From Magnetococcales bacterium (GTDB taxonomy: Bacteria; Pseudomonadota; Magnetococcia; Magnetococcales; UBA8363), in assembly GCA_015228975.1 (NCBI GenBank), contig JADGCN010000010.1:1-55906 (forward strand): DNA of 55,906 bases, written 5' to 3'. Below the pieces are notes generated by a model, which did not search any database, was not told the DNA's origin, and was given only the letters and a program-made list of their open reading frames with translations. Positions 1 through 55,906 of the stretch are shown in pieces (the stretch's first letter is position 1; every line of letters starts with the position of its first letter). The position numbers and the translations under genes are program-made.

Positions 1-897
1 CGGGTCGCCCCTTTGGAGCAGGCGACACCAGGCGACCTCTCCTTCATCGTCGATGCCAAATGGCTGCAACAGAAGAGTCAAGCCAGCGCATTCATCGTAC
101 AAACAAAACTGGCCCCGCTCATCCCCCCGGGACACGCCTGTCTATTAAGCGATCATCCCCCCCTGGATGCCGCCCGGGCCGGCGTCCTGTTGGGAATGAC
201 ACCTTTTGACCTGGAACCCGGAATCCACCCCCAGGCCCTGGTCCATCCCGAAGCCCGCCTGGGCAACCGTGTCCGTGTCGGACCCGGAGCCCACATAGCC
301 CGGGGTGTGGTGGTTGGCGATGATTGCGCCATCCATGCCGGGGCCGTCCTCCATACCGGCACCACGCTGGGGGCGCGGTGCGTTGTACAAAGCAACAGCG
401 TTATCGGCGCCGATGGTTTCGGCTATGAATTTGTTCAGGGACGCCACGTCAAGATTCCCCATTTTGGCGGGGTCACCATTGGCAACGATGTGGAAATCGG
501 CGCCTGCACCACCATCGACCGTGCCCGATTCGGCAACACCACCATCGGGGATGGGAGCAAAATCGACAACCTGGTGCAGATCGCCCACAATTGTCACATT
601 GGCAAGGGGTGCGTCATTGTCGGTCAGGTGGGTATTTCGGGTTCTTGCCACATTAAAGATTATGCCATCCTCGCCGGACAGGTCGGTGTTGTCCCGCATG
701 TCACCATTGGCGAAGGGGCACGCATTGCCGCCGGCACCGGCGTTGCTGAAGACGTACCCGCTGGTGCCACCTGGTCGGGATGGTGGGGGCAAAACCACCG
801 CGACAATAAAATTCAGATCGTCATGATGCGCAAACTGCCGGAACTCATCAAAAAGATCAAGCATCTCATCGACAACGACACTAAAAACAATCCCTGA
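1..897 (+). CDS. lpxD: UDP-3-O-acylglucosamine N-acyltransferase, 5'-truncated
   Basis: LpxD transfers a 3-hydroxyacyl chain from acyl-ACP to the amino group of UDP-3-O-acylglucosamine, the third committed step of lipid A synthesis, in the cytoplasm. From about residue 70 the protein is a run of I/V/G-rich hexapeptide repeats (left-handed beta helix), ending in a basic C-terminal helix. The segment QIAHNCHIG holds the histidine expected to be the general base. The frame is open to the window edge and the residues before the first TTG (R-V-A-P) fit the family, so the gene starts upstream. Roughly 45 N-terminal residues are missing if it has the usual length of about 340. No other lipid A gene is seen here. 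Confidence 0.95.
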
Positions 898-916
898 TTC
901 GGACCGCTCTTAAGGC

Positions 917-1546
917 ATGGGGGCCCCCTTTCCCGTCTCGCTCAATATCCTGGTCCGCGCCCCGGAAGCGGGTCAGGTCAAGACCCGTTTGATCCCGCTT
1001 TTGGGGCCTGAAGGGGCCGCTCGCGCCCACGAACGAATCGTCACGCATGTGGTTACCACGGCCCTCTCCTGGGCTGGAGAATCACCGGCCCGCCATGTTC
1101 TCCTGTGGTGTACCCCGGACACCCGTCACCCCTTCTTTGACAGCTTGCTGCCCGTTGACCAACGCCGCTTGCAACCAACGGGTGACCTGGGAATCCGTTT
1201 GGCAGGGATCACCGCTGACCAAATCCGCAGCCGGCAAGGGGTGATTCTTTTGGGTGGGGATGCCGGCTCCCTGACCCAGGACGTTCTCGACCAAGCGGAA
1301 TCCCAGTTGCTGGGGAATGATGCCGTCATGGCCCCGGCTGAAGATGGGGGTTACATTCTGCTTGCGTTGAAACGTTTTCATCCCATGCTGTTTCAGGGCA
1401 TTACCTGGGGCAGTGCCCGCGTGGCGGCTGAAACCAGGGATCGCCTCGTCACCCTCGGCTGGCCCTGGCAGGAACTCCCCCTGCAGTGGGATGTGGACCG
1501 TCCCGGGGATTGGCGGCGTTTCCAGCGCCGTGTCATCGGTCCCTGA
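917..1546 (+). CDS. DUF2064/TIGR04282-type GT-A glycosyltransferase-like protein
   Basis: A 209-residue protein with the features of the TIGR04282 (DUF2064) family, which has a nucleotidyltransferase/GT-A-like fold. Visible motifs are the N-terminal nucleotide-binding stretch LVRAPEAGQVKTRL (about residues 12-25), a central LLGGDAGSL where relatives usually have G-S/T-D-x-P, and PAEDGGYILLAL near residues 137-148. The substrate is unknown. Some family members sit in arsenosugar or other secondary pathways, but nothing here supports that role. It begins 19 bp after lpxD and is probably read from the same transcript. It converges on flagellin, with a hairpin between them. The ATG has no strong ribosome binding site. 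Confidence 0.75.
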   Translation: MGAPFPVSLNILVRAPEAGQVKTRLIPLLGPEGAARAHERIVTHVVTTALSWAGESPARHVLLWCTPDTRHPFFDSLLPVDQRRLQPTGDLGIRLAGITADQIRSRQGVILLGGDAGSLTQDVLDQAESQLLGNDAVMAPAEDGGYILLALKRFHPMLFQGITWGSARVAAETRDRLVTLGWPWQELPLQWDVDRPGDWRRFQRRVIGP

Positions 1547-1567
1547 GCTTGTCGTGCCAAGGGGTAT

Positions 1568-1596
1568 GTTGGGCAGGAACAGGATTCCCACCCAAC
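1568..1596. terminator. Hairpin between convergent genes
   Basis: An inverted repeat GTTGGG...CCCAAC with an inner GGAA/TTCC stem lies between the stops of the DUF2064 gene and flagellin. Neither side has a T-tract, so it is only a possible bidirectional terminator or 3' stabilising hairpin. Confidence 0.35.
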
Positions 1597-1609
1597 CTAC
1601 CCGTCACGG

Positions 1610-2509
1610 TCACGCTTTGCCCAAGAGGGCCAAAGCGATGGTGGGCTGCTGGTTGGCCTGTGCCAAAATCGCCACCCCGGCTTGCTGCAAGATGGTGTAT
1701 TTGGTTAGATTGGCCGTTTCCAAAGCGATATCGGCGTCCTGAATCCGGGAACGGGCCGCATCGGTATTTTCCACAATGTTCGACAAGCTGGAGACCACGG
1801 TCTGGAAGCGGCTTTGCAGTGCGCCCAAAGTGGCTCTGAAGCTTGATACCGTATCCAGGGCCGAGTCGATATAACCCAGGGCGGCATTGGCCCGCGACGC
1901 CACACCGATGCTCAGTTTCGCTGACTTTTGGATGGCGGAAACATAGGTTGCTGTCGCACCGTTCAGGGGAACCAGGTTCAAACCGGAGAGGCCCATGATA
2001 CTGAATTTGACGGTGATCGTCTGACCGGCATTGGGTCCAACGTGGAAGGTTCCCTGGAAAGAAGTACCCCTGGTCTTGCCATTGGCCGAACCACCCAGCA
2101 GGTTGACGTTGTTGAAAGTTGTCGTGCTGGATATCCGTTGAATTTCTTGCAACATTTGTTGAAATTCAGATTGCAGATTGGCCCGGTCACTGGACGAATA
2201 GGTTGAGTTGGCGGCTTGAATGGCCAACTCCCGCATTCTTTGCAGGGCATTTTGCGTTTCGCTCAAGGCACCCTCGGCCACCTGAGCCAGTGAAATACCG
2301 TCATTGGCGTTGCGTATGGCCACGTTCATGCCACGAATTTGCGCCACCATACGATTGGTAATCGCCATACCGGCCGCATCGTCTTTCGAGGTATTGATAC
2401 GCATCCCCGAAGAGAGTCTTTGCATGGTCTGAGTCAGTGATAGACTATGCTTGTCAAGTTGCCTTCTGGCATTGATAGACGAAATACTGCTAGAAATTGT
2501 GAGGGCCAT
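1610..2509 (-). CDS. fliC: Flagellin
   Basis: Structural subunit of the flagellar filament, exported by the flagellar type III system. It has the conserved N-terminal D0/D1 region (SSISSINARRQL, then RLSSGMRINTSKDDAAGMAI and the long helical part to about residue 130). The C-terminal D1/D0 region ends QAGVAILAQANQQPTIALALL. At 299 residues it is a short flagellin with a reduced variable central domain (about residues 140-190). No flagellar neighbours such as fliD, flaG or fliS are present. A sigma-28 promoter lies about 110 bp upstream, which fits late-class flagellar expression. The ribosome binding site is weak, but the ATG matches the usual flagellin N-terminus. Confidence 0.97.
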   Translation of the reverse strand: MALTISSSISSINARRQLDKHSLSLTQTMQRLSSGMRINTSKDDAAGMAITNRMVAQIRGMNVAIRNANDGISLAQVAEGALSETQNALQRMRELAIQAANSTYSSSDRANLQSEFQQMLQEIQRISSTTTFNNVNLLGGSANGKTRGTSFQGTFHVGPNAGQTITVKFSIMGLSGLNLVPLNGATATYVSAIQKSAKLSIGVASRANAALGYIDSALDTVSSFRATLGALQSRFQTVVSSLSNIVENTDAARSRIQDADIALETANLTKYTILQQAGVAILAQANQQPTIALALLGKA

Positions 2510-2587
2510 GCTCGTCTGCCTTATTAATTATGGGAATAACGTTTCCCAGGTTATCCGTCCATTGAAAACGTTTGGACCGATCATTGA

Positions 2588-2603
2588 GTCGGGCCGGTCC
2601 GAC
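2588..2603 (-). promoter_or_regulatory. Hairpin in the flagellin 5' untranslated region
   Basis: GTCGG and CCGAC arms of 5 bp enclose a 6-nt loop. It lies between the predicted sigma-28 start and the flagellin ATG, so the long leader (about 110 nt) would fold here. A role in mRNA stability or translation is inference only. Confidence 0.3.
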
Positions 2604-2629
2604 CCGAAATTCAAAACATCCTAGTCAAT

Positions 2630-2656
2630 TTATCGGTTACTGTTTCGCACGCTTTA
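2630..2656 (-). promoter_or_regulatory. Sigma-28 (FliA) promoter of flagellin
   Basis: On the minus strand the sequence reads TAAA (2653-2656), exactly 15 nt, then ACCGATAA (2630-2637). The FliA consensus is TAAA-N15-GCCGATAA, so only the first base of the -10 box differs. Transcription would start near 2620. Confidence 0.8.
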
Positions 2657-2814
2657 GAGAAATATGGCGTTACCCGCTTTTTTTTTGGAACTGAGGTCAG
2701 GCGGTAGCGCATCGAAAATTCACGCCGTACCATTTTCTACATTGCCTTGATGCCGCGATTCACAAATACTGGCGTGATATCCTGGTTTTTCATTTTTTTC
2801 GGGAGATTTTAGGC

Positions 2815-3657
2815 GTGGGTCATTCTGAAGAAAATTTTAAAATCAATGATTTGTCAAAGAGATCTGAAAAACTCTTCCAGTACGAGCTGGAAGTGGATGG
2901 GGATCATCTGTCGGCAATGATCAAGGAAGCGGAAGCTTTGCTGCCCATTCATGGCAACACGGCCCGCCTGGTTCTGGCACGTCTGGCCTGCCTGGCAAAG
3001 GATGTGGAGGCCATGCGCCACCATCATTACGTGATCTTGGAAACCGCCGCAGACGACCCCGCCAGTTATCGTGATTTCAGTGAATCGTTAAGGAAACTGG
3101 GCTTCTATTCCGAAGCCCGGGAAATGGTGCGCCGAGCCCATGAACTGGCTCCTGACGATAGCGAACTCCTGCGTTTGTTGCTTAAAAATTGCGTAACATC
3201 CGGTCTCATCCAGGCTTCGTGGCACTACCTTGACCTGGCTATCAAGGCCAACGCCCGCATCATGACCCGGGAATACAACTTTCTCACTGCCGCAGTGCAA
3301 TTTTTTCGCGAGCAGGAGGTCAGCGACATGGAACTTGAGCGCCTGCAACAAATGGCCATGGCCGTCCTGCGCCTTGAAGAGTTGACGCCCATCGGGGTAT
3401 TGCGTTCGCCCGCGGTGCATATGGAACTCATGCATGCCCCCCCCGACCCAACTGGAACCAAAAATTCCCCGGCCCAACCTTTCATGATGTGGGGGATTCA
3501 AACGTCCGTGCGTGGTGACCGGCTTGGCATGCTCAACGAAAGCTTATACCAGGCCATATCCCGGTCCCAACTCAGTCAACGGACCCTCTCTTTTGTAAAA
3601 ATTCGTTTTTTCCATCGAACGCGAGACGGCATGCTCTCCACGGGATTTAATTTTTAA
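2815..3657 (+). CDS. TPR-containing protein of unknown function
   Basis: A 280-residue soluble protein that I do not recognise as a named family. Residues about 83-115 have the spacing of a tetratricopeptide repeat (L-x-x-L-G-x-Y-x-E-A, then A-x-E-L-A-P-D-D), and the flanks are helical in the same style, suggesting two to four repeats and a protein-binding scaffold. The C-terminal 80 residues are not TPR-like. The start is a GTG behind GGGAG. It is divergent from flagellin, but no sigma-28 site faces it. The HAD gene follows after a short gap. No signal peptide or membrane segment is seen. Confidence 0.6.
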   Translation: MGHSEENFKINDLSKRSEKLFQYELEVDGDHLSAMIKEAEALLPIHGNTARLVLARLACLAKDVEAMRHHHYVILETAADDPASYRDFSESLRKLGFYSEAREMVRRAHELAPDDSELLRLLLKNCVTSGLIQASWHYLDLAIKANARIMTREYNFLTAAVQFFREQEVSDMELERLQQMAMAVLRLEELTPIGVLRSPAVHMELMHAPPDPTGTKNSPAQPFMMWGIQTSVRGDRLGMLNESLYQAISRSQLSQRTLSFVKIRFFHRTRDGMLSTGFNF

Positions 3658-3704
3658 CACCTTTGTCCAGGAAGCCAAACGTGTTTTCCCCCTGTCACTC
3701 CGGC

Positions 3705-4406
3705 ATGAATTATAAAGAGCGCAAAGCGATGCTTGCCCGCTTCAACGCACTGCAAATCCAGGCTGTCGCCTTTGATTTCGATGGTGTCCTGGTGGATTCG
3801 GTCCCCATCAAGGACGATGCCCTGGTCTCCCTGGTAGAGAGTGCGTTTCCAACCAAAGGGGCGGCTGCCAGAAACCTGTGGAATCAAACCCGGGGAGTTT
3901 TTCGCCGGCAGCGTATCGATACCATTTTCAGGGAGGTCCTCGCGGTCCAGTTGGATCCCGAGGCGTTGGACCATACCGTTGCCCAATATAAAGAGAGCGT
4001 TTTCCAACGCACCTTGACGGCAACGGCGATCAACGGAAGCCTGGATTATTTGCAAAGCTGGCCGTTGATCCCATCGTACATTGTCTCCGCAGCCCCGGAG
4101 CCGGAGGTTGTCGAAATTGCCCAGGGCCGGGATATGGCACGGTATTTTCGCAAGATTTTGGGTGGACCGACACCCAAAGAGCAACACTTGGCCGATTTGG
4201 TGCGGCGGGAACAATGCCAAGCCAAAGAATTGTTGTTCATTGGCGACTCCATCTCGGACCATCGTGCGGCCATCAGCGTCGGAGCCTCTTTTTTGGGGGT
4301 GGTCGCCCCGGGCAATTCCAACCCTTTTCCGGATGGTACCCGCATCGTCGGCGATTTAACCGGGCTGGCAACCCTTATCGCCAACTGGTGGCCACAACAG
4401 GGATAG
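3705..4406 (+). CDS. HAD-superfamily phosphatase-like hydrolase
   Basis: Haloacid dehalogenase fold with all four motifs. Motif I is FDFDGVLVDS with the nucleophile and acid aspartates, motif II is the serine of IVSAAPE, motif III is the lysine of GPTPKEQ, and motif IV is LFIGDSISDH. A helical cap lies between motifs I and II, as in beta-phosphoglucomutase or Gph-type phosphatases. The substrate cannot be read from the sequence. The start is uncertain: the frame opens with TTG at 3663 and has ATGs at 3705 and 3729, none with a good ribosome binding site. It converges on the cyclic-nucleotide-binding gene, 3 bp away. Confidence 0.8.
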   Translation: MNYKERKAMLARFNALQIQAVAFDFDGVLVDSVPIKDDALVSLVESAFPTKGAAARNLWNQTRGVFRRQRIDTIFREVLAVQLDPEALDHTVAQYKESVFQRTLTATAINGSLDYLQSWPLIPSYIVSAAPEPEVVEIAQGRDMARYFRKILGGPTPKEQHLADLVRREQCQAKELLFIGDSISDHRAAISVGASFLGVVAPGNSNPFPDGTRIVGDLTGLATLIANWWPQQG

Positions 4407-4409
4407 GTG

Positions 4410-4838
4410 TCACCCTTTCTTCTTGGTATCTTCAAGGCGCTTCATCAAAATGGCCATGGCCTGAAAGTTGATTTTCAACTTGACTTCGGGTGGCAGTTTT
4501 TTAAAAAAATCATGTTCCAGGCGAAAGACCAGAACCTTGCCCTGGGCTGAAACGTTGGTGGCACGCAATTGCCGGGCGAAATGGGCGATTTCACCAAAGA
4601 CGGAACCGGGTCCCAGGTGAGCCAGGGCATCGTTGGGATGGGTATTTTTGGTCACCACGACCATCCCGTCGATCAGCACGTAAAATGTTCGATCCTGTGC
4701 CCCTTCGACGATGATTTTTTTGCCATCCTCATAGGAGCAGAACAGTTTGTTGTCGCAAAACCAGTTCTTTTCTTCAAAGGAAAAATCTTTAAAGAAATCA
4801 ATTACGTCCAATCTGTTTAACAGAGTTTTGCGATCCAT
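4410..4838 (-). CDS. Cyclic-nucleotide-binding domain protein
   Basis: A stand-alone CNB domain of about 142 residues with no DNA-binding or enzymatic partner domain. The phosphate-binding cassette is recognisable as FGEIAHFARQLRATNVSA, with the glutamate and arginine that contact the ribose and cyclic phosphate in CAP/PKA-type domains. It may therefore bind cAMP or cGMP, or act as a degenerate structural module. The C-terminal helix is lysine-rich. The start at 4838 is chosen because AGGAG lies 8 nt upstream; an ATG two codons earlier is too close. Bacterial proteins like this usually act by binding a partner, which is not evident here. Confidence 0.8.
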   Translation of the reverse strand: MDRKTLLNRLDVIDFFKDFSFEEKNWFCDNKLFCSYEDGKKIIVEGAQDRTFYVLIDGMVVVTKNTHPNDALAHLGPGSVFGEIAHFARQLRATNVSAQGKVLVFRLEHDFFKKLPPEVKLKINFQAMAILMKRLEDTKKKG

Positions 4839-5001
4839 GCCCATGGCTCCTGATGCTGGGTGAAAAAAAATCACAGGCCATCCTGTCTGTCCGTTGCGGG
4901 GATAGTCAAGCAGGAATCCTCAGCAGCCGATACTTTTATCAACCTGCTGGATCCTTGAATCCTGACTCCCATGATCGTCTTTTCAGGACTAAACCAATTT
5001 T

Positions 5002-6438
5002 ATGTGGACAGCACCTCCGTTTAAAAGAACGCCCTTGGGAACCCTGGTTACCGAAGCCAGAAAAGGGGTTGAAGATCTCCTTTATCTCGCCATGGACCGG
5101 CGGGTACGTCTGGCGGTGACCGGTCTGAATCAATCGGGCAAGACCGTTTTCATCACCTCCCTGATTCACCAATTATTGATGGGGGCGCGCCTGGGGGGAT
5201 TACCTTTTTTCCAGGTGGTCGCCGAAGGACGGTTTCAAGGGGCCAAGACCGTTTTGCAACCTTCCATGAACATTCCCACTTTCCGCTACGACCAATATTT
5301 GGAATCCTTGACAGCCACCCCTCCCCAATGGCCCAAAGCTACCGATGGCATCAGCGAAATACGACTGGCCATTCGCTTTCGCCCCAAGGGACTCCTGCAA
5401 AGTCGCCTGAAGACAACCAACACGATCTTCCTGGACATCATCGATTATCCCGGGGAATGGCTTCTGGACCTGCCGCTTTTGGGGCAAAGTTTTCAGGAGT
5501 GGTCCAAAGAGGTCGTGACCCTGTGCCGCACCGAACCCCGACACACCCTGGCGCAACCCTGGTTGGCCTATCTCGGTGCTTTGAATCCCCGGCACAGTGC
5601 GGACGAAGGTGTGTTACGTCAAGCCAGTCGTTTGTTCACCGATTTCCTATTGGCCTGCAAACGGGAACCCATTGGATTGAACTATCTGCAACCGGGACGT
5701 TTTTTGATACCGGGTGATTTAAAAGATGCCCCTTTGCTGACTTTTTGCCCCATGCTCTCCCCAGAACCCTCCCTGGAACCGGGATCCCTGGTCCAGGTAA
5801 TGGCGGATCGTTTTGAATCCTACAAGGAATTGGTGGTACGGCGCTTTTATCACCAACATTTTTCCCATTTCGACCGGCAAATCGTCCTGGTTGACCTGTT
5901 GAAAGGATTGAATCGCGGACCCAACCATTTTGCCGACATGAGTCGTTCGTTGAAAAGCATTTTGAAAAATTTTGATTATGGCCGTTCCTCCATTTTGTCG
6001 CGTCTGTTGCGGCCAAAGATTGATCGTTTGTTGTTTGTCGCCACCAAATCGGATCATGTCGCCGCCAATCAGCACAACAATCTGGAACGCCTCCTCAAAC
6101 GCATCGTCACCGATCCCGTCAATGAGGCGAGCTTCTATGGCGTTGCCGTGGAAACCATGGCCATAGCCTCGATTGTTTCAACCGAAACCGTCGTCAAGGA
6201 ACACGAAGGGCGGCGATTGTCGTTTGTCCGCGGACGCCCCAAGGGACGCAACGAGGAGGTGTTGTTGTTTCCCGGTGAAATCCCGGAAAAGATTCCCAAG
6301 CCAGAGGAATGGCATCAGGAACGCTTTAATTTTCTGGAATTTGAACCTGTCATTGCCCGAAATGACAGCGATGATCGACTGCCCCACTCACGATTGGATC
6401 TGGTACTCGACTTTTTGTTGGGAGACAAAGTGACGTGA
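5002..6438 (+). CDS. ycjX: YcjX-family P-loop GTPase-like protein (DUF463)
   Basis: A 478-residue member of the DUF463/YcjX family, whose members are stress-linked and of unclear role. The P-loop GLNQSGKT lies at residues 41-48. The family hallmark DIIDYPGEWLLDLPLL follows the expected Walker B position, and ATKSDH near residue 350 resembles the specificity motif of a GTPase. It shares a 4-bp overlap (GTGA) with the next gene, the same order as ycjX-ycjF in E. coli, so the pair is one translational unit. A role at the inner membrane through its partner is likely. The ATG lacks a strong ribosome binding site. Confidence 0.9.
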   Translation: MWTAPPFKRTPLGTLVTEARKGVEDLLYLAMDRRVRLAVTGLNQSGKTVFITSLIHQLLMGARLGGLPFFQVVAEGRFQGAKTVLQPSMNIPTFRYDQYLESLTATPPQWPKATDGISEIRLAIRFRPKGLLQSRLKTTNTIFLDIIDYPGEWLLDLPLLGQSFQEWSKEVVTLCRTEPRHTLAQPWLAYLGALNPRHSADEGVLRQASRLFTDFLLACKREPIGLNYLQPGRFLIPGDLKDAPLLTFCPMLSPEPSLEPGSLVQVMADRFESYKELVVRRFYHQHFSHFDRQIVLVDLLKGLNRGPNHFADMSRSLKSILKNFDYGRSSILSRLLRPKIDRLLFVATKSDHVAANQHNNLERLLKRIVTDPVNEASFYGVAVETMAIASIVSTETVVKEHEGRRLSFVRGRPKGRNEEVLLFPGEIPEKIPKPEEWHQERFNFLEFEPVIARNDSDDRLPHSRLDLVLDFLLGDKVT

Positions 6439-7517
6439 CCCCCTCCAAAAACTGGGCCGCCCCCCTGGAACTGCCGGTTACCGCCGAACCAGACCAACCC
6501 AAGGAGTCACCCGTTGCCCCGGTTGAACTCCCATTCAACCCGGATGCCGACCAGGTCCACCTGGAGCGGGAGCAGGAGATACCCGACAGCCATCACCAAT
6601 CGCACTCCGGGGTCAGGATCAAACGTCTTTTTCGCAACAGGGCCCTGTTCTGGCTGTTTGTTGGTGGACTGTCCTGGCTGGCGGGGATCTGGATAGAGGA
6701 TATTTATTATTTTTTGTGGCGGCAATTCCAGGTCCATTGGGCGTTGGGATCGATATTTTCACTCCTGACAGCCGCAACCGTACTCTCTGCCGTCGTCATC
6801 CTGGCTGGGGAAATGGGGGAATTGACACGCCTGAAAAGATTTGACGTCATGCGTCACGATATCCAAGACCTGTGGCATGGGAGCGGCCATGGTGCCGGTG
6901 CGAAACTGACCGTGCGCCTGCGCCGTGGGGTCACCCAGGAAGAGTGGTTGGAACCGGCATGGCGACAATTCCACCACCTGGCCCAAAGTCATCACAGCGA
7001 CCGCGAATTATTGGAATTGTTGTCCCGAACCGTCTACGCCCAACTGGACCAACGCTGCTACCACCTCATCGTCCAAAGGGGTACCATGACCGCCGTGGCT
7101 TCGACCATCATCCCATTCGTATGGTTGGACAGTCTGATCTTCCTGTGGCAAAACCTGCGGCTGATTCGCGAAATCGCCCAATGTTATGGTCTGAAACCGG
7201 GTTGGTCGGGCAACCTTTTTTTGGCCCGGGATGTCCTGTTGGGATTGTTCATGGCGGGGACTGCCGATCTGATGGTGGACAAGGTGGCCGAAGCGGTGGG
7301 TGGTCACGCCGCCAGCCGGGTACTCGCGCAGTTGGGGAAAGGGGCGGCCAACGCCCTGTTCACGGCCCGCATTGGCATGGCTGCCATGAACCGTTGTCGC
7401 ACCCTGCCATTTCATCCCGGAGGGGAACCTTCCCTGGAACGCTTGCGGGTCAAACTAATCGAAACCATCAAACGATCCCTGGAACAAGAGGGCGGTAAGC
7501 CAATCGCGCTGCCTTGA
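6435..7517 (+). CDS. ycjF: YcjF-family inner membrane protein (DUF697)
   Basis: A 360-residue protein of the YcjF/TIGR01620 family. A proline- and acid-rich cytoplasmic N-terminus of about 70 residues is followed by two transmembrane segments (about residues 72-95 and 102-128). A long helical region and a C-terminal DUF697 domain rich in hydrophobic helices follow (about residues 215-330). The GTG start overlaps the ycjX stop by 4 bp, indicating translational coupling. The conserved pairing with ycjX suggests a membrane anchor or effector for that NTPase, but the family's function is not settled. Confidence 0.88.
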   Translation: MTPSKNWAAPLELPVTAEPDQPKESPVAPVELPFNPDADQVHLEREQEIPDSHHQSHSGVRIKRLFRNRALFWLFVGGLSWLAGIWIEDIYYFLWRQFQVHWALGSIFSLLTAATVLSAVVILAGEMGELTRLKRFDVMRHDIQDLWHGSGHGAGAKLTVRLRRGVTQEEWLEPAWRQFHHLAQSHHSDRELLELLSRTVYAQLDQRCYHLIVQRGTMTAVASTIIPFVWLDSLIFLWQNLRLIREIAQCYGLKPGWSGNLFLARDVLLGLFMAGTADLMVDKVAEAVGGHAASRVLAQLGKGAANALFTARIGMAAMNRCRTLPFHPGGEPSLERLRVKLIETIKRSLEQEGGKPIALP

Positions 7518-7523
7518 GACCGA

Positions 7524-8369
7524 TCATCGCGGCTTTTTGCTCAAATCCCTGACCAGGCGATCAATGGTCATGGCATCGGCCACCGACACCAGTTTGAATT
7601 GGACACCGTACAGTTGGCTGGCCTGTTGCAGATTCTGCCCATCCCGGACACGGGCAATCCGACAAACCGATGCAAAAGTGGACAAAGGGGTCCCTTGCAG
7701 GATTGGCCCTTGAATGGTAACGCCCACCTTATCGCCCAGCACCAATGGTTCGTGGGCATCGGTGCTGGCAAACGACAATCCTCCCGGGGATAGATCGAGC
7801 AAATTGGCTTTGAACCCGGCGCTGCCCCGTTTTTGCACCACGACGCTCATGTTGGCCTGAGGGGGGATGGTGACCCGTTCCTGCTGGCGCCGGGGATGAA
7901 TGCGAATCAGGCCGGGAAGGGCCAGTTGAATCGCCTGGGTGCCGGAAACCATCACTACTTTTTGAAACGTGGTGACGATTTCGTACAACTCCAAGCCGAT
8001 AAAAAAACGAACCACGACCTGCGGCACTTTGCGAATCTTCATATTGCCCGTGGTCGGTTCCAAAGGGACGATCAAGAACGCATCCGGCACCCCTTGGTCA
8101 TCTGGCACCACCGCATCGCCCGCCCTTCCCTCGTCGTCATTCACGGCCTCCCTGAGCTGCCGGGCCATCTGGGCCAGGATATCGGTCTCAAAAGTGACCC
8201 CGCCCTCATAACCGGGAAACGACAGAACGCGGGAACCGTAACGCTCGCGACTCGCACCACCAGTAAAGGTAATTTCCAATAAAACAGACTGTTGCTGCGC
8301 CCTGAGCAACGAGGCGAACACCTTCTTTTTACCACGAAAAATATCTTCCATATTTTCCAACCGACTCAT
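7524..8369 (-). CDS. PilZ-domain (c-di-GMP receptor) protein, YcgR-like
   Basis: Two-domain layout typical of YcgR-like flagellar brakes: an N-terminal YcgR_2-like beta domain (about residues 1-150) and a C-terminal PilZ domain. Both c-di-GMP signature elements are visible: RRQQER (RxxxR) at the domain junction and DLSPGGLSF (D/N-x-S-x-x-G) about 35 residues later. It should bind c-di-GMP and act on a partner, plausibly the flagellar motor, since flagellin lies 5 kb away. The start could be 8369 or the ATG at 8351, where GGA lies 5-8 nt upstream. It converges on ycjF with a 6-bp gap. Confidence 0.88.
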   Translation of the reverse strand: MSRLENMEDIFRGKKKVFASLLRAQQQSVLLEITFTGGASRERYGSRVLSFPGYEGGVTFETDILAQMARQLREAVNDDEGRAGDAVVPDDQGVPDAFLIVPLEPTTGNMKIRKVPQVVVRFFIGLELYEIVTTFQKVVMVSGTQAIQLALPGLIRIHPRRQQERVTIPPQANMSVVVQKRGSAGFKANLLDLSPGGLSFASTDAHEPLVLGDKVGVTIQGPILQGTPLSTFASVCRIARVRDGQNLQQASQLYGVQFKLVSVADAMTIDRLVRDLSKKPR

Positions 8370-8900
8370 GAAGCCAACCGAGCGGACCCAACGCAAGCGC
8401 TACCATGCCATGCCTGCGATGCCAGCATTTCCCCAATATCAATGGTCGAATTTTGTCATAAAAAAGGCACTGGTGCCAGTTCCAACGTCCCGACAGCAAA
8501 AATAGGCCTGTCCCTTCCGATTGCGCCATCCTGCCTGATTTTGGACGCAACTGGAGCCAAACTTGCTGTTGCAACGCCGTTTCGGCTCGGTGCCCGATTG
8601 GGCCAACGAAAAAATAACCAAAGCAAATCTGTCATCCTTGGAAGAGTGGAGCCTTCGCATCTTCGATGCCCAATCGCTGGACGATATTTTTTCGGACAGG
8701 GTGTAATGGACCGAGGAGAAGGTTTTCCAAATTCATCTGCTACCCAAAACAAATTTTCCTTTTCGGGCGCAAGGGAAATGCCACTTGCCAACCGTGTTTC
8801 GCTATGCTAAACAAAGTCACGTTAATGTCTGCGGCATCTTGAGAACCATGAACAACCGTGTTGACCTGGAATCCACCACCCTGACAGGGTACAAAGACCC
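8370..8900. other. 531-bp intergenic stretch without a convincing gene
   Basis: Several overlapping reading frames exist on both strands, the longest on the plus strand running into the PilZ gene. None has a credible start, amino-acid composition or recognisable domain. The segment separates two divergent genes (PilZ on minus, repressor on plus) and presumably holds both promoters. I found no clear operator palindrome for the repressor. Confidence 0.5.
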
Positions 8901-9593
8901 ATGCACACGAAAAACACCTTGCAACGCAAAGCCCGCCTCTCCCAACTGATCGCCGAAACCGGCAGTGCTGCGGAAGTGGCACGCCAAGCGGGTACCGGTC
9001 GCAGTTATCTGAGCCAGATCATCGGCTCCAAAGGAAAGCGTAACCTGGGAGACCTGTTGGCGCACCGTTTGGAGGATGCCTTTGGCAAACCCAGGGGGTG
9101 GATGGATCGAGAGGAGGTTCCTGCTGCGGACAGCGGCCCTCTGCTCTCCGACTTCTTGGATGGGGACGATCCAGGGGATTTCGTCAAGATCCCCCGTTTG
9201 GAGGTTGCGGCCAGCCTGGGCACGGGATCGATCACCCCGGAAGAAGACAATATCAAGGGATATTTGGCTTTCAGAAACATATGGTTGCAAAAACGCCGGC
9301 TCAATCCGCGCTTTCTCACCATTATCGACGCCGTTGGCGATTCGATGCACCCCACCATCCACGACGGCGATGTCCTCCTGGTTGACTTGCGACAGAAGGA
9401 ACCCCAGGATAATGGCATTTTCGTGCTGCGTTTGGACAACCAACTCTACGCCAAACGGCTGCACACCCGTCCTGGTCGGGAAGTTGTCGTTCATTCCGAC
9501 AATCCCGCCTCCCCCCCTTTTCCCATTGCACTGGGTCGCACCCAGGGGGTGGACATTATTGGTCGCGTTGTTTGGGCGGGGCGAGATCTGTAA
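8901..9593 (+). CDS. XRE/S24-family LexA-like repressor (phage CI type)
   Basis: An N-terminal helix-turn-helix (about residues 10-60, SAAEVARQAGTGRSYLSQII) is joined to a C-terminal S24 peptidase domain. The catalytic serine is in VGDSMHPTI (about residue 149) and the lysine in YAKRL (about residue 188), the dyad that drives RecA-stimulated self-cleavage in LexA and CI-type repressors. The cleavage-loop region before the serine is diverged. No phage structural, integrase or excision genes surround it, so it is either a relic or a host regulator of a stress regulon. The stop lies 3 bp from the convergent trpC stop. Confidence 0.88.
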   Translation: MHTKNTLQRKARLSQLIAETGSAAEVARQAGTGRSYLSQIIGSKGKRNLGDLLAHRLEDAFGKPRGWMDREEVPAADSGPLLSDFLDGDDPGDFVKIPRLEVAASLGTGSITPEEDNIKGYLAFRNIWLQKRRLNPRFLTIIDAVGDSMHPTIHDGDVLLVDLRQKEPQDNGIFVLRLDNQLYAKRLHTRPGREVVVHSDNPASPPFPIALGRTQGVDIIGRVVWAGRDL

Positions 9594-9596
9594 TAA

Positions 9597-10418
9597 TCAC
9601 GCGGCGCATTCCGCCAACAGGCGACCCAGGGCGGCCCCCGGATCACGATCCGTCATGAGCGCACTGCCGATCAGAAACACCTGGATCCCCCGTGAGGCGA
9701 GCCTTTGCAAATCCTGGCCGGTTTGAATACCACTTTCCGCCACGACGATGCGCCCCGGCTCCACCCTGGCCGCCAACGCCAGGCTGCGTTCCAAGGAAGT
9801 GGTGAACGATTTCAGATTGCGATTGTTGATCCCCAGCAAAGGGGTCTTCAAGTCGTGCGCCACCGCCAGTTCCGCCTCGTCATGCACCTCCACCAGGACG
9901 TCCAAACCCAGTTCCAGGGCGGCGGCTTCCAGTTCCAGGGCTTGAACCGGTGACAAGACCGCCATGATCAGCAAAATGGCATCGGCACCCAAAGCACGGG
10001 ATTGCACCACCTGATAGGGATCATACAAGAAATCCTTGCGCAACACCGGCAACGTCCCCCCACGTCGCAACAGGGGTAAGAATGCATCGGAGCCTTGGAA
10101 ATAATCACGATCCGTCAAGCAGGAGAGACAGGCCGCCCCATGGGAATCATACCCACGGGCAATGGCAAGGGGATCGAACGCCGCGTCATCCCCGGGAAAA
10201 ATACGACCTTTGGAGGGGGAAGCCCGTTTGATTTCGGCGATAACGGCGCGTCCGGTCTGATCTCGTTTTTCTTTAATAGTGTTAATGAACCCGCGTGGTG
10301 CCCCCCATTCGGCACACTGGTCCAACAAATCTGTTTCGCTGAAAGAGCGCCTACTCTGAGCCACTTCCTCGCGTTTGGTTGCCATGATCCGCTCAAGAAT
10401 GGTACCCCGAATGCTCAT
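9597..10418 (-). CDS. trpC: Indole-3-glycerol phosphate synthase
   Basis: TrpC closes the indole ring from carboxyphenylamino-deoxyribulose phosphate, the fourth step of tryptophan synthesis. TIM-barrel signatures are clear: AEIKRASPSKG near the N-terminal catalytic lysine, LRKDFLYDPYQV, GINNRNLKSF and AESGI for phosphate binding. It is a monofunctional TrpC of 273 residues with no fused TrpF. The chosen ATG at 10418 has GGGAG 4 nt upstream, better than the in-frame codon at 10439. It is the last gene of trpEGDC, 22 bp after trpD. Confidence 0.97.
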   Translation of the reverse strand: MSIRGTILERIMATKREEVAQSRRSFSETDLLDQCAEWGAPRGFINTIKEKRDQTGRAVIAEIKRASPSKGRIFPGDDAAFDPLAIARGYDSHGAACLSCLTDRDYFQGSDAFLPLLRRGGTLPVLRKDFLYDPYQVVQSRALGADAILLIMAVLSPVQALELEAAALELGLDVLVEVHDEAELAVAHDLKTPLLGINNRNLKSFTTSLERSLALAARVEPGRIVVAESGIQTGQDLQRLASRGIQVFLIGSALMTDRDPGAALGRLLAECAA

Positions 10419-10440
10419 TGTCTCCCTGAACCCTCGCAAA

Positions 10441-11463
10441 TCAAGACGAAGCGTTACTCACTTGAACCAACCTGTCTAATTTTTCCCTGGCCGCACCGCT
10501 ATCAATAGCCTCAGCAGCCCGGGCGATCCCCGTCGCAATATCGGAAACAACACCCGCGACATACAATGCCGCCCCAGCATTGACCAGGACAATATCCCGT
10601 TTTGGCCCGACCTGACCCTCCAGGATGGAACGGGTAATGGCCGCATTGACCGCCACATCGCCACCATGAAGATCTTCCATGGTTGACCGGCGAATACCCC
10701 ACTCTTCCGGCACAACCTCCCGAGTGGTCACCAAACCATCCGCTTTCAGTTCCGAGATACGGGTCGGACCCGTGATCGAGATTTCGTCCAAACCATCAAG
10801 ACCGTGGACCACCAAGGCGCGGCGCGAACCCAAGCGCCCCAAAACCTGGGCCATGGGTTCGGTCCAACACCCGGCGAAAACCCCCAGCAGTTGACACGAT
10901 GCCTGAGCCGGATTGGTCAGGGGACCCAACAGGTTGAACAGGGTCCGCACTGCCAAATCCCGACGGGGTTCCGCCGCATGTTTCATGGCGCCATGATGGC
11001 TGGGGGCGAACAAGAACCCCATCCCCACCTCGTGCAGGCACCGCTGCAAAACCGCTTCCGTCACCTCGATCCGCACGCCCAAAGCTTTCAGGAGATCAGC
11101 GGATCCACATTGCGAAGAGACTGCCCGATTGCCATGTTTGGCCACAGTCACCCCGCAAGCGGCCACGACAAAAGCCACCGTTGTGGAAATATTGAACGTT
11201 CCCCGTCCATCCCCCCCGGTACCACAGGTATCGATCAGCGGTTCTATCGGGGCATGAATTTTCAATGCTTTGTCCCGCATAGCCTCTGCCGAACCGGTCA
11301 ATTCGGCAACCGTCTCCCCCTTCATTCGCAAAGCGATGACATAACCGGCAATCTGTGCCGGAGTGGCCGCGCCCGACATGATTTGGTCCATCACCTGACG
11401 AGCTTCCCCCTGGGTCAGGTCCTGCCGTTCCAAAAGGCGGGCGATAGCGAAGCGTATCTCCAT
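10441..11463 (-). CDS. trpD: Anthranilate phosphoribosyltransferase
   Basis: TrpD couples anthranilate to PRPP. The PRPP-binding loop GTGGDGRGTFNIST is intact, followed by AKHGNRAVSSQCGSADLL and the anthranilate-channel arginine region near PRRDLAVRTLFNLLGPLTNP. At 340 residues it is the normal length and is not fused to TrpG. The start at 11463 has GGGAG six nt upstream; an ATG five codons earlier overlaps the trpG stop. It follows trpG by 11 bp. Confidence 0.97.
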   Translation of the reverse strand: MEIRFAIARLLERQDLTQGEARQVMDQIMSGAATPAQIAGYVIALRMKGETVAELTGSAEAMRDKALKIHAPIEPLIDTCGTGGDGRGTFNISTTVAFVVAACGVTVAKHGNRAVSSQCGSADLLKALGVRIEVTEAVLQRCLHEVGMGFLFAPSHHGAMKHAAEPRRDLAVRTLFNLLGPLTNPAQASCQLLGVFAGCWTEPMAQVLGRLGSRRALVVHGLDGLDEISITGPTRISELKADGLVTTREVVPEEWGIRRSTMEDLHGGDVAVNAAITRSILEGQVGPKRDIVLVNAGAALYVAGVVSDIATGIARAAEAIDSGAAREKLDRLVQVSNASS

Positions 11464-11474
11464 GGATTCTCCCA

Positions 11475-12056
11475 TCACAGGGTATGCTGCACAGGGGCAT
11501 TCAGAAAATTTTTGAGCAGATCATGCCCCCATTCCGTCAAGATGGATTCCGGGTGGAATTGCACGCCATGCACCGCCAACGTTTTATGCCTGAGCCCCAT
11601 GATCAGCCCATCCTCGGTCCAAGCAGTCATTTCCAGACAATCGGGGAAACCCAACTTATCGACGATCAGGGAATGATACCGGGTGGCGGTAAAGGGGGAT
11701 GGCAGATTAAAAAACAATCCGGCCCCATAATGATGAATCAGGGACGTTTTACCATGCATGAGTGCGGGGGCGCGAACCACCTGCCCGCCAAAGGCCTGAC
11801 CCATGGCTTGGTGTCCGAGACAGACACCCAAAATGGGTATGATCCCCGACAGACGCCGAATCACCTCCAGGGTGATACCGGCTTGATCCGGTGTACCGGG
11901 ACCGGGGGAGATGACGATGTGGGAGGGGGCCAGCGTGACGATATCATCGATACCCAAAGCATCGTTGCGTTTGACCACAACCTCCGCCCCGAGTTCACCG
12001 AAGTATTGCACCAGATTGTAGGTAAAGGAATCGTAGTTATCGATCATCAATAACAT
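11475..12056 (-). CDS. trpG: Anthranilate synthase component II (glutamine amidotransferase)
   Basis: Class I glutamine amidotransferase that feeds ammonia to TrpE. The catalytic cysteine is in [15 protein letters not shown], and the His-Glu pair is in HPESILT near residue 172. The N-terminal [11 protein letters not shown] and SPGPGTP are typical. Like other enzymes of this kind it may also serve folate synthesis (PabA role); no pabB is in view. The ATG at 12056 is preferred because GGAG lies 8 nt upstream, inside the end of trpE; a GTG three codons earlier overlaps the trpE stop. Confidence 0.96.
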
Positions 12057-12061
12057 GGCAG

Positions 12062-13552
12062 TCACTCCAACCCCTGTTGCGCCATGTCCACGGCACGAAA
12101 AATCGCCCTGGCTTTTTCCCGGGTCTCCTCGTATTCCCGTTCCGGCTTGGAATCGGCGACGATACCGGCCCCCGCCTGGACATGGAGCATGCCATCCTTG
12201 ATGACGGCGGTACGGATGGTGATCGCCAGATCCATGTTGCCGGAAAAAGAGACGTAGCCGACAGTCCCGGCATAGGGGCCACGTCGGGACACTTCGAGTT
12301 CGTCAATGATCTCCATGGCACGAATTTTCGGGGCACCACTGACGGTCCCTGCCGGAAAGGTGGCGGCCACCACGTCGAAAGGACTCAATCCCGGCTTCAG
12401 TTTGGCCTCGACGTTGGAGACGATGTGCATGACGTGGGAATAGCGTTCGATCACCAGACGCTCGGTCACGCGCACCGAACCGCTGACCGCGACCCGTCCC
12501 AAATCGTTACGCCCCAAATCCACCAGCATGATATGTTCGGCCAACTCCTTGGGATCCGCCAACAACTCTTTTTCCAGTTCCAAATCCTGCTCCGGGGTAT
12601 CACCACGCCGCCTGGTGCCGGCGATGGGACGGACGGTCACCACATCCCCTTCCTGACGCACCAGGATTTCGGGGCTGGAACCCACCAGGGAAAAATCGCC
12701 CAGGTTGAGCAGGAACATATAGGGGGACGGGTTGGTGGCCCGCAAGGCCCGGTAGAGTGACAACGGGGAATGGGCGAAGGGAATGGAAAGCCGTTGTGAC
12801 AGCACCACTTGAAAGATATCCCCGGCACGTATGTATTCTTTGGCCTTGTCCACTGCTTTTTCGTAGGCTTCCCGGGGCATTTCATGACGAAACTGATTTT
12901 CGTTGATTCGGGATCCCCGGGTTGAAAATTTGGGGCGCGACGGGGCATTGCGCAGACTGGAAACCACGTGATTGATGCGTGCCACGGCATCGGCGTACAG
13001 GGTCACCACATCGCTGTTGGCGTCGATGATCAGGTTGACCACCACCTTGAGGCGTCCGGATAAATTATCAAACAGGATCACCAGGTCCGACAGCATGAAA
13101 ATGGCATCGGGTGTTCCCAGGGTATCGGGGTTGGTATCGGGGATCCGTTCAAAGGAGCGCACCACATCGTAGCCGAAGTAGCCGACCGCGCCACCGTGAA
13201 AGCGTGGCAGACCGGCCACCTCCACGGGTTTGAAGCGCCGCATCACCGATTCCAGCACCTTCAATGGTTGCGATGCGGGAAAGACTTCTTTGGGTCGATC
13301 ACGCCAACGCATTTCCACCCGATTGGGGAAAGCCAGAAAGATGGCTGCCGGATCCAGACCCAAAAAGCTGTAGCGTCCCCATTTCTCCCCACCCTGCACC
13401 GATTCAAACAGGTAGGAGTAGGTTGCATCCGCGGCAACTTTGATATAGGCCGACACCGGCGTGTCGAGATCGGCGAGGATTTCCCGATAGATGGGAACCA
13501 CGTTACCCCGGGTGGTCAGTTGCAGGAAAGTATCAAAGGATGGTTCGATCAT
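12062..13552 (-). CDS. trpE: Anthranilate synthase component I
   Basis: TrpE converts chorismate to anthranilate using ammonia from TrpG. The chorismate-binding domain has [35 protein letters not shown] and a GAGIV-type segment close to the C-terminus. The N-terminal tryptophan feedback site is probably functional: YLFESV aligns with the LLES element and keeps its serine. The start at 13552 places MIEPSFDTF at the N-terminus as in homologues; the reading frame is open for 29 codons further but that stretch does not look like TrpE. It is the first gene of trpEGDC. I saw no Trp-rich leader peptide or attenuator upstream. Confidence 0.97.
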
Positions 13553-13783
13553 GGCACCCAAGGTAACACATTTTTCCTCATTCTGGCATCCCTCACGATA
13601 CAAGGATGCGGGACATTCACCAACGGATGCCCGGGGCAACCGAGAAACAGTTTTACTTCGCGAGCAGAGCGTTTATGATGGCGGGGCTTACAACCGTAGC
13701 GCCCTTGAAGCCGGATTCTACACCCAATTGCAAGCCTTTGGAAAAGGTTTGCATGGTTAAAGACCACGCAGGAAAACGCGACC

Positions 13784-14572
13784 ATGAACTATCAGGACAT
13801 TCTTTACCGGGAAGAGGCAGGCGTTGCCACGATCTGCATCAACCGGCCGGAGAGTTACAACGCCTTCCGCGCCCAAACGTGTGATGAATTGATTCACGCC
13901 TTTGATCGCGCCGGCTGGAACCGTTCCATTGGCGTGGTCGTCCTGACCGGTACGGGGGAGAAAGCCTTTTGTACGGGAGGCGACCAATCGGCCCACGAAG
14001 GTTCTTACGATGGCCGGGGCAGTATTGGCCTGCCCCTGGAGGCGCTCCAGGGGATCATCCGCAGCATTCCCAAACCTGTCATTGCCAAGGTGCGGGGATA
14101 TGCCATTGGTGGTGGCAATGTTTTGGCCCTGTTGTGCGACCTGACCATTGCTGCGGACAACGCTATTTTCGGCCAGGTCGGCCCCAAGGTTGGATCGGTG
14201 GATCCCGGCTTTGGCACCGCTTTTCTGGCGCGGGTGGTGGGAGAAAAGAAGGCCCGGGAAATCTGGTACCTGTGCCGGCGCTACACCGCCGCCCAGGCTT
14301 TGGAGATGGGGATGATCAATGCCGTGGTACCCGCTCTGCAACTTGATGCGGAAGTCAACCGCTGGTGCGATGAAATCCTCGCCCTGTCACCCACCGCACT
14401 CGCCATTGCCAAAAGTTCTTTTAACGCCGATACGCAACACATCGCGGGCTTTTCCAATCTTGGCCTGCACGCCGTCTCCCTGTTCTATGGAACCGATGAA
14501 TCCAAGGAGGGCGTTGCCGCCTTCAAGGAGAAACGCAAGCCCCGTTTCAGAACGAAACCGCAGGGGGAATGA
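13784..14572 (+). CDS. badI: BadI-like 2-ketocyclohexanecarboxyl-CoA hydrolase (crotonase superfamily)
   Basis: A 262-residue crotonase-fold protein. The match is to the MenB/BadI branch: CTGGDQSAHEGSYDGRG, IGGGNVLALLCDLTIA (oxyanion hole), GPKVGSVDPGFGTAFLARVV, KKAREIWYLCRRY and the terminal ESKEGVAAFKEKRKP. The Gly-Asp-Gln-Ser stretch and the DESKEGV terminus resemble Rhodopseudomonas BadI more than MenB. BadI hydrolytically opens the alicyclic ring to pimelyl-CoA in anaerobic benzoate and cyclohexanecarboxylate breakdown. No badH, aliA/B or men gene is nearby, so the actual substrate is uncertain; naphthoate synthase remains an alternative. AGGAAA precedes the ATG by 9 nt. It is divergent from trpE. 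Confidence 0.75.
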   Translation: MNYQDILYREEAGVATICINRPESYNAFRAQTCDELIHAFDRAGWNRSIGVVVLTGTGEKAFCTGGDQSAHEGSYDGRGSIGLPLEALQGIIRSIPKPVIAKVRGYAIGGGNVLALLCDLTIAADNAIFGQVGPKVGSVDPGFGTAFLARVVGEKKAREIWYLCRRYTAAQALEMGMINAVVPALQLDAEVNRWCDEILALSPTALAIAKSSFNADTQHIAGFSNLGLHAVSLFYGTDESKEGVAAFKEKRKPRFRTKPQGE

Positions 14573-14586
14573 ACCGTGGAGACTTG

Positions 14587-15084
14587 TCACGCATCGGGTG
14601 GGAGGAAAAAACATTCGGCGAACATCAACCCGCCAGCGAATTTAAAATATTGCTGAACGCTCTCCAGGTCAGCGCGATAATTCAGCTCCGGTTCGCCATT
14701 GATGGCGACCGTCGGTGGCGTCAGCGTGATTTCGCCAAAACCGTGGCTCTCCATCAGCCGGGTTTGCACCCCGCCCGCCACCAGGTTGGCCAACTCCCCG
14801 AAGGCATCACGCGCATCATTATCCAACGTTTCCATCTCCATGCCCGCAAAGGCGCCAGACAATTTGCAGGCAACGTACTCGGGTGCCGCCAGGTGCATTC
14901 CCCCCTGCAAAGCACCGCTATACCCCACCATGGCCAGAACTTCAGTTTTCGGCGCACCATACGTATCGCCACTCTGACCCACCTTCACGGGGCCTGGCTG
15001 GGCCTCCATAAACAAGTAGGCGGAAAAAATCTCCTGAACCGCCTCGACAATCAGGCCAGCCAGCTTCATCTTAAGCTCGTGCAT
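14587..15084 (-). CDS. CheX-type chemotaxis phosphatase domain protein
   Basis: A 165-residue protein with the CheC/CheX/FliY phosphatase fold. The helix DAFGELANLVAGGVQ (about residues 91-105) carries the E-x-x-N pair that CheX uses to dephosphorylate CheY-P. Only one such motif is present, as in CheX. It would terminate a response-regulator signal, either chemotactic or of another phosphorelay. No che operon is in the window. It is divergent from the MBL-GGDEF gene and shares with it a 100-bp region containing an inverted repeat. The start has GAGGG 7 nt upstream. Confidence 0.75.
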   Translation of the reverse strand: MHELKMKLAGLIVEAVQEIFSAYLFMEAQPGPVKVGQSGDTYGAPKTEVLAMVGYSGALQGGMHLAAPEYVACKLSGAFAGMEMETLDNDARDAFGELANLVAGGVQTRLMESHGFGEITLTPPTVAINGEPELNYRADLESVQQYFKFAGGLMFAECFFLPPDA

Positions 15085-15120
15085 GGGATAACCCTCAACC
15101 CACTGGACAGTGAACGACTC

Positions 15121-15154
15121 TTAACGAACACATACTCATACCCCCTTTCGTTAA
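15121..15154. promoter_or_regulatory. Inverted repeat in the divergent cheX-like / diguanylate cyclase promoter region
   Basis: TTAACGAA (15121-15128) and TTCGTTAA (15147-15154) form a perfect 8-bp dyad with an 18-bp spacer. The location between two divergent starts, and a spacing close to two helical turns, would suit a dimeric regulator. No regulator gene adjoins it. Confidence 0.4.
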
Positions 15155-15187
15155 CTTCTGGCAAGCATTTTCTGGATAGGATGTTCC

Positions 15188-16987
15188 ATGGACACAACCT
15201 GGATCCAACACCTGAACAGCGCTGATATCAACGAGCCGATTCTCATCGCGCCACAAACCTGGTGGGTCGGATCAAATTTGCCCAATGACCCTTTTCAATG
15301 CCATTCCTATCTCATTGAACACGGAGAAGATTCCATTCTTTTGGACCCCGGTGGCCAGCTCACCTGGGAGGCCACTCTGAAAAAAATTGAAAAGATCATA
15401 CCCTTTTCCAAGATACGCTATTTCGTCTGCCATCATCAGGACCCCGACATCACCAGTTCCCTCCCCAGTATTGATCGCCTGGTCAGCCGCTCCGATGCCG
15501 TTGTACTCAGTCATTGGCGTGCCAATGCCCTGCTCAAACATTATGCCATCCGCATCCCCCTCGAATGTGTCGAAAAGAATGCCTGGCAGCTCAACCTTGG
15601 GCAAAGGGTATTACAATTCATTTTCACCCCCTATCTCCATTTTCCCGGGGCCTTCTGCACCTTTGACACCCGGTCGGGCATCCTGTTCTCCAGCGATCTG
15701 TTCGGTGGTTTCACCGAGAACTGGCAGCTCGTTGCCCGGGACGAAAGCCATTTTGAAAACATACGCCCTTTTCACGAACACTACATGCCGCACAAGGATG
15801 TCCTGATGCATGGGTTGTCCAAACTGGAGCCCCTCCCAATCACACTGATCGCGCCCCAGCATGGCTCCCTCATTCCCCACCATCTCATCACCTTCATGTT
15901 CACGCAACTCAAAGCCATGGACTGCGGTCTGTTTCTCATGACGCGGTCCAATTCCGACTTCAGACGCCTGTCACGGTTGAACCGCATGCTCAAGGATGTC
16001 ATCCAAAGCATGGTATTGCACCGTGACTTCAAAGAGGTTGCCAGATCCATCCTTGCGGCGACGGAACCGTTGATTCCATCGACTCACATTGAATTTTACG
16101 CACAAATAGACGAAGAACTGATCGTGCATCTGGCCCCCGAGACGGGATTCCGAGGCACGACGGCCCACTTGTCGTCCGAGTATCGCGCCTTCATGGGGCT
16201 GCCTCGCGAACATTGGCATGGTAACAAAATCGGTCCCTACATGGTGGTTGACCTCCCCGAGGTGCAACCAATAGGTGATCCCGTCCGGGGATTGTTGCTG
16301 CCTTTGTTCTCCCACCAAACCAATCTGGTGAATGCCCTGGTCCTATTTCGCCTCAATCAGGAGATCGAAATCGATGACGAATTGGCCATGATCCTGAACC
16401 GCATCTCCGAACCATTGGGAGTCGCCATCGAGAGGGAGATGATCTACCAGAATATGGAAAAGGAGCGCGACAGCATCTACCAACGCTCCATCCGGGATCC
16501 TCTGACAAACCTGTACACCCGGGTTTACATGCGCGACACCGCCGACCGCTTGTGCCGGGTTCATGACCGCGACGTCAGGGCCAATCTGGTCGTAGCCATG
16601 ATGGATATCGACCATTTCAAATCGGTCAACGACACCTATGGCCACAATTGCGGCGATCACGTCTTGCAGCAGGTCTCCAAGGTGCTGTTGGAGGGCATAC
16701 GCAGTGCTGACATTCCGGTTCGCATGGGTGGCGAGGAATTCATCACGTTTCTGATAGGGGTCAACAATGAAACGGCAAAGGAAATCATGGAGCGGATACG
16801 AACGCGAATCTCACAACTGAGATTCGCGGATCCCATGGCGGATCGGACCATCACCATCAGCATCGGGCTGGCCAGCCGGCGGATCGGCGAATCCTTGGAA
16901 GAGGCCATCAAGCGCGCCGATATCGCCCTTTATCGAGCCAAAAACACGGGTCGCAATCAGGTTGTGCAGGCGGATGACAATCCGTGA
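15188..16987 (+). CDS. ODP/MBL-fold oxygen-sensor-like domain fused to a diguanylate cyclase
   Basis: A 599-residue soluble protein. Residues about 15-245 form a metallo-beta-lactamase fold like flavodiiron proteins and the ODP oxygen-sensing domain: HHQDPD (residues about 81-86), a downstream YLHFPG, SSDLFGG and APQHGS are the expected di-iron ligand regions. A GAF-like linker follows. A GGDEF domain (about 430-595) has the active site MGGEEF near residue 515 and the product-inhibition I-site R-S-A-D five residues before it. It should make c-di-GMP in response to oxygen or redox state; the sensing part is inferred from the fold. ATG follows TAGGATGTTCC. There is no transmembrane segment. Confidence 0.85.
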   Translation: MDTTWIQHLNSADINEPILIAPQTWWVGSNLPNDPFQCHSYLIEHGEDSILLDPGGQLTWEATLKKIEKIIPFSKIRYFVCHHQDPDITSSLPSIDRLVSRSDAVVLSHWRANALLKHYAIRIPLECVEKNAWQLNLGQRVLQFIFTPYLHFPGAFCTFDTRSGILFSSDLFGGFTENWQLVARDESHFENIRPFHEHYMPHKDVLMHGLSKLEPLPITLIAPQHGSLIPHHLITFMFTQLKAMDCGLFLMTRSNSDFRRLSRLNRMLKDVIQSMVLHRDFKEVARSILAATEPLIPSTHIEFYAQIDEELIVHLAPETGFRGTTAHLSSEYRAFMGLPREHWHGNKIGPYMVVDLPEVQPIGDPVRGLLLPLFSHQTNLVNALVLFRLNQEIEIDDELAMILNRISEPLGVAIEREMIYQNMEKERDSIYQRSIRDPLTNLYTRVYMRDTADRLCRVHDRDVRANLVVAMMDIDHFKSVNDTYGHNCGDHVLQQVSKVLLEGIRSADIPVRMGGEEFITFLIGVNNETAKEIMERIRTRISQLRFADPMADRTITISIGLASRRIGESLEEAIKRADIALYRAKNTGRNQVVQADDNP

Positions 16988-17027
16988 AGCCTCGCGATTG
17001 GCTCCGCCCCCGGGGCTTCAACCCATC

Positions 17028-17402
17028 TCAGTGCAGGCGCGGCAATGCAACCGGCGTTTCTCCACCGCCACGCAGACAATCCGCCAAATGTTGCAGCCAC
17101 AACTCTGCTGTTTGCCGTTCCGCCGCACGGGTGATCATTGTGGTCGCCGCGGCATGTCCCAGGATGGCCTTGCCAACGGAAACAGTACCCAAGCCAACGG
17201 CCGCAACGGTTTTAGGCGCGGTTTTGGCCTCAAATACCTGCCCCAGATGGTGGCGGGTCAAGTGCATCAGGGTTTCGGAAGTTTCCAATTGCTGCGAGAG
17301 ATAATCCCAGCAGGTTTCCTTGCCGATCTCCTGAAAGGCCAGCAACATGCTCATCCTGTTGCTGAAACTTTTTTCAACACGTTCCGAAATCAATGCACTC
17401 AT
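17028..17402 (-). CDS. Small helical protein of unknown function
   Basis: A 124-residue protein, largely alpha-helical, with no recognised domain. It has a charged N-terminal half (about residues 1-45), a glycine/alanine-rich stretch VAAVGLGTVSVGKAILGHAAATT near the middle that is too polar to be a confident membrane segment, and a C-terminal helix. The ATG at 17402 has GAGG 8 nt upstream; the frame is open 17 codons further. It lies 157 bp downstream of the cytochrome pair on the same strand and could be co-transcribed with it, but nothing links the functions. Its stop is 40 bp from the convergent diguanylate cyclase stop. Confidence 0.55.
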   Translation of the reverse strand: MSALISERVEKSFSNRMSMLLAFQEIGKETCWDYLSQQLETSETLMHLTRHHLGQVFEAKTAPKTVAAVGLGTVSVGKAILGHAAATTMITRAAERQTAELWLQHLADCLRGGGETPVALPRLH

Positions 17403-17559
17403 GGCAGTCGCCTCACGTCTCCAAAAGAATTGAACCATGTTGCATCGCAGCATAGCCCACTCGGACGCATCCCGTCAAGAACATTTGCATGCCCCATTTA
17501 CGAATTGGATCCACCCCCGTGACGGATCACCCCTCCGGGTCAGCAACCAACGTTCCTCC

Positions 17560-19578
17560 TTACAGTTTGCCCTCCCACAGGTGCAGACCAAAGCCGCTCA
17601 AGGTAATGAACAGCAAGGTCAAGCCGATGGCGATCAGGGTGAATCCGAGGACACGCGACCAGAATTGCATCCGGGTCGAGGGTGGAGGGACCAAAAGGGT
17701 TTCCAACTGTCCGGAATTTTCCAATCGTTGGTACTCCGCCCGGCGTTCCAGTTTGAATTCATCCACGGGCATGCGCCCCACGAACATCATGATATCAAGG
17801 GGGAATTTGCTGGGACGGAAATGACAGTTGAAAAAATGCACCGAAAAGATGAACACCACGGCCAAGAAGGCCTCTTCACCATGGATAACCGTGGCGACGT
17901 TAAAGATCCAACCGGGAAGGAATTCACCCGCGAGTTTTGGGAACCACAGGATCAAACCCGAGGAACCAATGATGAACATGCCCCAGAAAGGTGCCCAATA
18001 ATCAAATTTTTCCCAATAGGTCCAATGATCAAAGACCGGTCGCGGCCCCTTGCCGACAAACCAGCGCACCATGGCGATGAAATCTTTGAGATCTTGCAGA
18101 TTGGGAACCAGGGAGGTGGGGCCGAACCAACGGAACGTATCCCGGCTCACCCAAAAGATACGGTATGTGACTGCGGCCAAGTGGATGAAGAAGACCAGGG
18201 TGAAGATTACCGCCGCAACGCGATGCACCACGGCCATCACCGATGCCCCACCCAGGAACCGGGCCACCCAGGGTGCCCAGAAAGCGTCTGGATAAAGGAC
18301 CGTCATGCCGGTGAAGGCCAAGGTCATGATGGAGAGGGCGAACGTCAGGTGACCCAAGCGCCACAGGGCTGGGAAACGCTTGATATAAGTCCGCTCACCC
18401 TGGACGTGATCCTGCAAGGATTCGTGGTGTACCGGGAGCAGCCCCTGTTGTTTTTCCCTGGTTTCGCGATAGAACCACAGCAGGGAGTGGGTCCAAAAAA
18501 ACAGGAACACCCCGGCCAGCAACAACAACATGAACTTTGAAGCCAGCCACAATTGGGGGTATCGGTCGAAATCGTGGGAATTGCCATGGGGTTGGAAGGT
18601 CAAGAAGCCCGGGGAAACCCCTTCGTGACATTTTATGCAGGTTTTTTCCCGATTCTTGCCAAAAACCGGCGATTCGGGATGGTTCACCCGGCGATTGTTG
18701 TGGGCCGAATGGCAATCGAAACATTTGGCGGTGAAGGTATAGCCAAGCTGATTCACCTGCCCATGGTACGTTGCCGTATAGGTTTTATAGGCATCCTGGT
18801 GGCAATTGCCGCAGCTTTTGGTGATGATCAACTTGGCGGGATCCCGTTGGGGCGAAGAGATTCTGTGCGCCGTATGACAATCGGCACAAACCGCCGCCTT
18901 GGTATTGCCATAGCGTAGAACCAGGGAGCCATGCACCGAATCCTGGTACAAAGCAAGCTCCTTGGCATGACAGCGTCCGCAAAATTCAGGGGATTGCAGT
19001 CGAAAGGCTTCGCGACCCGGTGTCCCCTTGGCGGATATGTCGTGCCCATCGTGACAATCCGGGCAGCCGGCATTGGCCTTTCCCGATCCATCCTTGCGGG
19101 GTTGGCCATGGATCGACTCGGTATAGAAGGCGATATTCTTTAGAACCTTGTCCAATACATCCCATTCCTCCCCTTGCACCAGGCCATGCATATCGTTGTG
19201 ACAGCGCACACAATCGACCTGTTTTTTATCCTCGGGGAGATGGGGAATCTGTGTAATGGAACGGTGACAATCAACACAACCGCGTTTGCCATGGACGCTG
19301 CCCTGCAATTTTTCGCGGTCGACGTACAGGGTAGCCTTTCGCGAACGAATTTCCTTGCCGATGGGGACACTGAAACCTTTTTCCCCATGGCAGCCATAAC
19401 AGCGGACATCGGAGGTATTGCCGTCCACCTTGATGGGGGCGATCTCCTCCTGGATCAGGGTCCCACGCGCCTGGGCCAAAACGGGCAGCAACACGACCCC
19501 CACCACAAGACTCATCCAGGCGAGAGCCTCGATAGCCCGGAACAGCCAACCGAGGGGAGCAGGCCAAGAGCGCGGCAT
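17560..19578 (-). CDS. Nonaheme cytochrome c fused to a membrane cytochrome b (CbcL-like architecture)
   Basis: A 672-residue protein. A signal anchor (about residues 12-36) leads to a periplasmic domain with nine CxxCH motifs, at Cys 60, 101, 123, 172, 200, 231, 256, 286 and 314. Extra histidines are available as distal ligands. From residue 345 there are about five or six membrane helices with paired histidines (GHLTF, VHRVAA...FIHLAA, IHGEEAF...VHFFNCHF), as in FdnI/HydC-type diheme cytochrome b. The order nine c-hemes, then cytochrome b, is that of Geobacter CbcL, an inner-membrane quinol-oxidising cytochrome. It likely exchanges electrons between the quinone pool and the octaheme protein encoded 2 bp upstream. 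Assignment to CbcL by sequence cannot be proved here. Confidence 0.85.
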   Translation of the reverse strand: MPRSWPAPLGWLFRAIEALAWMSLVVGVVLLPVLAQARGTLIQEEIAPIKVDGNTSDVRCYGCHGEKGFSVPIGKEIRSRKATLYVDREKLQGSVHGKRGCVDCHRSITQIPHLPEDKKQVDCVRCHNDMHGLVQGEEWDVLDKVLKNIAFYTESIHGQPRKDGSGKANAGCPDCHDGHDISAKGTPGREAFRLQSPEFCGRCHAKELALYQDSVHGSLVLRYGNTKAAVCADCHTAHRISSPQRDPAKLIITKSCGNCHQDAYKTYTATYHGQVNQLGYTFTAKCFDCHSAHNNRRVNHPESPVFGKNREKTCIKCHEGVSPGFLTFQPHGNSHDFDRYPQLWLASKFMLLLLAGVFLFFWTHSLLWFYRETREKQQGLLPVHHESLQDHVQGERTYIKRFPALWRLGHLTFALSIMTLAFTGMTVLYPDAFWAPWVARFLGGASVMAVVHRVAAVIFTLVFFIHLAAVTYRIFWVSRDTFRWFGPTSLVPNLQDLKDFIAMVRWFVGKGPRPVFDHWTYWEKFDYWAPFWGMFIIGSSGLILWFPKLAGEFLPGWIFNVATVIHGEEAFLAVVFIFSVHFFNCHFRPSKFPLDIMMFVGRMPVDEFKLERRAEYQRLENSGQLETLLVPPPSTRMQFWSRVLGFTLIAIGLTLLFITLSGFGLHLWEGKL

Positions 19579-19580
19579 GA

Positions 19581-21089
19581 TCAGGGGGCAACCTTATCCG
19601 CTTGATCAGGTTTTTTGCCACTGTGGTACCAAGCGTGTTCGGGACGACTGAGAATGCCCTGCATCACCTTGGCAACCTCGTCCGCTTGTGTCGCTTTGCC
19701 ATCCTTGCGCGCCTTGGCAACCATTTCCTCGGCCTGGGGCAGGAACTGGGTATAAAACAGACGCCCGATTTCGTGGAAACCTTGCCACTGCACAAAATCA
19801 GGTGCCTGCATGGAGGCCCCCTGCCGGACCCGACGCCCGGCCTGGTGCCAAATCTCAAACCAGGTCCACTCAATCGGATCGTCATAAATCGCCGGGCTGC
19901 GCAATCCGGCGTGCTTCAAACTATCCATCAACTCCTGGGCCGGCTTGGCAAACTTGTTATTGTACAGCGAGACGACGTTGTCAAACTGCTGATAAAAATT
20001 TTGCACGATAGATCCGGTGTGGCAGGATGTGCAGACTTCCTCCATGCGTTTGCGATTTTCCTTCCAGGAAGCGCCATTTTTATCCGGTCCCTCCCCCGCT
20101 TTGAAGGAAACGGGGGCTTTCAAATTCCAGCTCACACGGTGGCTGACATCGTGGGTCAGCGGGGATTCCACCGTGGCCGACATATGGCATGTGGCACAGG
20201 TGGGACCCGTATCAAAATCTTCCCCTGGAACCCATTTGGGCGATTGCAGGTTCATCCGTCCCACATTGGCGTAAAAATTAATGCCATGTTTGGATTCGTC
20301 GTAGATTTCCTTTTGCGGATGCGCCGGTCCCCGATGACATTTGCCACAAGCCTCGGGACGCCGCGCCTGTTCCCGTGAAAACTCATGCCGTTGGTGGCAC
20401 GAGGTGCAAGTTCCACGGGATCCATCGGGGTTGATGCGACCAATGCCGCTATTCGGCCAAGTGGTGGCATCCAGCTTGCCGCTTGATTTAACCGTTACCC
20501 GGGAACCGTGACATTGGATGCAACCATGCAGGCCGGCGGCCAACATGGAATCATCCGGCATCCCCTGGGTCATCTTCGCCATCTGGAAGGAACCGCTGGT
20601 TTCAATATCCCCTGCTTTGGAATGGACACTATGCTCGAATTCCTTGGTTTCCCTCTGATGGCAGCGCCCGCAATCCTTGGGAGTGACCAGAACAGAAATC
20701 AGAAATTTTTTGTGCATGAACGCATCGGGATCCCCCTGTTCCGCTCGATGGCACTCGTAACAGCCCACATTGGCGCCATAATGTTTGGAGTTGCCCCATT
20801 GCTGGTACAAGCCCCGGTTGTCCTCAATGTGGCACGACACGCAGGTAGCGCTCTCTTTGCTCAAGGCATCGAAGGTTTTTCTGTTGGGCTTGTCAACGGC
20901 TTCCGCCTCGGCTGGCACGGGGGCATGCACTGTTTTGGAATCTGTGCCGGAGACCGCCGTCTCTTCGGCGGCGTGAGCCGGTAGGGCAAGGATGAGAACC
21001 ATCCCCCATACGAGCAGCACCGAAACCAACTTCAACCGAAAGGCGCCGCCCCAAAAGGAAGCATCCCCTGATCGCATTAACTTTACCAT
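19581..21089 (-). CDS. Octaheme cytochrome c, hydroxylamine-oxidoreductase-like
   Basis: A 502-residue periplasmic protein with signal peptide cleaved near LPAHA-AEE (residue 40). Eight CxxCH motifs occur at Cys 83, 110, 140, 190, 228, 248, 298 and 353. The C-terminal block (about residues 412-450) has WHQAGRRVRQGASM followed by PDFVQWQGFHE, which resembles octaheme HAO relatives. HAO oxidises hydroxylamine, whereas relatives without the Tyr-heme crosslink (epsilonproteobacterial Hao) work reductively on nitrite or hydroxylamine. I cannot align well enough to place the crosslink tyrosine, so direction is open. The start at 21089 has AAGGTGA upstream and precedes the signal peptide; the longer open frame crosses a hairpin and is not coding. 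Confidence 0.87.
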   Translation of the reverse strand: MVKLMRSGDASFWGGAFRLKLVSVLLVWGMVLILALPAHAAEETAVSGTDSKTVHAPVPAEAEAVDKPNRKTFDALSKESATCVSCHIEDNRGLYQQWGNSKHYGANVGCYECHRAEQGDPDAFMHKKFLISVLVTPKDCGRCHQRETKEFEHSVHSKAGDIETSGSFQMAKMTQGMPDDSMLAAGLHGCIQCHGSRVTVKSSGKLDATTWPNSGIGRINPDGSRGTCTSCHQRHEFSREQARRPEACGKCHRGPAHPQKEIYDESKHGINFYANVGRMNLQSPKWVPGEDFDTGPTCATCHMSATVESPLTHDVSHRVSWNLKAPVSFKAGEGPDKNGASWKENRKRMEEVCTSCHTGSIVQNFYQQFDNVVSLYNNKFAKPAQELMDSLKHAGLRSPAIYDDPIEWTWFEIWHQAGRRVRQGASMQAPDFVQWQGFHEIGRLFYTQFLPQAEEMVAKARKDGKATQADEVAKVMQGILSRPEHAWYHSGKKPDQADKVAP

Positions 21090-21292
21090 CGCCGTCACCT
21101 TCAGTCGCGCAAGCCCAAGGGTAGTCTCATCCCGCCACCAAGAACGCTTCAGGATTTTACATAAGAATGTAATCCATCGCCCATCATGCGGCATGTTGCC
21201 CCATTGCCACGCCCGTGTCAATTCCAATGTTCGCTGGAAGCGGGGCAAACGGCAGGGATGCAACCCCTTGCGTGGAGCCTGCGAAACTAAAC

Positions 21293-21316
21293 AACCACCA
21301 GCTAAAGCCGGTGGTT
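21293..21316. repeat. Isolated hairpin resembling IS200/IS605-type ends or REP sequence
   Basis: AACCACC (21293-21299) and GGTGGTT (21310-21316) enclose AGCTAAAGCC, giving an imperfect stem with a TAAA loop. The CTAAAGCC core resembles subterminal hairpins of IS200/IS605 elements and RAYT-linked REPs. No transposase or TnpB gene is near, so it would be a relic. The 370-bp stretch 21090-21459 holds nothing else I can identify apart from the cytochrome promoter region. Confidence 0.3.
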
Positions 21317-21459
21317 TGAACCTTCCGCATGGATAATCAAGAAAGGGAGGAGACAGGCTTGCAGCGCTTCGGCAAAAAAAGGAAAGGGGAGGTGCGAACA
21401 CATCACCCCCCCTGGAAAATTTCCTTTTTGCCAATACGGTCTGATCTATTGAATGAACG

Positions 21460-21723
21460 TTACCCGGTAACGCTCAACCGACCCACCTGCTCAGGCCTGG
21501 GATGGGTACCCAGGGAAATCCGAGCGATGGTTTCCTGGTAATGGGCATTCAAAGCCAATGTATAGGCAGCTTTGTTCGTTGAGGCGGCGACACCCTCATT
21601 GATCATATTTCGCAAATTGTGGCGATCAGCACCCGATGAACTCACTGCCATCTGTTTTGAGACCTGCACAGCCCGATCATTGAGCGGAACCAAACCTTCG
21701 GCGGCAACAGCATTGGTAGCCAT
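21460..21723 (-). CDS. Small protein of unknown function, predicted flagellar-regulon member
   Basis: An 87-residue soluble, alanine-rich protein with no recognised domain; mostly helical (VQVSKQMAVSSS, then LRNMINEGVAASTNKAAYTLALNAHYQETIA). The ATG at 21723 has GGAGG 5 nt upstream. A sigma-28-type promoter with exact 15-nt spacing lies about 90 bp before it, which ties it to late flagellar or chemotaxis genes. It might be a small secreted or filament-associated protein, in keeping with its Ala/Ser-rich helices, but that is inference. It is divergent from the membrane-protein/Lgt-like pair. Confidence 0.65.
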   Translation of the reverse strand: MATNAVAAEGLVPLNDRAVQVSKQMAVSSSGADRHNLRNMINEGVAASTNKAAYTLALNAHYQETIARISLGTHPRPEQVGRLSVTG

Positions 21724-21814
21724 AGCATCCTCCAACATACCTTAAGTCACAGACTCACAAGGACAAGGCGTCCTCACCAACTCACTCCTTTAAAATACTC
21801 TCCCCTATCTTTAT

Positions 21815-21841
21815 TAATCGGTCAATAGCAAAAAGAGTTTA
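21815..21841 (-). promoter_or_regulatory. Sigma-28-type promoter upstream of the small 87-residue gene
   Basis: Minus strand: TAAA (21838-21841), 15 nt, then ACCGATTA (21815-21822). This matches TAAA-N15-GCCGATAA with two -10 mismatches, and its first -10 base is the same A seen in the flagellin promoter. Both boxes sit inside an otherwise non-coding 305-bp divergent region. Confidence 0.65.
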
Positions 21842-22028
21842 GCATGAAATGGTCCCTCTTTGCCATCTCTATCCCAGGTGGCAGTCTTGGCGTTTCTCGC
21901 CGGTTACCGTTACAATGCATCGGGTGAGGAGAGGTCGTTATGGGTTTTGCGTTCCAAATCCCTCTTAAGACGGCCTTCCCGGCATGATTTTGGGTCGTCA
22001 GCAGCAACGTTGCGGAGGAGTCTGATCC

Positions 22029-22769
22029 ATGAAAGGTTGGATTTTGAAAGGCTGGCATTTTGCCGACCATTTATTGCTGACACTCATCATAGCCGCCTCC
22101 CTCATGGCATCCGTTGTCTTCACCTGGAATCAACCCTGGCTGACCACGTTGCTCCTCGCCACGTTGCTCGTTCTTCAAGGAGTGCTGCACCCTGGTCCCG
22201 GTGATCGCGCCGCCATGGTGGCCGCAGCCCTCCTGGGTACGCCTGCCGAAATCGCCGAAGTCCATCTGGGTGAATGGACCTACCATGCCCCCCATTTGAT
22301 CCTGGGCGTTCCCATGTGGATATCCCTGGTCTGGGCCAATCTGTTCTCTTTGTTCCGACGCCTGGCCCGGTCCTGGACGATATTGCTCGACACTAGCCTG
22401 GGCAAGGGGGAACCGTGGCGCCGCTACTTCAACGTGATCCTGGCCCTGCCCATCCTGGCGTTGTGGATCGCCGCCCTGGCGCTGATGGAAAAACCACTCT
22501 TCGTACAAGGTCTCTATGCCCTGATGATCCTGATTACCGCCATCTTCTGGCGGACGGAATGCGACCGTCTGATTTTCATCACCGGTGCCACTCTGGGGGC
22601 CATCGGCGAATTCGTCTCCGTGCAACTGGGTTATTGGAGCTACTACAATCCCCTGTTCAAATCCGTCGGAGTCGATATCACCTTGCCTTTGGATTGGGGA
22701 CTCAGCGCCGTCATCATCCACCGGATCGCTTGCTCCTGGCACCGCAGACGTTCGCAGAAAAAGACATAG
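22029..22769 (+). CDS. Polytopic membrane protein with an internal duplication
   Basis: A 246-residue protein with about seven hydrophobic segments. Two stretches are related: LGTPAEIAEVHLGEWTYHAP (about residues 68-87) and LGAIGEFVSVQLGYWSYYNP (about residues 189-208). Each has G-x-x-x-E, V-x-L-G-x-W-x-Y and P inside a membrane-proximal context, so the protein looks like a fused two-fold repeat with paired acidic and aromatic residues in the bilayer. Similar E...W.Y...P motifs occur in DUF2878/carotenoid-hydratase-like membrane families, but I cannot assign one. GGAGGAG lies 8 nt before the ATG. The stop is 3 bp from the Lgt-like gene, so the two are co-expressed. Confidence 0.6.
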   Translation: MKGWILKGWHFADHLLLTLIIAASLMASVVFTWNQPWLTTLLLATLLVLQGVLHPGPGDRAAMVAAALLGTPAEIAEVHLGEWTYHAPHLILGVPMWISLVWANLFSLFRRLARSWTILLDTSLGKGEPWRRYFNVILALPILALWIAALALMEKPLFVQGLYALMILITAIFWRTECDRLIFITGATLGAIGEFVSVQLGYWSYYNPLFKSVGVDITLPLDWGLSAVIIHRIACSWHRRRSQKKT

Positions 22770-22772
22770 ACC

Positions 22773-23579
22773 ATGTTTCCCGTACTCTACTCCCTGGGTT
22801 CCCTCCATTTTTATACGTATGGATTCAGCCTTTTCATCTCGCTGATGGTCATCTACGTATTGGCCAGACGCGCCATTCCCGGCTCGCTCCTGACCCACGA
22901 CAACCTGGATGACCTCATGCTGATCCTCATCGGCAGCCTGTGGTTGGGAGGTGGTTTGATTCACCTGATGGTTTCAGCCTTGAACGGGCCTGTCAACTGG
23001 AAAAGCCTGTTCGATATCCACGCCTTGCAGCAATTCTCCGTCTTCCCGGTCGCCGTCGCCACCACTCTGGCCCTGGTCATCTGGTGCCGATGGAAAAAAC
23101 TGCCCTTCCTGGCCGTCATCGATTTTTTGATTCCATTCCTGACCCTGGGGTATGGGTTGCACCGTCTCCTGGGCTGTCTGAACGCGGGATGTTGTTACGG
23201 CTTGCCCACCCATCTCCCATGGGGCATCACCTTTCCCAAAGACCCTTTCAGCTCCTGTCCGCTGCCGGGCATTCGTTTGCATCCCACCCAGATTTATCTG
23301 GCTGTGCTGGCTTTTGTGACGTTGTGGTTTCTGTACCGATACAAAAATGCCCTGCAAACCCCCGGGGCACTTTCAGCGGCGGGCTTGGCGGGCTTGAGCG
23401 GATCCTATTTCCTCGTTGGTTTCCTGCGCTCCGACATGGACCTCACCCCCCTGTACCTGGGACTGCCGTCTCAACAATTGTTATCTTTGATTGTATTTTT
23501 GGTGACATTGTTTATGTGTGGCAAACAATGGGGTCAACCTGCGCCCCCCCCTCTTGACCGCCCCTCCCCCAGCCCCTGA
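22773..23579 (+). CDS. Prolipoprotein diacylglyceryl transferase (Lgt)-like membrane protein
   Basis: A 268-residue protein with about seven membrane segments and the layout of Lgt. HRLLGCLNAGCCYG (about residues 128-141) corresponds to the Lgt signature (R-x-G-N-F-x-N-G-E) but is the divergent, cysteine-rich version. HPTQIY is present, and a late arginine (FLRSDM) could match the essential C-terminal arginine. Such divergent Lgt-like proteins are found beside canonical Lgt and their substrate is unknown; they may transfer a lipid moiety to something other than prolipoproteins. It directly follows the duplicated membrane protein with a 3-bp gap, suggesting a joint function. The C-terminus is proline-rich. 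Confidence 0.75.
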   Translation: MFPVLYSLGSLHFYTYGFSLFISLMVIYVLARRAIPGSLLTHDNLDDLMLILIGSLWLGGGLIHLMVSALNGPVNWKSLFDIHALQQFSVFPVAVATTLALVIWCRWKKLPFLAVIDFLIPFLTLGYGLHRLLGCLNAGCCYGLPTHLPWGITFPKDPFSSCPLPGIRLHPTQIYLAVLAFVTLWFLYRYKNALQTPGALSAAGLAGLSGSYFLVGFLRSDMDLTPLYLGLPSQQLLSLIVFLVTLFMCGKQWGQPAPPPLDRPSPSP

Positions 23580-23867
23580 TACGCCCCCTGACACGCTCAT
23601 CGAGACACCTTCTGACATTTTTTCAGACATGGCCTTGGATTTGCTAAATGCATTAAAGGAAGCGTCAGGAATACGACTTTAGAGAAGTCATGGAGGGGTT
23701 TTCGCCGTTGGCGCCTAACTTTGGTACAGCCGACATTCAGAAAGAGGCAACAACATCGGCAAAGATGTCAGATTGATGACATAACCAGCACGAAGGAAAC
23801 ACAACAGCGTCAAAAAGGTTGCGTTATTGGCACGGGAGTGGCACGGAGCTGAAGTCCAGCAGCCCCT

Positions 23868-24245
23868 TTAATCAAGATGAAAAAAGGATCGCACCTTGTC
23901 CATGAAACCACTGGGTCGGGCAGGCGCCACCGCCACTTCCTTGGGTTCCATGGCGTTGACAATAACCTTAAACTGATCCGTGATATCGAGTATTTGCAGA
24001 TGTATCAGTTGCGGATTTTCACCATGACCATTTGTAACTTTGTGAAATCCGAAATAACCCGCTTGGCTCAGGTTGTTCAGGGCTTTCTCGACCTGGACAA
24101 ACGTTTTTATGCGGATGCGGCATGTCAGGGCATTCCCCTCAAACCGACAGGCCTGGAGAATCTCCGGCCAAAGGTAGGTCGTCCGATCCCGCAACGCAAC
24201 AAGGTCGGTTTGTATGCTCGAAGGCAATTCAGTAAACGCAGACAT
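23868..24245 (-). CDS. Conserved-looking small cytoplasmic protein of unknown function
   Basis: A 125-residue soluble protein I do not recognise. It shows alternating strands and helices (CRIRIKTFVQVEKALNNL, LIHLQILDITDQFKVIVNAM) and ends in a basic amphipathic segment FMDKVRSFFHLD that could contact a membrane. The start at 24245 has GGAGG 5 nt upstream and is preferred over the in-frame codon 15 bp earlier. It stands alone between the Lgt-like gene (convergent) and amiC (divergent). The 288-bp gap on its 3' side, 23580-23867, shows no gene or clear hairpin with a T-tract. Confidence 0.6.
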   Translation of the reverse strand: MSAFTELPSSIQTDLVALRDRTTYLWPEILQACRFEGNALTCRIRIKTFVQVEKALNNLSQAGYFGFHKVTNGHGENPQLIHLQILDITDQFKVIVNAMEPKEVAVAPARPSGFMDKVRSFFHLD

Positions 24246-24473
24246 GGGGTCCTCCCTCATCCCTCGCTGGGGCTATACTCCGATCCGTTTAGCACAGCAA
24301 TTCCATGGTAATCAAGGGTCCGGTTTGAAAAAAGCAATTCATGAAAGTGTTGGAATGTAAAAAAATCAACTTTATTTTCGAAATAAGAAGAAATGGAAAG
24401 CCGCATCAGTCAAGCACAACGTGACATGGCCCAACACCCGGGAAATCCATCCGCTCAATCGATGTGAACTTTT

Positions 24474-26489
24474 ATGAAACGTAGAAGCCTTTTGCAAGTT
24501 TTGGCCATATCCGCCGGAAGCCTCCTGGTCCACCTTCCCTTGGCGATCGCCACAGAGGACAAAAGGCTGGTCCGCATGGCGACGATCGAGTCGGATAGCG
24601 ATGGGACGCGCCTTGTGTTCCAGGTCGATGCCGACATGACCACCAACGGCTTCATGCTCGACCGTCCCGACCGAGCGGTATTGGATTTCATTGGGGCACC
24701 ACTGGTTATCAACCCGGGTTTGAGCAACTTTTCCAATGCCCTGGTCAAAAAGATCCGTTACGGGGATCAGGGTGCGAAGAGTAGCCGACTGGTCCTCGAT
24801 CTGGTTCAGCCGGCAAAACTGGAAACATCGTACACGACGAATACCGAAGGCGGTCGGGAATGGATCGTCCGCCTGAAACCGACATCCGGGGCACCCGCTG
24901 CGGTGGCGACAACAGCACCATCCCCGGCTACCGCATCGACGCACGACTCCCCGATCATGGAACAGCCGCAGCCCGCCCTACCCCGGGAGGCCGCCCCGGC
25001 CAATACCAACAAAAGGGTCAGTCTGACGGTCAAGGAATTGCGGCAGGAGGGGGAAACGATCCATATTCTTTTCGCGGCCAATGGACCGATTCATCACAAG
25101 GGGTATGTTCTCCAGGGTCCAGAGCGCGGAGTAATTGATTTTTTTGATATTTCCTCTTCCAACCTGGACAAGATACGTTCCTTCCGTAATGAGTTCGTCA
25201 AAGGGGTCCGGATTGGCCGTCCCTTTGCCAATGGAACCCGGGTCGTATTCGATTGCCAAACCTCGGTGAATCTGAATTTAAGCATTTCCAAGCCCCGGGA
25301 TGGGCAGGGTGAGGAGTTGCTGTTGCGCCTTGCGCAAAACAGCGGCACCCTTGCAAAAGTTGAAGACAAACAGCCCGTCGCGGTCGCCAGCGAACCCAAA
25401 GCGGAACTTCCCCGGGAAACACCTCCGCAACACGTTGAGACGGCGCCGCCATCGCCGCCACCGCCCCCGGAACTTGAAGAAACGGAAGCGGTTTCACCGA
25501 ACACCTCTGCGGTATCCGCATTCGATTCCAGCCTGAACAAACACCTGGCTGATCGGGGTGGGGAAAGCCCATCCCAAATGACCACCAATCCCCTCGCGCC
25601 CGCAGAGCAAGGGGATACGCTCAAAAACCGCCCTCTCCCGCCCGCCGATCCAAGTCCAGCCGGAAGCCAGGAGCGTGGTGCCGCCATCCTCCCTGGCCAA
25701 CAGGGTGATCTGGCCCAGAGAAAAAATCCGTGGCCAACGATTGCCCGTGAGGAAACGGAAATCCACCGCAGGAATGGCAACACGATCATCATGATCGACC
25801 CGGGGCATGGTGGTATTGATCCCGGGGCCATTGGTCGCGGGGGAACACGGGAGAAAGACGTCACCCTGGCCGTTGCCAAACGCCTGTTTCACAAGCTGAA
25901 TGGCCACCAAGGGTGCCAGGTTATCCTGACTCGCAATGAGGATCGTTTCCTGACGCTGAGAAACCGTATCGCCCTGGCGCGAAATGTCCGGGCCGATTTA
26001 TTCCTGAGTTTACACGCCGATGCCTATCGCGACTCGCGCATCCATGGGGCATCGGTATTTTGCCTGGCCGATGGGGCACAGATCATCGTCGATGAAAAAG
26101 ATCAGCAACTGGCACATCGGGAAAACTCCTCCAGCGATTTGCAAACCGTCGCCAGTAGTGGCGATAACCAGGATTCACTGCTGGAGTTTTTGCAAATGGA
26201 ATCCATCAAACGGGTTTCCATCGCCGAAAGTCTGCAATTCGGCCATAAGCTGATCCAATCCTTAAGCTCCCAGCCCGGTATCACGATTCACTATCCCCGG
26301 GTCAAACGGGTCAACTTTCTGGTCCTGAAAAATCCGGGGATTCCATCGTCGCTGGTCGAGATGGCCTTTTTGTCCAACCACGTCGATGAACGCCGCATGG
26401 TCAACAACGATTACCAGGAACGGGTTGCTCAGGGACTGGCCACGGGTATCTGCAAGTTTTTCCAGATGTCACCCACCAGCAAGACTTGA
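24474..26489 (+). CDS. amiC: N-acetylmuramoyl-L-alanine amidase with two AMIN domains (AmiC-type)
   Basis: A periplasmic zinc amidase that splits septal peptidoglycan during daughter-cell separation. A signal peptide (residues 1-27) is followed by an AMIN domain (about 32-140) and a Pro/Ala-rich linker. A second AMIN-like domain (about 180-285), a long disordered Pro/Glu-rich linker (about 290-430) and the Amidase_3 catalytic domain (about 440-665) complete it. Zinc and catalytic elements are DPGHGG, TREKDV, SLHADA and the glutamate of SSLVEMAFLSN. The inserted helix DSLLEFLQMESIKRVS matches the autoinhibitory element released by EnvC/NlpD-like activators. Two AMIN domains are more than the usual one. 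It lies next to tamB. Confidence 0.93.
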   Translation: MKRRSLLQVLAISAGSLLVHLPLAIATEDKRLVRMATIESDSDGTRLVFQVDADMTTNGFMLDRPDRAVLDFIGAPLVINPGLSNFSNALVKKIRYGDQGAKSSRLVLDLVQPAKLETSYTTNTEGGREWIVRLKPTSGAPAAVATTAPSPATASTHDSPIMEQPQPALPREAAPANTNKRVSLTVKELRQEGETIHILFAANGPIHHKGYVLQGPERGVIDFFDISSSNLDKIRSFRNEFVKGVRIGRPFANGTRVVFDCQTSVNLNLSISKPRDGQGEELLLRLAQNSGTLAKVEDKQPVAVASEPKAELPRETPPQHVETAPPSPPPPPELEETEAVSPNTSAVSAFDSSLNKHLADRGGESPSQMTTNPLAPAEQGDTLKNRPLPPADPSPAGSQERGAAILPGQQGDLAQRKNPWPTIAREETEIHRRNGNTIIMIDPGHGGIDPGAIGRGGTREKDVTLAVAKRLFHKLNGHQGCQVILTRNEDRFLTLRNRIALARNVRADLFLSLHADAYRDSRIHGASVFCLADGAQIIVDEKDQQLAHRENSSSDLQTVASSGDNQDSLLEFLQMESIKRVSIAESLQFGHKLIQSLSSQPGITIHYPRVKRVNFLVLKNPGIPSSLVEMAFLSNHVDERRMVNNDYQERVAQGLATGICKFFQMSPTSKT

Positions 26490-26532
26490 GATTTTCTCCC
26501 ATAGCGGGCCCAACAAGGGGACGCCCTTTGTC

Positions 26533-29500
26533 ATGACAGAGAGCCAAACATCCGTCCCGTCCCCTGCGCCCGACAACAATCCATCGCACCAAAGCAGCAC
26601 GCGACATGGGCATCGTCGTATCCTGATCGTTGTACTGGTCCTTCTCCTCATACCCGTTTTGCTGGTCCTCCTTCTCAGGCTGGATAGCGCCCAGCGGATC
26701 GTCACCACGTTCGTCAACCGCCTTGCAGCCCCCTATGGACACGTATCGGGCCTGAGAGGGGAGTGGCCTCAGGGCATGCGCATTGAAAAGGTGGTATTGT
26801 CCGATGCCCGGGGACCCTGGCTGGAGGCTTCCGGCATTCACCTGAAGTGGTCTTTATGGCGATTCCAGACCCCCGCCCCGGATGCCCCTCGTGTGGATAT
26901 CCGGCATCTATCCCTCCAGCGCATTCCAGAATGGAACGCCGCCACCAGCACCTCCCCCCTGCCCTTGGCGATCCCCTGGGATTGGTTCGTTCGTCACCTG
27001 AACATCCAAACCTTGCGCCTGGGTGACGCATGGCTACCCGGAGGGGCCGTCCTGACAGTACGGGGAAGAGATACCGCGACACCAGAACATCCTTTCCAAT
27101 TCGAGGGATCATTCCAAGAAGTGGGGCGACATCCAGCCCAAGCGACCTTTGCCATCATCGTACCCCGTTCCCTGGATACGGTTGGCATTCGCATGGCGGT
27201 CGTGGAGCAAGCCTTCCTTCCGGTATCGGGGCCATGGCGTCTGACAGCCCGGGTTTTCCGTCCCTGGAGCCGGCCACAGGCGATTGTTTCACTCCAGAGT
27301 GACCACCTGACATCCGCCCACTTCCAGCTTCACAACGTGCGTGCCCACATGCGCCTCCGACCGGGACCGCATGAAAGCGTGGGTTACTCCCTGCTCGCAT
27401 CCGCCAACGACATCGGCATCGACAACGGGGGCGATGCCGTCACGATCACCCATCCGTTCGTATCGTTGAACGCCCACCCGGAACAGGGGCCGTTATGGGT
27501 CATTGAGAACCTGGCATGGGAGGAATCCCGGGGCCGCAATGGGACGGCCTCCGGCACCTGGGATCCAACCCGTCAGCAAGGACGCATCGCCTTCACGGGG
27601 AAAGCCAACCTGGAGAAGGCGGAACTGGCCACTTTCATCCCACGGATACCCCCCGGATTGTCAGGGAATCTTCAATATTCGGGGGTAGCCGATCTGAACC
27701 AGGCTGCCAAAACCATTCATTTCCGTATTCGATCCCGAGGCAATCGCCTGACGGGATGGCCCGAAACCGTGACCCCCTGGATTGGCGATCACCCCGGATT
27801 CCTTGCCAAAGGAATTTTCATCCCGGGGGAGAAACTTGAATTGCCACTCATTCGGTTCCAGGGCCAAGCGTTTTCCCTATCGGGAAAGACCCATATTCAA
27901 CTGCCCTTGGGTCATTTTTCCGCGCAGGCCCGCGCCCGGGTCACCGACCTTTCACCCTTATCCCACCTCACCGGATTGCAACTGGCGGGTCAGTACACCC
28001 TTCAGGCGCAAGCGGGCGGTCCCTGGTCCGATCCGTGGGTCAACCTCCTCGGGCGTGGTGAGCAGATGCGGGCAGGTCACTCCAAGGTGGAATCCCTGGA
28101 GGCCGCCATCCAGGTGAAAAATGTGTTTTCCGTGGCACGCGGCGACTTTCAAGCAACCCTTCATGCCAACAAAGAGCGTCTCACCCTGGGAGGGCGGGCA
28201 CAGTGGCGGGAACGGGACGCGACACTCCAGTTCGATCACCTCGTCCTCACGGGACCGCGTGCGAAAATAACCGGACAGGGTAGCGTGCCCCTGAAATCCT
28301 TGGTACCTGACGGGCATCTGAGCGGCACCCTGGAATCCCTGGCGGCACTCAAGCCTTGGCATGGTCAGGAATGGACGGGTCGGGTCGCGGTTGATGTCAG
28401 CTTGTCGGCCAACGGGCGAACCAAAGGTTATCTCAATGCCAGCGATCTCGCAGGAACGTTTGGAGGGTTGGATAAGGGAGAAGTTCGCTGGGATGTTCCG
28501 ATGGATCCCCGACACGGAAAGTTGACCACCGACATCACGCTGCACAATTTCAAATCCCCCCGAGTTGCGCTGCAACGGGTGGAAATCCACGGCGAGGGCA
28601 ACCCGGAAGAGATGCATTTCAATCTTTCCGGCGCTGGCCGGGCCGTCAAATCGTTTGTTCTCAGTGCCCGTGGCAAACTTTTCCCCAAAGACCAGGGTGG
28701 CAGGCTTCTCCTGTCCAACCTGGAGGGGAAAATAGATAGCGAACGGTTCCTGCTGCAAAAGCCGTGGATGGTCACCCTGACCCGGGACAAACTGCGCACC
28801 TCGCAACTCGATATCACCCTGGCGCAAACCCGGATAACCGGGAGTCTGGAACGGGATGCGAAAAAGATCGATGGCCAATGCCTCATCCACGGGGATGTGA
28901 CCCTGTTGCATCGGCTCGGTTTGCTTCCCGTTGGCGGGGAGATGACCTTGGCCGCCAACGTGCGGGGCACACCGACCGCCCCGGATCTGGATATGACGCT
29001 ACGTGGAAAAAACCTTCGTGACCAGGCCCAACGTTGGCGCTCACTGCCCCCCCTTGGACTCGTGGGGCGGGTACGGGTTACGCAAGGGAAACAGGCCCAT
29101 ATCGACCTGGACGCAACCGGCCTGGGAAAAACCCCGGTGCATCTGACCGGAGAGTTGCCACTCCGTCTGGGCTTCGATCCCCTGGTGCTGCAACTGGCAA
29201 CCCACGACCCTTTATCAGTCCACCTGGACGCCACCCTGGCGCTGTCGGATCTGGCCGTATGGTTGCGTCTGGGTGAAGAACACCGTTTCCAGGGTGATCT
29301 GCGGACAACGCTTCAGGCCAGCGGTTCTTTGAATCAACCGCGCCTTGAGGGCACCCTGGAAATGGTCAAAGGGACGTATGAGAATTCGGACCTGGGAACC
29401 GTTTTCAAGGATATCCTCCTCAAGGCCCGGGCCAATGGTAAAGAGGTCACCATCGACCAAATCACCCTGTCCGACGGCCATTCGGGACAAATCCATGCCC

Positions 29501-30483
29501 GGGGTCGCTGGCTGTTGGACCGGGATAGCAATTTTCCTTTGCAGATCAGCATGAACTTGAACCAAGCCAGGATACTGAACCGGGAAGATACCAAGGCCAC
29601 CCTGAACGGCCAACTCAACCTGGAAAGTTCCCTGGACTCCCTTGACATTCGCGGCAGCCTCACCGCGCAGCACACCAACTATCAACTCAACGATCTACAG
29701 AGCAGACAGGAGCTGCGTGTTGTCAACACCAGGAAAATGCGTTCATCCAAGCAGGCCAAAGAGACGATCCACAACGCCATGTCGGCCAAATTGGATATCC
29801 AGCTCGCCTTTCCCGGTCACACCTACATCACAGGGCGGGGATTGAACTCGGAATGGCATGGCAATCTTCATGTTCAAGGTACGATGCAAGAACCGAGCAT
29901 CGACGGCATACTGGAAATGGAACGGGGTCATTTGTTTTTTGGCAACCGGCGCTATGCGTTGAAAAAAGGCAGCATCACCTTTGATGGCCGCTACCCGACC
30001 ACCCCCAACATGGATGTGGAGGCGGTTTCCCGGACGCGCAACCTGGAAATCACCGCCAACCTGGAAGGTCCGGTGACCAATCCCCGACTAAAATTTTCCA
30101 GTGATCCCTCGTTGCCGGAAGATGACATCCTGGCCAATCTTTTGTTTGGTCGCCCCGCCAACGCCATTACGCCAGCCCAAGCCATCAAACTGGCCACCAC
30201 CATCCAATCCTTGCGCTCCGGTGGCCCTGGTATCGTCGATGATATCGGCCAGCGTCTGGGGATTGACCAGCTCGACTTCAAAGGGGATTCCGTGGAAACC
30301 GGTACCATCAACGCCGGGAAATACATCACGGACAAGATTTACCTGGAAGTGCAAAAGGGGATAAAAACCGATGCGGATCGCATCACTCTGGAATACGGAC
30401 TGACCCCGGAAATTTCTCTCCAAACCGGGGTGGACGCCAAATCCAATACGGACATTGGCATCCTGTGGAATAAAGATTATTAA
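26533..30483 (+). CDS. tamB: TamB/AsmA-like inter-membrane protein (DUF490)
   Basis: A very large (1316 residues) protein with one N-terminal membrane anchor (about residues 30-50, RILIVVLVLLLIPVLLVLLL). A long periplasmic beta-rich groove follows, and a C-terminal DUF490 domain ends in LQTGVDAKSNTDIGILW with an aromatic last residue. TamB-family proteins span the periplasm and move phospholipids, working with the Omp85 protein TamA; no tamA is in the window. The ATG at 26533 places the anchor correctly; the reading frame is open back into amiC but that overlap is a shadow. The stop codon TAA is part of the outer arm of the palindromic element at 30480-30631. Confidence 0.92.
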   Translation: MTESQTSVPSPAPDNNPSHQSSTRHGHRRILIVVLVLLLIPVLLVLLLRLDSAQRIVTTFVNRLAAPYGHVSGLRGEWPQGMRIEKVVLSDARGPWLEASGIHLKWSLWRFQTPAPDAPRVDIRHLSLQRIPEWNAATSTSPLPLAIPWDWFVRHLNIQTLRLGDAWLPGGAVLTVRGRDTATPEHPFQFEGSFQEVGRHPAQATFAIIVPRSLDTVGIRMAVVEQAFLPVSGPWRLTARVFRPWSRPQAIVSLQSDHLTSAHFQLHNVRAHMRLRPGPHESVGYSLLASANDIGIDNGGDAVTITHPFVSLNAHPEQGPLWVIENLAWEESRGRNGTASGTWDPTRQQGRIAFTGKANLEKAELATFIPRIPPGLSGNLQYSGVADLNQAAKTIHFRIRSRGNRLTGWPETVTPWIGDHPGFLAKGIFIPGEKLELPLIRFQGQAFSLSGKTHIQLPLGHFSAQARARVTDLSPLSHLTGLQLAGQYTLQAQAGGPWSDPWVNLLGRGEQMRAGHSKVESLEAAIQVKNVFSVARGDFQATLHANKERLTLGGRAQWRERDATLQFDHLVLTGPRAKITGQGSVPLKSLVPDGHLSGTLESLAALKPWHGQEWTGRVAVDVSLSANGRTKGYLNASDLAGTFGGLDKGEVRWDVPMDPRHGKLTTDITLHNFKSPRVALQRVEIHGEGNPEEMHFNLSGAGRAVKSFVLSARGKLFPKDQGGRLLLSNLEGKIDSERFLLQKPWMVTLTRDKLRTSQLDITLAQTRITGSLERDAKKIDGQCLIHGDVTLLHRLGLLPVGGEMTLAANVRGTPTAPDLDMTLRGKNLRDQAQRWRSLPPLGLVGRVRVTQGKQAHIDLDATGLGKTPVHLTGELPLRLGFDPLVLQLATHDPLSVHLDATLALSDLAVWLRLGEEHRFQGDLRTTLQASGSLNQPRLEGTLEMVKGTYENSDLGTVFKDILLKARANGKEVTIDQITLSDGHSGQIHARGRWLLDRDSNFPLQISMNLNQARILNREDTKATLNGQLNLESSLDSLDIRGSLTAQHTNYQLNDLQSRQELRVVNTRKMRSSKQAKETIHNAMSAKLDIQLAFPGHTYITGRGLNSEWHGNLHVQGTMQEPSIDGILEMERGHLFFGNRRYALKKGSITFDGRYPTTPNMDVEAVSRTRNLEITANLEGPVTNPRLKFSSDPSLPEDDILANLLFGRPANAITPAQAIKLATTIQSLRSGGPGIVDDIGQRLGIDQLDFKGDSVETGTINAGKYITDKIYLEVQKGIKTDADRITLEYGLTPEISLQTGVDAKSNTDIGILWNKDY

Positions 30484-30631
30484 ACCGCAGCTATCTTGGG
30501 ATGTGTAGTTATTGTCATCCTCGCGAAAGCGGGGATCCAGAGGACCTTCCTACCTCCCCTGACTTTCTGGATTCCCGCTTTCGCGGGAATGACACTGGAA
30601 AACTACGTTTCCCGTGTTGGTTGCGGTTTAA
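30480..30631. repeat. Nested palindromic element (MITE/REP-like), copy A
   Basis: The outer arms TTAAACCGCA (30480-30489) and TGCGGTTTAA (30622-30631) bracket further arms GTAGTT/AACTAC. The 28-bp arms 30514-30541 and 30566-30593 are complementary with three mismatches and contain CGCGAAAGCGGG. The same core is found at 42259-42344 in the opposite arrangement. The left end coincides with the tamB stop codon. It may also act as a transcription terminator. Confidence 0.75.
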
Positions 30632-30718
30632 CCAGTTTGACGCGTAGCCATTCACAATTTATCATGCCAATTTCGTTTTGGAAATCAAACCTTCCTGTTT
30701 TTTCAAGGATCAAGATTA

Positions 30719-31810
30719 GTGAACGTACCGCTCGATAGCACCCCGGCCAATCGTCCCCTCCCCGTCGATGATGCTGTCTCGGAAATGCTGGAAAAACAGC
30801 TTAAAGAGTTGGCCCACGAAGAGGATGACACACAGGAGTCGGACAAAGACCCGACACACTCATTACGCGAAGAATTGGGCAGCGCCACACTTGTCCAGGA
30901 CAACGTCGATAAACAAGTCGACGATTTTTTCAAGCGTTTGTTCGCCGGCCAGGAAGTCCAGGTGGAAACCTTGCGGCAAGGGGTTCGGGACATCCTGTCT
31001 TCGGTACTGCGGCAGGAGCAGGCCATGTTGGGTTTGACGCTGCTGAACCAGCGGGGCGGCGGCTATCCCGTGCATGCCGTCAATGTATCGACCTTGATGA
31101 TGATCTTTGCCAAATTTCTGGGCGAGCCGCCCCAGCGGATTGAAACATTGGGGCAAGGCGGCTTGTTTCATGATCTGGGCATTACCCGGGTATCCGAGAC
31201 TATCCTGGATAAAACAGGGCCGTTGTCCGTGGGGGAAGTCAAAGCCCTCAACGCCCATGTCCCGGAAACGCTGGCGCTGTTGGACAAACTGGGCATCATG
31301 GATGAATCTGTCCGGCGCATGGCCGCCCAACATCACGAGCGCCTGGATGGTTCCGGTCATCCGCAACGACTCAAGGGAAACGCCATCAGCCTGGAGGGCC
31401 GCATGGCAGCCATCGTCAATGATTTTGAAAATTTGACCGGCCCACGCCCCTACCGCAAATCGTGGCCACACCATGACGCCTTGCGCAACATGATGACCAT
31501 GACAGAACGTCATTACGACAAAATGTTGTTCCAAAAATTTGTCCAATGCGTGGGCGTTTACCCCATTGGGACCATCCTGCGGTTGAAAAACCGCATCGTT
31601 GTCATGGTTGTTGCCAACAACACGACCCACCTGTTGCACCCCATTGTCCGGGTGCTGACCGATTCTTTCGGAAAAATCGTCCCCTATGGCCAGTGGATCA
31701 ACCTGGTCGACAAAAGCAGCGGTCCCGCCTACAAAATTGATGGCCCAACCTCGCCACCGGCGGGAATCGACCCCTTGAAAATACTACGCCAAGGGGTGAA
31801 GCCTGCTTGA
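30719..31810 (+). CDS. HD-GYP domain protein (putative c-di-GMP phosphodiesterase)
   Basis: A 363-residue soluble protein. An acidic, helical N-terminal 110 residues precede an HD-GYP domain (about 115-270). The HD pair is in GLFHDLG, further metal histidines are in HVPETL and QHHERLDG, and RPYR follows. The GYP signature reads HERLDGSGHPQRLKG, with His in place of the usual Tyr. The metal ligands look complete, so hydrolysis of c-di-GMP to GMP is plausible, but the GYP change could affect binding or partner contacts. The C-terminal 90 residues form a beta-rich extension. The GTG start has AAGGA upstream. It is the first gene after palindrome copy A. Confidence 0.85.
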   Translation: MNVPLDSTPANRPLPVDDAVSEMLEKQLKELAHEEDDTQESDKDPTHSLREELGSATLVQDNVDKQVDDFFKRLFAGQEVQVETLRQGVRDILSSVLRQEQAMLGLTLLNQRGGGYPVHAVNVSTLMMIFAKFLGEPPQRIETLGQGGLFHDLGITRVSETILDKTGPLSVGEVKALNAHVPETLALLDKLGIMDESVRRMAAQHHERLDGSGHPQRLKGNAISLEGRMAAIVNDFENLTGPRPYRKSWPHHDALRNMMTMTERHYDKMLFQKFVQCVGVYPIGTILRLKNRIVVMVVANNTTHLLHPIVRVLTDSFGKIVPYGQWINLVDKSSGPAYKIDGPTSPPAGIDPLKILRQGVKPA

Positions 31811-31827
31811 GAAACGGGACAGGGAGT

Positions 31828-33735
31828 TCAATACCGGGCCTTGGTCTGTTGCCGCCGAATTTGCACCATGCTCTCCGATGCGCGCATGGCCAATCCCAGG
31901 GTGGAAATGCCCTTGGCGTTTAACAGTTCTAATAATTTTAAAAAGACTTCCGCCGTCACCCATGCATCGCCCATCGCCGTATGCCGACCGTGTATCGTGA
32001 CCCCAACCCGTTTGGCAATCGCATCCAGGGTGTGATCCGTGTCCTCGCTGTGCAGATAGACCGACAGCAACAACGTATCCAACACCGGATGGTCGAAACG
32101 TATTCCACAACGCGCCTCTTTCATCTGCAAAAAACGCATGTCGAATGCCGCATTGTGGGCCACCAACACCGAATCGCCGACAAAAGATTTAAATTGCGGT
32201 AACACTTCCTCAATAGTCTCCTGACCCACGACATCAGCTTCGGTAATGCCATGGATCCGCGTGGATTCGGCTGGAATGGGACGGCGGGGATTCACCAATC
32301 GTGAAAAGGTTTCACCGCTTAACAGGCGGCCATTGACGATACGCACCCCGGCAATGGCGATGATTTCATCCCCCTTGGAGGGCTGCAAACCGGTGGTTTC
32401 GGTGTCAAAAACGACATAACTTAAACCCGCCAACCCCCTTCCCGCAGTACGCCCCAGGCTATTGAAAGCTACCATCAAGGAAAAATCATAGAATTCGGGG
32501 CGCTCTGGAACAGCCGCCGCCGTACTGGGAACCTGGACTAACGATGGCTTCACCAACATGCGCAACAGCGCACGACCCGCCTGAGAATGCCCGTGGCTGT
32601 TGATTTGGCACCCATTCCGAGTCAAAACATCCCCCAAAGTCACCTCGACCCCCACCATAGTGACCAGTGGCCTTTTTTGCAAGGATTCAAGCACTTCTCC
32701 CTCAATCGGAGATCCCATCCAAGTAAGATCCACACAACCGCTCGGGCCCTCCATCGTAGCTTGGATTTCAATCGTCCCGTTCCCCGAATGCTCACTGACT
32801 GCCCGTACTAAAGCTTCCAAAGTCAACACCATCGAGGAAACATCCGCTTGAATCCACAAACCCTGCCCCACCTCCACCACGGCAAGCCCACTATTTGGAC
32901 CCATCCGCAAAGCCAAACCGGCGATCAAGTCGGAAGTCAACACGTCCACCAAGCGCCCATGCTTCGCCACCATTCCGTGGTCAACCTCTTCAAAAGTAAT
33001 CAAAAAACGATCTTCACCCGCATGACAGTTTGAAAGGGGGCGCATGACACAATCCAACATACCCTTACCACCCACCAGAGGGCAATAAAAGCGCTGTAGG
33101 CCATTCTCTTCCCCCCCTTGCCGCTGAATATCTTTTGCCAACAATATAATAGTCATTTCTACTGGAAATCGCCAGAGCATCCCATACAACGAGCGACCAA
33201 GCCCCAACAAGTCGGAACAATGATGGAAAATCTTTTGGGCTTCGAGATTATACAAAATGATGCTGCCCTGGGCATTGATAACAATCAACCCCACAGGCAA
33301 CTGTTTGATGACCCGTTCCAAAGGTTCCATCCCCCGGTCACAATTCAGTAAGGTTTCCCGGACTTGCCGCTGGGTGCGCACCAGGGATCCCGCCAGGGTG
33401 TGTACCGCATCCGGCAACGATTCCAGCAGGTGATCCTTTGTCAATGCCAGCTCGTGTAACGGGTTGGCGTTGGCCATGATTTCCACACCCTTCACCAGTT
33501 GCGCCATGGGTCGCAGCAATGTCCGGTCCAACCAGAAGGCGATGTGCAGCAATACCCCGCACAAACAAAAGAGCAGCAACAGCACGAGAGCGATCTGTTT
33601 TTGCAGCCATGGCCCCACCGTGGCATCCAACGGGGGCATCCCATTCTGGGAAAACCACGCCATTACCGCAACCGCCCCGGCAACCATCAGGAGGAAAAGA
33701 CCAAAAGCCCCCAAAACTTTGGTCCGCCCACTCAT
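31828..33735 (-). CDS. Membrane sensor fused to a DnaQ-like 3'-5' exonuclease
   Basis: A 635-residue protein. Two membrane helices (about residues 7-28 and 46-69) frame a short periplasmic loop. A HAMP-like linker, a PAS-like domain (about 140-260) and a degenerate histidine-kinase ATPase-like region (about 265-400) follow. A complete DEDDh exonuclease is at the C-terminus: DTETTGL (about 444), HNAAFDMRFL and HTAMGDAW. No phospho-acceptor histidine box is evident, so the sensor half likely controls the nuclease directly. It lies 33 bp after the CBS/nucleotidyltransferase gene and in the actP group. This fused protein recurs beside ActP in other proteobacteria as far as I know. Its nucleic-acid substrate is unknown. 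Confidence 0.85.
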   Translation of the reverse strand: MSGRTKVLGAFGLFLLMVAGAVAVMAWFSQNGMPPLDATVGPWLQKQIALVLLLLFCLCGVLLHIAFWLDRTLLRPMAQLVKGVEIMANANPLHELALTKDHLLESLPDAVHTLAGSLVRTQRQVRETLLNCDRGMEPLERVIKQLPVGLIVINAQGSIILYNLEAQKIFHHCSDLLGLGRSLYGMLWRFPVEMTIILLAKDIQRQGGEENGLQRFYCPLVGGKGMLDCVMRPLSNCHAGEDRFLITFEEVDHGMVAKHGRLVDVLTSDLIAGLALRMGPNSGLAVVEVGQGLWIQADVSSMVLTLEALVRAVSEHSGNGTIEIQATMEGPSGCVDLTWMGSPIEGEVLESLQKRPLVTMVGVEVTLGDVLTRNGCQINSHGHSQAGRALLRMLVKPSLVQVPSTAAAVPERPEFYDFSLMVAFNSLGRTAGRGLAGLSYVVFDTETTGLQPSKGDEIIAIAGVRIVNGRLLSGETFSRLVNPRRPIPAESTRIHGITEADVVGQETIEEVLPQFKSFVGDSVLVAHNAAFDMRFLQMKEARCGIRFDHPVLDTLLLSVYLHSEDTDHTLDAIAKRVGVTIHGRHTAMGDAWVTAEVFLKLLELLNAKGISTLGLAMRASESMVQIRRQQTKARY

Positions 33736-33768
33736 ACCGTGTGACCCATAACGTCCCCCGACATGGCA

Positions 33769-35208
33769 TTATCGCAACTGGCTGAGCCGGAAATGATGGT
33801 CAATTCGTTGTTTGAATCGATCCACCTGCGCCAAGCTGTCACGCAAACTTTCCCTTTCCAGGCTCCCCAGGCTTTCCAGTTCCAAAAGATCACCGCCCCC
33901 CCCTCCATCCCCCCGCGAACACTCCAGACTCGCCTTGACGCGCAAGCCAGAAATAACGTCAAAGGCATCGATCAGGTCTACAGCGAACGATTGTTCCAGC
34001 ACCCCCAGACGCACCAATCCGCGAATTCTGCGAGCCGTATTGGTATCTTTCAAGCGATATTCCAAAGCCAGGCTGCGTACCCCATGCACCAAGGGAAAGA
34101 TCGCCCCTTTTTTAAGATCGATCCGCCCCTCCCGGCTACCCTTCTCGACGATGAAGCGTTTGAAAATCCCCAGCGGCGTTTCAAAGGCCAACACCGGCAT
34201 GGCGAAATAAGAATAAAAAGCCTGGTCACCAGGCAGTCGGGCCATGAAAGAACGACGTAACCTGCGAAACAAATCGGAATTGCCCACGACCACACTGGCA
34301 TCATAAAAAATGGCGATACGCAACAAATTGCCTGGAGAAGGGTCATCGATCCACCCCTGCACTTTTTCCCGGAATTGCCCCAGACCCGATCCCCAAAGGG
34401 GATTGTTCATCATCACCTTGCCCGGGCATTCCGGGTAACCCAACTGTAGGAGAGCGTCGGTAAAGGTTTGACAGAATTCGCGAATACTGGCAACAGGGAC
34501 GTCATCCTCGGCGATAAACGCATTATCCTGGTCCGTTTTCATGAACTGCTCCCCCCGCCCCTCACTCCCCAGGACCAGAATGCATCCACGCTGCAACAAC
34601 TCCTGGTTGGCCAGGAGCGTGGCCGCCTGCTGAAAGACTTGGCGATCCAGCTCGTGCATCAACCAGCCGATGTGACGTACTTTGATACCGCTGGAGAACA
34701 GTGTTTGCACCAAGCCACCTTGGTGCTTGACGGCATCCGCCAGTTCGGCAATGGTCGTGGCCTGATGAATACGCTGGATGGTTAAGGACGCATGGTTGGT
34801 TAAAAAAGAGAGGAGTTCATGCAACGCCAGGGTGCCGATGACGTCCCCATCCGCCCCGACGATGATCATTCGATTGACCCCGCGACGGGTCATCACCAAA
34901 AACGCCTTGAACAGCGAGGCATCGGGCGACAGCACGACCAGTTTCCAGGACATGATGGTGGCGATGGGGGTATCGACACCGACTTGTTCAATCGCCAAGG
35001 CATCGCGCATGTCGGCACTGGTCAACAAGCCATGGCGATCACCCTGGCGCACCAGTACCAAATCAAGTTTGCGCACCGACATGGTGCGGGCGGCTTCGCG
35101 AATCGACGTCCCCCCGTCCAGGATGGACGGCTTGGTCCAATCGAGGTCGCGCAAACGCAGATTCAGGATGGGCGCTACGAAATCGTTGCGGTTGAGTACA
35201 CGTTTCAT
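33769..35208 (-). CDS. CBS-pair protein with DUF294 nucleotidyltransferase-like domain
   Basis: A 479-residue cytoplasmic protein. Tandem CBS motifs (about residues 15-130) would bind adenine nucleotides. A DUF294 nucleotidyltransferase-like domain has GSEGRGEQFMKTDQDNAF (about residues 215-232), matching the G-S-x9-D-x-D active site of GlnD/DNA-polymerase-beta-type enzymes. A helical DUF294_C tail completes it. It is thought to be a signal-transducing modifier, with target unknown. It is transcribed after actP and before the sensor-exonuclease gene, so a role in energy- or acetate-dependent control is a fair inference. The start ATG is at the edge of a 95-bp gap containing a hairpin. Confidence 0.88.
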   Translation of the reverse strand: MKRVLNRNDFVAPILNLRLRDLDWTKPSILDGGTSIREAARTMSVRKLDLVLVRQGDRHGLLTSADMRDALAIEQVGVDTPIATIMSWKLVVLSPDASLFKAFLVMTRRGVNRMIIVGADGDVIGTLALHELLSFLTNHASLTIQRIHQATTIAELADAVKHQGGLVQTLFSSGIKVRHIGWLMHELDRQVFQQAATLLANQELLQRGCILVLGSEGRGEQFMKTDQDNAFIAEDDVPVASIREFCQTFTDALLQLGYPECPGKVMMNNPLWGSGLGQFREKVQGWIDDPSPGNLLRIAIFYDASVVVGNSDLFRRLRRSFMARLPGDQAFYSYFAMPVLAFETPLGIFKRFIVEKGSREGRIDLKKGAIFPLVHGVRSLALEYRLKDTNTARRIRGLVRLGVLEQSFAVDLIDAFDVISGLRVKASLECSRGDGGGGGDLLELESLGSLERESLRDSLAQVDRFKQRIDHHFRLSQLR

Positions 35209-35246
35209 GGCGTGGGAAAGGTTGGGGAAACAGCCGCATCACAAAC

Positions 35247-35274
35247 GCCGGGGGAGTATCCTCACCCCCCCGGC
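35247..35274 (-). terminator. GC-rich hairpin after actP
   Basis: GCCGGGGG (35247-35254) and CCCCCGGC (35267-35274) form an 8-bp stem with a 12-nt loop between the actP stop and the next gene. On the minus strand it is followed by GTTTGTG, a poor T-tract, so partial termination or mRNA 3'-end protection is likelier than full termination. Confidence 0.45.
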
Positions 35275-35303
35275 TGTGACTTAAAGACCTGAGCTGACAA
35301 CGA

Positions 35304-36998
35304 TCAATGTTTGGAAGCCCCGGTCGCTCCGACACCGGTTTCGCAACGCACCCTTTGCGGCGCGAACAAGGCCCGCTCCTTTTGCGCCTGGGCGCTGCTG
35401 TCCATTTTGGAGAACAGCCAGCATCCCACAAAGGCCAGGGTCATGGAAAATATGGCGGGATCCTTGTAAGGGAACAGGGCCGCCTTGTTGCCCAGGACAT
35501 CGACCCAAACCGTTTTGGACAATACCACCATGACGACTGTGGATATCAGCCCCAGGGAACCACCGATCAACGCCCCACGGGTGGTCAGATTTTTCCAATA
35601 GATCGAGAGGATCAAGATGGGAAAGTTGGCCGATGCGGCAATGGCGAACGCCAAACCAACCATGAAGGCAACATTCTGTTTCTCGAACTGAATACCCAGG
35701 TAGATGGCGATGATGCCGATCACCAGGGCGGCAATTTTGGAAATACGCATTTCCACCCGTTCATCCACTTTGCCACCGCGAATGGCGTTGGCATAGATAT
35801 CGTGGGAGACCGCCGATGCGCCCGCCAGGGTCAGACCGGAAACCACGGCCAGGATGGTGGCAAAGGCCACTGCCGAAATGAACCCGAGGAACAAATCACC
35901 CCCCGTGGCGTGGGCCATATGAATGGCTGCCATGTTGTTGCCACCGTTCAGAACGCCCTTGGCCAGGTCCACATAGTGGGGATTGGGAGCCACCAGCACC
36001 ACGGCACCGAAGCCGATGATGAAGGTGAGGATGTAAAAATAGCCGATGAATCCAGTGGCATAGAAGACCGATTTACGGGCTTCCTTGGCATTGGCCACGG
36101 TGAAGAAGCGCATGAGGATATGCGGCAGGCCAGCCGTGCCAAACATCAACGCCAAACCGAGGGATATGGCGGAAATGGGGTCGGAAACCAATCCCCCGGG
36201 AGCAAAGATATCCTTGTTTTCCGCGACAACTTTTTTATGGTCCGCCAAGCCACTCGACTTGACCCCTTCCAAGGCACTGCGGAAAAAGAGTTCGATGTCG
36301 AAGTGGACATGGTTCAGGGCGCCAATGGCAATGAAGGTCGCACCGGTCAGCAGCAATACCGCCTTGATGATCTGCACCCAGGTCGTGGCCAGCATGCCGC
36401 CGAACGCCACGTACAGGATCATCAACGTTCCCACGATGACCACGGCATACTCATAGGGCAAACCGAACAGGGTACGGATCAACTGTCCGGCACCCACCAT
36501 CTGGGCGATCAAATAGAGGATGACCGTACACAACGTCCCCAACGCCGAAAGGGTACGAATGGGGATGCGCGACAAACGGAAGGAAACAATGTCGGCAAAG
36601 GTATAGCGCCCCAGGTTGCGCAATTGTTCCGCCATTAAGAAAAGAATGACCGGCCATCCCACCAAAAATCCGATGGAATAGATCAAACCATCGTAGCCTT
36701 TGGCGAACACCATGGCGGAAATACCCAAAAACGAGGCGGCCGACATGTAGTCACCCGCAATGGCCAAACCGTTTTGCATGCCGGTAATACCGCCCCCCGC
36801 CGCATAAAAGTCTTTGGCGGTTTTGGTGCGGGAGGCCGCCCAATACGTAATACCCAGTGTCACGGAGACAAAGATGAAGAACATGATAATGGCCGTCATG
36901 TTCAAGGGATTCTCGGGCTTGGCGGCATCAGCGGCCCACGCTCCGGAACTCCACAACAAAACACTCGCCAATGCGGATAGTTCAGACAATCGTCTCAT
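35304..36998 (-). CDS. actP: Cation/acetate symporter, sodium:solute symporter family
   Basis: A 564-residue permease of the SSS family. An N-terminal signal-like segment ends GAWAADA (about residue 25), as in ActP proteins, and about 13 membrane helices follow. Typical stretches are [20 protein letters not shown] and [13 protein letters not shown]-like residues near 70-95, [15 protein letters not shown], and [10 protein letters not shown] near residue 395. It would import acetate or a related short-chain carboxylate with Na+. The gene begins inside the DUF485 gene (ATGA overlap), the standard yjcH-actP arrangement. No acs gene is in the window. Confidence 0.93.
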
Positions 36999-37318
36999 TT
37001 GGTTTCCTCCTTGATGGCTTGGGTCAAGCTGTCAAACTCGCTATTGGCCCGGCGAACATAAATGCCAGTCAGGACGAATGCGGATACAATGATCAACACA
37101 CCAATCGGGATACCTACAGAAATGACGCTGGTAGAAGATATTTTTGCGCCCAGGGATTTGGGGGCAAAGGCCACAACCAAAACGAATGCATAATAGATGA
37201 CCAGCATGATGATACTGAGCCACCAGGTGAAACGGGAACGCTTTTCAACCAGCTCCTTATACTTGGGGTGGTTTTGTATCCGCTCAACCTGTCGCTGGTC
37301 CACGGGATCTTCATTCAT
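36995..37318 (-). CDS. yjcH: DUF485 small membrane protein (YjcH-like)
   Basis: A 107-residue protein with two membrane helices (about residues 31-53 and 65-88). The DUF485 N-terminus contains [14 protein letters not shown]. It is the usual upstream partner of actP and shares the ATGA overlap with it, so it is translationally coupled and probably aids assembly or activity of the symporter. A strong AGGAGA lies 8 nt before the ATG. The region ahead of it (37319-37700) must hold the promoter for the whole four-gene group. Confidence 0.93.
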
Positions 37319-37700
37319 ATCTCACTCTCCTTTTAATATTGTTGTTTTTTTATGTTCCAACACCCCTTAAAGGGCAAAACATTCTAATAAGACAGTATTT
37401 CCATGTTAAACCAAGCATGCACATCGACCTCCGTACAAACGCAACCTTACCTGTCGTCTTATTCTGCCCCGGTCCCTATGGCCACCCAACATCCGCGCCT
37501 GTCCAACGGTCCCAGCCACAACCAAAACCCCGCCGCAGGCTGACTTTGATTAACTTATTGAAAAATATCCCATAAACCGACAAGAAACCTGCCTATCATG
37601 CATCGCCACGCAATAAATGCAAGCTTTTTTTTTACTGTATCCCCTCACCAATGATTTCCGATGAATCCTCCGGCAAACAACAGTCGGAAAAATCAGGGAT
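37319..37700. other. 382-bp promoter-bearing intergenic region of the yjcH-actP group
   Basis: No credible gene. It is moderately AT-rich next to yjcH and contains a T9-10 run near 37626-37636 without a stable stem before it. It should contain the promoter for yjcH-actP and the 3' end of the radical SAM transcript. I found no convincing sigma-54 or sigma-28 site. Confidence 0.5.
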
Positions 37701-39182
37701 TCATCTCTTGCTGCGTCCAAGGGACAATTTTTCCCATAGTTTCATAAAAAATTGTTTCGCCGACATGGAGCGGATGGTTTGATATCGGGCATAGCCTCGT
37801 GGACTCGTCATGTACCAACGCACCAGAGCGAACAGGGGCGGCATTAAAATACATATTTGCACAGTGAAATCACGAATCCAGCTCCTGCGCCACAGTTCCA
37901 GGTTGACCATGTCGGCATACATCGCAATCCTCACCTTGTGCGCGTGGGTGTAATTCAGAGCCGAAAGGGAGTAATAATTGCTGGGACGCACGGTGGGATC
38001 GAAGATACCCATCTCCACAACCTTGTCGTACAGTTCGGTTGCCGGCAGGGGATAAAAGGTGGTTGCCTGGGCGCTATCGGGCTGAATCGTTTGCAGGAGA
38101 CGGACACTGGCCCGCATCACCCCCTCGGATTGCTCGGGCATCCCCATCATGATAAACGCATGGGTGCGAATGCCATGCGCCTGCATCATGCGATAACTGT
38201 CCAGGATTTTTTGATCCGGCATGTTACGCTTCAAGATTTGCCGGCGAAAACCTTCATCGCCACTCTCAATGCCAATGGAACAGGAATAGGCACCGGCTTC
38301 TTTCAGGTCACGCACCCGGTTTTCGCGGATCAGCTCGGGACGTTCCATGAAAATAAAGGGGGTTTTTGCATCCTGCAAACAATCGCGCAATTCCGCCGTG
38401 CGCTTGTCCGAGGTCATCACCACCTCATCGACGAAATACGCCATATCCATACCGTACTGCGACCGGAACAATTCCATTTCCCGCCGTAACTGCAAGCCGC
38501 TTTTCTCCCGGCGCCATTTGCCCCCCCCCTTGTTGATTTCCATCAAGGCGGCATTGCTGCAATAGGTACACAGATAGGGACATCCCCGGCTCCCCTCAAA
38601 TACCCCGCACACCTGAGCCGCCGGAACCAACCGCAAAAAACAATGCTGGGTATAGTGTCGTTCATCGAACAGTGCATAGTGGGGATCGGGGGCCAGGGCC
38701 AAATCAAACAAGGGCCCCACCGGATTCTTGATCAACTCACCCGACTGTTGGAAAAAAATATTGGGCAGATCCCGAATTCTTTCCGATCTGCCCTGGGCCA
38801 TCGCCTGAGCAATAGCCAAACAAGCCTCTTCACCATCTCCCGTGACACCATAGTCCACATAGGGGGCCAACTCATGTGGGACAAACGTGGCATGGGGTCC
38901 CCCGGCCACCAGCAAGCGGTTCCCATTCTGTTTCCGCAGGGCTTCCAGTACGGGTAAGGCGGAAGAAAATTCCAGCGTACGCACCGACAGACCAACGATA
39001 TCGGGCTGCCAATGCTCCACATCACGCAGCACCCGGTCCACCCACTGGTCGGTCTCATGCAGGGTCAGATCACAGACCCGGACATCCACGCCATGGTGCA
39101 ACAGGTACGACCCCAGCGCCAAAATACCCATCTGCGGCGTTTTGGGCCGGGTCACATTGGGATAGATGAACAGGAACCGCAT
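37701..39182 (-). CDS. B12-binding-type radical SAM protein
   Basis: A 493-residue protein with an N-terminal Rossmann-like cobalamin-binding domain (about residues 1-140) and a radical SAM core. The [4Fe-4S] cysteines are in SRGCPYLCTYCS (CxxxCxxC). The B12 part lacks an obvious DxHxxG ligand motif, as in BchE/HpnJ-type class B members, which can bind base-off cobalamin. A C-terminal region with a hydrophobic, basic tail (about 410-493) may be membrane-associated. Reactions in this class are methylations or ring rearrangements of lipids, hopanoids, tetrapyrroles or antibiotics; the substrate here is not deducible. Start 39182 (GGAA upstream) is fixed by the ppk2 terminator just before it. 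Confidence 0.85.
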   Translation of the reverse strand: MRFLFIYPNVTRPKTPQMGILALGSYLLHHGVDVRVCDLTLHETDQWVDRVLRDVEHWQPDIVGLSVRTLEFSSALPVLEALRKQNGNRLLVAGGPHATFVPHELAPYVDYGVTGDGEEACLAIAQAMAQGRSERIRDLPNIFFQQSGELIKNPVGPLFDLALAPDPHYALFDERHYTQHCFLRLVPAAQVCGVFEGSRGCPYLCTYCSNAALMEINKGGGKWRREKSGLQLRREMELFRSQYGMDMAYFVDEVVMTSDKRTAELRDCLQDAKTPFIFMERPELIRENRVRDLKEAGAYSCSIGIESGDEGFRRQILKRNMPDQKILDSYRMMQAHGIRTHAFIMMGMPEQSEGVMRASVRLLQTIQPDSAQATTFYPLPATELYDKVVEMGIFDPTVRPSNYYSLSALNYTHAHKVRIAMYADMVNLELWRRSWIRDFTVQICILMPPLFALVRWYMTSPRGYARYQTIRSMSAKQFFMKLWEKLSLGRSKR

Positions 39183-39211
39183 GGTTTCATTCCGAATACC
39201 GGATGGTTTGC

Positions 39212-39238
39212 AAAAAAAAAGGCGTCCCAAAGAACGCC
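39212..39238 (-). terminator. Rho-independent terminator of ppk2
   Basis: On the minus strand GGCGT (39238-39234) and ACGCC (39225-39221) pair around an 8-nt loop and are followed immediately by nine T residues (39220-39212). It is 49 bp past the ppk2 stop and ahead of the radical SAM start, so it separates the two genes and excludes a longer radical SAM N-terminus. Confidence 0.8.
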
Positions 39239-39286
39239 CGGTATCATCCTACGAACATTGTGGCGTTTCTCGTGCGATCATGACCC

Positions 39287-40213
39287 TCACTCCTCCCGGG
39301 AGGCTTCGGTTCCGGGTTGCAGATATAAGGGCTTGGGATAATTTTGTTCGGACTCCGGCGCATCGAAATCGGGCACAAAGGTTTGATCCGTAATAGGGGG
39401 ACGCACATACCCCTGGGACTTCACCCGCGGCGGGAGATCCATGGGTTTGGGTGTCATATCTTCGTAAGGGAGAACATGCAACAGGTGGTTGATACAATTG
39501 ATACGCGCCCGTTTTTTATCGTCGGCTGTCACCACGAACCAGGGAGCTTGTTTGATATCCGTATGGGCGAACATGGCATCCTTAGCGCGGGAATACTCTT
39601 CCCATCGATTGCGGGATTCCACATCCATTGGCGAAAGCTTCCAGCGTTTCGTGGGATCCCGCATCCGATCCTGGAAACGTTTTTCCTGAATTTCATCGCT
39701 TACGGAAAACCAATATTTGATCAGGATAACACCGGAGCGGACCAACATGCGCTCAAATTCGGGGCAGGTGCGCAAAAATTCCCGATATTCGTCCTGGGTG
39801 CAAAACCCCATCACCTGTTCCACCCCGGCGCGGTTGTACCAACTGCGGTCAAACAACACCATTTCACCGGCAGCCGGCAAGTGCGGGACATACCGTTGAA
39901 AATACCATTGTGTCTTTTCCCGCTCGGTGGGGGTACCGAGGGCAACCACTTTGACAATACGCGGATTCAGGCGTTCCATGATCCGCTTGATGACCCCACC
40001 CTTGCCAGCGGCATCCCGTCCCTCAAAAATAACGACCACCTTAAGACCTTTGGCCTTGATCCACTCCTGCAGCTTGACCAGTTCCACCTGCTGGTGGGCC
40101 ATGACTTTGTTATACTCTTTTTCGGAAAGCTTTTCTTTCATTTCTTTTTTGTGTTTGGCCGTTATTTTTTCATCTTTGCCGTGGTTGGGATCCGGCTTTT
40201 TTTTCTTCGACAT
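39287..40213 (-). CDS. ppk2: Polyphosphate kinase 2 (class I PPK2)
   Basis: A 308-residue PPK2 family enzyme that moves phosphate between polyphosphate and nucleotides. Walker A is EGRDAAGKGG (about residues 64-73), with a lid containing arginines near RMRDPTKRWKLSP and the Walker-B-like LFDRSWYNRAGVE. A single PPK2 domain with class I length suggests NDP phosphorylation or polyphosphate use rather than AMP phosphorylation. Residues 1-35 are a lysine-rich charged extension. GGAG precedes the ATG by 6-7 nt. It has its own intrinsic terminator and lies 156 bp after the ABC exporter genes on the same strand. Confidence 0.94.
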   Translation of the reverse strand: MSKKKKPDPNHGKDEKITAKHKKEMKEKLSEKEYNKVMAHQQVELVKLQEWIKAKGLKVVVIFEGRDAAGKGGVIKRIMERLNPRIVKVVALGTPTEREKTQWYFQRYVPHLPAAGEMVLFDRSWYNRAGVEQVMGFCTQDEYREFLRTCPEFERMLVRSGVILIKYWFSVSDEIQEKRFQDRMRDPTKRWKLSPMDVESRNRWEEYSRAKDAMFAHTDIKQAPWFVVTADDKKRARINCINHLLHVLPYEDMTPKPMDLPPRVKSQGYVRPPITDQTFVPDFDAPESEQNYPKPLYLQPGTEASREE

Positions 40214-40369
40214 GATGTACTCCCCGTGTGTTCCGATGCCAGCCTACGAACCACCCCGCCCTCCCCAGAAGGAACAGGGGCACAATCCAGCAGCTACTTG
40301 TTCATTTCCCAAGGGATCCTTCTCCATCAATCCCTACCGATACCGCAGCACCGCGATCCGGGACCCCAC

Positions 40370-41152
40370 TCAAGGTCCGGCGACGCCAGTCTCCATGCGA
40401 CTGACTTTCCAGAGTGCCAACGCCAAGCACAGGCCGGCCCACACCAATGTAACCATCAGGGCGACCTGGTAGGCGGCCATCGCCACGAGCTGCCCCCCTG
40501 GATGATAAAAAGGCAAGCGGATCAATTGCAACGCATGACTCACCGGATTGAAGAACATCACGCTGTTCAACCAGGCGGGCAAGTGTCCCATGGGGAACAG
40601 GGCCCCGGAAAGCATCCACAACGGCAGCAAAAAGACCGACATGATAGCATGAAACCCTGCCGTGCTTTCCATGTTCCAGGCCATTACGAAACCCAGAGCG
40701 GTAAACCCCAATGCGGACAAGACCAACCCCAGCAGCAAGAGCAACCAACCCGTCACATCCAAGGACAACCCCAGGAACGGGATCGCCACCAGCATGAGCA
40801 GCACCTGTGCCAGACCGATACCCATGGAGCCCACGACCTTGCCCAGAACAATGGCAAAGCGTGAAACCGGTGCCACCAGAACGCCTTGCAAGAGTCCCTT
40901 GCTGCGATCTTCGATGATGGTGATGGTGGAAAATATCCCGGAAAACAGCACCACCATCAACAGCACCCCGGGATAGAAATATTCCAGGTAACTCACGGTC
41001 TCCATGCCGGGTGCCCGAAAGGAAGAACTGAAGCCGCTGCCGAGAAAGATCCAGAACAGGATGGGCTGGGCCACACTGCCCACAACCCGGTGCGGCTGGC
41101 GGAAAAAGCGGATCCACTCCCTTTTGGCCAGAGCTGAAATTACCGAGATCAT
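40370..41152 (-). CDS. ABC-2 type exporter, permease subunit
   Basis: A 260-residue membrane protein with six helices of the ABC2_membrane family (DrrB/NodJ type). Marks are the N-terminal KREWIRFFRQPHRVVGSVAQP, the GVLLMVVLFSGIFST segment and the conserved MLSGALFPMGHLPAWLN stretch near residues 190-206. It forms an exporter with the ATPase encoded just upstream, overlapping it by 4 bp. The substrate is unknown; relatives export drugs, lipo-oligosaccharides or glycolipids. Confidence 0.92.
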   Translation of the reverse strand: MISVISALAKREWIRFFRQPHRVVGSVAQPILFWIFLGSGFSSSFRAPGMETVSYLEYFYPGVLLMVVLFSGIFSTITIIEDRSKGLLQGVLVAPVSRFAIVLGKVVGSMGIGLAQVLLMLVAIPFLGLSLDVTGWLLLLLGLVLSALGFTALGFVMAWNMESTAGFHAIMSVFLLPLWMLSGALFPMGHLPAWLNSVMFFNPVSHALQLIRLPFYHPGGQLVAMAAYQVALMVTLVWAGLCLALALWKVSRMETGVAGP

Positions 41153-42087
41153 GCCGCATCCTCCGGTGCCTGGGTGGTCATATCGATAAACACATCCTGG
41201 AGCGTCGGGCGTTTGATGGCGATATCCTGAAACAATCCCTGACGTTGCCGCAACAAATCATCGACAATTTCCTGAGTTGCCCCTTCGACGCGCACCTCGC
41301 CGCCCCGGCGCCGCACCGTGACCTGAGTGTCCGCTGCCAACCTGTGTTCAAGCTGCCTGGCCACCTCTTCATCCCGGGCATGGATGACGATCATTTCATT
41401 GCCCAGCCTTTGGACCAGGGAGTCCGGTGTCCCATCGGCCAGCAAGGTTCCCCGATGCAGGATGGCCACCCGGTCCGCCTGTTCCGCCTCATCAAACAGA
41501 TGCGTCGTCGTCAGCACCGTCAAACCCAGGCGATTGCGAAAATTAAAGATGGTTTCCCAAAAGGCTTTCCTGGCCCCGGGATCCAATCCCGTGGTAGGTT
41601 CGTCCATGAGCAACAGTCGCGGGCGATGCAACAGCGCCTTGACCAATTCGACCCGGCGTTGCAACCCCCCCGAGAGTGTTCCGGCCCGTTCGTGCAGGCG
41701 TTCCCTGAGGCCGGCCCATGCCATATCCTCTGCCATCGCCCGTTCCAATACGCTTTTATCCAGGTGATACAAACTGGCATGGATTTGAAAATTTTCCATC
41801 ACGGTCAGTTGGCTGTCCAGGGCGGGATACTGAAAGACAACACCTAACAACCGGCGCACTTCCAGGGGATGGGTGTTGATATCCAGCCCCCCCAAACTGA
41901 CCGTACCGCTGCCGGGCTTGAGGAGTCCGGACAGGATGCGGAACAGGGTGGATTTCCCGCCCCCATTGGGACCGGTCAGGGCAAACAGGGTCTTTTCCGG
42001 CACCTCAAGACAAACATTGTTCAGCGCTTGCCGAACCGCCCCTTTGGGCTGTTTGTAGTAATGGTTGACCCCGACAATTTTGATCAT
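41149..42087 (-). CDS. ABC-2 type exporter, ATP-binding subunit
   Basis: A DrrA/NodI-type ATPase of 312 residues. Walker A is GPNGGGKST (about residues 38-46), the signature is LSGGLQRRVEL, Walker B is LLLMDEPTTGLD, and the H-loop is in TTTHLFDEA. The C-terminal 80 residues match the regulatory extension of this subfamily. The ATG at 42087 is chosen (GGGA upstream); the longer frame adds nine residues. The overlap with the permease makes a two-gene operon. Upstream lies the palindromic element and then the stop of the histidine kinase, so the operon promoter must be in or beside that repeat. Confidence 0.94.
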   Translation of the reverse strand: MIKIVGVNHYYKQPKGAVRQALNNVCLEVPEKTLFALTGPNGGGKSTLFRILSGLLKPGSGTVSLGGLDINTHPLEVRRLLGVVFQYPALDSQLTVMENFQIHASLYHLDKSVLERAMAEDMAWAGLRERLHERAGTLSGGLQRRVELVKALLHRPRLLLMDEPTTGLDPGARKAFWETIFNFRNRLGLTVLTTTHLFDEAEQADRVAILHRGTLLADGTPDSLVQRLGNEMIVIHARDEEVARQLEHRLAADTQVTVRRRGGEVRVEGATQEIVDDLLRQRQGLFQDIAIKRPTLQDVFIDMTTQAPEDAA

Positions 42088-42193
42088 GCGAATCCCGTTT
42101 GAAAAAGACCCCATCTGATATCACTCTAACAGATTCACCCGCCACACAAAAGCGGTGGTAGCATGCGGAAAATAAAAAATCAGGATACCCTAC

Positions 42194-42372
42194 TTCTACT
42201 TTGTCACATTTCCAGTTCGGAGTGTGTGGCCCCCCCGATTCAACCCTCGGGGGCAGGCTCTGGATTCCCGCTTTCGCGGGAATGACTGCTAACCTCTCCA
42301 ACGGATTTCCTGCTTCGTCATTCCCGCGAAAGCGGGAATCCAGAGCGTATGTTCCAATGTGACAAAGTAGAA
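42194..42372. mobile_element. MITE-like nested palindrome, copy B
   Basis: The perfect 17-bp terminal inverted repeats TTCTACTTTGTCACATT (42194-42210) and its complement (42356-42372) enclose perfect 30-bp inverted arms at 42257-42286 and 42317-42346. A further hairpin lies near 42232-42254 (CCCCGA...TCGGGG). CTAC flanks both ends (42190-42193 and 42373-42376), consistent with a 4-bp target duplication. The right CTAC supplies the TAG stop of the histidine kinase. No coding capacity. The core arms match copy A at 30514-30593. Confidence 0.75.
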
Positions 42373-45300
42373 CTACGATTCCAGATCGATCGCCTCCTCT
42401 TTCGCCCAAGCACGGAACAGCATGATACATGTTTCATAATCATATTTGCCTAGCGCAACTTTTATTGTTTCTATCTTTTCTCGACGCCTGCCACTCAATA
42501 TAAAAGCACCGATTTCTTCCAAAACATTTTCAACGGATGTGTCATAGGCAAGAAGAAGTACTATGGCCTGATTCAATAAAAGAGACAAATCTTCCAAACC
42601 GATCTCAATACCAGATTGGTTCTCATTTAAAGCCAAGATTTCTGGTTGTATCAATGTGCTTTCGATCGTTGAAACGATTCGCGCCAGTTCACAGGCCGTT
42701 GTACCAAACAATTTACGCAACTCCTTCATACCCTCTGGATTCCGCGACTGTTTTTCAATTTTTCCCGCAAGACCAGATAATTCCAAGGCCCCTATGGTAG
42801 CCGATACCCCTTTCAGCGTATGGGCTGCCCGTTCCAACATCAAAATATTGCCCGAAGCCCAACACCGTTCCATTTCCTGACAGGCACCCCCCTGGTTGTG
42901 GGCAAACATAAGCAAAACGTTGCGGTAAAGCACCGTATTGCCTCCAACATTGCGCAAACCCCTGGCCAAATCTATTCCTGGAATGGGTGGTAGTGGCAAC
43001 ACAATATCCTTGCCGCGTCCAACAGATTGCGCAACCATATCCCGGGAAATCAAGTCGGACTGACTGGGAAACCATTTGGCAAGAGTGGCATACATTTCGT
43101 CCGGGTCTACTGGTTTGGCGATATGGTCGTTCATACCTGCTTGCAAACATCTTTCCCGATCACCTGCCATGGCATTGGCGGTCATGGCGATAATAGGCAA
43201 TTCTTCGGCGCTCATTTTTTTCCGAATGCGTTGGGTAGCGGTCAGACCATCCATGACCGGCATCTGAAGATCCATCAATATGCCGTCAAATGGTTCCTTA
43301 TCCAACAGCCTAATGGCCTCAAGACCATTATTGGCGACAACAACCACAGTGCCTGCCTGTTCCAATAATTCTTGCGCAACCTGCTGATTAATAAGATTAT
43401 CCTCGACAAGGAGCAATTTAAGCCCTGCCAAATTGGCACGATGGGTATTTGAATAATACATCGTCTGCCTGATAGGCTCATATCCAAATGCGATCATGAT
43501 AACGTCCAGAACGGCGTTGATGGTGACCGGTTTCATCAAAAAACCATTCAGAAGTTTCTTTTCTTCTTCCGTCGTGGCAATGTATTCCTGACCATAGGCG
43601 GTCACCATGATAACGGCTGGTATTTCATTTAAAGGTAACTCTTTTTTGATGCGCCGAGCCACCTCCAGGCCGTTCATCCCAGGCATTTTCCAGTCCATGA
43701 ATACAAGATCGAAAGGAGAACCCTCCGTATCAGCATGCGAGAGTACCTGGATGGCACTCTCGCCACTTCCGACGCTGACCGGTTGATAGGCCAGAGATAT
43801 CAATTGTTCAGAAATGATCTTTCGAGCACTTGCATTGTCATCCACCACCAGAATGCGCAAGCCGCTAATACCTTCCGCAGGTACGAGAGGTTGTATTTCC
43901 GGACCATCAGCCTTATTGAAGCGAGCGGTAAATATAAAACGACTGCCGTGCTCCGACTCATTTTCAACACAGATCTGACCATCCATCATCTCAACCAAAC
44001 GCTTACTGATCGCAAGACCCAATCCAGTTCCGCCGTATTTCCTGGTAATGGAAGCATCTCCCTGGGAAAACTCCTGGAACAATCGGCTCATCTGTTCCGG
44101 TGTCATGCCAATACCGGTATCCCGAACCGTAAATTGCAAAAATACGCTGTCTCGTGTCTCCTCCAATACCTCTGTTATGATAGTAACCTCTCCTGTTTCC
44201 GTAAATTTAATCGCGTTGCCCGCCAGATTGGTTAAAATTTGCCCCAGACGATGAGAATCTCCTCTCAGAGCATGAGGTACATCCTTCTTGGTATCCAGCA
44301 AAAACTCCAAACCTTTTTCATGGCTTTTGACACTCAAAATAGCCACCACGCCTCCCAAAACATCATCGAGAATGAATGCAACATTCTCCATGGTCAGCTT
44401 GCCCGCTTCAATCTTGGAAAAGTCCAGGATATCATTGATTAATTGCAGAAGAACATTGGCACTGACGCTGACCTTGGATAGATAATCCCTTTGCTGTCTG
44501 GTCAATTCTGTATGAAGACAAAGATGGGTTAATCCAATCACGCCATTCATGGGAGTACGGATTTCGTGACTCATCGAGGCAAGAAATTCCGATTTGGCAA
44601 GATTAGCCCTTTCCGCTATGGATCTGGCACTCTCCAATTCAGCGTTTTTATCTTGCAGTACCTGATCCAGGCGCTTGCGTTCACTCATGTCACGCACAGC
44701 GGCTAATACACCCTGAAGCTTCCTGTCCCGATCATAAATGGTTGTCGCATGCAGGGATACAGGTGTTTTTTTCCCATCCATGGCCCAGACAGTAAGTTCG
44801 TAGTCGATGACCTTTTTTTCCCTCAGGACCAGACTGATGCTGGCCTCAGCGCGTTCCGGGTCATTAAAGTGATTCCTGAACGGTGAACCAATCAACTCAT
44901 CACGCGTACAACTGGTAATGGCCTCCATCTGCTTGTTGGCATCGGTAATAATGCCGGAGGGATTCGTAATAATCAGTGCGTCAATACTGGATTCAATAAG
45001 GGAGCGCGTGTAGAATTGCTGGTCCCTGACACGCTGATCAAGTTTCTTCTGTTCCGCTTCGACCTGTTTGCGTGCGGTGTTGTCCGTGCCAATCAGCAGA
45101 TAGCCAATGATCGTGTTTTCATCATCACGCAACGCCGTTACCGACACAACGGCTGGAAATCGACTTCCATCCTTGCGGATATAGGTCAGTTCATAAATAT
45201 CCTCTATCCCACGCGATGCCTTGAAGACCAGGGCCTCAAATCCTGGCGTGATCGGTGTGGAAAGTTCGATGCTCAAGGCCTTGGCACGGGCAACCACTTC

Positions 45301-45990
45301 ATAGGGATCAGAAATGTCGGCGGGAGTGATTTTGTTCATCACTTCCACGGCTGCATAACCCAGCATGCGTTCGGCACCAACATTGAATATTTGGATCACC
45401 CCCTTGGCATCGGTGGCAATGCTCGAAAAATTGGCACTGTTGAAAATCGCGTTTTGCAGAGCCCCCGCCTTGAGCAGCGCTTCTTCCGCTTTTTTACGTG
45501 CGGTGTTATCCGTGCCGATCAGCAGATAGCCAATGACCGTGTTTTCATCATCACGCAACGCCGTTACCGACACAACGGCTGGAAATCGGCTCCTGTCCTT
45601 GCGGATGTAAGTCAGTTCGTAAATATCCTCTATCCCACGCGAAGCCTTGAAAACCAGGGCCTCAAACCCTGGCGTGATCGGCGTCGAGAGTTCGATGCTC
45701 AGACTCTTGGCACGGGCAACCACTTCCTGGGGGTCGGAAATATCGGCTGGGGTGATCTTGTTGATCACTTCCGCCGCTGCATAACCCAACATGCGTTCGG
45801 CACCTACATTGAATATTTGGATCACCCCCTTGGCATCGGTGGCAATGCTCGAAAAATTGGCACTATTGAAAATTGCGTTTTGCAGAGCACCCGTTTTCAG
45901 CAATGCCTCTTGACGACAATCCTCGGAAATGCTCTCCATTGTACCCGCATCTGCACTAATATTATTTAAGTCATGTATTTGGTGTGGCAC
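42373..45990 (-). CDS. Soluble hybrid histidine kinase: PAS-PAS-PAS-HisKA-HATPase-REC-REC-HPt
   Basis: A 1205-residue phosphorelay protein without membrane segments, so it senses inside the cell. Domains: PAS (about 31-172), a near-identical second PAS (173-310), a third PAS (about 320-445), HisKA with the phospho-His in SMSHEIRTPMNG (about 475) and an HATPase with GGTGLGLAIS. REC1 follows (Asp in FMDWKMPG, about 765), then REC2 (LMDLQMPVMDG, about 907) and HPt (HTLKGVSATIG, about 1056). The unorthodox set allows a full internal four-step relay. The PAS ligands are not deducible. The GTG start has GGAGG 7 nt upstream. The stop TAG is at the edge of the MITE-like element. The partner regulator is unknown. 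Confidence 0.93.
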   Translation of the reverse strand: MPHQIHDLNNISADAGTMESISEDCRQEALLKTGALQNAIFNSANFSSIATDAKGVIQIFNVGAERMLGYAAAEVINKITPADISDPQEVVARAKSLSIELSTPITPGFEALVFKASRGIEDIYELTYIRKDRSRFPAVVSVTALRDDENTVIGYLLIGTDNTARKKAEEALLKAGALQNAIFNSANFSSIATDAKGVIQIFNVGAERMLGYAAVEVMNKITPADISDPYEVVARAKALSIELSTPITPGFEALVFKASRGIEDIYELTYIRKDGSRFPAVVSVTALRDDENTIIGYLLIGTDNTARKQVEAEQKKLDQRVRDQQFYTRSLIESSIDALIITNPSGIITDANKQMEAITSCTRDELIGSPFRNHFNDPERAEASISLVLREKKVIDYELTVWAMDGKKTPVSLHATTIYDRDRKLQGVLAAVRDMSERKRLDQVLQDKNAELESARSIAERANLAKSEFLASMSHEIRTPMNGVIGLTHLCLHTELTRQQRDYLSKVSVSANVLLQLINDILDFSKIEAGKLTMENVAFILDDVLGGVVAILSVKSHEKGLEFLLDTKKDVPHALRGDSHRLGQILTNLAGNAIKFTETGEVTIITEVLEETRDSVFLQFTVRDTGIGMTPEQMSRLFQEFSQGDASITRKYGGTGLGLAISKRLVEMMDGQICVENESEHGSRFIFTARFNKADGPEIQPLVPAEGISGLRILVVDDNASARKIISEQLISLAYQPVSVGSGESAIQVLSHADTEGSPFDLVFMDWKMPGMNGLEVARRIKKELPLNEIPAVIMVTAYGQEYIATTEEEKKLLNGFLMKPVTINAVLDVIMIAFGYEPIRQTMYYSNTHRANLAGLKLLLVEDNLINQQVAQELLEQAGTVVVVANNGLEAIRLLDKEPFDGILMDLQMPVMDGLTATQRIRKKMSAEELPIIAMTANAMAGDRERCLQAGMNDHIAKPVDPDEMYATLAKWFPSQSDLISRDMVAQSVGRGKDIVLPLPPIPGIDLARGLRNVGGNTVLYRNVLLMFAHNQGGACQEMERCWASGNILMLERAAHTLKGVSATIGALELSGLAGKIEKQSRNPEGMKELRKLFGTTACELARIVSTIESTLIQPEILALNENQSGIEIGLEDLSLLLNQAIVLLLAYDTSVENVLEEIGAFILSGRRREKIETIKVALGKYDYETCIMLFRAWAKEEAIDLES
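45063..45900 (-). repeat. Tandem duplication encoding two PAS domains
   Basis: Segments 45900-45489 and 45474-45063 encode 136-residue stretches that differ at about seven positions, with a repeat period of 426 bp. The near-identity at both DNA and protein level indicates a recent in-frame duplication within the histidine kinase gene. Confidence 0.85.
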
Positions 45991-46379
45991 AGCAAAACCT
46001 CCGAGGAACGATGACGAACGTCTCAGAAATTATAACGATGGTCAGTTCAATAAAAGGGTCGAACGCAGGACGGAACGTCACATGACCTCGCATCGTCCAA
46101 TGGCTTCCTTAACGGATTAAGGGATTTGGCATGAGTATACGCGAATTTTTTTAAGAATATGTAAAAAATATTTATTTAATTAGGTAATCTTGGTAAATCT
46201 GAACGGTACAGGGGAAGCAATCCCTAAATCACCGGAAATTTCCAATAATCGGAGTAATGAACCTTGACAGGCCCCACCGTTAACGTCAGTTTTTACCCGG
46301 GTCACCAGAAAATCGTTACCCCTCGTGACCGGGACCAAGCAACCGATATTCTCCCACCTTTTTTTTCTTGAGGCGTACC
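45991..46379. other. Divergent regulatory region between the histidine kinase and ftsA
   Basis: 389 bp without a credible gene. The segment around 46130-46190 is strongly AT-rich (runs of T and A with TTTATTTAATTA) and is the likeliest place for the promoters. A TTGACA at 46264-46269 lacks a good -10 partner at the right spacing. No hairpin terminator stands out. Confidence 0.5.
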
Positions 46380-47621
46380 ATGGCTGACAGCAACGCATCC
46401 GACCTGATCGCCGGACTGGATTGTGGTGCGCACACGATCAAGTGTGTCATTGCCAGGACATCGGAAGACTACCAGCCGCAAAGAATCGTTGGCTTTGGAG
46501 TAACTCCCTCGCAAGGTATCGACCACAACAGCGTCATCGTCGATCTGGAACTGGCGGGACAAGCGTTCCATAAAGCGGTTACGCAAGCGGAAAACATGGC
46601 TGGTGGTCAAGTCAGCGCCTTGCGCATCGGTCTGTCGTCCAAGGATATCGAATCGTTCTCCGCCCTGGGGATCATCCCCATTGCCGGGGGGGAGGTCTTG
46701 GACACCGACCTGGAACAATTGATGGATTCAACCCGGCATAGCCGCCAAGTGGGTAAACACCTCCTCCACCTGTTACCCAAAAAGTTTTTCCTCGACAAAA
46801 AGGAGGTTGCCAATCCCATGGGCTTGTCGGGTCACCGACTGGAAGGGCATTTCCATGTGGTGACTTGCCAACAATCGACCTTCAACCATGTCATCGACGC
46901 CGTTCTGCATGCCGGCATGGATGTCGAGGATGTCCTGTCCTCCTCATTGGCGGCCTGCATGGCGGTTTCCCCTGTCGATCATTCCGGACATGCCACGACC
47001 TGTTCCATTGACCTGGGCCATGCCGCGACCGGGATTGTTTTACGCCAGGGTGGACATTTTTTTCATTCGGCGCGCCTGCCCATGGGTGGACGCCACATCA
47101 CCAGTGATATTTCGCAAATCTTCGACCTGGCCCCATCCCTCGCCGAACAGGTGAAACTGACCTTCGGTCATGCCAGTGACGAACAACCGGTTGCAACCAA
47201 TCTGGATAACAAAAAAAACAGCGAAACATCCATCAAAAATGTCCTGCTCGACCCGCGTTTGACCCAGGTGATTGCGGCCCGGATCGAGGAAATCCTCTTT
47301 GAAGTCAAAAAGGTCACCCATTCCCAACTGGCTTCCGCCCCGTTGGATTGTATCTTCCTCACCGGCGGCGGTTCCCAACTCCATGGCATCCGGGATTACG
47401 TGGAGGATATCTTTGGGGCACCCGTCAGTCCCAACGCCTTCGCCCATCCTTCCCCCGTCGCCAACCTGGTCCGCAGACCCTATCTGGCTGCCGCCGTGGG
47501 TCTCCTCGACGCTAGGCAAAATTTTGGTGATTGGCGATCCTTGGAATTTCGCCAAAGCGACGAACGCAAAAAACCGGGACTCTTGAGAAAAGCCTATTTT
47601 TTCCTGAAAGAAAAGATGTAA
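46380..47621 (+). CDS. ftsA: Cell-division protein FtsA
   Basis: Actin-fold protein that tethers FtsZ filaments to the membrane. The N-terminal GLDCGAHTIKCVIAR is the phosphate-1 loop. The SHS2-like 1C region follows (VSALRIGLSSKDIESF), then DLGHAATGIV as phosphate-2 and LTGGGSQLHGI as the adenosine loop. The C-terminus GLLRKAYFFLKEKM is the amphipathic membrane-targeting helix. At 413 residues it is the typical length. The ATG at 46380 has GAGG 6 nt upstream. Unusually there is no ftsQ before it or ftsZ after it. Its 3' end is duplicated in degenerate form at 49251-49362. Confidence 0.9.
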   Translation: MADSNASDLIAGLDCGAHTIKCVIARTSEDYQPQRIVGFGVTPSQGIDHNSVIVDLELAGQAFHKAVTQAENMAGGQVSALRIGLSSKDIESFSALGIIPIAGGEVLDTDLEQLMDSTRHSRQVGKHLLHLLPKKFFLDKKEVANPMGLSGHRLEGHFHVVTCQQSTFNHVIDAVLHAGMDVEDVLSSSLAACMAVSPVDHSGHATTCSIDLGHAATGIVLRQGGHFFHSARLPMGGRHITSDISQIFDLAPSLAEQVKLTFGHASDEQPVATNLDNKKNSETSIKNVLLDPRLTQVIAARIEEILFEVKKVTHSQLASAPLDCIFLTGGGSQLHGIRDYVEDIFGAPVSPNAFAHPSPVANLVRRPYLAAAVGLLDARQNFGDWRSLEFRQSDERKKPGLLRKAYFFLKEKM

Positions 47622-47833
47622 TCCCGTGTTGTCCTGATCCCAATCGAACATCTATAATAACGCAGGCCCAAGTTACCGGAACAAACCCATCATGGGGATG
47701 TTCGTGTACCCCACGGACGATTCCACGGCCTTTTGTTGCAATACCCTGACAGCGTCCCTGAATGTCCGTGCAACGGACGCCCGTACCATCCCGTATCCGT
47801 CCCACCATCCCCTCAAGCGATGGATATACCCAG

Positions 47834-49195
47834 ATGACTCGCAACAAATCACCAAACAAACTGACCAAACTGCTCGTTTACTGGTTTGTCGATTACAATC
47901 CCCTGTACTTTTTCAGCGCATTGTGTGTACTGGCCGGGGTCATGCTGGTATCGCAAAACCTGGGTGACCTGGTCGGTGGCAACGATGGCTGGGCGCGAAT
48001 CATCCTGTTCTGGATTGTGCAATCCTACGAATGGCTGCTGATCGCCTCGGCATACCTGCTGTTTCACATCGCCCGGCAACGCCGTCCCGGGATCATTCTG
48101 GGATTGATGGCGATCTTTTTTCTGTATGACAACACCTTCCGGCTGGAAAACATCGCCGATCTGGAAATGGCAGGCCGTTTGTTAACCACACTGTGGATCA
48201 TCCTGGCTGTGATCAAGCTATGGGCATTGGCGAAAACGTTCCATATCACCCTGTCGCCCGTACTCTACGGCATCATGATTTCCGGGACGATCGGGGTGGG
48301 ATGTTTGCCAATGCTCCTGACCTTGACCGCGGAAAAAAACAAGGCGGTGATCTTCACGCTGGCATCCTGGTATGGCTGGGGTTTGCTGGCGACACTCCTC
48401 CTGGTCCGTCCCCCATGGGACTCTCTTCTGCCCTTGAATGCCTGGGGACGCACGGTCATGAACCGATGTCTGCGCGCCACCTTGGGAATCTTCACCGGCT
48501 TTTATTTCTACCACCTTTGGAACCATATCCTCTGGATCGGCCCTCATGGCGACAAGGTGATCATTCCGCAACTGATCGCCCCATTTCTGCTCATAATCCT
48601 CACTGTCAAGAAGGACAACGCAGCCCTTGTCAGCGGTGTTGTCGTCATGCTGGCCGCCTTCCATGTTCACACGTTCTTTTCGCTCATCGCCTTGATTGTC
48701 GGCATCTGCTTCGGCTTGCGGGCCTGGATGAAAGGACCCCATTGGCTGGCATTGGTCGCCGTGCTTTATTTTTACCTGGCCGGATGGACCTTGGGATGGA
48801 CCGAGGGACAGAACTTTCCACATGCGCCCGGTTGGTACTCATGGCAAACGCTAACCGCCGAAACGGCCCTGTTGTTCCTGAGCTGGTATTTGCGTCTATT
48901 GCCCACCCCGGTCATCGTCGCGGGTGCCGCCATCACCGTCCTTGTCATCGGTACCAAGCATTTTTTTGCCACGATCATGGCCTTCCTCGCCCGTTTCCTC
49001 CCCAAAACAACCGCCGGTTGGGGCGTTGTGCTGCTGTCCGTCGGATTCCTGGCGTTGATTGCCGGTGTGTTGATCAATTGGATGGTCAGCAAAAGGACAC
49101 AGACCCCCGTCCGCGATCCCTTGTCGCAAGAACAACCATGCGAGGAAGGGGGGATCATCAACCCCAGCCATTCGCAGGAGCCACCACGTGGGTAA
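47834..49195 (+). CDS. Polytopic membrane protein of unknown function
   Basis: A 453-residue protein with about 11 or 12 hydrophobic helices from residue 15 to 430 and a short hydrophilic, Pro/Glu-rich cytoplasmic tail. I cannot assign it to a family. Charged and polar spots inside the bilayer region include YDNTFRLENIADLE (about residues 98-111), HLWNHILW and HVHTFF, which could bind a ligand or metal. The ATG at 47834 is chosen because the first helix starts shortly after; the frame is open 24 codons further and there is no good ribosome binding site. The gene is bracketed by ftsA and the degenerate second copy of the ftsA 3' end. Confidence 0.65.
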   Translation: MTRNKSPNKLTKLLVYWFVDYNPLYFFSALCVLAGVMLVSQNLGDLVGGNDGWARIILFWIVQSYEWLLIASAYLLFHIARQRRPGIILGLMAIFFLYDNTFRLENIADLEMAGRLLTTLWIILAVIKLWALAKTFHITLSPVLYGIMISGTIGVGCLPMLLTLTAEKNKAVIFTLASWYGWGLLATLLLVRPPWDSLLPLNAWGRTVMNRCLRATLGIFTGFYFYHLWNHILWIGPHGDKVIIPQLIAPFLLIILTVKKDNAALVSGVVVMLAAFHVHTFFSLIALIVGICFGLRAWMKGPHWLALVAVLYFYLAGWTLGWTEGQNFPHAPGWYSWQTLTAETALLFLSWYLRLLPTPVIVAGAAITVLVIGTKHFFATIMAFLARFLPKTTAGWGVVLLSVGFLALIAGVLINWMVSKRTQTPVRDPLSQEQPCEEGGIINPSHSQEPPRG

Positions 49196-49250
49196 CACGA
49201 TGAGGTAGGTTATCGGAAGATTGCCACAGCGAGATGAACAGGTAAATGAC

Positions 49251-49362
49251 TTGGCGATCCTTGGAACGCCACCAAAGCGACGAACTTAATAAACCGGGAC
49301 TCTTGAGAAAATCCTATTTTTTTCCTGAAAGAAAAGATGTAATTCAATGCTGTCTTGATCCC
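49251..49362 (+). pseudogene. Degenerate duplicate of the ftsA 3' end
   Basis: This 112-bp segment aligns with 47531-47641, the last 30 codons of ftsA plus about 20 bp beyond the stop. Shared blocks include TTGGCGATCCTTGGAA, CCAAAGCGACGAAC, AAACCGGGACTCTTGAGAAA and CCTGAAAGAAAAGATGTAAT. Substitutions and a one-base insertion in the T-run break the frame before the stop, so it is a non-coding remnant. It is the only thing I see in the gap 49196-49453 besides the next gene's promoter region. Confidence 0.85.
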
Positions 49363-49453
49363 CAGACACGGGTGGCGTACAATCCTTTTATTCGTAAGAT
49401 GTAAAGGATCTCCCACTTTGTCCGCAAACGATTTGTAACAGGATCTTGAGCGT

Positions 49454-50089
49454 ATGCCCGAAGCAACAACTTTCGCCGACCTCTGGGACTATTTGCTGGA
49501 AACCAAGCGCCTGTTCCGCGAGCAAAGCGCAGAAACTGACAGGAAATTCCAGGAAACTGACAGAAAATTCCAGGAAACTGACAGAAGGCTCCGGGAATCC
49601 TTGGAGAAAACCTGGGCGCAACTGCAAGAAACAGATCGTGTGGTCAAGGATGTCTCCCGACAAATAGGCAATCTGGGTGGTAAATGGGGACAATTTGTCG
49701 AAAACATGATCGCCCCCGCTTGTGAAACTTTGTTCGCCCAGCGTGGTATCCCGGTACACGAAGTCCACCAACGGGTCAAACTCAAGCATGATGACGGTCG
49801 CCACATGGAAATCGACATCATGGTGGTCAACAACAATGCCGTGGTCCTGGTGGAGGTCAAAAGCACCCTGACGGTCGCGGATGTCCGTCAATTTAAAAAG
49901 ACCATTGCCTCATTCAAAGAATTCCGGCCACTCTACAAAGATTTCCGGGTTATGGGAGCGGTTGCGGGAATCGTCATCGAAGAGCAGGCCGACGACTACG
50001 CCAGAAACCAGGGGCTGTTCGTGATCGCCCAATCGGGTGACAATGTGGTTCTGGCCAATGAGGACACATTCAAGCCCCAGGTCTGGTAG
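49454..50089 (+). CDS. Coiled-coil protein with PD-(D/E)XK nuclease-like domain
   Basis: A 211-residue protein. Residues about 20-75 form a coiled coil built partly on a seven-residue repeat (KFQETDR twice, then RLRESLE). Residues 90-205 resemble DUF3782/restriction-endonuclease-like folds: an acidic strand pair MEIDIMVVNNNAVVLVEVKS gives the D...E-x-K core, with an upstream glutamate in GQFVENM. It may be a nuclease or an inactive relative; such proteins are common in bacteria with multiple paralogues and have no settled function. It stands alone. The ATG follows TTGAGCGT. Confidence 0.75.
   Translation: MPEATTFADLWDYLLETKRLFREQSAETDRKFQETDRKFQETDRRLRESLEKTWAQLQETDRVVKDVSRQIGNLGGKWGQFVENMIAPACETLFAQRGIPVHEVHQRVKLKHDDGRHMEIDIMVVNNNAVVLVEVKSTLTVADVRQFKKTIASFKEFRPLYKDFRVMGAVAGIVIEEQADDYARNQGLFVIAQSGDNVVLANEDTFKPQVW
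49532..49594 (+). repeat. Three 21-bp tandem repeats inside the coiled-coil coding region
   Basis: Three units begin with GAAACTGACAG (49532, 49553 and 49574). The first two differ by one base and the third has diverged. Each unit encodes one heptad, so copy-number change would lengthen or shorten the coiled coil without shifting frame. Confidence 0.85.
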
Positions 50090-50116
50090 GATTGGGCACT
50101 GATATTAAGAAGTGAT

Positions 50117-51058
50117 CTACAACCACCTGCAATGGACACCGCAACCCGGATCAGGGATGGCCGTATCCGGGGGGAGCGGTGCAAAAGCGGTTTGCTCGCG
50201 CAAGCTGGTGAACCAGGCGGGGGATCGGTGTCCATACAGGGTCGTCACCCCCAAACCGGGTTGTGTTCGCTGCATCACCGGCAAGGGCTGTAACGCCAGG
50301 CTGGGTGGTCCCAACACATTGGCGGCACAGTGGGAAAACGTCGACATGGGGGTGGCGATCAGGATGGGACAACACGCCAAGGCGAACAGGTCAAGAACCG
50401 GGTTGCTGGTTGAGGCGTGCCCACCATCGCTGTTGTAGCGCCCATCCGCCAGGGACGGCAACACCGGGAAACGCAGCCGTAACGCCCGTTCTTCCTCTGC
50501 GTCCAGATTGTTGTGGCACAATAAAAAGAGGACATTGCCAAACTGTCGTTGCACCCGCTCCATGGCGTAACCATACCACCAAGTCGGCACCTGCGGATGC
50601 CGGGCACTATGGATGTCATAGGTCTGCCCGTCGCCCCCCTGGAAATCGCCGCGACGGATATGCACCCCGACCAACAGGGCATTGCCCACAGCCGCCAGAT
50701 AGGCCAACAGACGCTCCCGACTCTCGGGACGCAGATGCAACCTGGCCATGGTATCGTGGTAGACCCGTTCCACAATCGCGGGATCGCCCCCCATGGTACC
50801 GCGCTGGATCAAAATCCGCCTGTGCCCAAGCTGATAGAAGGTTTCGGCATCGGGATCGCGAATTTTTGTGCCGAAGAGTTTGTCCAACGGGTTGTATTTC
50901 CAGCGCCGGGCACCTTCCACCTGGAGCCAAGCAGTCTCCGGCCAGTCCAGACAGACCGCGTGACCGAACAATTCCTGGACGGCGAAACAGAGTGCCAAAC
51001 CTTCCAGACGATTGCAAAGGCCGGTGTATTGGGTACTGATAATCCTTTTAAACCACAT
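50117..51058 (-). CDS. HxRRGD-motif glycosyltransferase, fucosyltransferase-like (paralogue 1)
   Basis: A 313-residue cytoplasmic protein. The central VGVHIRRGDF (about residues 127-136) is the GDP-sugar-binding motif of GT11/GT23-type fucosyltransferases, and the late segment PILIATPMSTFSHCAA matches the third conserved block of that group. The N-terminus YTGLCNRLEGLALCFA...FGHAVCLDWPET is shared with the paralogue at 53554-54510. It probably transfers fucose or a related sugar in surface polysaccharide synthesis; donor and acceptor are inferred only by motif. It is the most downstream gene of the minus-strand polysaccharide group and is separated from the rest by the AT-rich insert. Confidence 0.7.
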   Translation of the reverse strand: MWFKRIISTQYTGLCNRLEGLALCFAVQELFGHAVCLDWPETAWLQVEGARRWKYNPLDKLFGTKIRDPDAETFYQLGHRRILIQRGTMGGDPAIVERVYHDTMARLHLRPESRERLLAYLAAVGNALLVGVHIRRGDFQGGDGQTYDIHSARHPQVPTWWYGYAMERVQRQFGNVLFLLCHNNLDAEEERALRLRFPVLPSLADGRYNSDGGHASTSNPVLDLFALACCPILIATPMSTFSHCAANVLGPPSLALQPLPVMQRTQPGLGVTTLYGHRSPAWFTSLREQTAFAPLPPDTAIPDPGCGVHCRWL

Positions 51059-51099
51059 GGAACCCAGATGGGGCGAAAATTCGAAGAAAATTTTATAAT

Positions 51100-51726
51100 T
51101 CAGGGTATGGTTTTATGCGGCTCGGTAATTTGCACCCATGGATTATCAAGAAATTTAAAGAATGTTGTCACGGTCCTAAAGTCTGGAAATCTCCAAGAAA
51201 ATGTATAAACAATCTCTTTCATTTTTTTCTCAAGCTTTCCATCTGGTATATAGTCTTCTGAGTGTTCAAGAAATGAGTCTTCATCAATACCTTTGCTCCC
51301 GATAATTTTCTGTATATCATAGACCCACATCATTGTTAGTCCAACACGTAGAGCAAGGACCGAATTAATCATATATACATCTTCGCTTGTTATAAGGTTG
51401 ACACGCGACAAAAATTGAACGGGCCGCAACCTGTTAATCCAGCATGCCAACGCCGCACCTTTTTTAAAATGAGAGGGACCTTCTGAAAGGTCATGGAAAG
51501 TGTCACTCCTCTTGAGATCCAAATATGCGGAATCAATTGCTGAAATTAAGATATACTCGTCAAGACGTAAAACTCCGCTTACATCACCACTCGTTAAACC
51601 TCTCTTGACCATCCCCTCGTAGATCCTTACTGTTCTATTGAAACTGTTTCTGCGAAATTTCTCTGCGTTCTCTTCAGCAAGTGTTTCTTTAATATACTCA
51701 CTAGTAAGTTTTGATGGAAATATCAC
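51100..51726 (-). CDS. Protein of unknown function in AT-rich insert
   Basis: About 208 residues, soluble and helical, with no domain I recognise. Segments worth noting are YILISAIDSAYLDLKR, FKKGAALACWINRLRPVQFL and a C-terminal WRFPDFRTVTTFFKFLDNPW. Base composition is clearly lower in G+C than in neighbouring genes, suggesting acquisition by transfer. The start is taken as the GTG at 51726 with AGGAG 8 nt upstream; an earlier GTG at 51735 overlaps that ribosome binding site. It follows a 65-residue protein gene by 80 bp, and the two look like a small operon. A toxin/antitoxin or defence role is possible but not shown by any motif. Confidence 0.6.
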   Translation of the reverse strand: MIFPSKLTSEYIKETLAEENAEKFRRNSFNRTVRIYEGMVKRGLTSGDVSGVLRLDEYILISAIDSAYLDLKRSDTFHDLSEGPSHFKKGAALACWINRLRPVQFLSRVNLITSEDVYMINSVLALRVGLTMMWVYDIQKIIGSKGIDEDSFLEHSEDYIPDGKLEKKMKEIVYTFSWRFPDFRTVTTFFKFLDNPWVQITEPHKTIP

Positions 51727-51806
51727 GAAATTCACTCCTTACAATAAATATAATAAATAATTGCAAACCCACCCCATCCGGACATAATTAAGACTCCCGC
51801 ATAAAT

Positions 51807-52004
51807 CTAGATAAGCTTATCCAATACTTTACTTATTGCATTAAAGACCTTCTCGCTTTCTTCTTCTGGACATTTCCAATCTCCTTCATTACTTGTAACA
51901 TGGGCAGCGGTGTTGGTCCCATTTTTTAATAGATGTTCCAAGTAGCTATCAGCAGAGCCTATTTCGGAACTAGGTTGAGCTGCTGGTCGGTCTGTCTTGG
52001 CCAT
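51807..52004 (-). CDS. Small acidic protein (65 residues) of unknown function in AT-rich insert
   Basis: A 65-residue protein with a disordered, Ser/Ala/Pro-rich N-terminal third, a central short helix (SYLEHLL), a single cysteine in DWKCPEEESE and an amphipathic C-terminal helix KVFNAISKVLDKLI. The ribosome binding site AGGAG at 6 nt is strong, supporting translation. It is upstream of and co-oriented with the 208-residue gene. Small size, acidity and position would suit an antitoxin, immunity protein or peptide precursor, but I recognise no family. The 252 bp upstream of it (52005-52256) are AT-rich and hold no further gene I can support. Confidence 0.55.
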   Translation of the reverse strand: MAKTDRPAAQPSSEIGSADSYLEHLLKNGTNTAAHVTSNEGDWKCPEEESEKVFNAISKVLDKLI

Positions 52005-52256
52005 AGTCGTCTCCTTATTTTATTTCTCCAGACTCACTCCCCGCTGAATTCACAAGCCAGGGAGAACTTCAAAGAGGATCGGCCGAAAAGCCTTCCCCCA
52101 AAACTGCACAGCCTCATACTTTATCAAAAGGCCCTTTCTCAGGCAAGCCCATATCTTCTAACAACCTATCATATTGTCCGTTTCTTCGCTTTTGCTATTT
52201 TGAAGTGCCTATAACAAAAGAACTTAAATTTAAATATGATTGTTTCAGTCAGATCG

Positions 52257-53504
52257 TTAAGGAAAGGTCGCCCGGATCAACCGGGAAAGATCGTCGGCGA
52301 CCCAATCGACGCCCTGTTGTGACCAATGGCCATCGACGTTCAGGTAAGCCCCGCGCACCCCCTTTAGCACAGGATTGAAATCATGGAAGGCAATGCCGTC
52401 CCGGATCAGGCGTTCGCGCAGGAGTTCCGTTGCCCGGGACTGCCGATGACCCAATCGATCAAGGTCACCAAACAGCGACCAGGTTTCGACGTACCGGGGA
52501 TCCACATGCAAGCCCATGGGGACGAACAAAACCGTCAACTTAACGTGCGCCGCATCGCATACCCGTTTGATGGCCAGGATATCGGGATAAATCCCTGTCA
52601 CCATGGTATCCGGGGATACCGCGTCTATTTTCAAGGATTCTCCAACGGCCAGGCGGAACAAATCGTCAAACATGTAACTGCGAAACAGACCGCCGTCGGG
52701 ATGGCGCAGGGCCGTCAACAAGGCGGCACTTTCAGGACGCTGCAAAACCTTGAGCAAGCGTTCCCGTTTTTCTCCAGAAAACTTGGAATAATCCAGGAGA
52801 AACTGGCGGGCCTCCGCGTCGCTCAAGGTTTGCAAACGTTGCATCATCTCTTGTTCCTGTTGGTGCAGGGTCGTTTCCTGATCGACCTGCCACACCCGCA
52901 AACCATTGCGATGGCGATTGGTCACCAAATGATTCAGCGCCAGGAGTCCCGTGCGGGAAGCCAGGGAATCTTTGGGGTAGGTGGTAAAAATGGCCAGGCG
53001 GGTGGAATGTTTATCGGGGACGAAATCGTTGCCTTCGTAGAAGAAGAGATAAATAGCGTGCGCCCCGAGGGGGATGACCACATTTTTAATGCGATAATAA
53101 TAGTCTGCGACACCGGTCGCGGAGACGCCGAAATTAACCACCTCCACATCCTTGCGTCCCAGTTTGTTTTCCACCGCCATCGGGATGGGAATCGGGGCGG
53201 ACTCCTCCACGAAGGAATCTCCGACAAACGCAATCCGTTTCACATGTTTGGGAGGTTGTACATCCCGTTGCCGATCCCGTTGTCCCCAATCGTTGAATCC
53301 CTGGCCCCCCTGAACCTGAAGCACCCGCCCCCAACCCCGTACCCCTATTTCCGGTTTAACCCCGTGCAAGCCGATGATGGGAAAGGGTGGAACAAACCAG
53401 GAGGCAACTTCATTGGCCCCATACAACGAGAGAACAATGGCCAAAACCGACAGGATCCCGATCAATGAAACCTTATACACAGGTCTTTCAAAACGATTAT
53501 CCAT
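52257..53504 (-). CDS. SGNH/GDSL-type hydrolase, membrane-anchored
   Basis: A protein of about 415 residues. An N-terminal membrane anchor (about residues 10-32) leads to a periplasmic SGNH domain: block I FVGDSFVEES with the nucleophile serine, block II NFGVSATG, block III FYEGNDF with the asparagine, and block V DGHWSQQG with the Asp-His pair. An inserted helical region (about 200-300) is unusual in length. AlgX/AlgJ-like relatives acetylate or deacetylate exopolysaccharides, which suits this polysaccharide region. The start at 53504 has AGGA 5 nt upstream; ATGs at 53531 and 53540 are alternatives. It is 49 bp after the glycosyltransferase gene. Confidence 0.78.
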   Translation of the reverse strand: MDNRFERPVYKVSLIGILSVLAIVLSLYGANEVASWFVPPFPIIGLHGVKPEIGVRGWGRVLQVQGGQGFNDWGQRDRQRDVQPPKHVKRIAFVGDSFVEESAPIPIPMAVENKLGRKDVEVVNFGVSATGVADYYYRIKNVVIPLGAHAIYLFFYEGNDFVPDKHSTRLAIFTTYPKDSLASRTGLLALNHLVTNRHRNGLRVWQVDQETTLHQQEQEMMQRLQTLSDAEARQFLLDYSKFSGEKRERLLKVLQRPESAALLTALRHPDGGLFRSYMFDDLFRLAVGESLKIDAVSPDTMVTGIYPDILAIKRVCDAAHVKLTVLFVPMGLHVDPRYVETWSLFGDLDRLGHRQSRATELLRERLIRDGIAFHDFNPVLKGVRGAYLNVDGHWSQQGVDWVADDLSRLIRATFP

Positions 53505-53553
53505 CGCATCCTGATTTTCCGAGATACCCATCCGTCGCATACCCCCAGAAGCA

Positions 53554-54510
53554 CTACAACCATTCCAGAGCATAACAGTAATCCACGTCGGGAAGGTCGG
53601 CAAGCGACCGTACCGTATGGAACGACTTCCCTTTGTACAGGGTATCCATCCAGGCATGGATATCCTGGCCAAACAATTGGCTGTAGCCCATTCGGGGTTC
53701 CGATCTCAAGGTACGGGGCAATGGTTGGATCACCAGGGTCGGACGCCCGAGGGCATGGGCTGGATAATGGGTGAACGTGGACATGGGTGAGCCAATGATG
53801 ATGGGGCAACAGGCCAGGGTGAACAAATCCCGCAGCGGATTGGCATCGGCCTGATGCCCTTGGCGCTTGGGTCGGTAGGGGTTGTCCCGTGGTGCCTGGA
53901 TCAGGGGAAAGGAGTGACCGAGACGATTTTCTTCTTCTCGGGTCAGTCCATTATGGGCCAGGTAAAACACCACCTTGCCATAGCGGGTCATGATCCTCTC
54001 CATGGCGTATTCATACCACCACAGATTGACCTGCGAATGGATGTGGTGGGCAATGTCAAACACATCCCCATCGGGACCGGGTCGGTAGTCGCCCCGGCGT
54101 ATGTGGACGCCAACCACGATGGTATCGTTGCATGGGGTCAGTTGCTCGTGTATGGCGACGATGTGACGGGGATGCAGGCGCAATCGGGCCGCTGTCGCCA
54201 GATAGAGCCTTCTGTTGATCTGGGGGATGCCGCCAAACAATCCTTTTTGCATCAAAACCCGATGCCTGCCCAGCCGGGCGAATTCATCCGGCGTGGGGGA
54301 TGCAAAGCGTTTGGCACCCAGTTTCATCCACGGCCACAGCCTGCAAAATCTGGCACCTACGACACGCAAATCATCCGTTTCCGGCCAATCCAGCAACACT
54401 TCATGACCAAAATATTCTTGAAAAGCGAAACACAGGGGCAAGGCTTCCAAACGATTACACAACCCGGCGAACAGTGTTGAATAGACTTTTTTTTGCAACA
54501 TATCAGGCAT
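53554..54510 (-). CDS. HxRRGD-motif glycosyltransferase, fucosyltransferase-like (paralogue 2)
   Basis: About 318 residues, homologous along the whole length to the protein encoded at 50117-51058. Shared blocks are GLCNRLE, LCFA-QE-FGH, LDWPET, VGVHIRRGDY, YAMER, ACCPI and PMSTF. The HxRRGD motif and the PMSTF block are typical of GT11/GT23 fucosyltransferase-like enzymes. The start at 54510 overlaps the GT4 stop by 8 bp, giving translational coupling; an ATG at 54501 is the alternative. It likely adds one sugar of the polysaccharide repeat unit, with the paralogue adding another or the same sugar at a different position. Confidence 0.72.
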   Translation of the reverse strand: MPDMLQKKVYSTLFAGLCNRLEALPLCFAFQEYFGHEVLLDWPETDDLRVVGARFCRLWPWMKLGAKRFASPTPDEFARLGRHRVLMQKGLFGGIPQINRRLYLATAARLRLHPRHIVAIHEQLTPCNDTIVVGVHIRRGDYRPGPDGDVFDIAHHIHSQVNLWWYEYAMERIMTRYGKVVFYLAHNGLTREEENRLGHSFPLIQAPRDNPYRPKRQGHQADANPLRDLFTLACCPIIIGSPMSTFTHYPAHALGRPTLVIQPLPRTLRSEPRMGYSQLFGQDIHAWMDTLYKGKSFHTVRSLADLPDVDYCYALEWL

Positions 54511-55678
54511 GACGCCGACTCTGGGCCAATTGCATGGCCACACGATAGCTTTCTTCCAGGGAGGCCACACAGGCGGCAATGGTGAAGCGCTCGGCAATCG
54601 TCGCCTGTCCCGCCCGGGAGATCCTGGTTGTCAATCCGGGATCGCTGACCAGGCGCGCAATGGCTCGGGCCAATGCCTGCGGGCTGGATTCGTCGATCAG
54701 GAGGCCATTGACGCCATCCTCGACAACCTCGGGAATGCCACTGTGCCGTGTGGCGATGCTGGGGATGCCCCAGGCCATGGCCTCCAGCAAAGAATTGGGA
54801 ACGCCCTCCCGGTCGCCTCCAGAGGTCGTCCGGCTGGGATGGAGAAAAATATCGTAGTGCATGAAACCATCCAGCAAGGTTTGATTATCGACAAAACCGG
54901 GGAAATGAACCCATTGTTCCAGGTGTAAATCTTGAACCAACTTGCGCAATTCCTGTTCCCGCGGACCCGAACCCATCAACGTCAATTCGGCGGGAATACC
55001 CGCCTCGCGGACCAATCCCAAGGCGGTGATGGTCACATCCAAACCTTTTTTCTCGACAAAGCGACAGGCTTGGAGCAGACGCAACGGATGTTCCGCCGAA
55101 TATTCCCGGGACTGGCGCACGCCAAAGGACTCGGGCATGGGGACCCCGGTACGATTCATACGGATACGTTCCCCGGGACATCCCCGTTGCAACAATTCCT
55201 CCTTCAGGGAATCGCTGCGCACCAAAAACAGGTCCGTATGCCGTAATAATTGCTGAAACTCCTCTTCTTTCAGGTCATCCGACAGGTCGGCACCATGAAA
55301 AGAGACCACTTTGGGGCGTTGTTCCCGTTCGAGATAGGGCAACACCCGCACCGCTTCCGTCCCCAGATACACATGGACCACCTGCGCCCGCAGCCGCTCA
55401 ACCATCCGCAACATCTGCCGGGTCTCGTAGCCACTCATGGGAACGCGCCGCTTTTGCAGCCGGTACCACAAACGGGTCACAAACCGCCAGGGACTTTTTC
55501 GCAAAATCAGGAGACGATCAAAGGGGAAGCGTTCAGGATGCCTGCGACTGCGCGTGATCACCCACACGGCAAACGAGTGTACAGAGGTCACCTGGCGATA
55601 GACGTGCAACATTTCCGGCCTGAGAAAAGTCGCCAGGAACGAAACGGCAACAGCTCGATCATTCTCCACCTCAGTCAT
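54503..55678 (-). CDS. GT4-family glycosyltransferase
   Basis: A GT-B-fold retaining glycosyltransferase of about 391 residues. The C-terminal donor-binding half is classic: LMGSGPREQELRKL, then HPSRTTSGGDREGVPNSLLEAMAWGIP with the E-x7-E motif, and GIPEVVEDGVNGLL. FHGADLSDD in the N-terminal half is the acceptor-side loop seen in colanic-acid-type (WcaL/AmsK) enzymes. It is cytoplasmic or membrane-peripheral. It is followed, with overlap, by the HxRRGD transferase and preceded by an asparagine synthase, a common gene set in exopolysaccharide loci. Start 55678 is an ATG; a GTG at 55690 is possible. Confidence 0.9.
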   Translation of the reverse strand: MTEVENDRAVAVSFLATFLRPEMLHVYRQVTSVHSFAVWVITRSRRHPERFPFDRLLILRKSPWRFVTRLWYRLQKRRVPMSGYETRQMLRMVERLRAQVVHVYLGTEAVRVLPYLEREQRPKVVSFHGADLSDDLKEEEFQQLLRHTDLFLVRSDSLKEELLQRGCPGERIRMNRTGVPMPESFGVRQSREYSAEHPLRLLQACRFVEKKGLDVTITALGLVREAGIPAELTLMGSGPREQELRKLVQDLHLEQWVHFPGFVDNQTLLDGFMHYDIFLHPSRTTSGGDREGVPNSLLEAMAWGIPSIATRHSGIPEVVEDGVNGLLIDESSPQALARAIARLVSDPGLTTRISRAGQATIAERFTIAACVASLEESYRVAMQLAQSRRHA

Positions 55679-55702
55679 GATCCAAGACACCCTTTTTATC
55701 CA

Positions 55703-55906
55703 TTAATCGATAAATTCCCGCAACCAAAGCTCCAACATTAACAAAGCCCACAACTGCCGCCCGCGATTGTGGCGCCCTGTCAGTTGCTCATCCACCATCC
55801 GTTTTAAATAGACGGGATCAAACAAACAACGCCCCAGCGCACGTTCCGACAATAATACGTCACGCAACATCTGGCCATGGGCCTCCTGAAACCAGGCGTT
55901 CAAGGG
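55703..55906 (-). CDS. Asparagine synthase (glutamine-hydrolysing), C-terminal fragment
   Basis: Only the last 67 residues lie in the window; the gene continues past the right edge. The segment LSERALGRCLFDPVYLKRMVDEQ, followed by GRHNRGRQLWALLMLELWLREF, is the conserved C-terminus of AsnB-type synthases found in exopolysaccharide and exosortase-type loci. These often amidate sugars or intermediates rather than make free asparagine. It is 24 bp upstream of the GT4 gene, same strand. Confidence 0.8.
   Translation of the reverse strand, partial: PLNAWFQEAHGQMLRDVLLSERALGRCLFDPVYLKRMVDEQLTGRHNRGRQLWALLMLELWLREFID

Follow-up and report, generated by a model that had tools for sequence, protein, structure and literature searches.

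A membrane-protein gene between two copies of an ftsA2 gene end: probable insertion with long target duplication in a genus of Magnetococcales

Why should the 3′ end of an ftsA-type gene occur a second time, on the far side of a membrane-protein gene? This arrangement is found in the window analyzed here, the whole stretch of 55,906 nucleotides of contig JADGCN010000010.1 from a Magnetococcales bacterium (assembly GCA_015228975.1; genome G000). The end of the gene, copy A, recurs downstream as copy B, and the only gene between them encodes a polytopic membrane protein (Table 1). The repeat had been reported in an earlier note, and realignment with MAFFT and BLAST bore it out: in an alignment of 112 columns, A and B differ at 14, one of them a 1-bp indel within a run of T, which amounts to 87–88% identity, with an E value of about 1e-30 in a self-comparison of the region. 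Copy A comprises the final ~30 codons of the gene and ~20 bases beyond its stop. No third copy of A/B was detected in a search of the organism's own genome, where the next matches had E values above 0.3.

Table 1. Coordinates of the ftsA2 locus and of uninterrupted junctions in the window that are duplicated in relatives.
Feature	Position in the window	Strand	Remarks
ftsA2, second genus-restricted FtsA paralogue, 413 aa	46380..47621	+	TIGR01174 ftsA equivalog above cut-off; Pfam FtsA and SHS2
Copy A, duplicated junction	47531..47641	+	functional ftsA2 3′ end and ~20 bp past stop; ancestral states common to congeners
Inserted segment X (1.6 kb)	47642..49250	+	between A and B; collinear in G005 up to window 49214
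Cargo, polytopic membrane protein, 453 aa	47834..49195	+	hydropathy; sole gene between A and B
Copy B, duplicated junction	49251..49362	+	decaying, frame-shifted ftsA2 3′ end
Terminal 24 bp of B	49339..49362	+	kept in G005, where the remaining B is gone
NERD/PDDEXK_10-like protein, downstream neighbor after B	49454..50089	+	weak DUF3782 similarity; many family copies per genome
ycjX–DUF697 junction, uninterrupted	6370..6451		duplicated in G003 and G004 (76–83 bp) around phd(-parE); window coordinates converted from L171
trpC–cI-like junction (convergent genes), uninterrupted	9585..9630		duplicated in G003 and G004 (41–46 bp) around Rpn-like DUF4351 gene; window coordinates converted from L178
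FUT–SGNH junction, uninterrupted	53500..53650		duplicated in G004 (149 bp, 92%) around CCDC90/XhlA-like coiled-coil gene
GT–FUT junction, single copy ("empty")	54459..54519		duplicated in G005 (61 bp, 100%) around Rpn-like DUF4351 gene

The repeated gene had been named simply as ftsA in the earlier note. Its membership in the FtsA family was confirmed, but the gene is not the canonical one, which lies elsewhere in the genome (G000:C189:14017-15129), adjoins ftsZ, and is ~29% identical to the stand-alone gene in the window, here termed ftsA2. Outside G000, orthologues of ftsA2 (68–99% identity) were found in five genomes, all of this genus, the gene being present in six of the eight genus genomes, and a second FtsZ bearing an FtsZ_C domain was not found in the G000 genome, which is incomplete. 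Each relative carries a single ftsA2, and in G001, G004, G006, and G007 its end is likewise single and is followed by other genes. In G001 and G006 (loci L041 and L043), the orientation of ftsA2 with respect to a proline-rich repeat gene common to both is opposite, indicating that the ftsA2 neighborhood has also been inverted. Near ftsA2 in the window, a histidine kinase gene contains a 402-bp tandem duplication (window 45067-45893, 91% identity), probably of a PAS domain; the whole gene is missing at that place in G005.

The state and origin of copy B were examined by comparison with the ftsA2 ends of the congeners. Relative to A, copy B is shifted out of frame by 1 bp, and at positions that are conserved in congeners it shows an A-to-S change and others, most of its changes being derived; B is therefore a non-functional, decaying copy of the ftsA2 end. 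The 55 bases upstream of B showed no ftsA homology (local alignment score of 4.5 versus a shuffle mean of 5.6), so that the left edge of B is sharp. Further, the identity of B to A is 88–89%, against only 64–72% for the corresponding ftsA2 end in G001, G004, or G007; B was thus copied from the resident ftsA2 after these lineages had branched off and is a copy made within the lineage, rather than a foreign ftsA end.

The A/B differences also bear on the idea that the two copies are the template and variable repeats of a diversity-generating retroelement (DGR), or an artefact of assembly. A DGR has the same layout, with a repeat of a gene 3′ end farther downstream, and a DGR-like locus is present in G005; however, the 14 differences between A and B fall into eight types without an adenine bias, and no reverse transcriptase was found among the neighboring proteins searched against Pfam. 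A full-length B was seen in one metagenome-assembled genome (MAG) only, G000, together with a 24-bp remnant in G005, and both the divergence of the copies and the support from the independent G005 MAG argue against a k-mer join. We therefore consider either of these origins extremely improbable. The DGR-like locus of G005 (L077, G005:C107, 11477-11593, 13109-13225, and 13353-14345) comprises a gene end with a VAAPASTVDP motif, a second copy in which 12 of 21 differences are on adenines, and a reverse transcriptase (PF00078), and its repeat was set aside as a DGR-like template/variable repeat.

The membrane protein encoded between A and B gave no significant match in Pfam, NCBIfam, PADLOC, or PHROG, and neither the A-X-B DNA, searched against plasmid and phage collections, nor the protein, searched against plasmids, gave any match. 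The composition of its gene is ordinary (GC 0.553, GC3 0.706). An AlphaFold model based on two sequences had a mean pLDDT of 40 and was set aside. Among the 61 genomes searched, the gene was present in G000, in its close relative G005 (~95–96% between the two genomes; 96% for this gene), and as a 40% homologue in the distant G019. The relatives that carry a name are Magnetococcales MAGs; the genomes compared are all apparently draft assemblies, at least three of them MAGs by title. Since the gene at this locus is confined to G000 and G005 among the congeners, it appears to have been inserted. In G005, ftsA2 is followed by the membrane gene in the same order as in G000, and A is retained, while window 49215-49338 is replaced by ~4.56 kb encoding a 3-dmu-9_3-mt/glyoxalase-type protein, a 175-aa protein with sub-threshold Pfam matches only, and a histidine kinase. 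Homology resumes within B, at its final 24 bp, and B is thus older than the split between G000 and G005. An undisturbed junction between ftsA2 and the downstream gene was not found in the relatives, the gene after B lying away from ftsA2 in G001, G004, G006, and G007, and the pre-insertion state at ftsA2 is therefore one that we infer. Taken together, these data favor, with a probability of about 0.68 by our own estimate, an insertion that placed the membrane gene just behind ftsA2 in the ancestor shared by G000 and G005 and duplicated about 112 bp of the target junction. An integration that left the ftsA end intact, as the earlier note had proposed, is thus retained, given the restricted distribution of the cargo and the lineage-born, decaying duplicate. 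The comparison of relatives that it had called for upheld the expectation in part, as the membrane gene is missing from the other congeners, but no empty junction came to light.

The note had also raised a tandem duplication followed by loss. In that case a segment containing ftsA2 would have been duplicated and then reduced, leaving the membrane gene as a piece of the old neighborhood; the direct repeat of a gene end, and the duplication in the nearby histidine kinase gene, agree with such a history. It would not, however, explain why the membrane gene is missing from the other congeners, and neither a decaying ftsA2 upstream of B, where ftsA homology stops at the left edge, nor an ancestral second full-length ftsA decaying in the relatives was seen. 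In addition, the parallel events described below have clear empty sites. We regard a plain tandem duplication as quite improbable.

Five further insertions with the same anatomy as the ftsA2 case were found in the genus, each consisting of a gene at a gene–gene junction between direct copies of that junction (J) of 41–149 bp, and undisturbed junctions for all five exist in relatives (Table 1). The five cargoes comprise three Rpn-like DUF4351 genes, one phd(-parE) toxin-antitoxin locus, and one coiled-coil gene. At the GT–FUT junction of G005, the cargo is a gene of 321 aa that matches DUF4351 weakly at its C terminus, and the J copies are identical at 61 of 61 positions; a third, partial copy of this junction is found on contig C55 of G005, with another DUF4351 gene ~0.8 kb off. 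At the FUT–SGNH junction of G004, the cargo is a 120-aa coiled-coil gene, and the duplicate includes the FUT end as well as the SGNH start. At the ycjX–DUF697 junction, a phd antitoxin gene is present in G003 and G004, with a parE toxin gene additionally in G004, and the two flanking genes abut in G000, G001, G005, G006, and G007. The genes trpC and cI, separated in G003 and G004, are adjacent in G000, G002, and G005. Finally, the fdx–iscX junction is duplicated in G003 and G004 (97 bp, 94%) around a DUF4351 gene, which is degenerate in G003, and fdx and iscX abut in G001, G002, G005, G006, and G007. The three G003/G004 events are each present in two assemblies. Random pairs of 420-bp windows from the same loci mostly scored about 10, compared with 61 at GT–FUT and 82 at fdx–iscX. 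From event to event the duplicated sequences are unrelated and differ in length, each of the six J sequences spans or touches a gene–gene boundary, and in two of the parallel insertions the duplication extends into the start of the following gene. The occurrence of the same anatomy with unrelated J sequences at five other junctions suggests a recurrent mode of gene insertion in the genus, and no attachment site specific to ftsA.

Integrase-mediated islands are known in the 3′ ends of protein genes, as for those of the icd and guaA type, and there likewise the gene stays intact while its end recurs beyond the insert. The ftsA2 3′ end could accordingly have served as an attB site, with the gene end restored and the integrase lost since; the repeat covers a gene 3′ end, as known integrase targets do, and cargo lies between the repeats. 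The earlier note had raised ftsA as a site-specific target, with other cargo bracketed by ftsA-end repeats and an integrase sharing the core to be looked for. This proposal was not supported: the ten tyrosine-recombinase matches (PF00589) in the genome are all on contigs other than that of the window, the core occurs at A and B only, and the insert is just 1.6 kb with a single membrane gene. Further, the parallel inserts, likewise tiny and of single genes, lie at unrelated junctions, two of them with the start of the next gene duplicated as well. A site-specific integrase is, in our judgment, very improbable at ftsA2.

In a homologous or homology-facilitated integration, a circular or linear piece of donor DNA with the ftsA2 3′ end beside the membrane gene would cross over at ftsA2 on one side, and one copy of the end would then stem from the donor. 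Such an event would also yield an a-J-X-J-b arrangement with variable J lengths, it is consistent with the preservation of both neighbors, and the base composition of the insert is ordinary. It needs, however, for each event, a donor that already carries the gene at the same place. Moreover, for the three events that were tested, the two copies of one event were closer to each other than to the copy of any other species, although in the case of fdx–iscX the identity within the event was barely above that to G007 (92 versus 91%), and the GT–FUT copies of G005 are fully identical. This route is thus considered unlikely, and insertion of the membrane gene with duplication of its target junction remains our preferred reading.

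Long duplications do not accompany every insertion at these loci. Comparison of the window with G005 revealed an insertion without a long duplication (window 51063-52253), where a low-GC (0.39) gene of 211 aa and a 65-aa ORF (window 51100-52004), both without a family match, are missing at that position in G005 and were inserted without a long flanking repeat. Insertion with a long duplication is therefore one mode among several.

The survey covered about 1.36 Mb of genus DNA and was deliberately enriched for sites of DUF3782 and DUF4351 genes. The fdx–iscX and trpC–cI cases were found since sites of Rpn-like genes had been fetched; the toxin-antitoxin and coiled-coil cases were chance finds, the GT–FUT case came from the comparison of G005 with the window, and the membrane gene was the starting case. 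Because of this enriched sampling, the apparent association with Rpn-like genes is no evidence on its own. Rpn-like DUF4351 genes are greatly expanded in the genus, with about 38–75 matches per genome in seven of the eight genus genomes and three in the incomplete G002. PDDEXK/DUF3782 genes, likewise expanded, with 5–36 matches per genome in the genus, were not generally bracketed by gene-end repeats, and their sites are mostly common to G000 and G005. Several other repeats were set aside, namely palindromic dispersed repeats (L079 and L082), self-tandem remnants of Rpn-like genes (L119, L121, L123, L139, L143, L145, and L150), and repeats inside or between related genes (L106 and L135). Inverted palindromic repeats of the type GTCATTCCCGCGAAAGCGGGAATCC, which is dispersed in the genome, are also present at window 42259-42344. 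A transposon with fixed ends made of an Rpn-like gene was likewise considered and rejected, as the insert at L142 consists of the ORF alone and thus has no fixed ends. An upstream sequence of ~150 bp is common to several Rpn-like genes (G005 GT–FUT, L118-L120, and L080 on G005:C55), and some genes with this shared upstream sequence also have a short stretch resembling the tRNA T-arm region (GGGTGCGAATCCCACCC).

The anatomy described above resembles insertion with long target duplication, a little-studied process that has been described for restriction-modification (RM) genes of Helicobacter pylori (Nobusato et al. 2000, Gene 259:99; Furuta et al. 2010; as outlined in PMC1643837, PMC3031569, and PMC3874152). 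In that mode a direct repeat of the target, tens of bases to ~150 bp long, lies on both sides of an insert that is absent from relatives, at unrelated targets and with variable repeat lengths, and the length range and the unrelated junctions found here agree with this, as do the 112 bp and 88% identity of the ftsA2 repeat and the narrow distribution of its cargo. A single uninterrupted target was found for the five parallel events, whereas the ftsA2 relatives have a single gene end with a different neighbor. The original cargoes were RM genes, which we do not take as defining; the six cargoes here are non-RM, no RM family having been recognized among those searched, and the host belongs to the Magnetococcales instead of being H. 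pylori. We file the ftsA2 case as a member of this class, with a cargo that is no recognized RM gene and with no empty site of its own found in the relatives. What is new is the host group and the non-RM cargo, the insertion mode itself having been described already.

The Rpn (YhgA-like, PF04754) nucleases of Escherichia coli promote RecA-independent recombination, for which template switching has been proposed, and the recombinants obtained were segmental replacements with no additions (PMC5350276). The cargo of three parallel events belongs to a multicopy family termed Rpn-like, but the cargo proteins tested match only the C-terminal DUF4351 in Pfam, without PF04754, and the ftsA2 event carries no Rpn gene. 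At the rpnC site of E. coli K-12 (panD-rpnC-panC), no flanking duplication was found, and a role of Rpn-like proteins in the insertions described here is therefore only a possibility. A wider proposal, that Rpn-like or PD-(D/E)XK proteins constitute a pathway active across the genus, inserting their own genes and, in trans, others at gene–gene junctions with target duplications of 40–150 bp, is distinctly unlikely.

How such a duplication may arise can be considered in terms of a conversion of a-J-b to a-J-X-J-b, in which X would be inserted at the junction J and both J copies would be direct. At ftsA2, copy A would stay on the gene and keep its 3′ end intact, and copy B would be left at the far side to decay. 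As the most likely step, we infer that foreign DNA X was copied by, or joined to, a broken or paused DNA end at J. This end would then have returned to the resident sequence tens of bases behind the point where it had left, with no dedicated integrase involved. The re-entry may have proceeded by template switching of a polymerase or by gap filling of widely staggered cuts, an enzymology deduced from the anatomy of the insertions. Selection may retain the insertions whose duplication spans a gene junction, because both neighbors then stay complete.

The entry of single genes into operons without a transposase or an integrase is poorly understood, and the ftsA2 locus probably preserves the footprint of one such entry. 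Together with their intact comparison sites, the five parallel cases provide several natural insertions within one genus, those of Rpn-like genes and a toxin-antitoxin locus among them. If the footprint is general, it would make a systematic search possible and would allow a test of whether nuclease genes drive their own spread.
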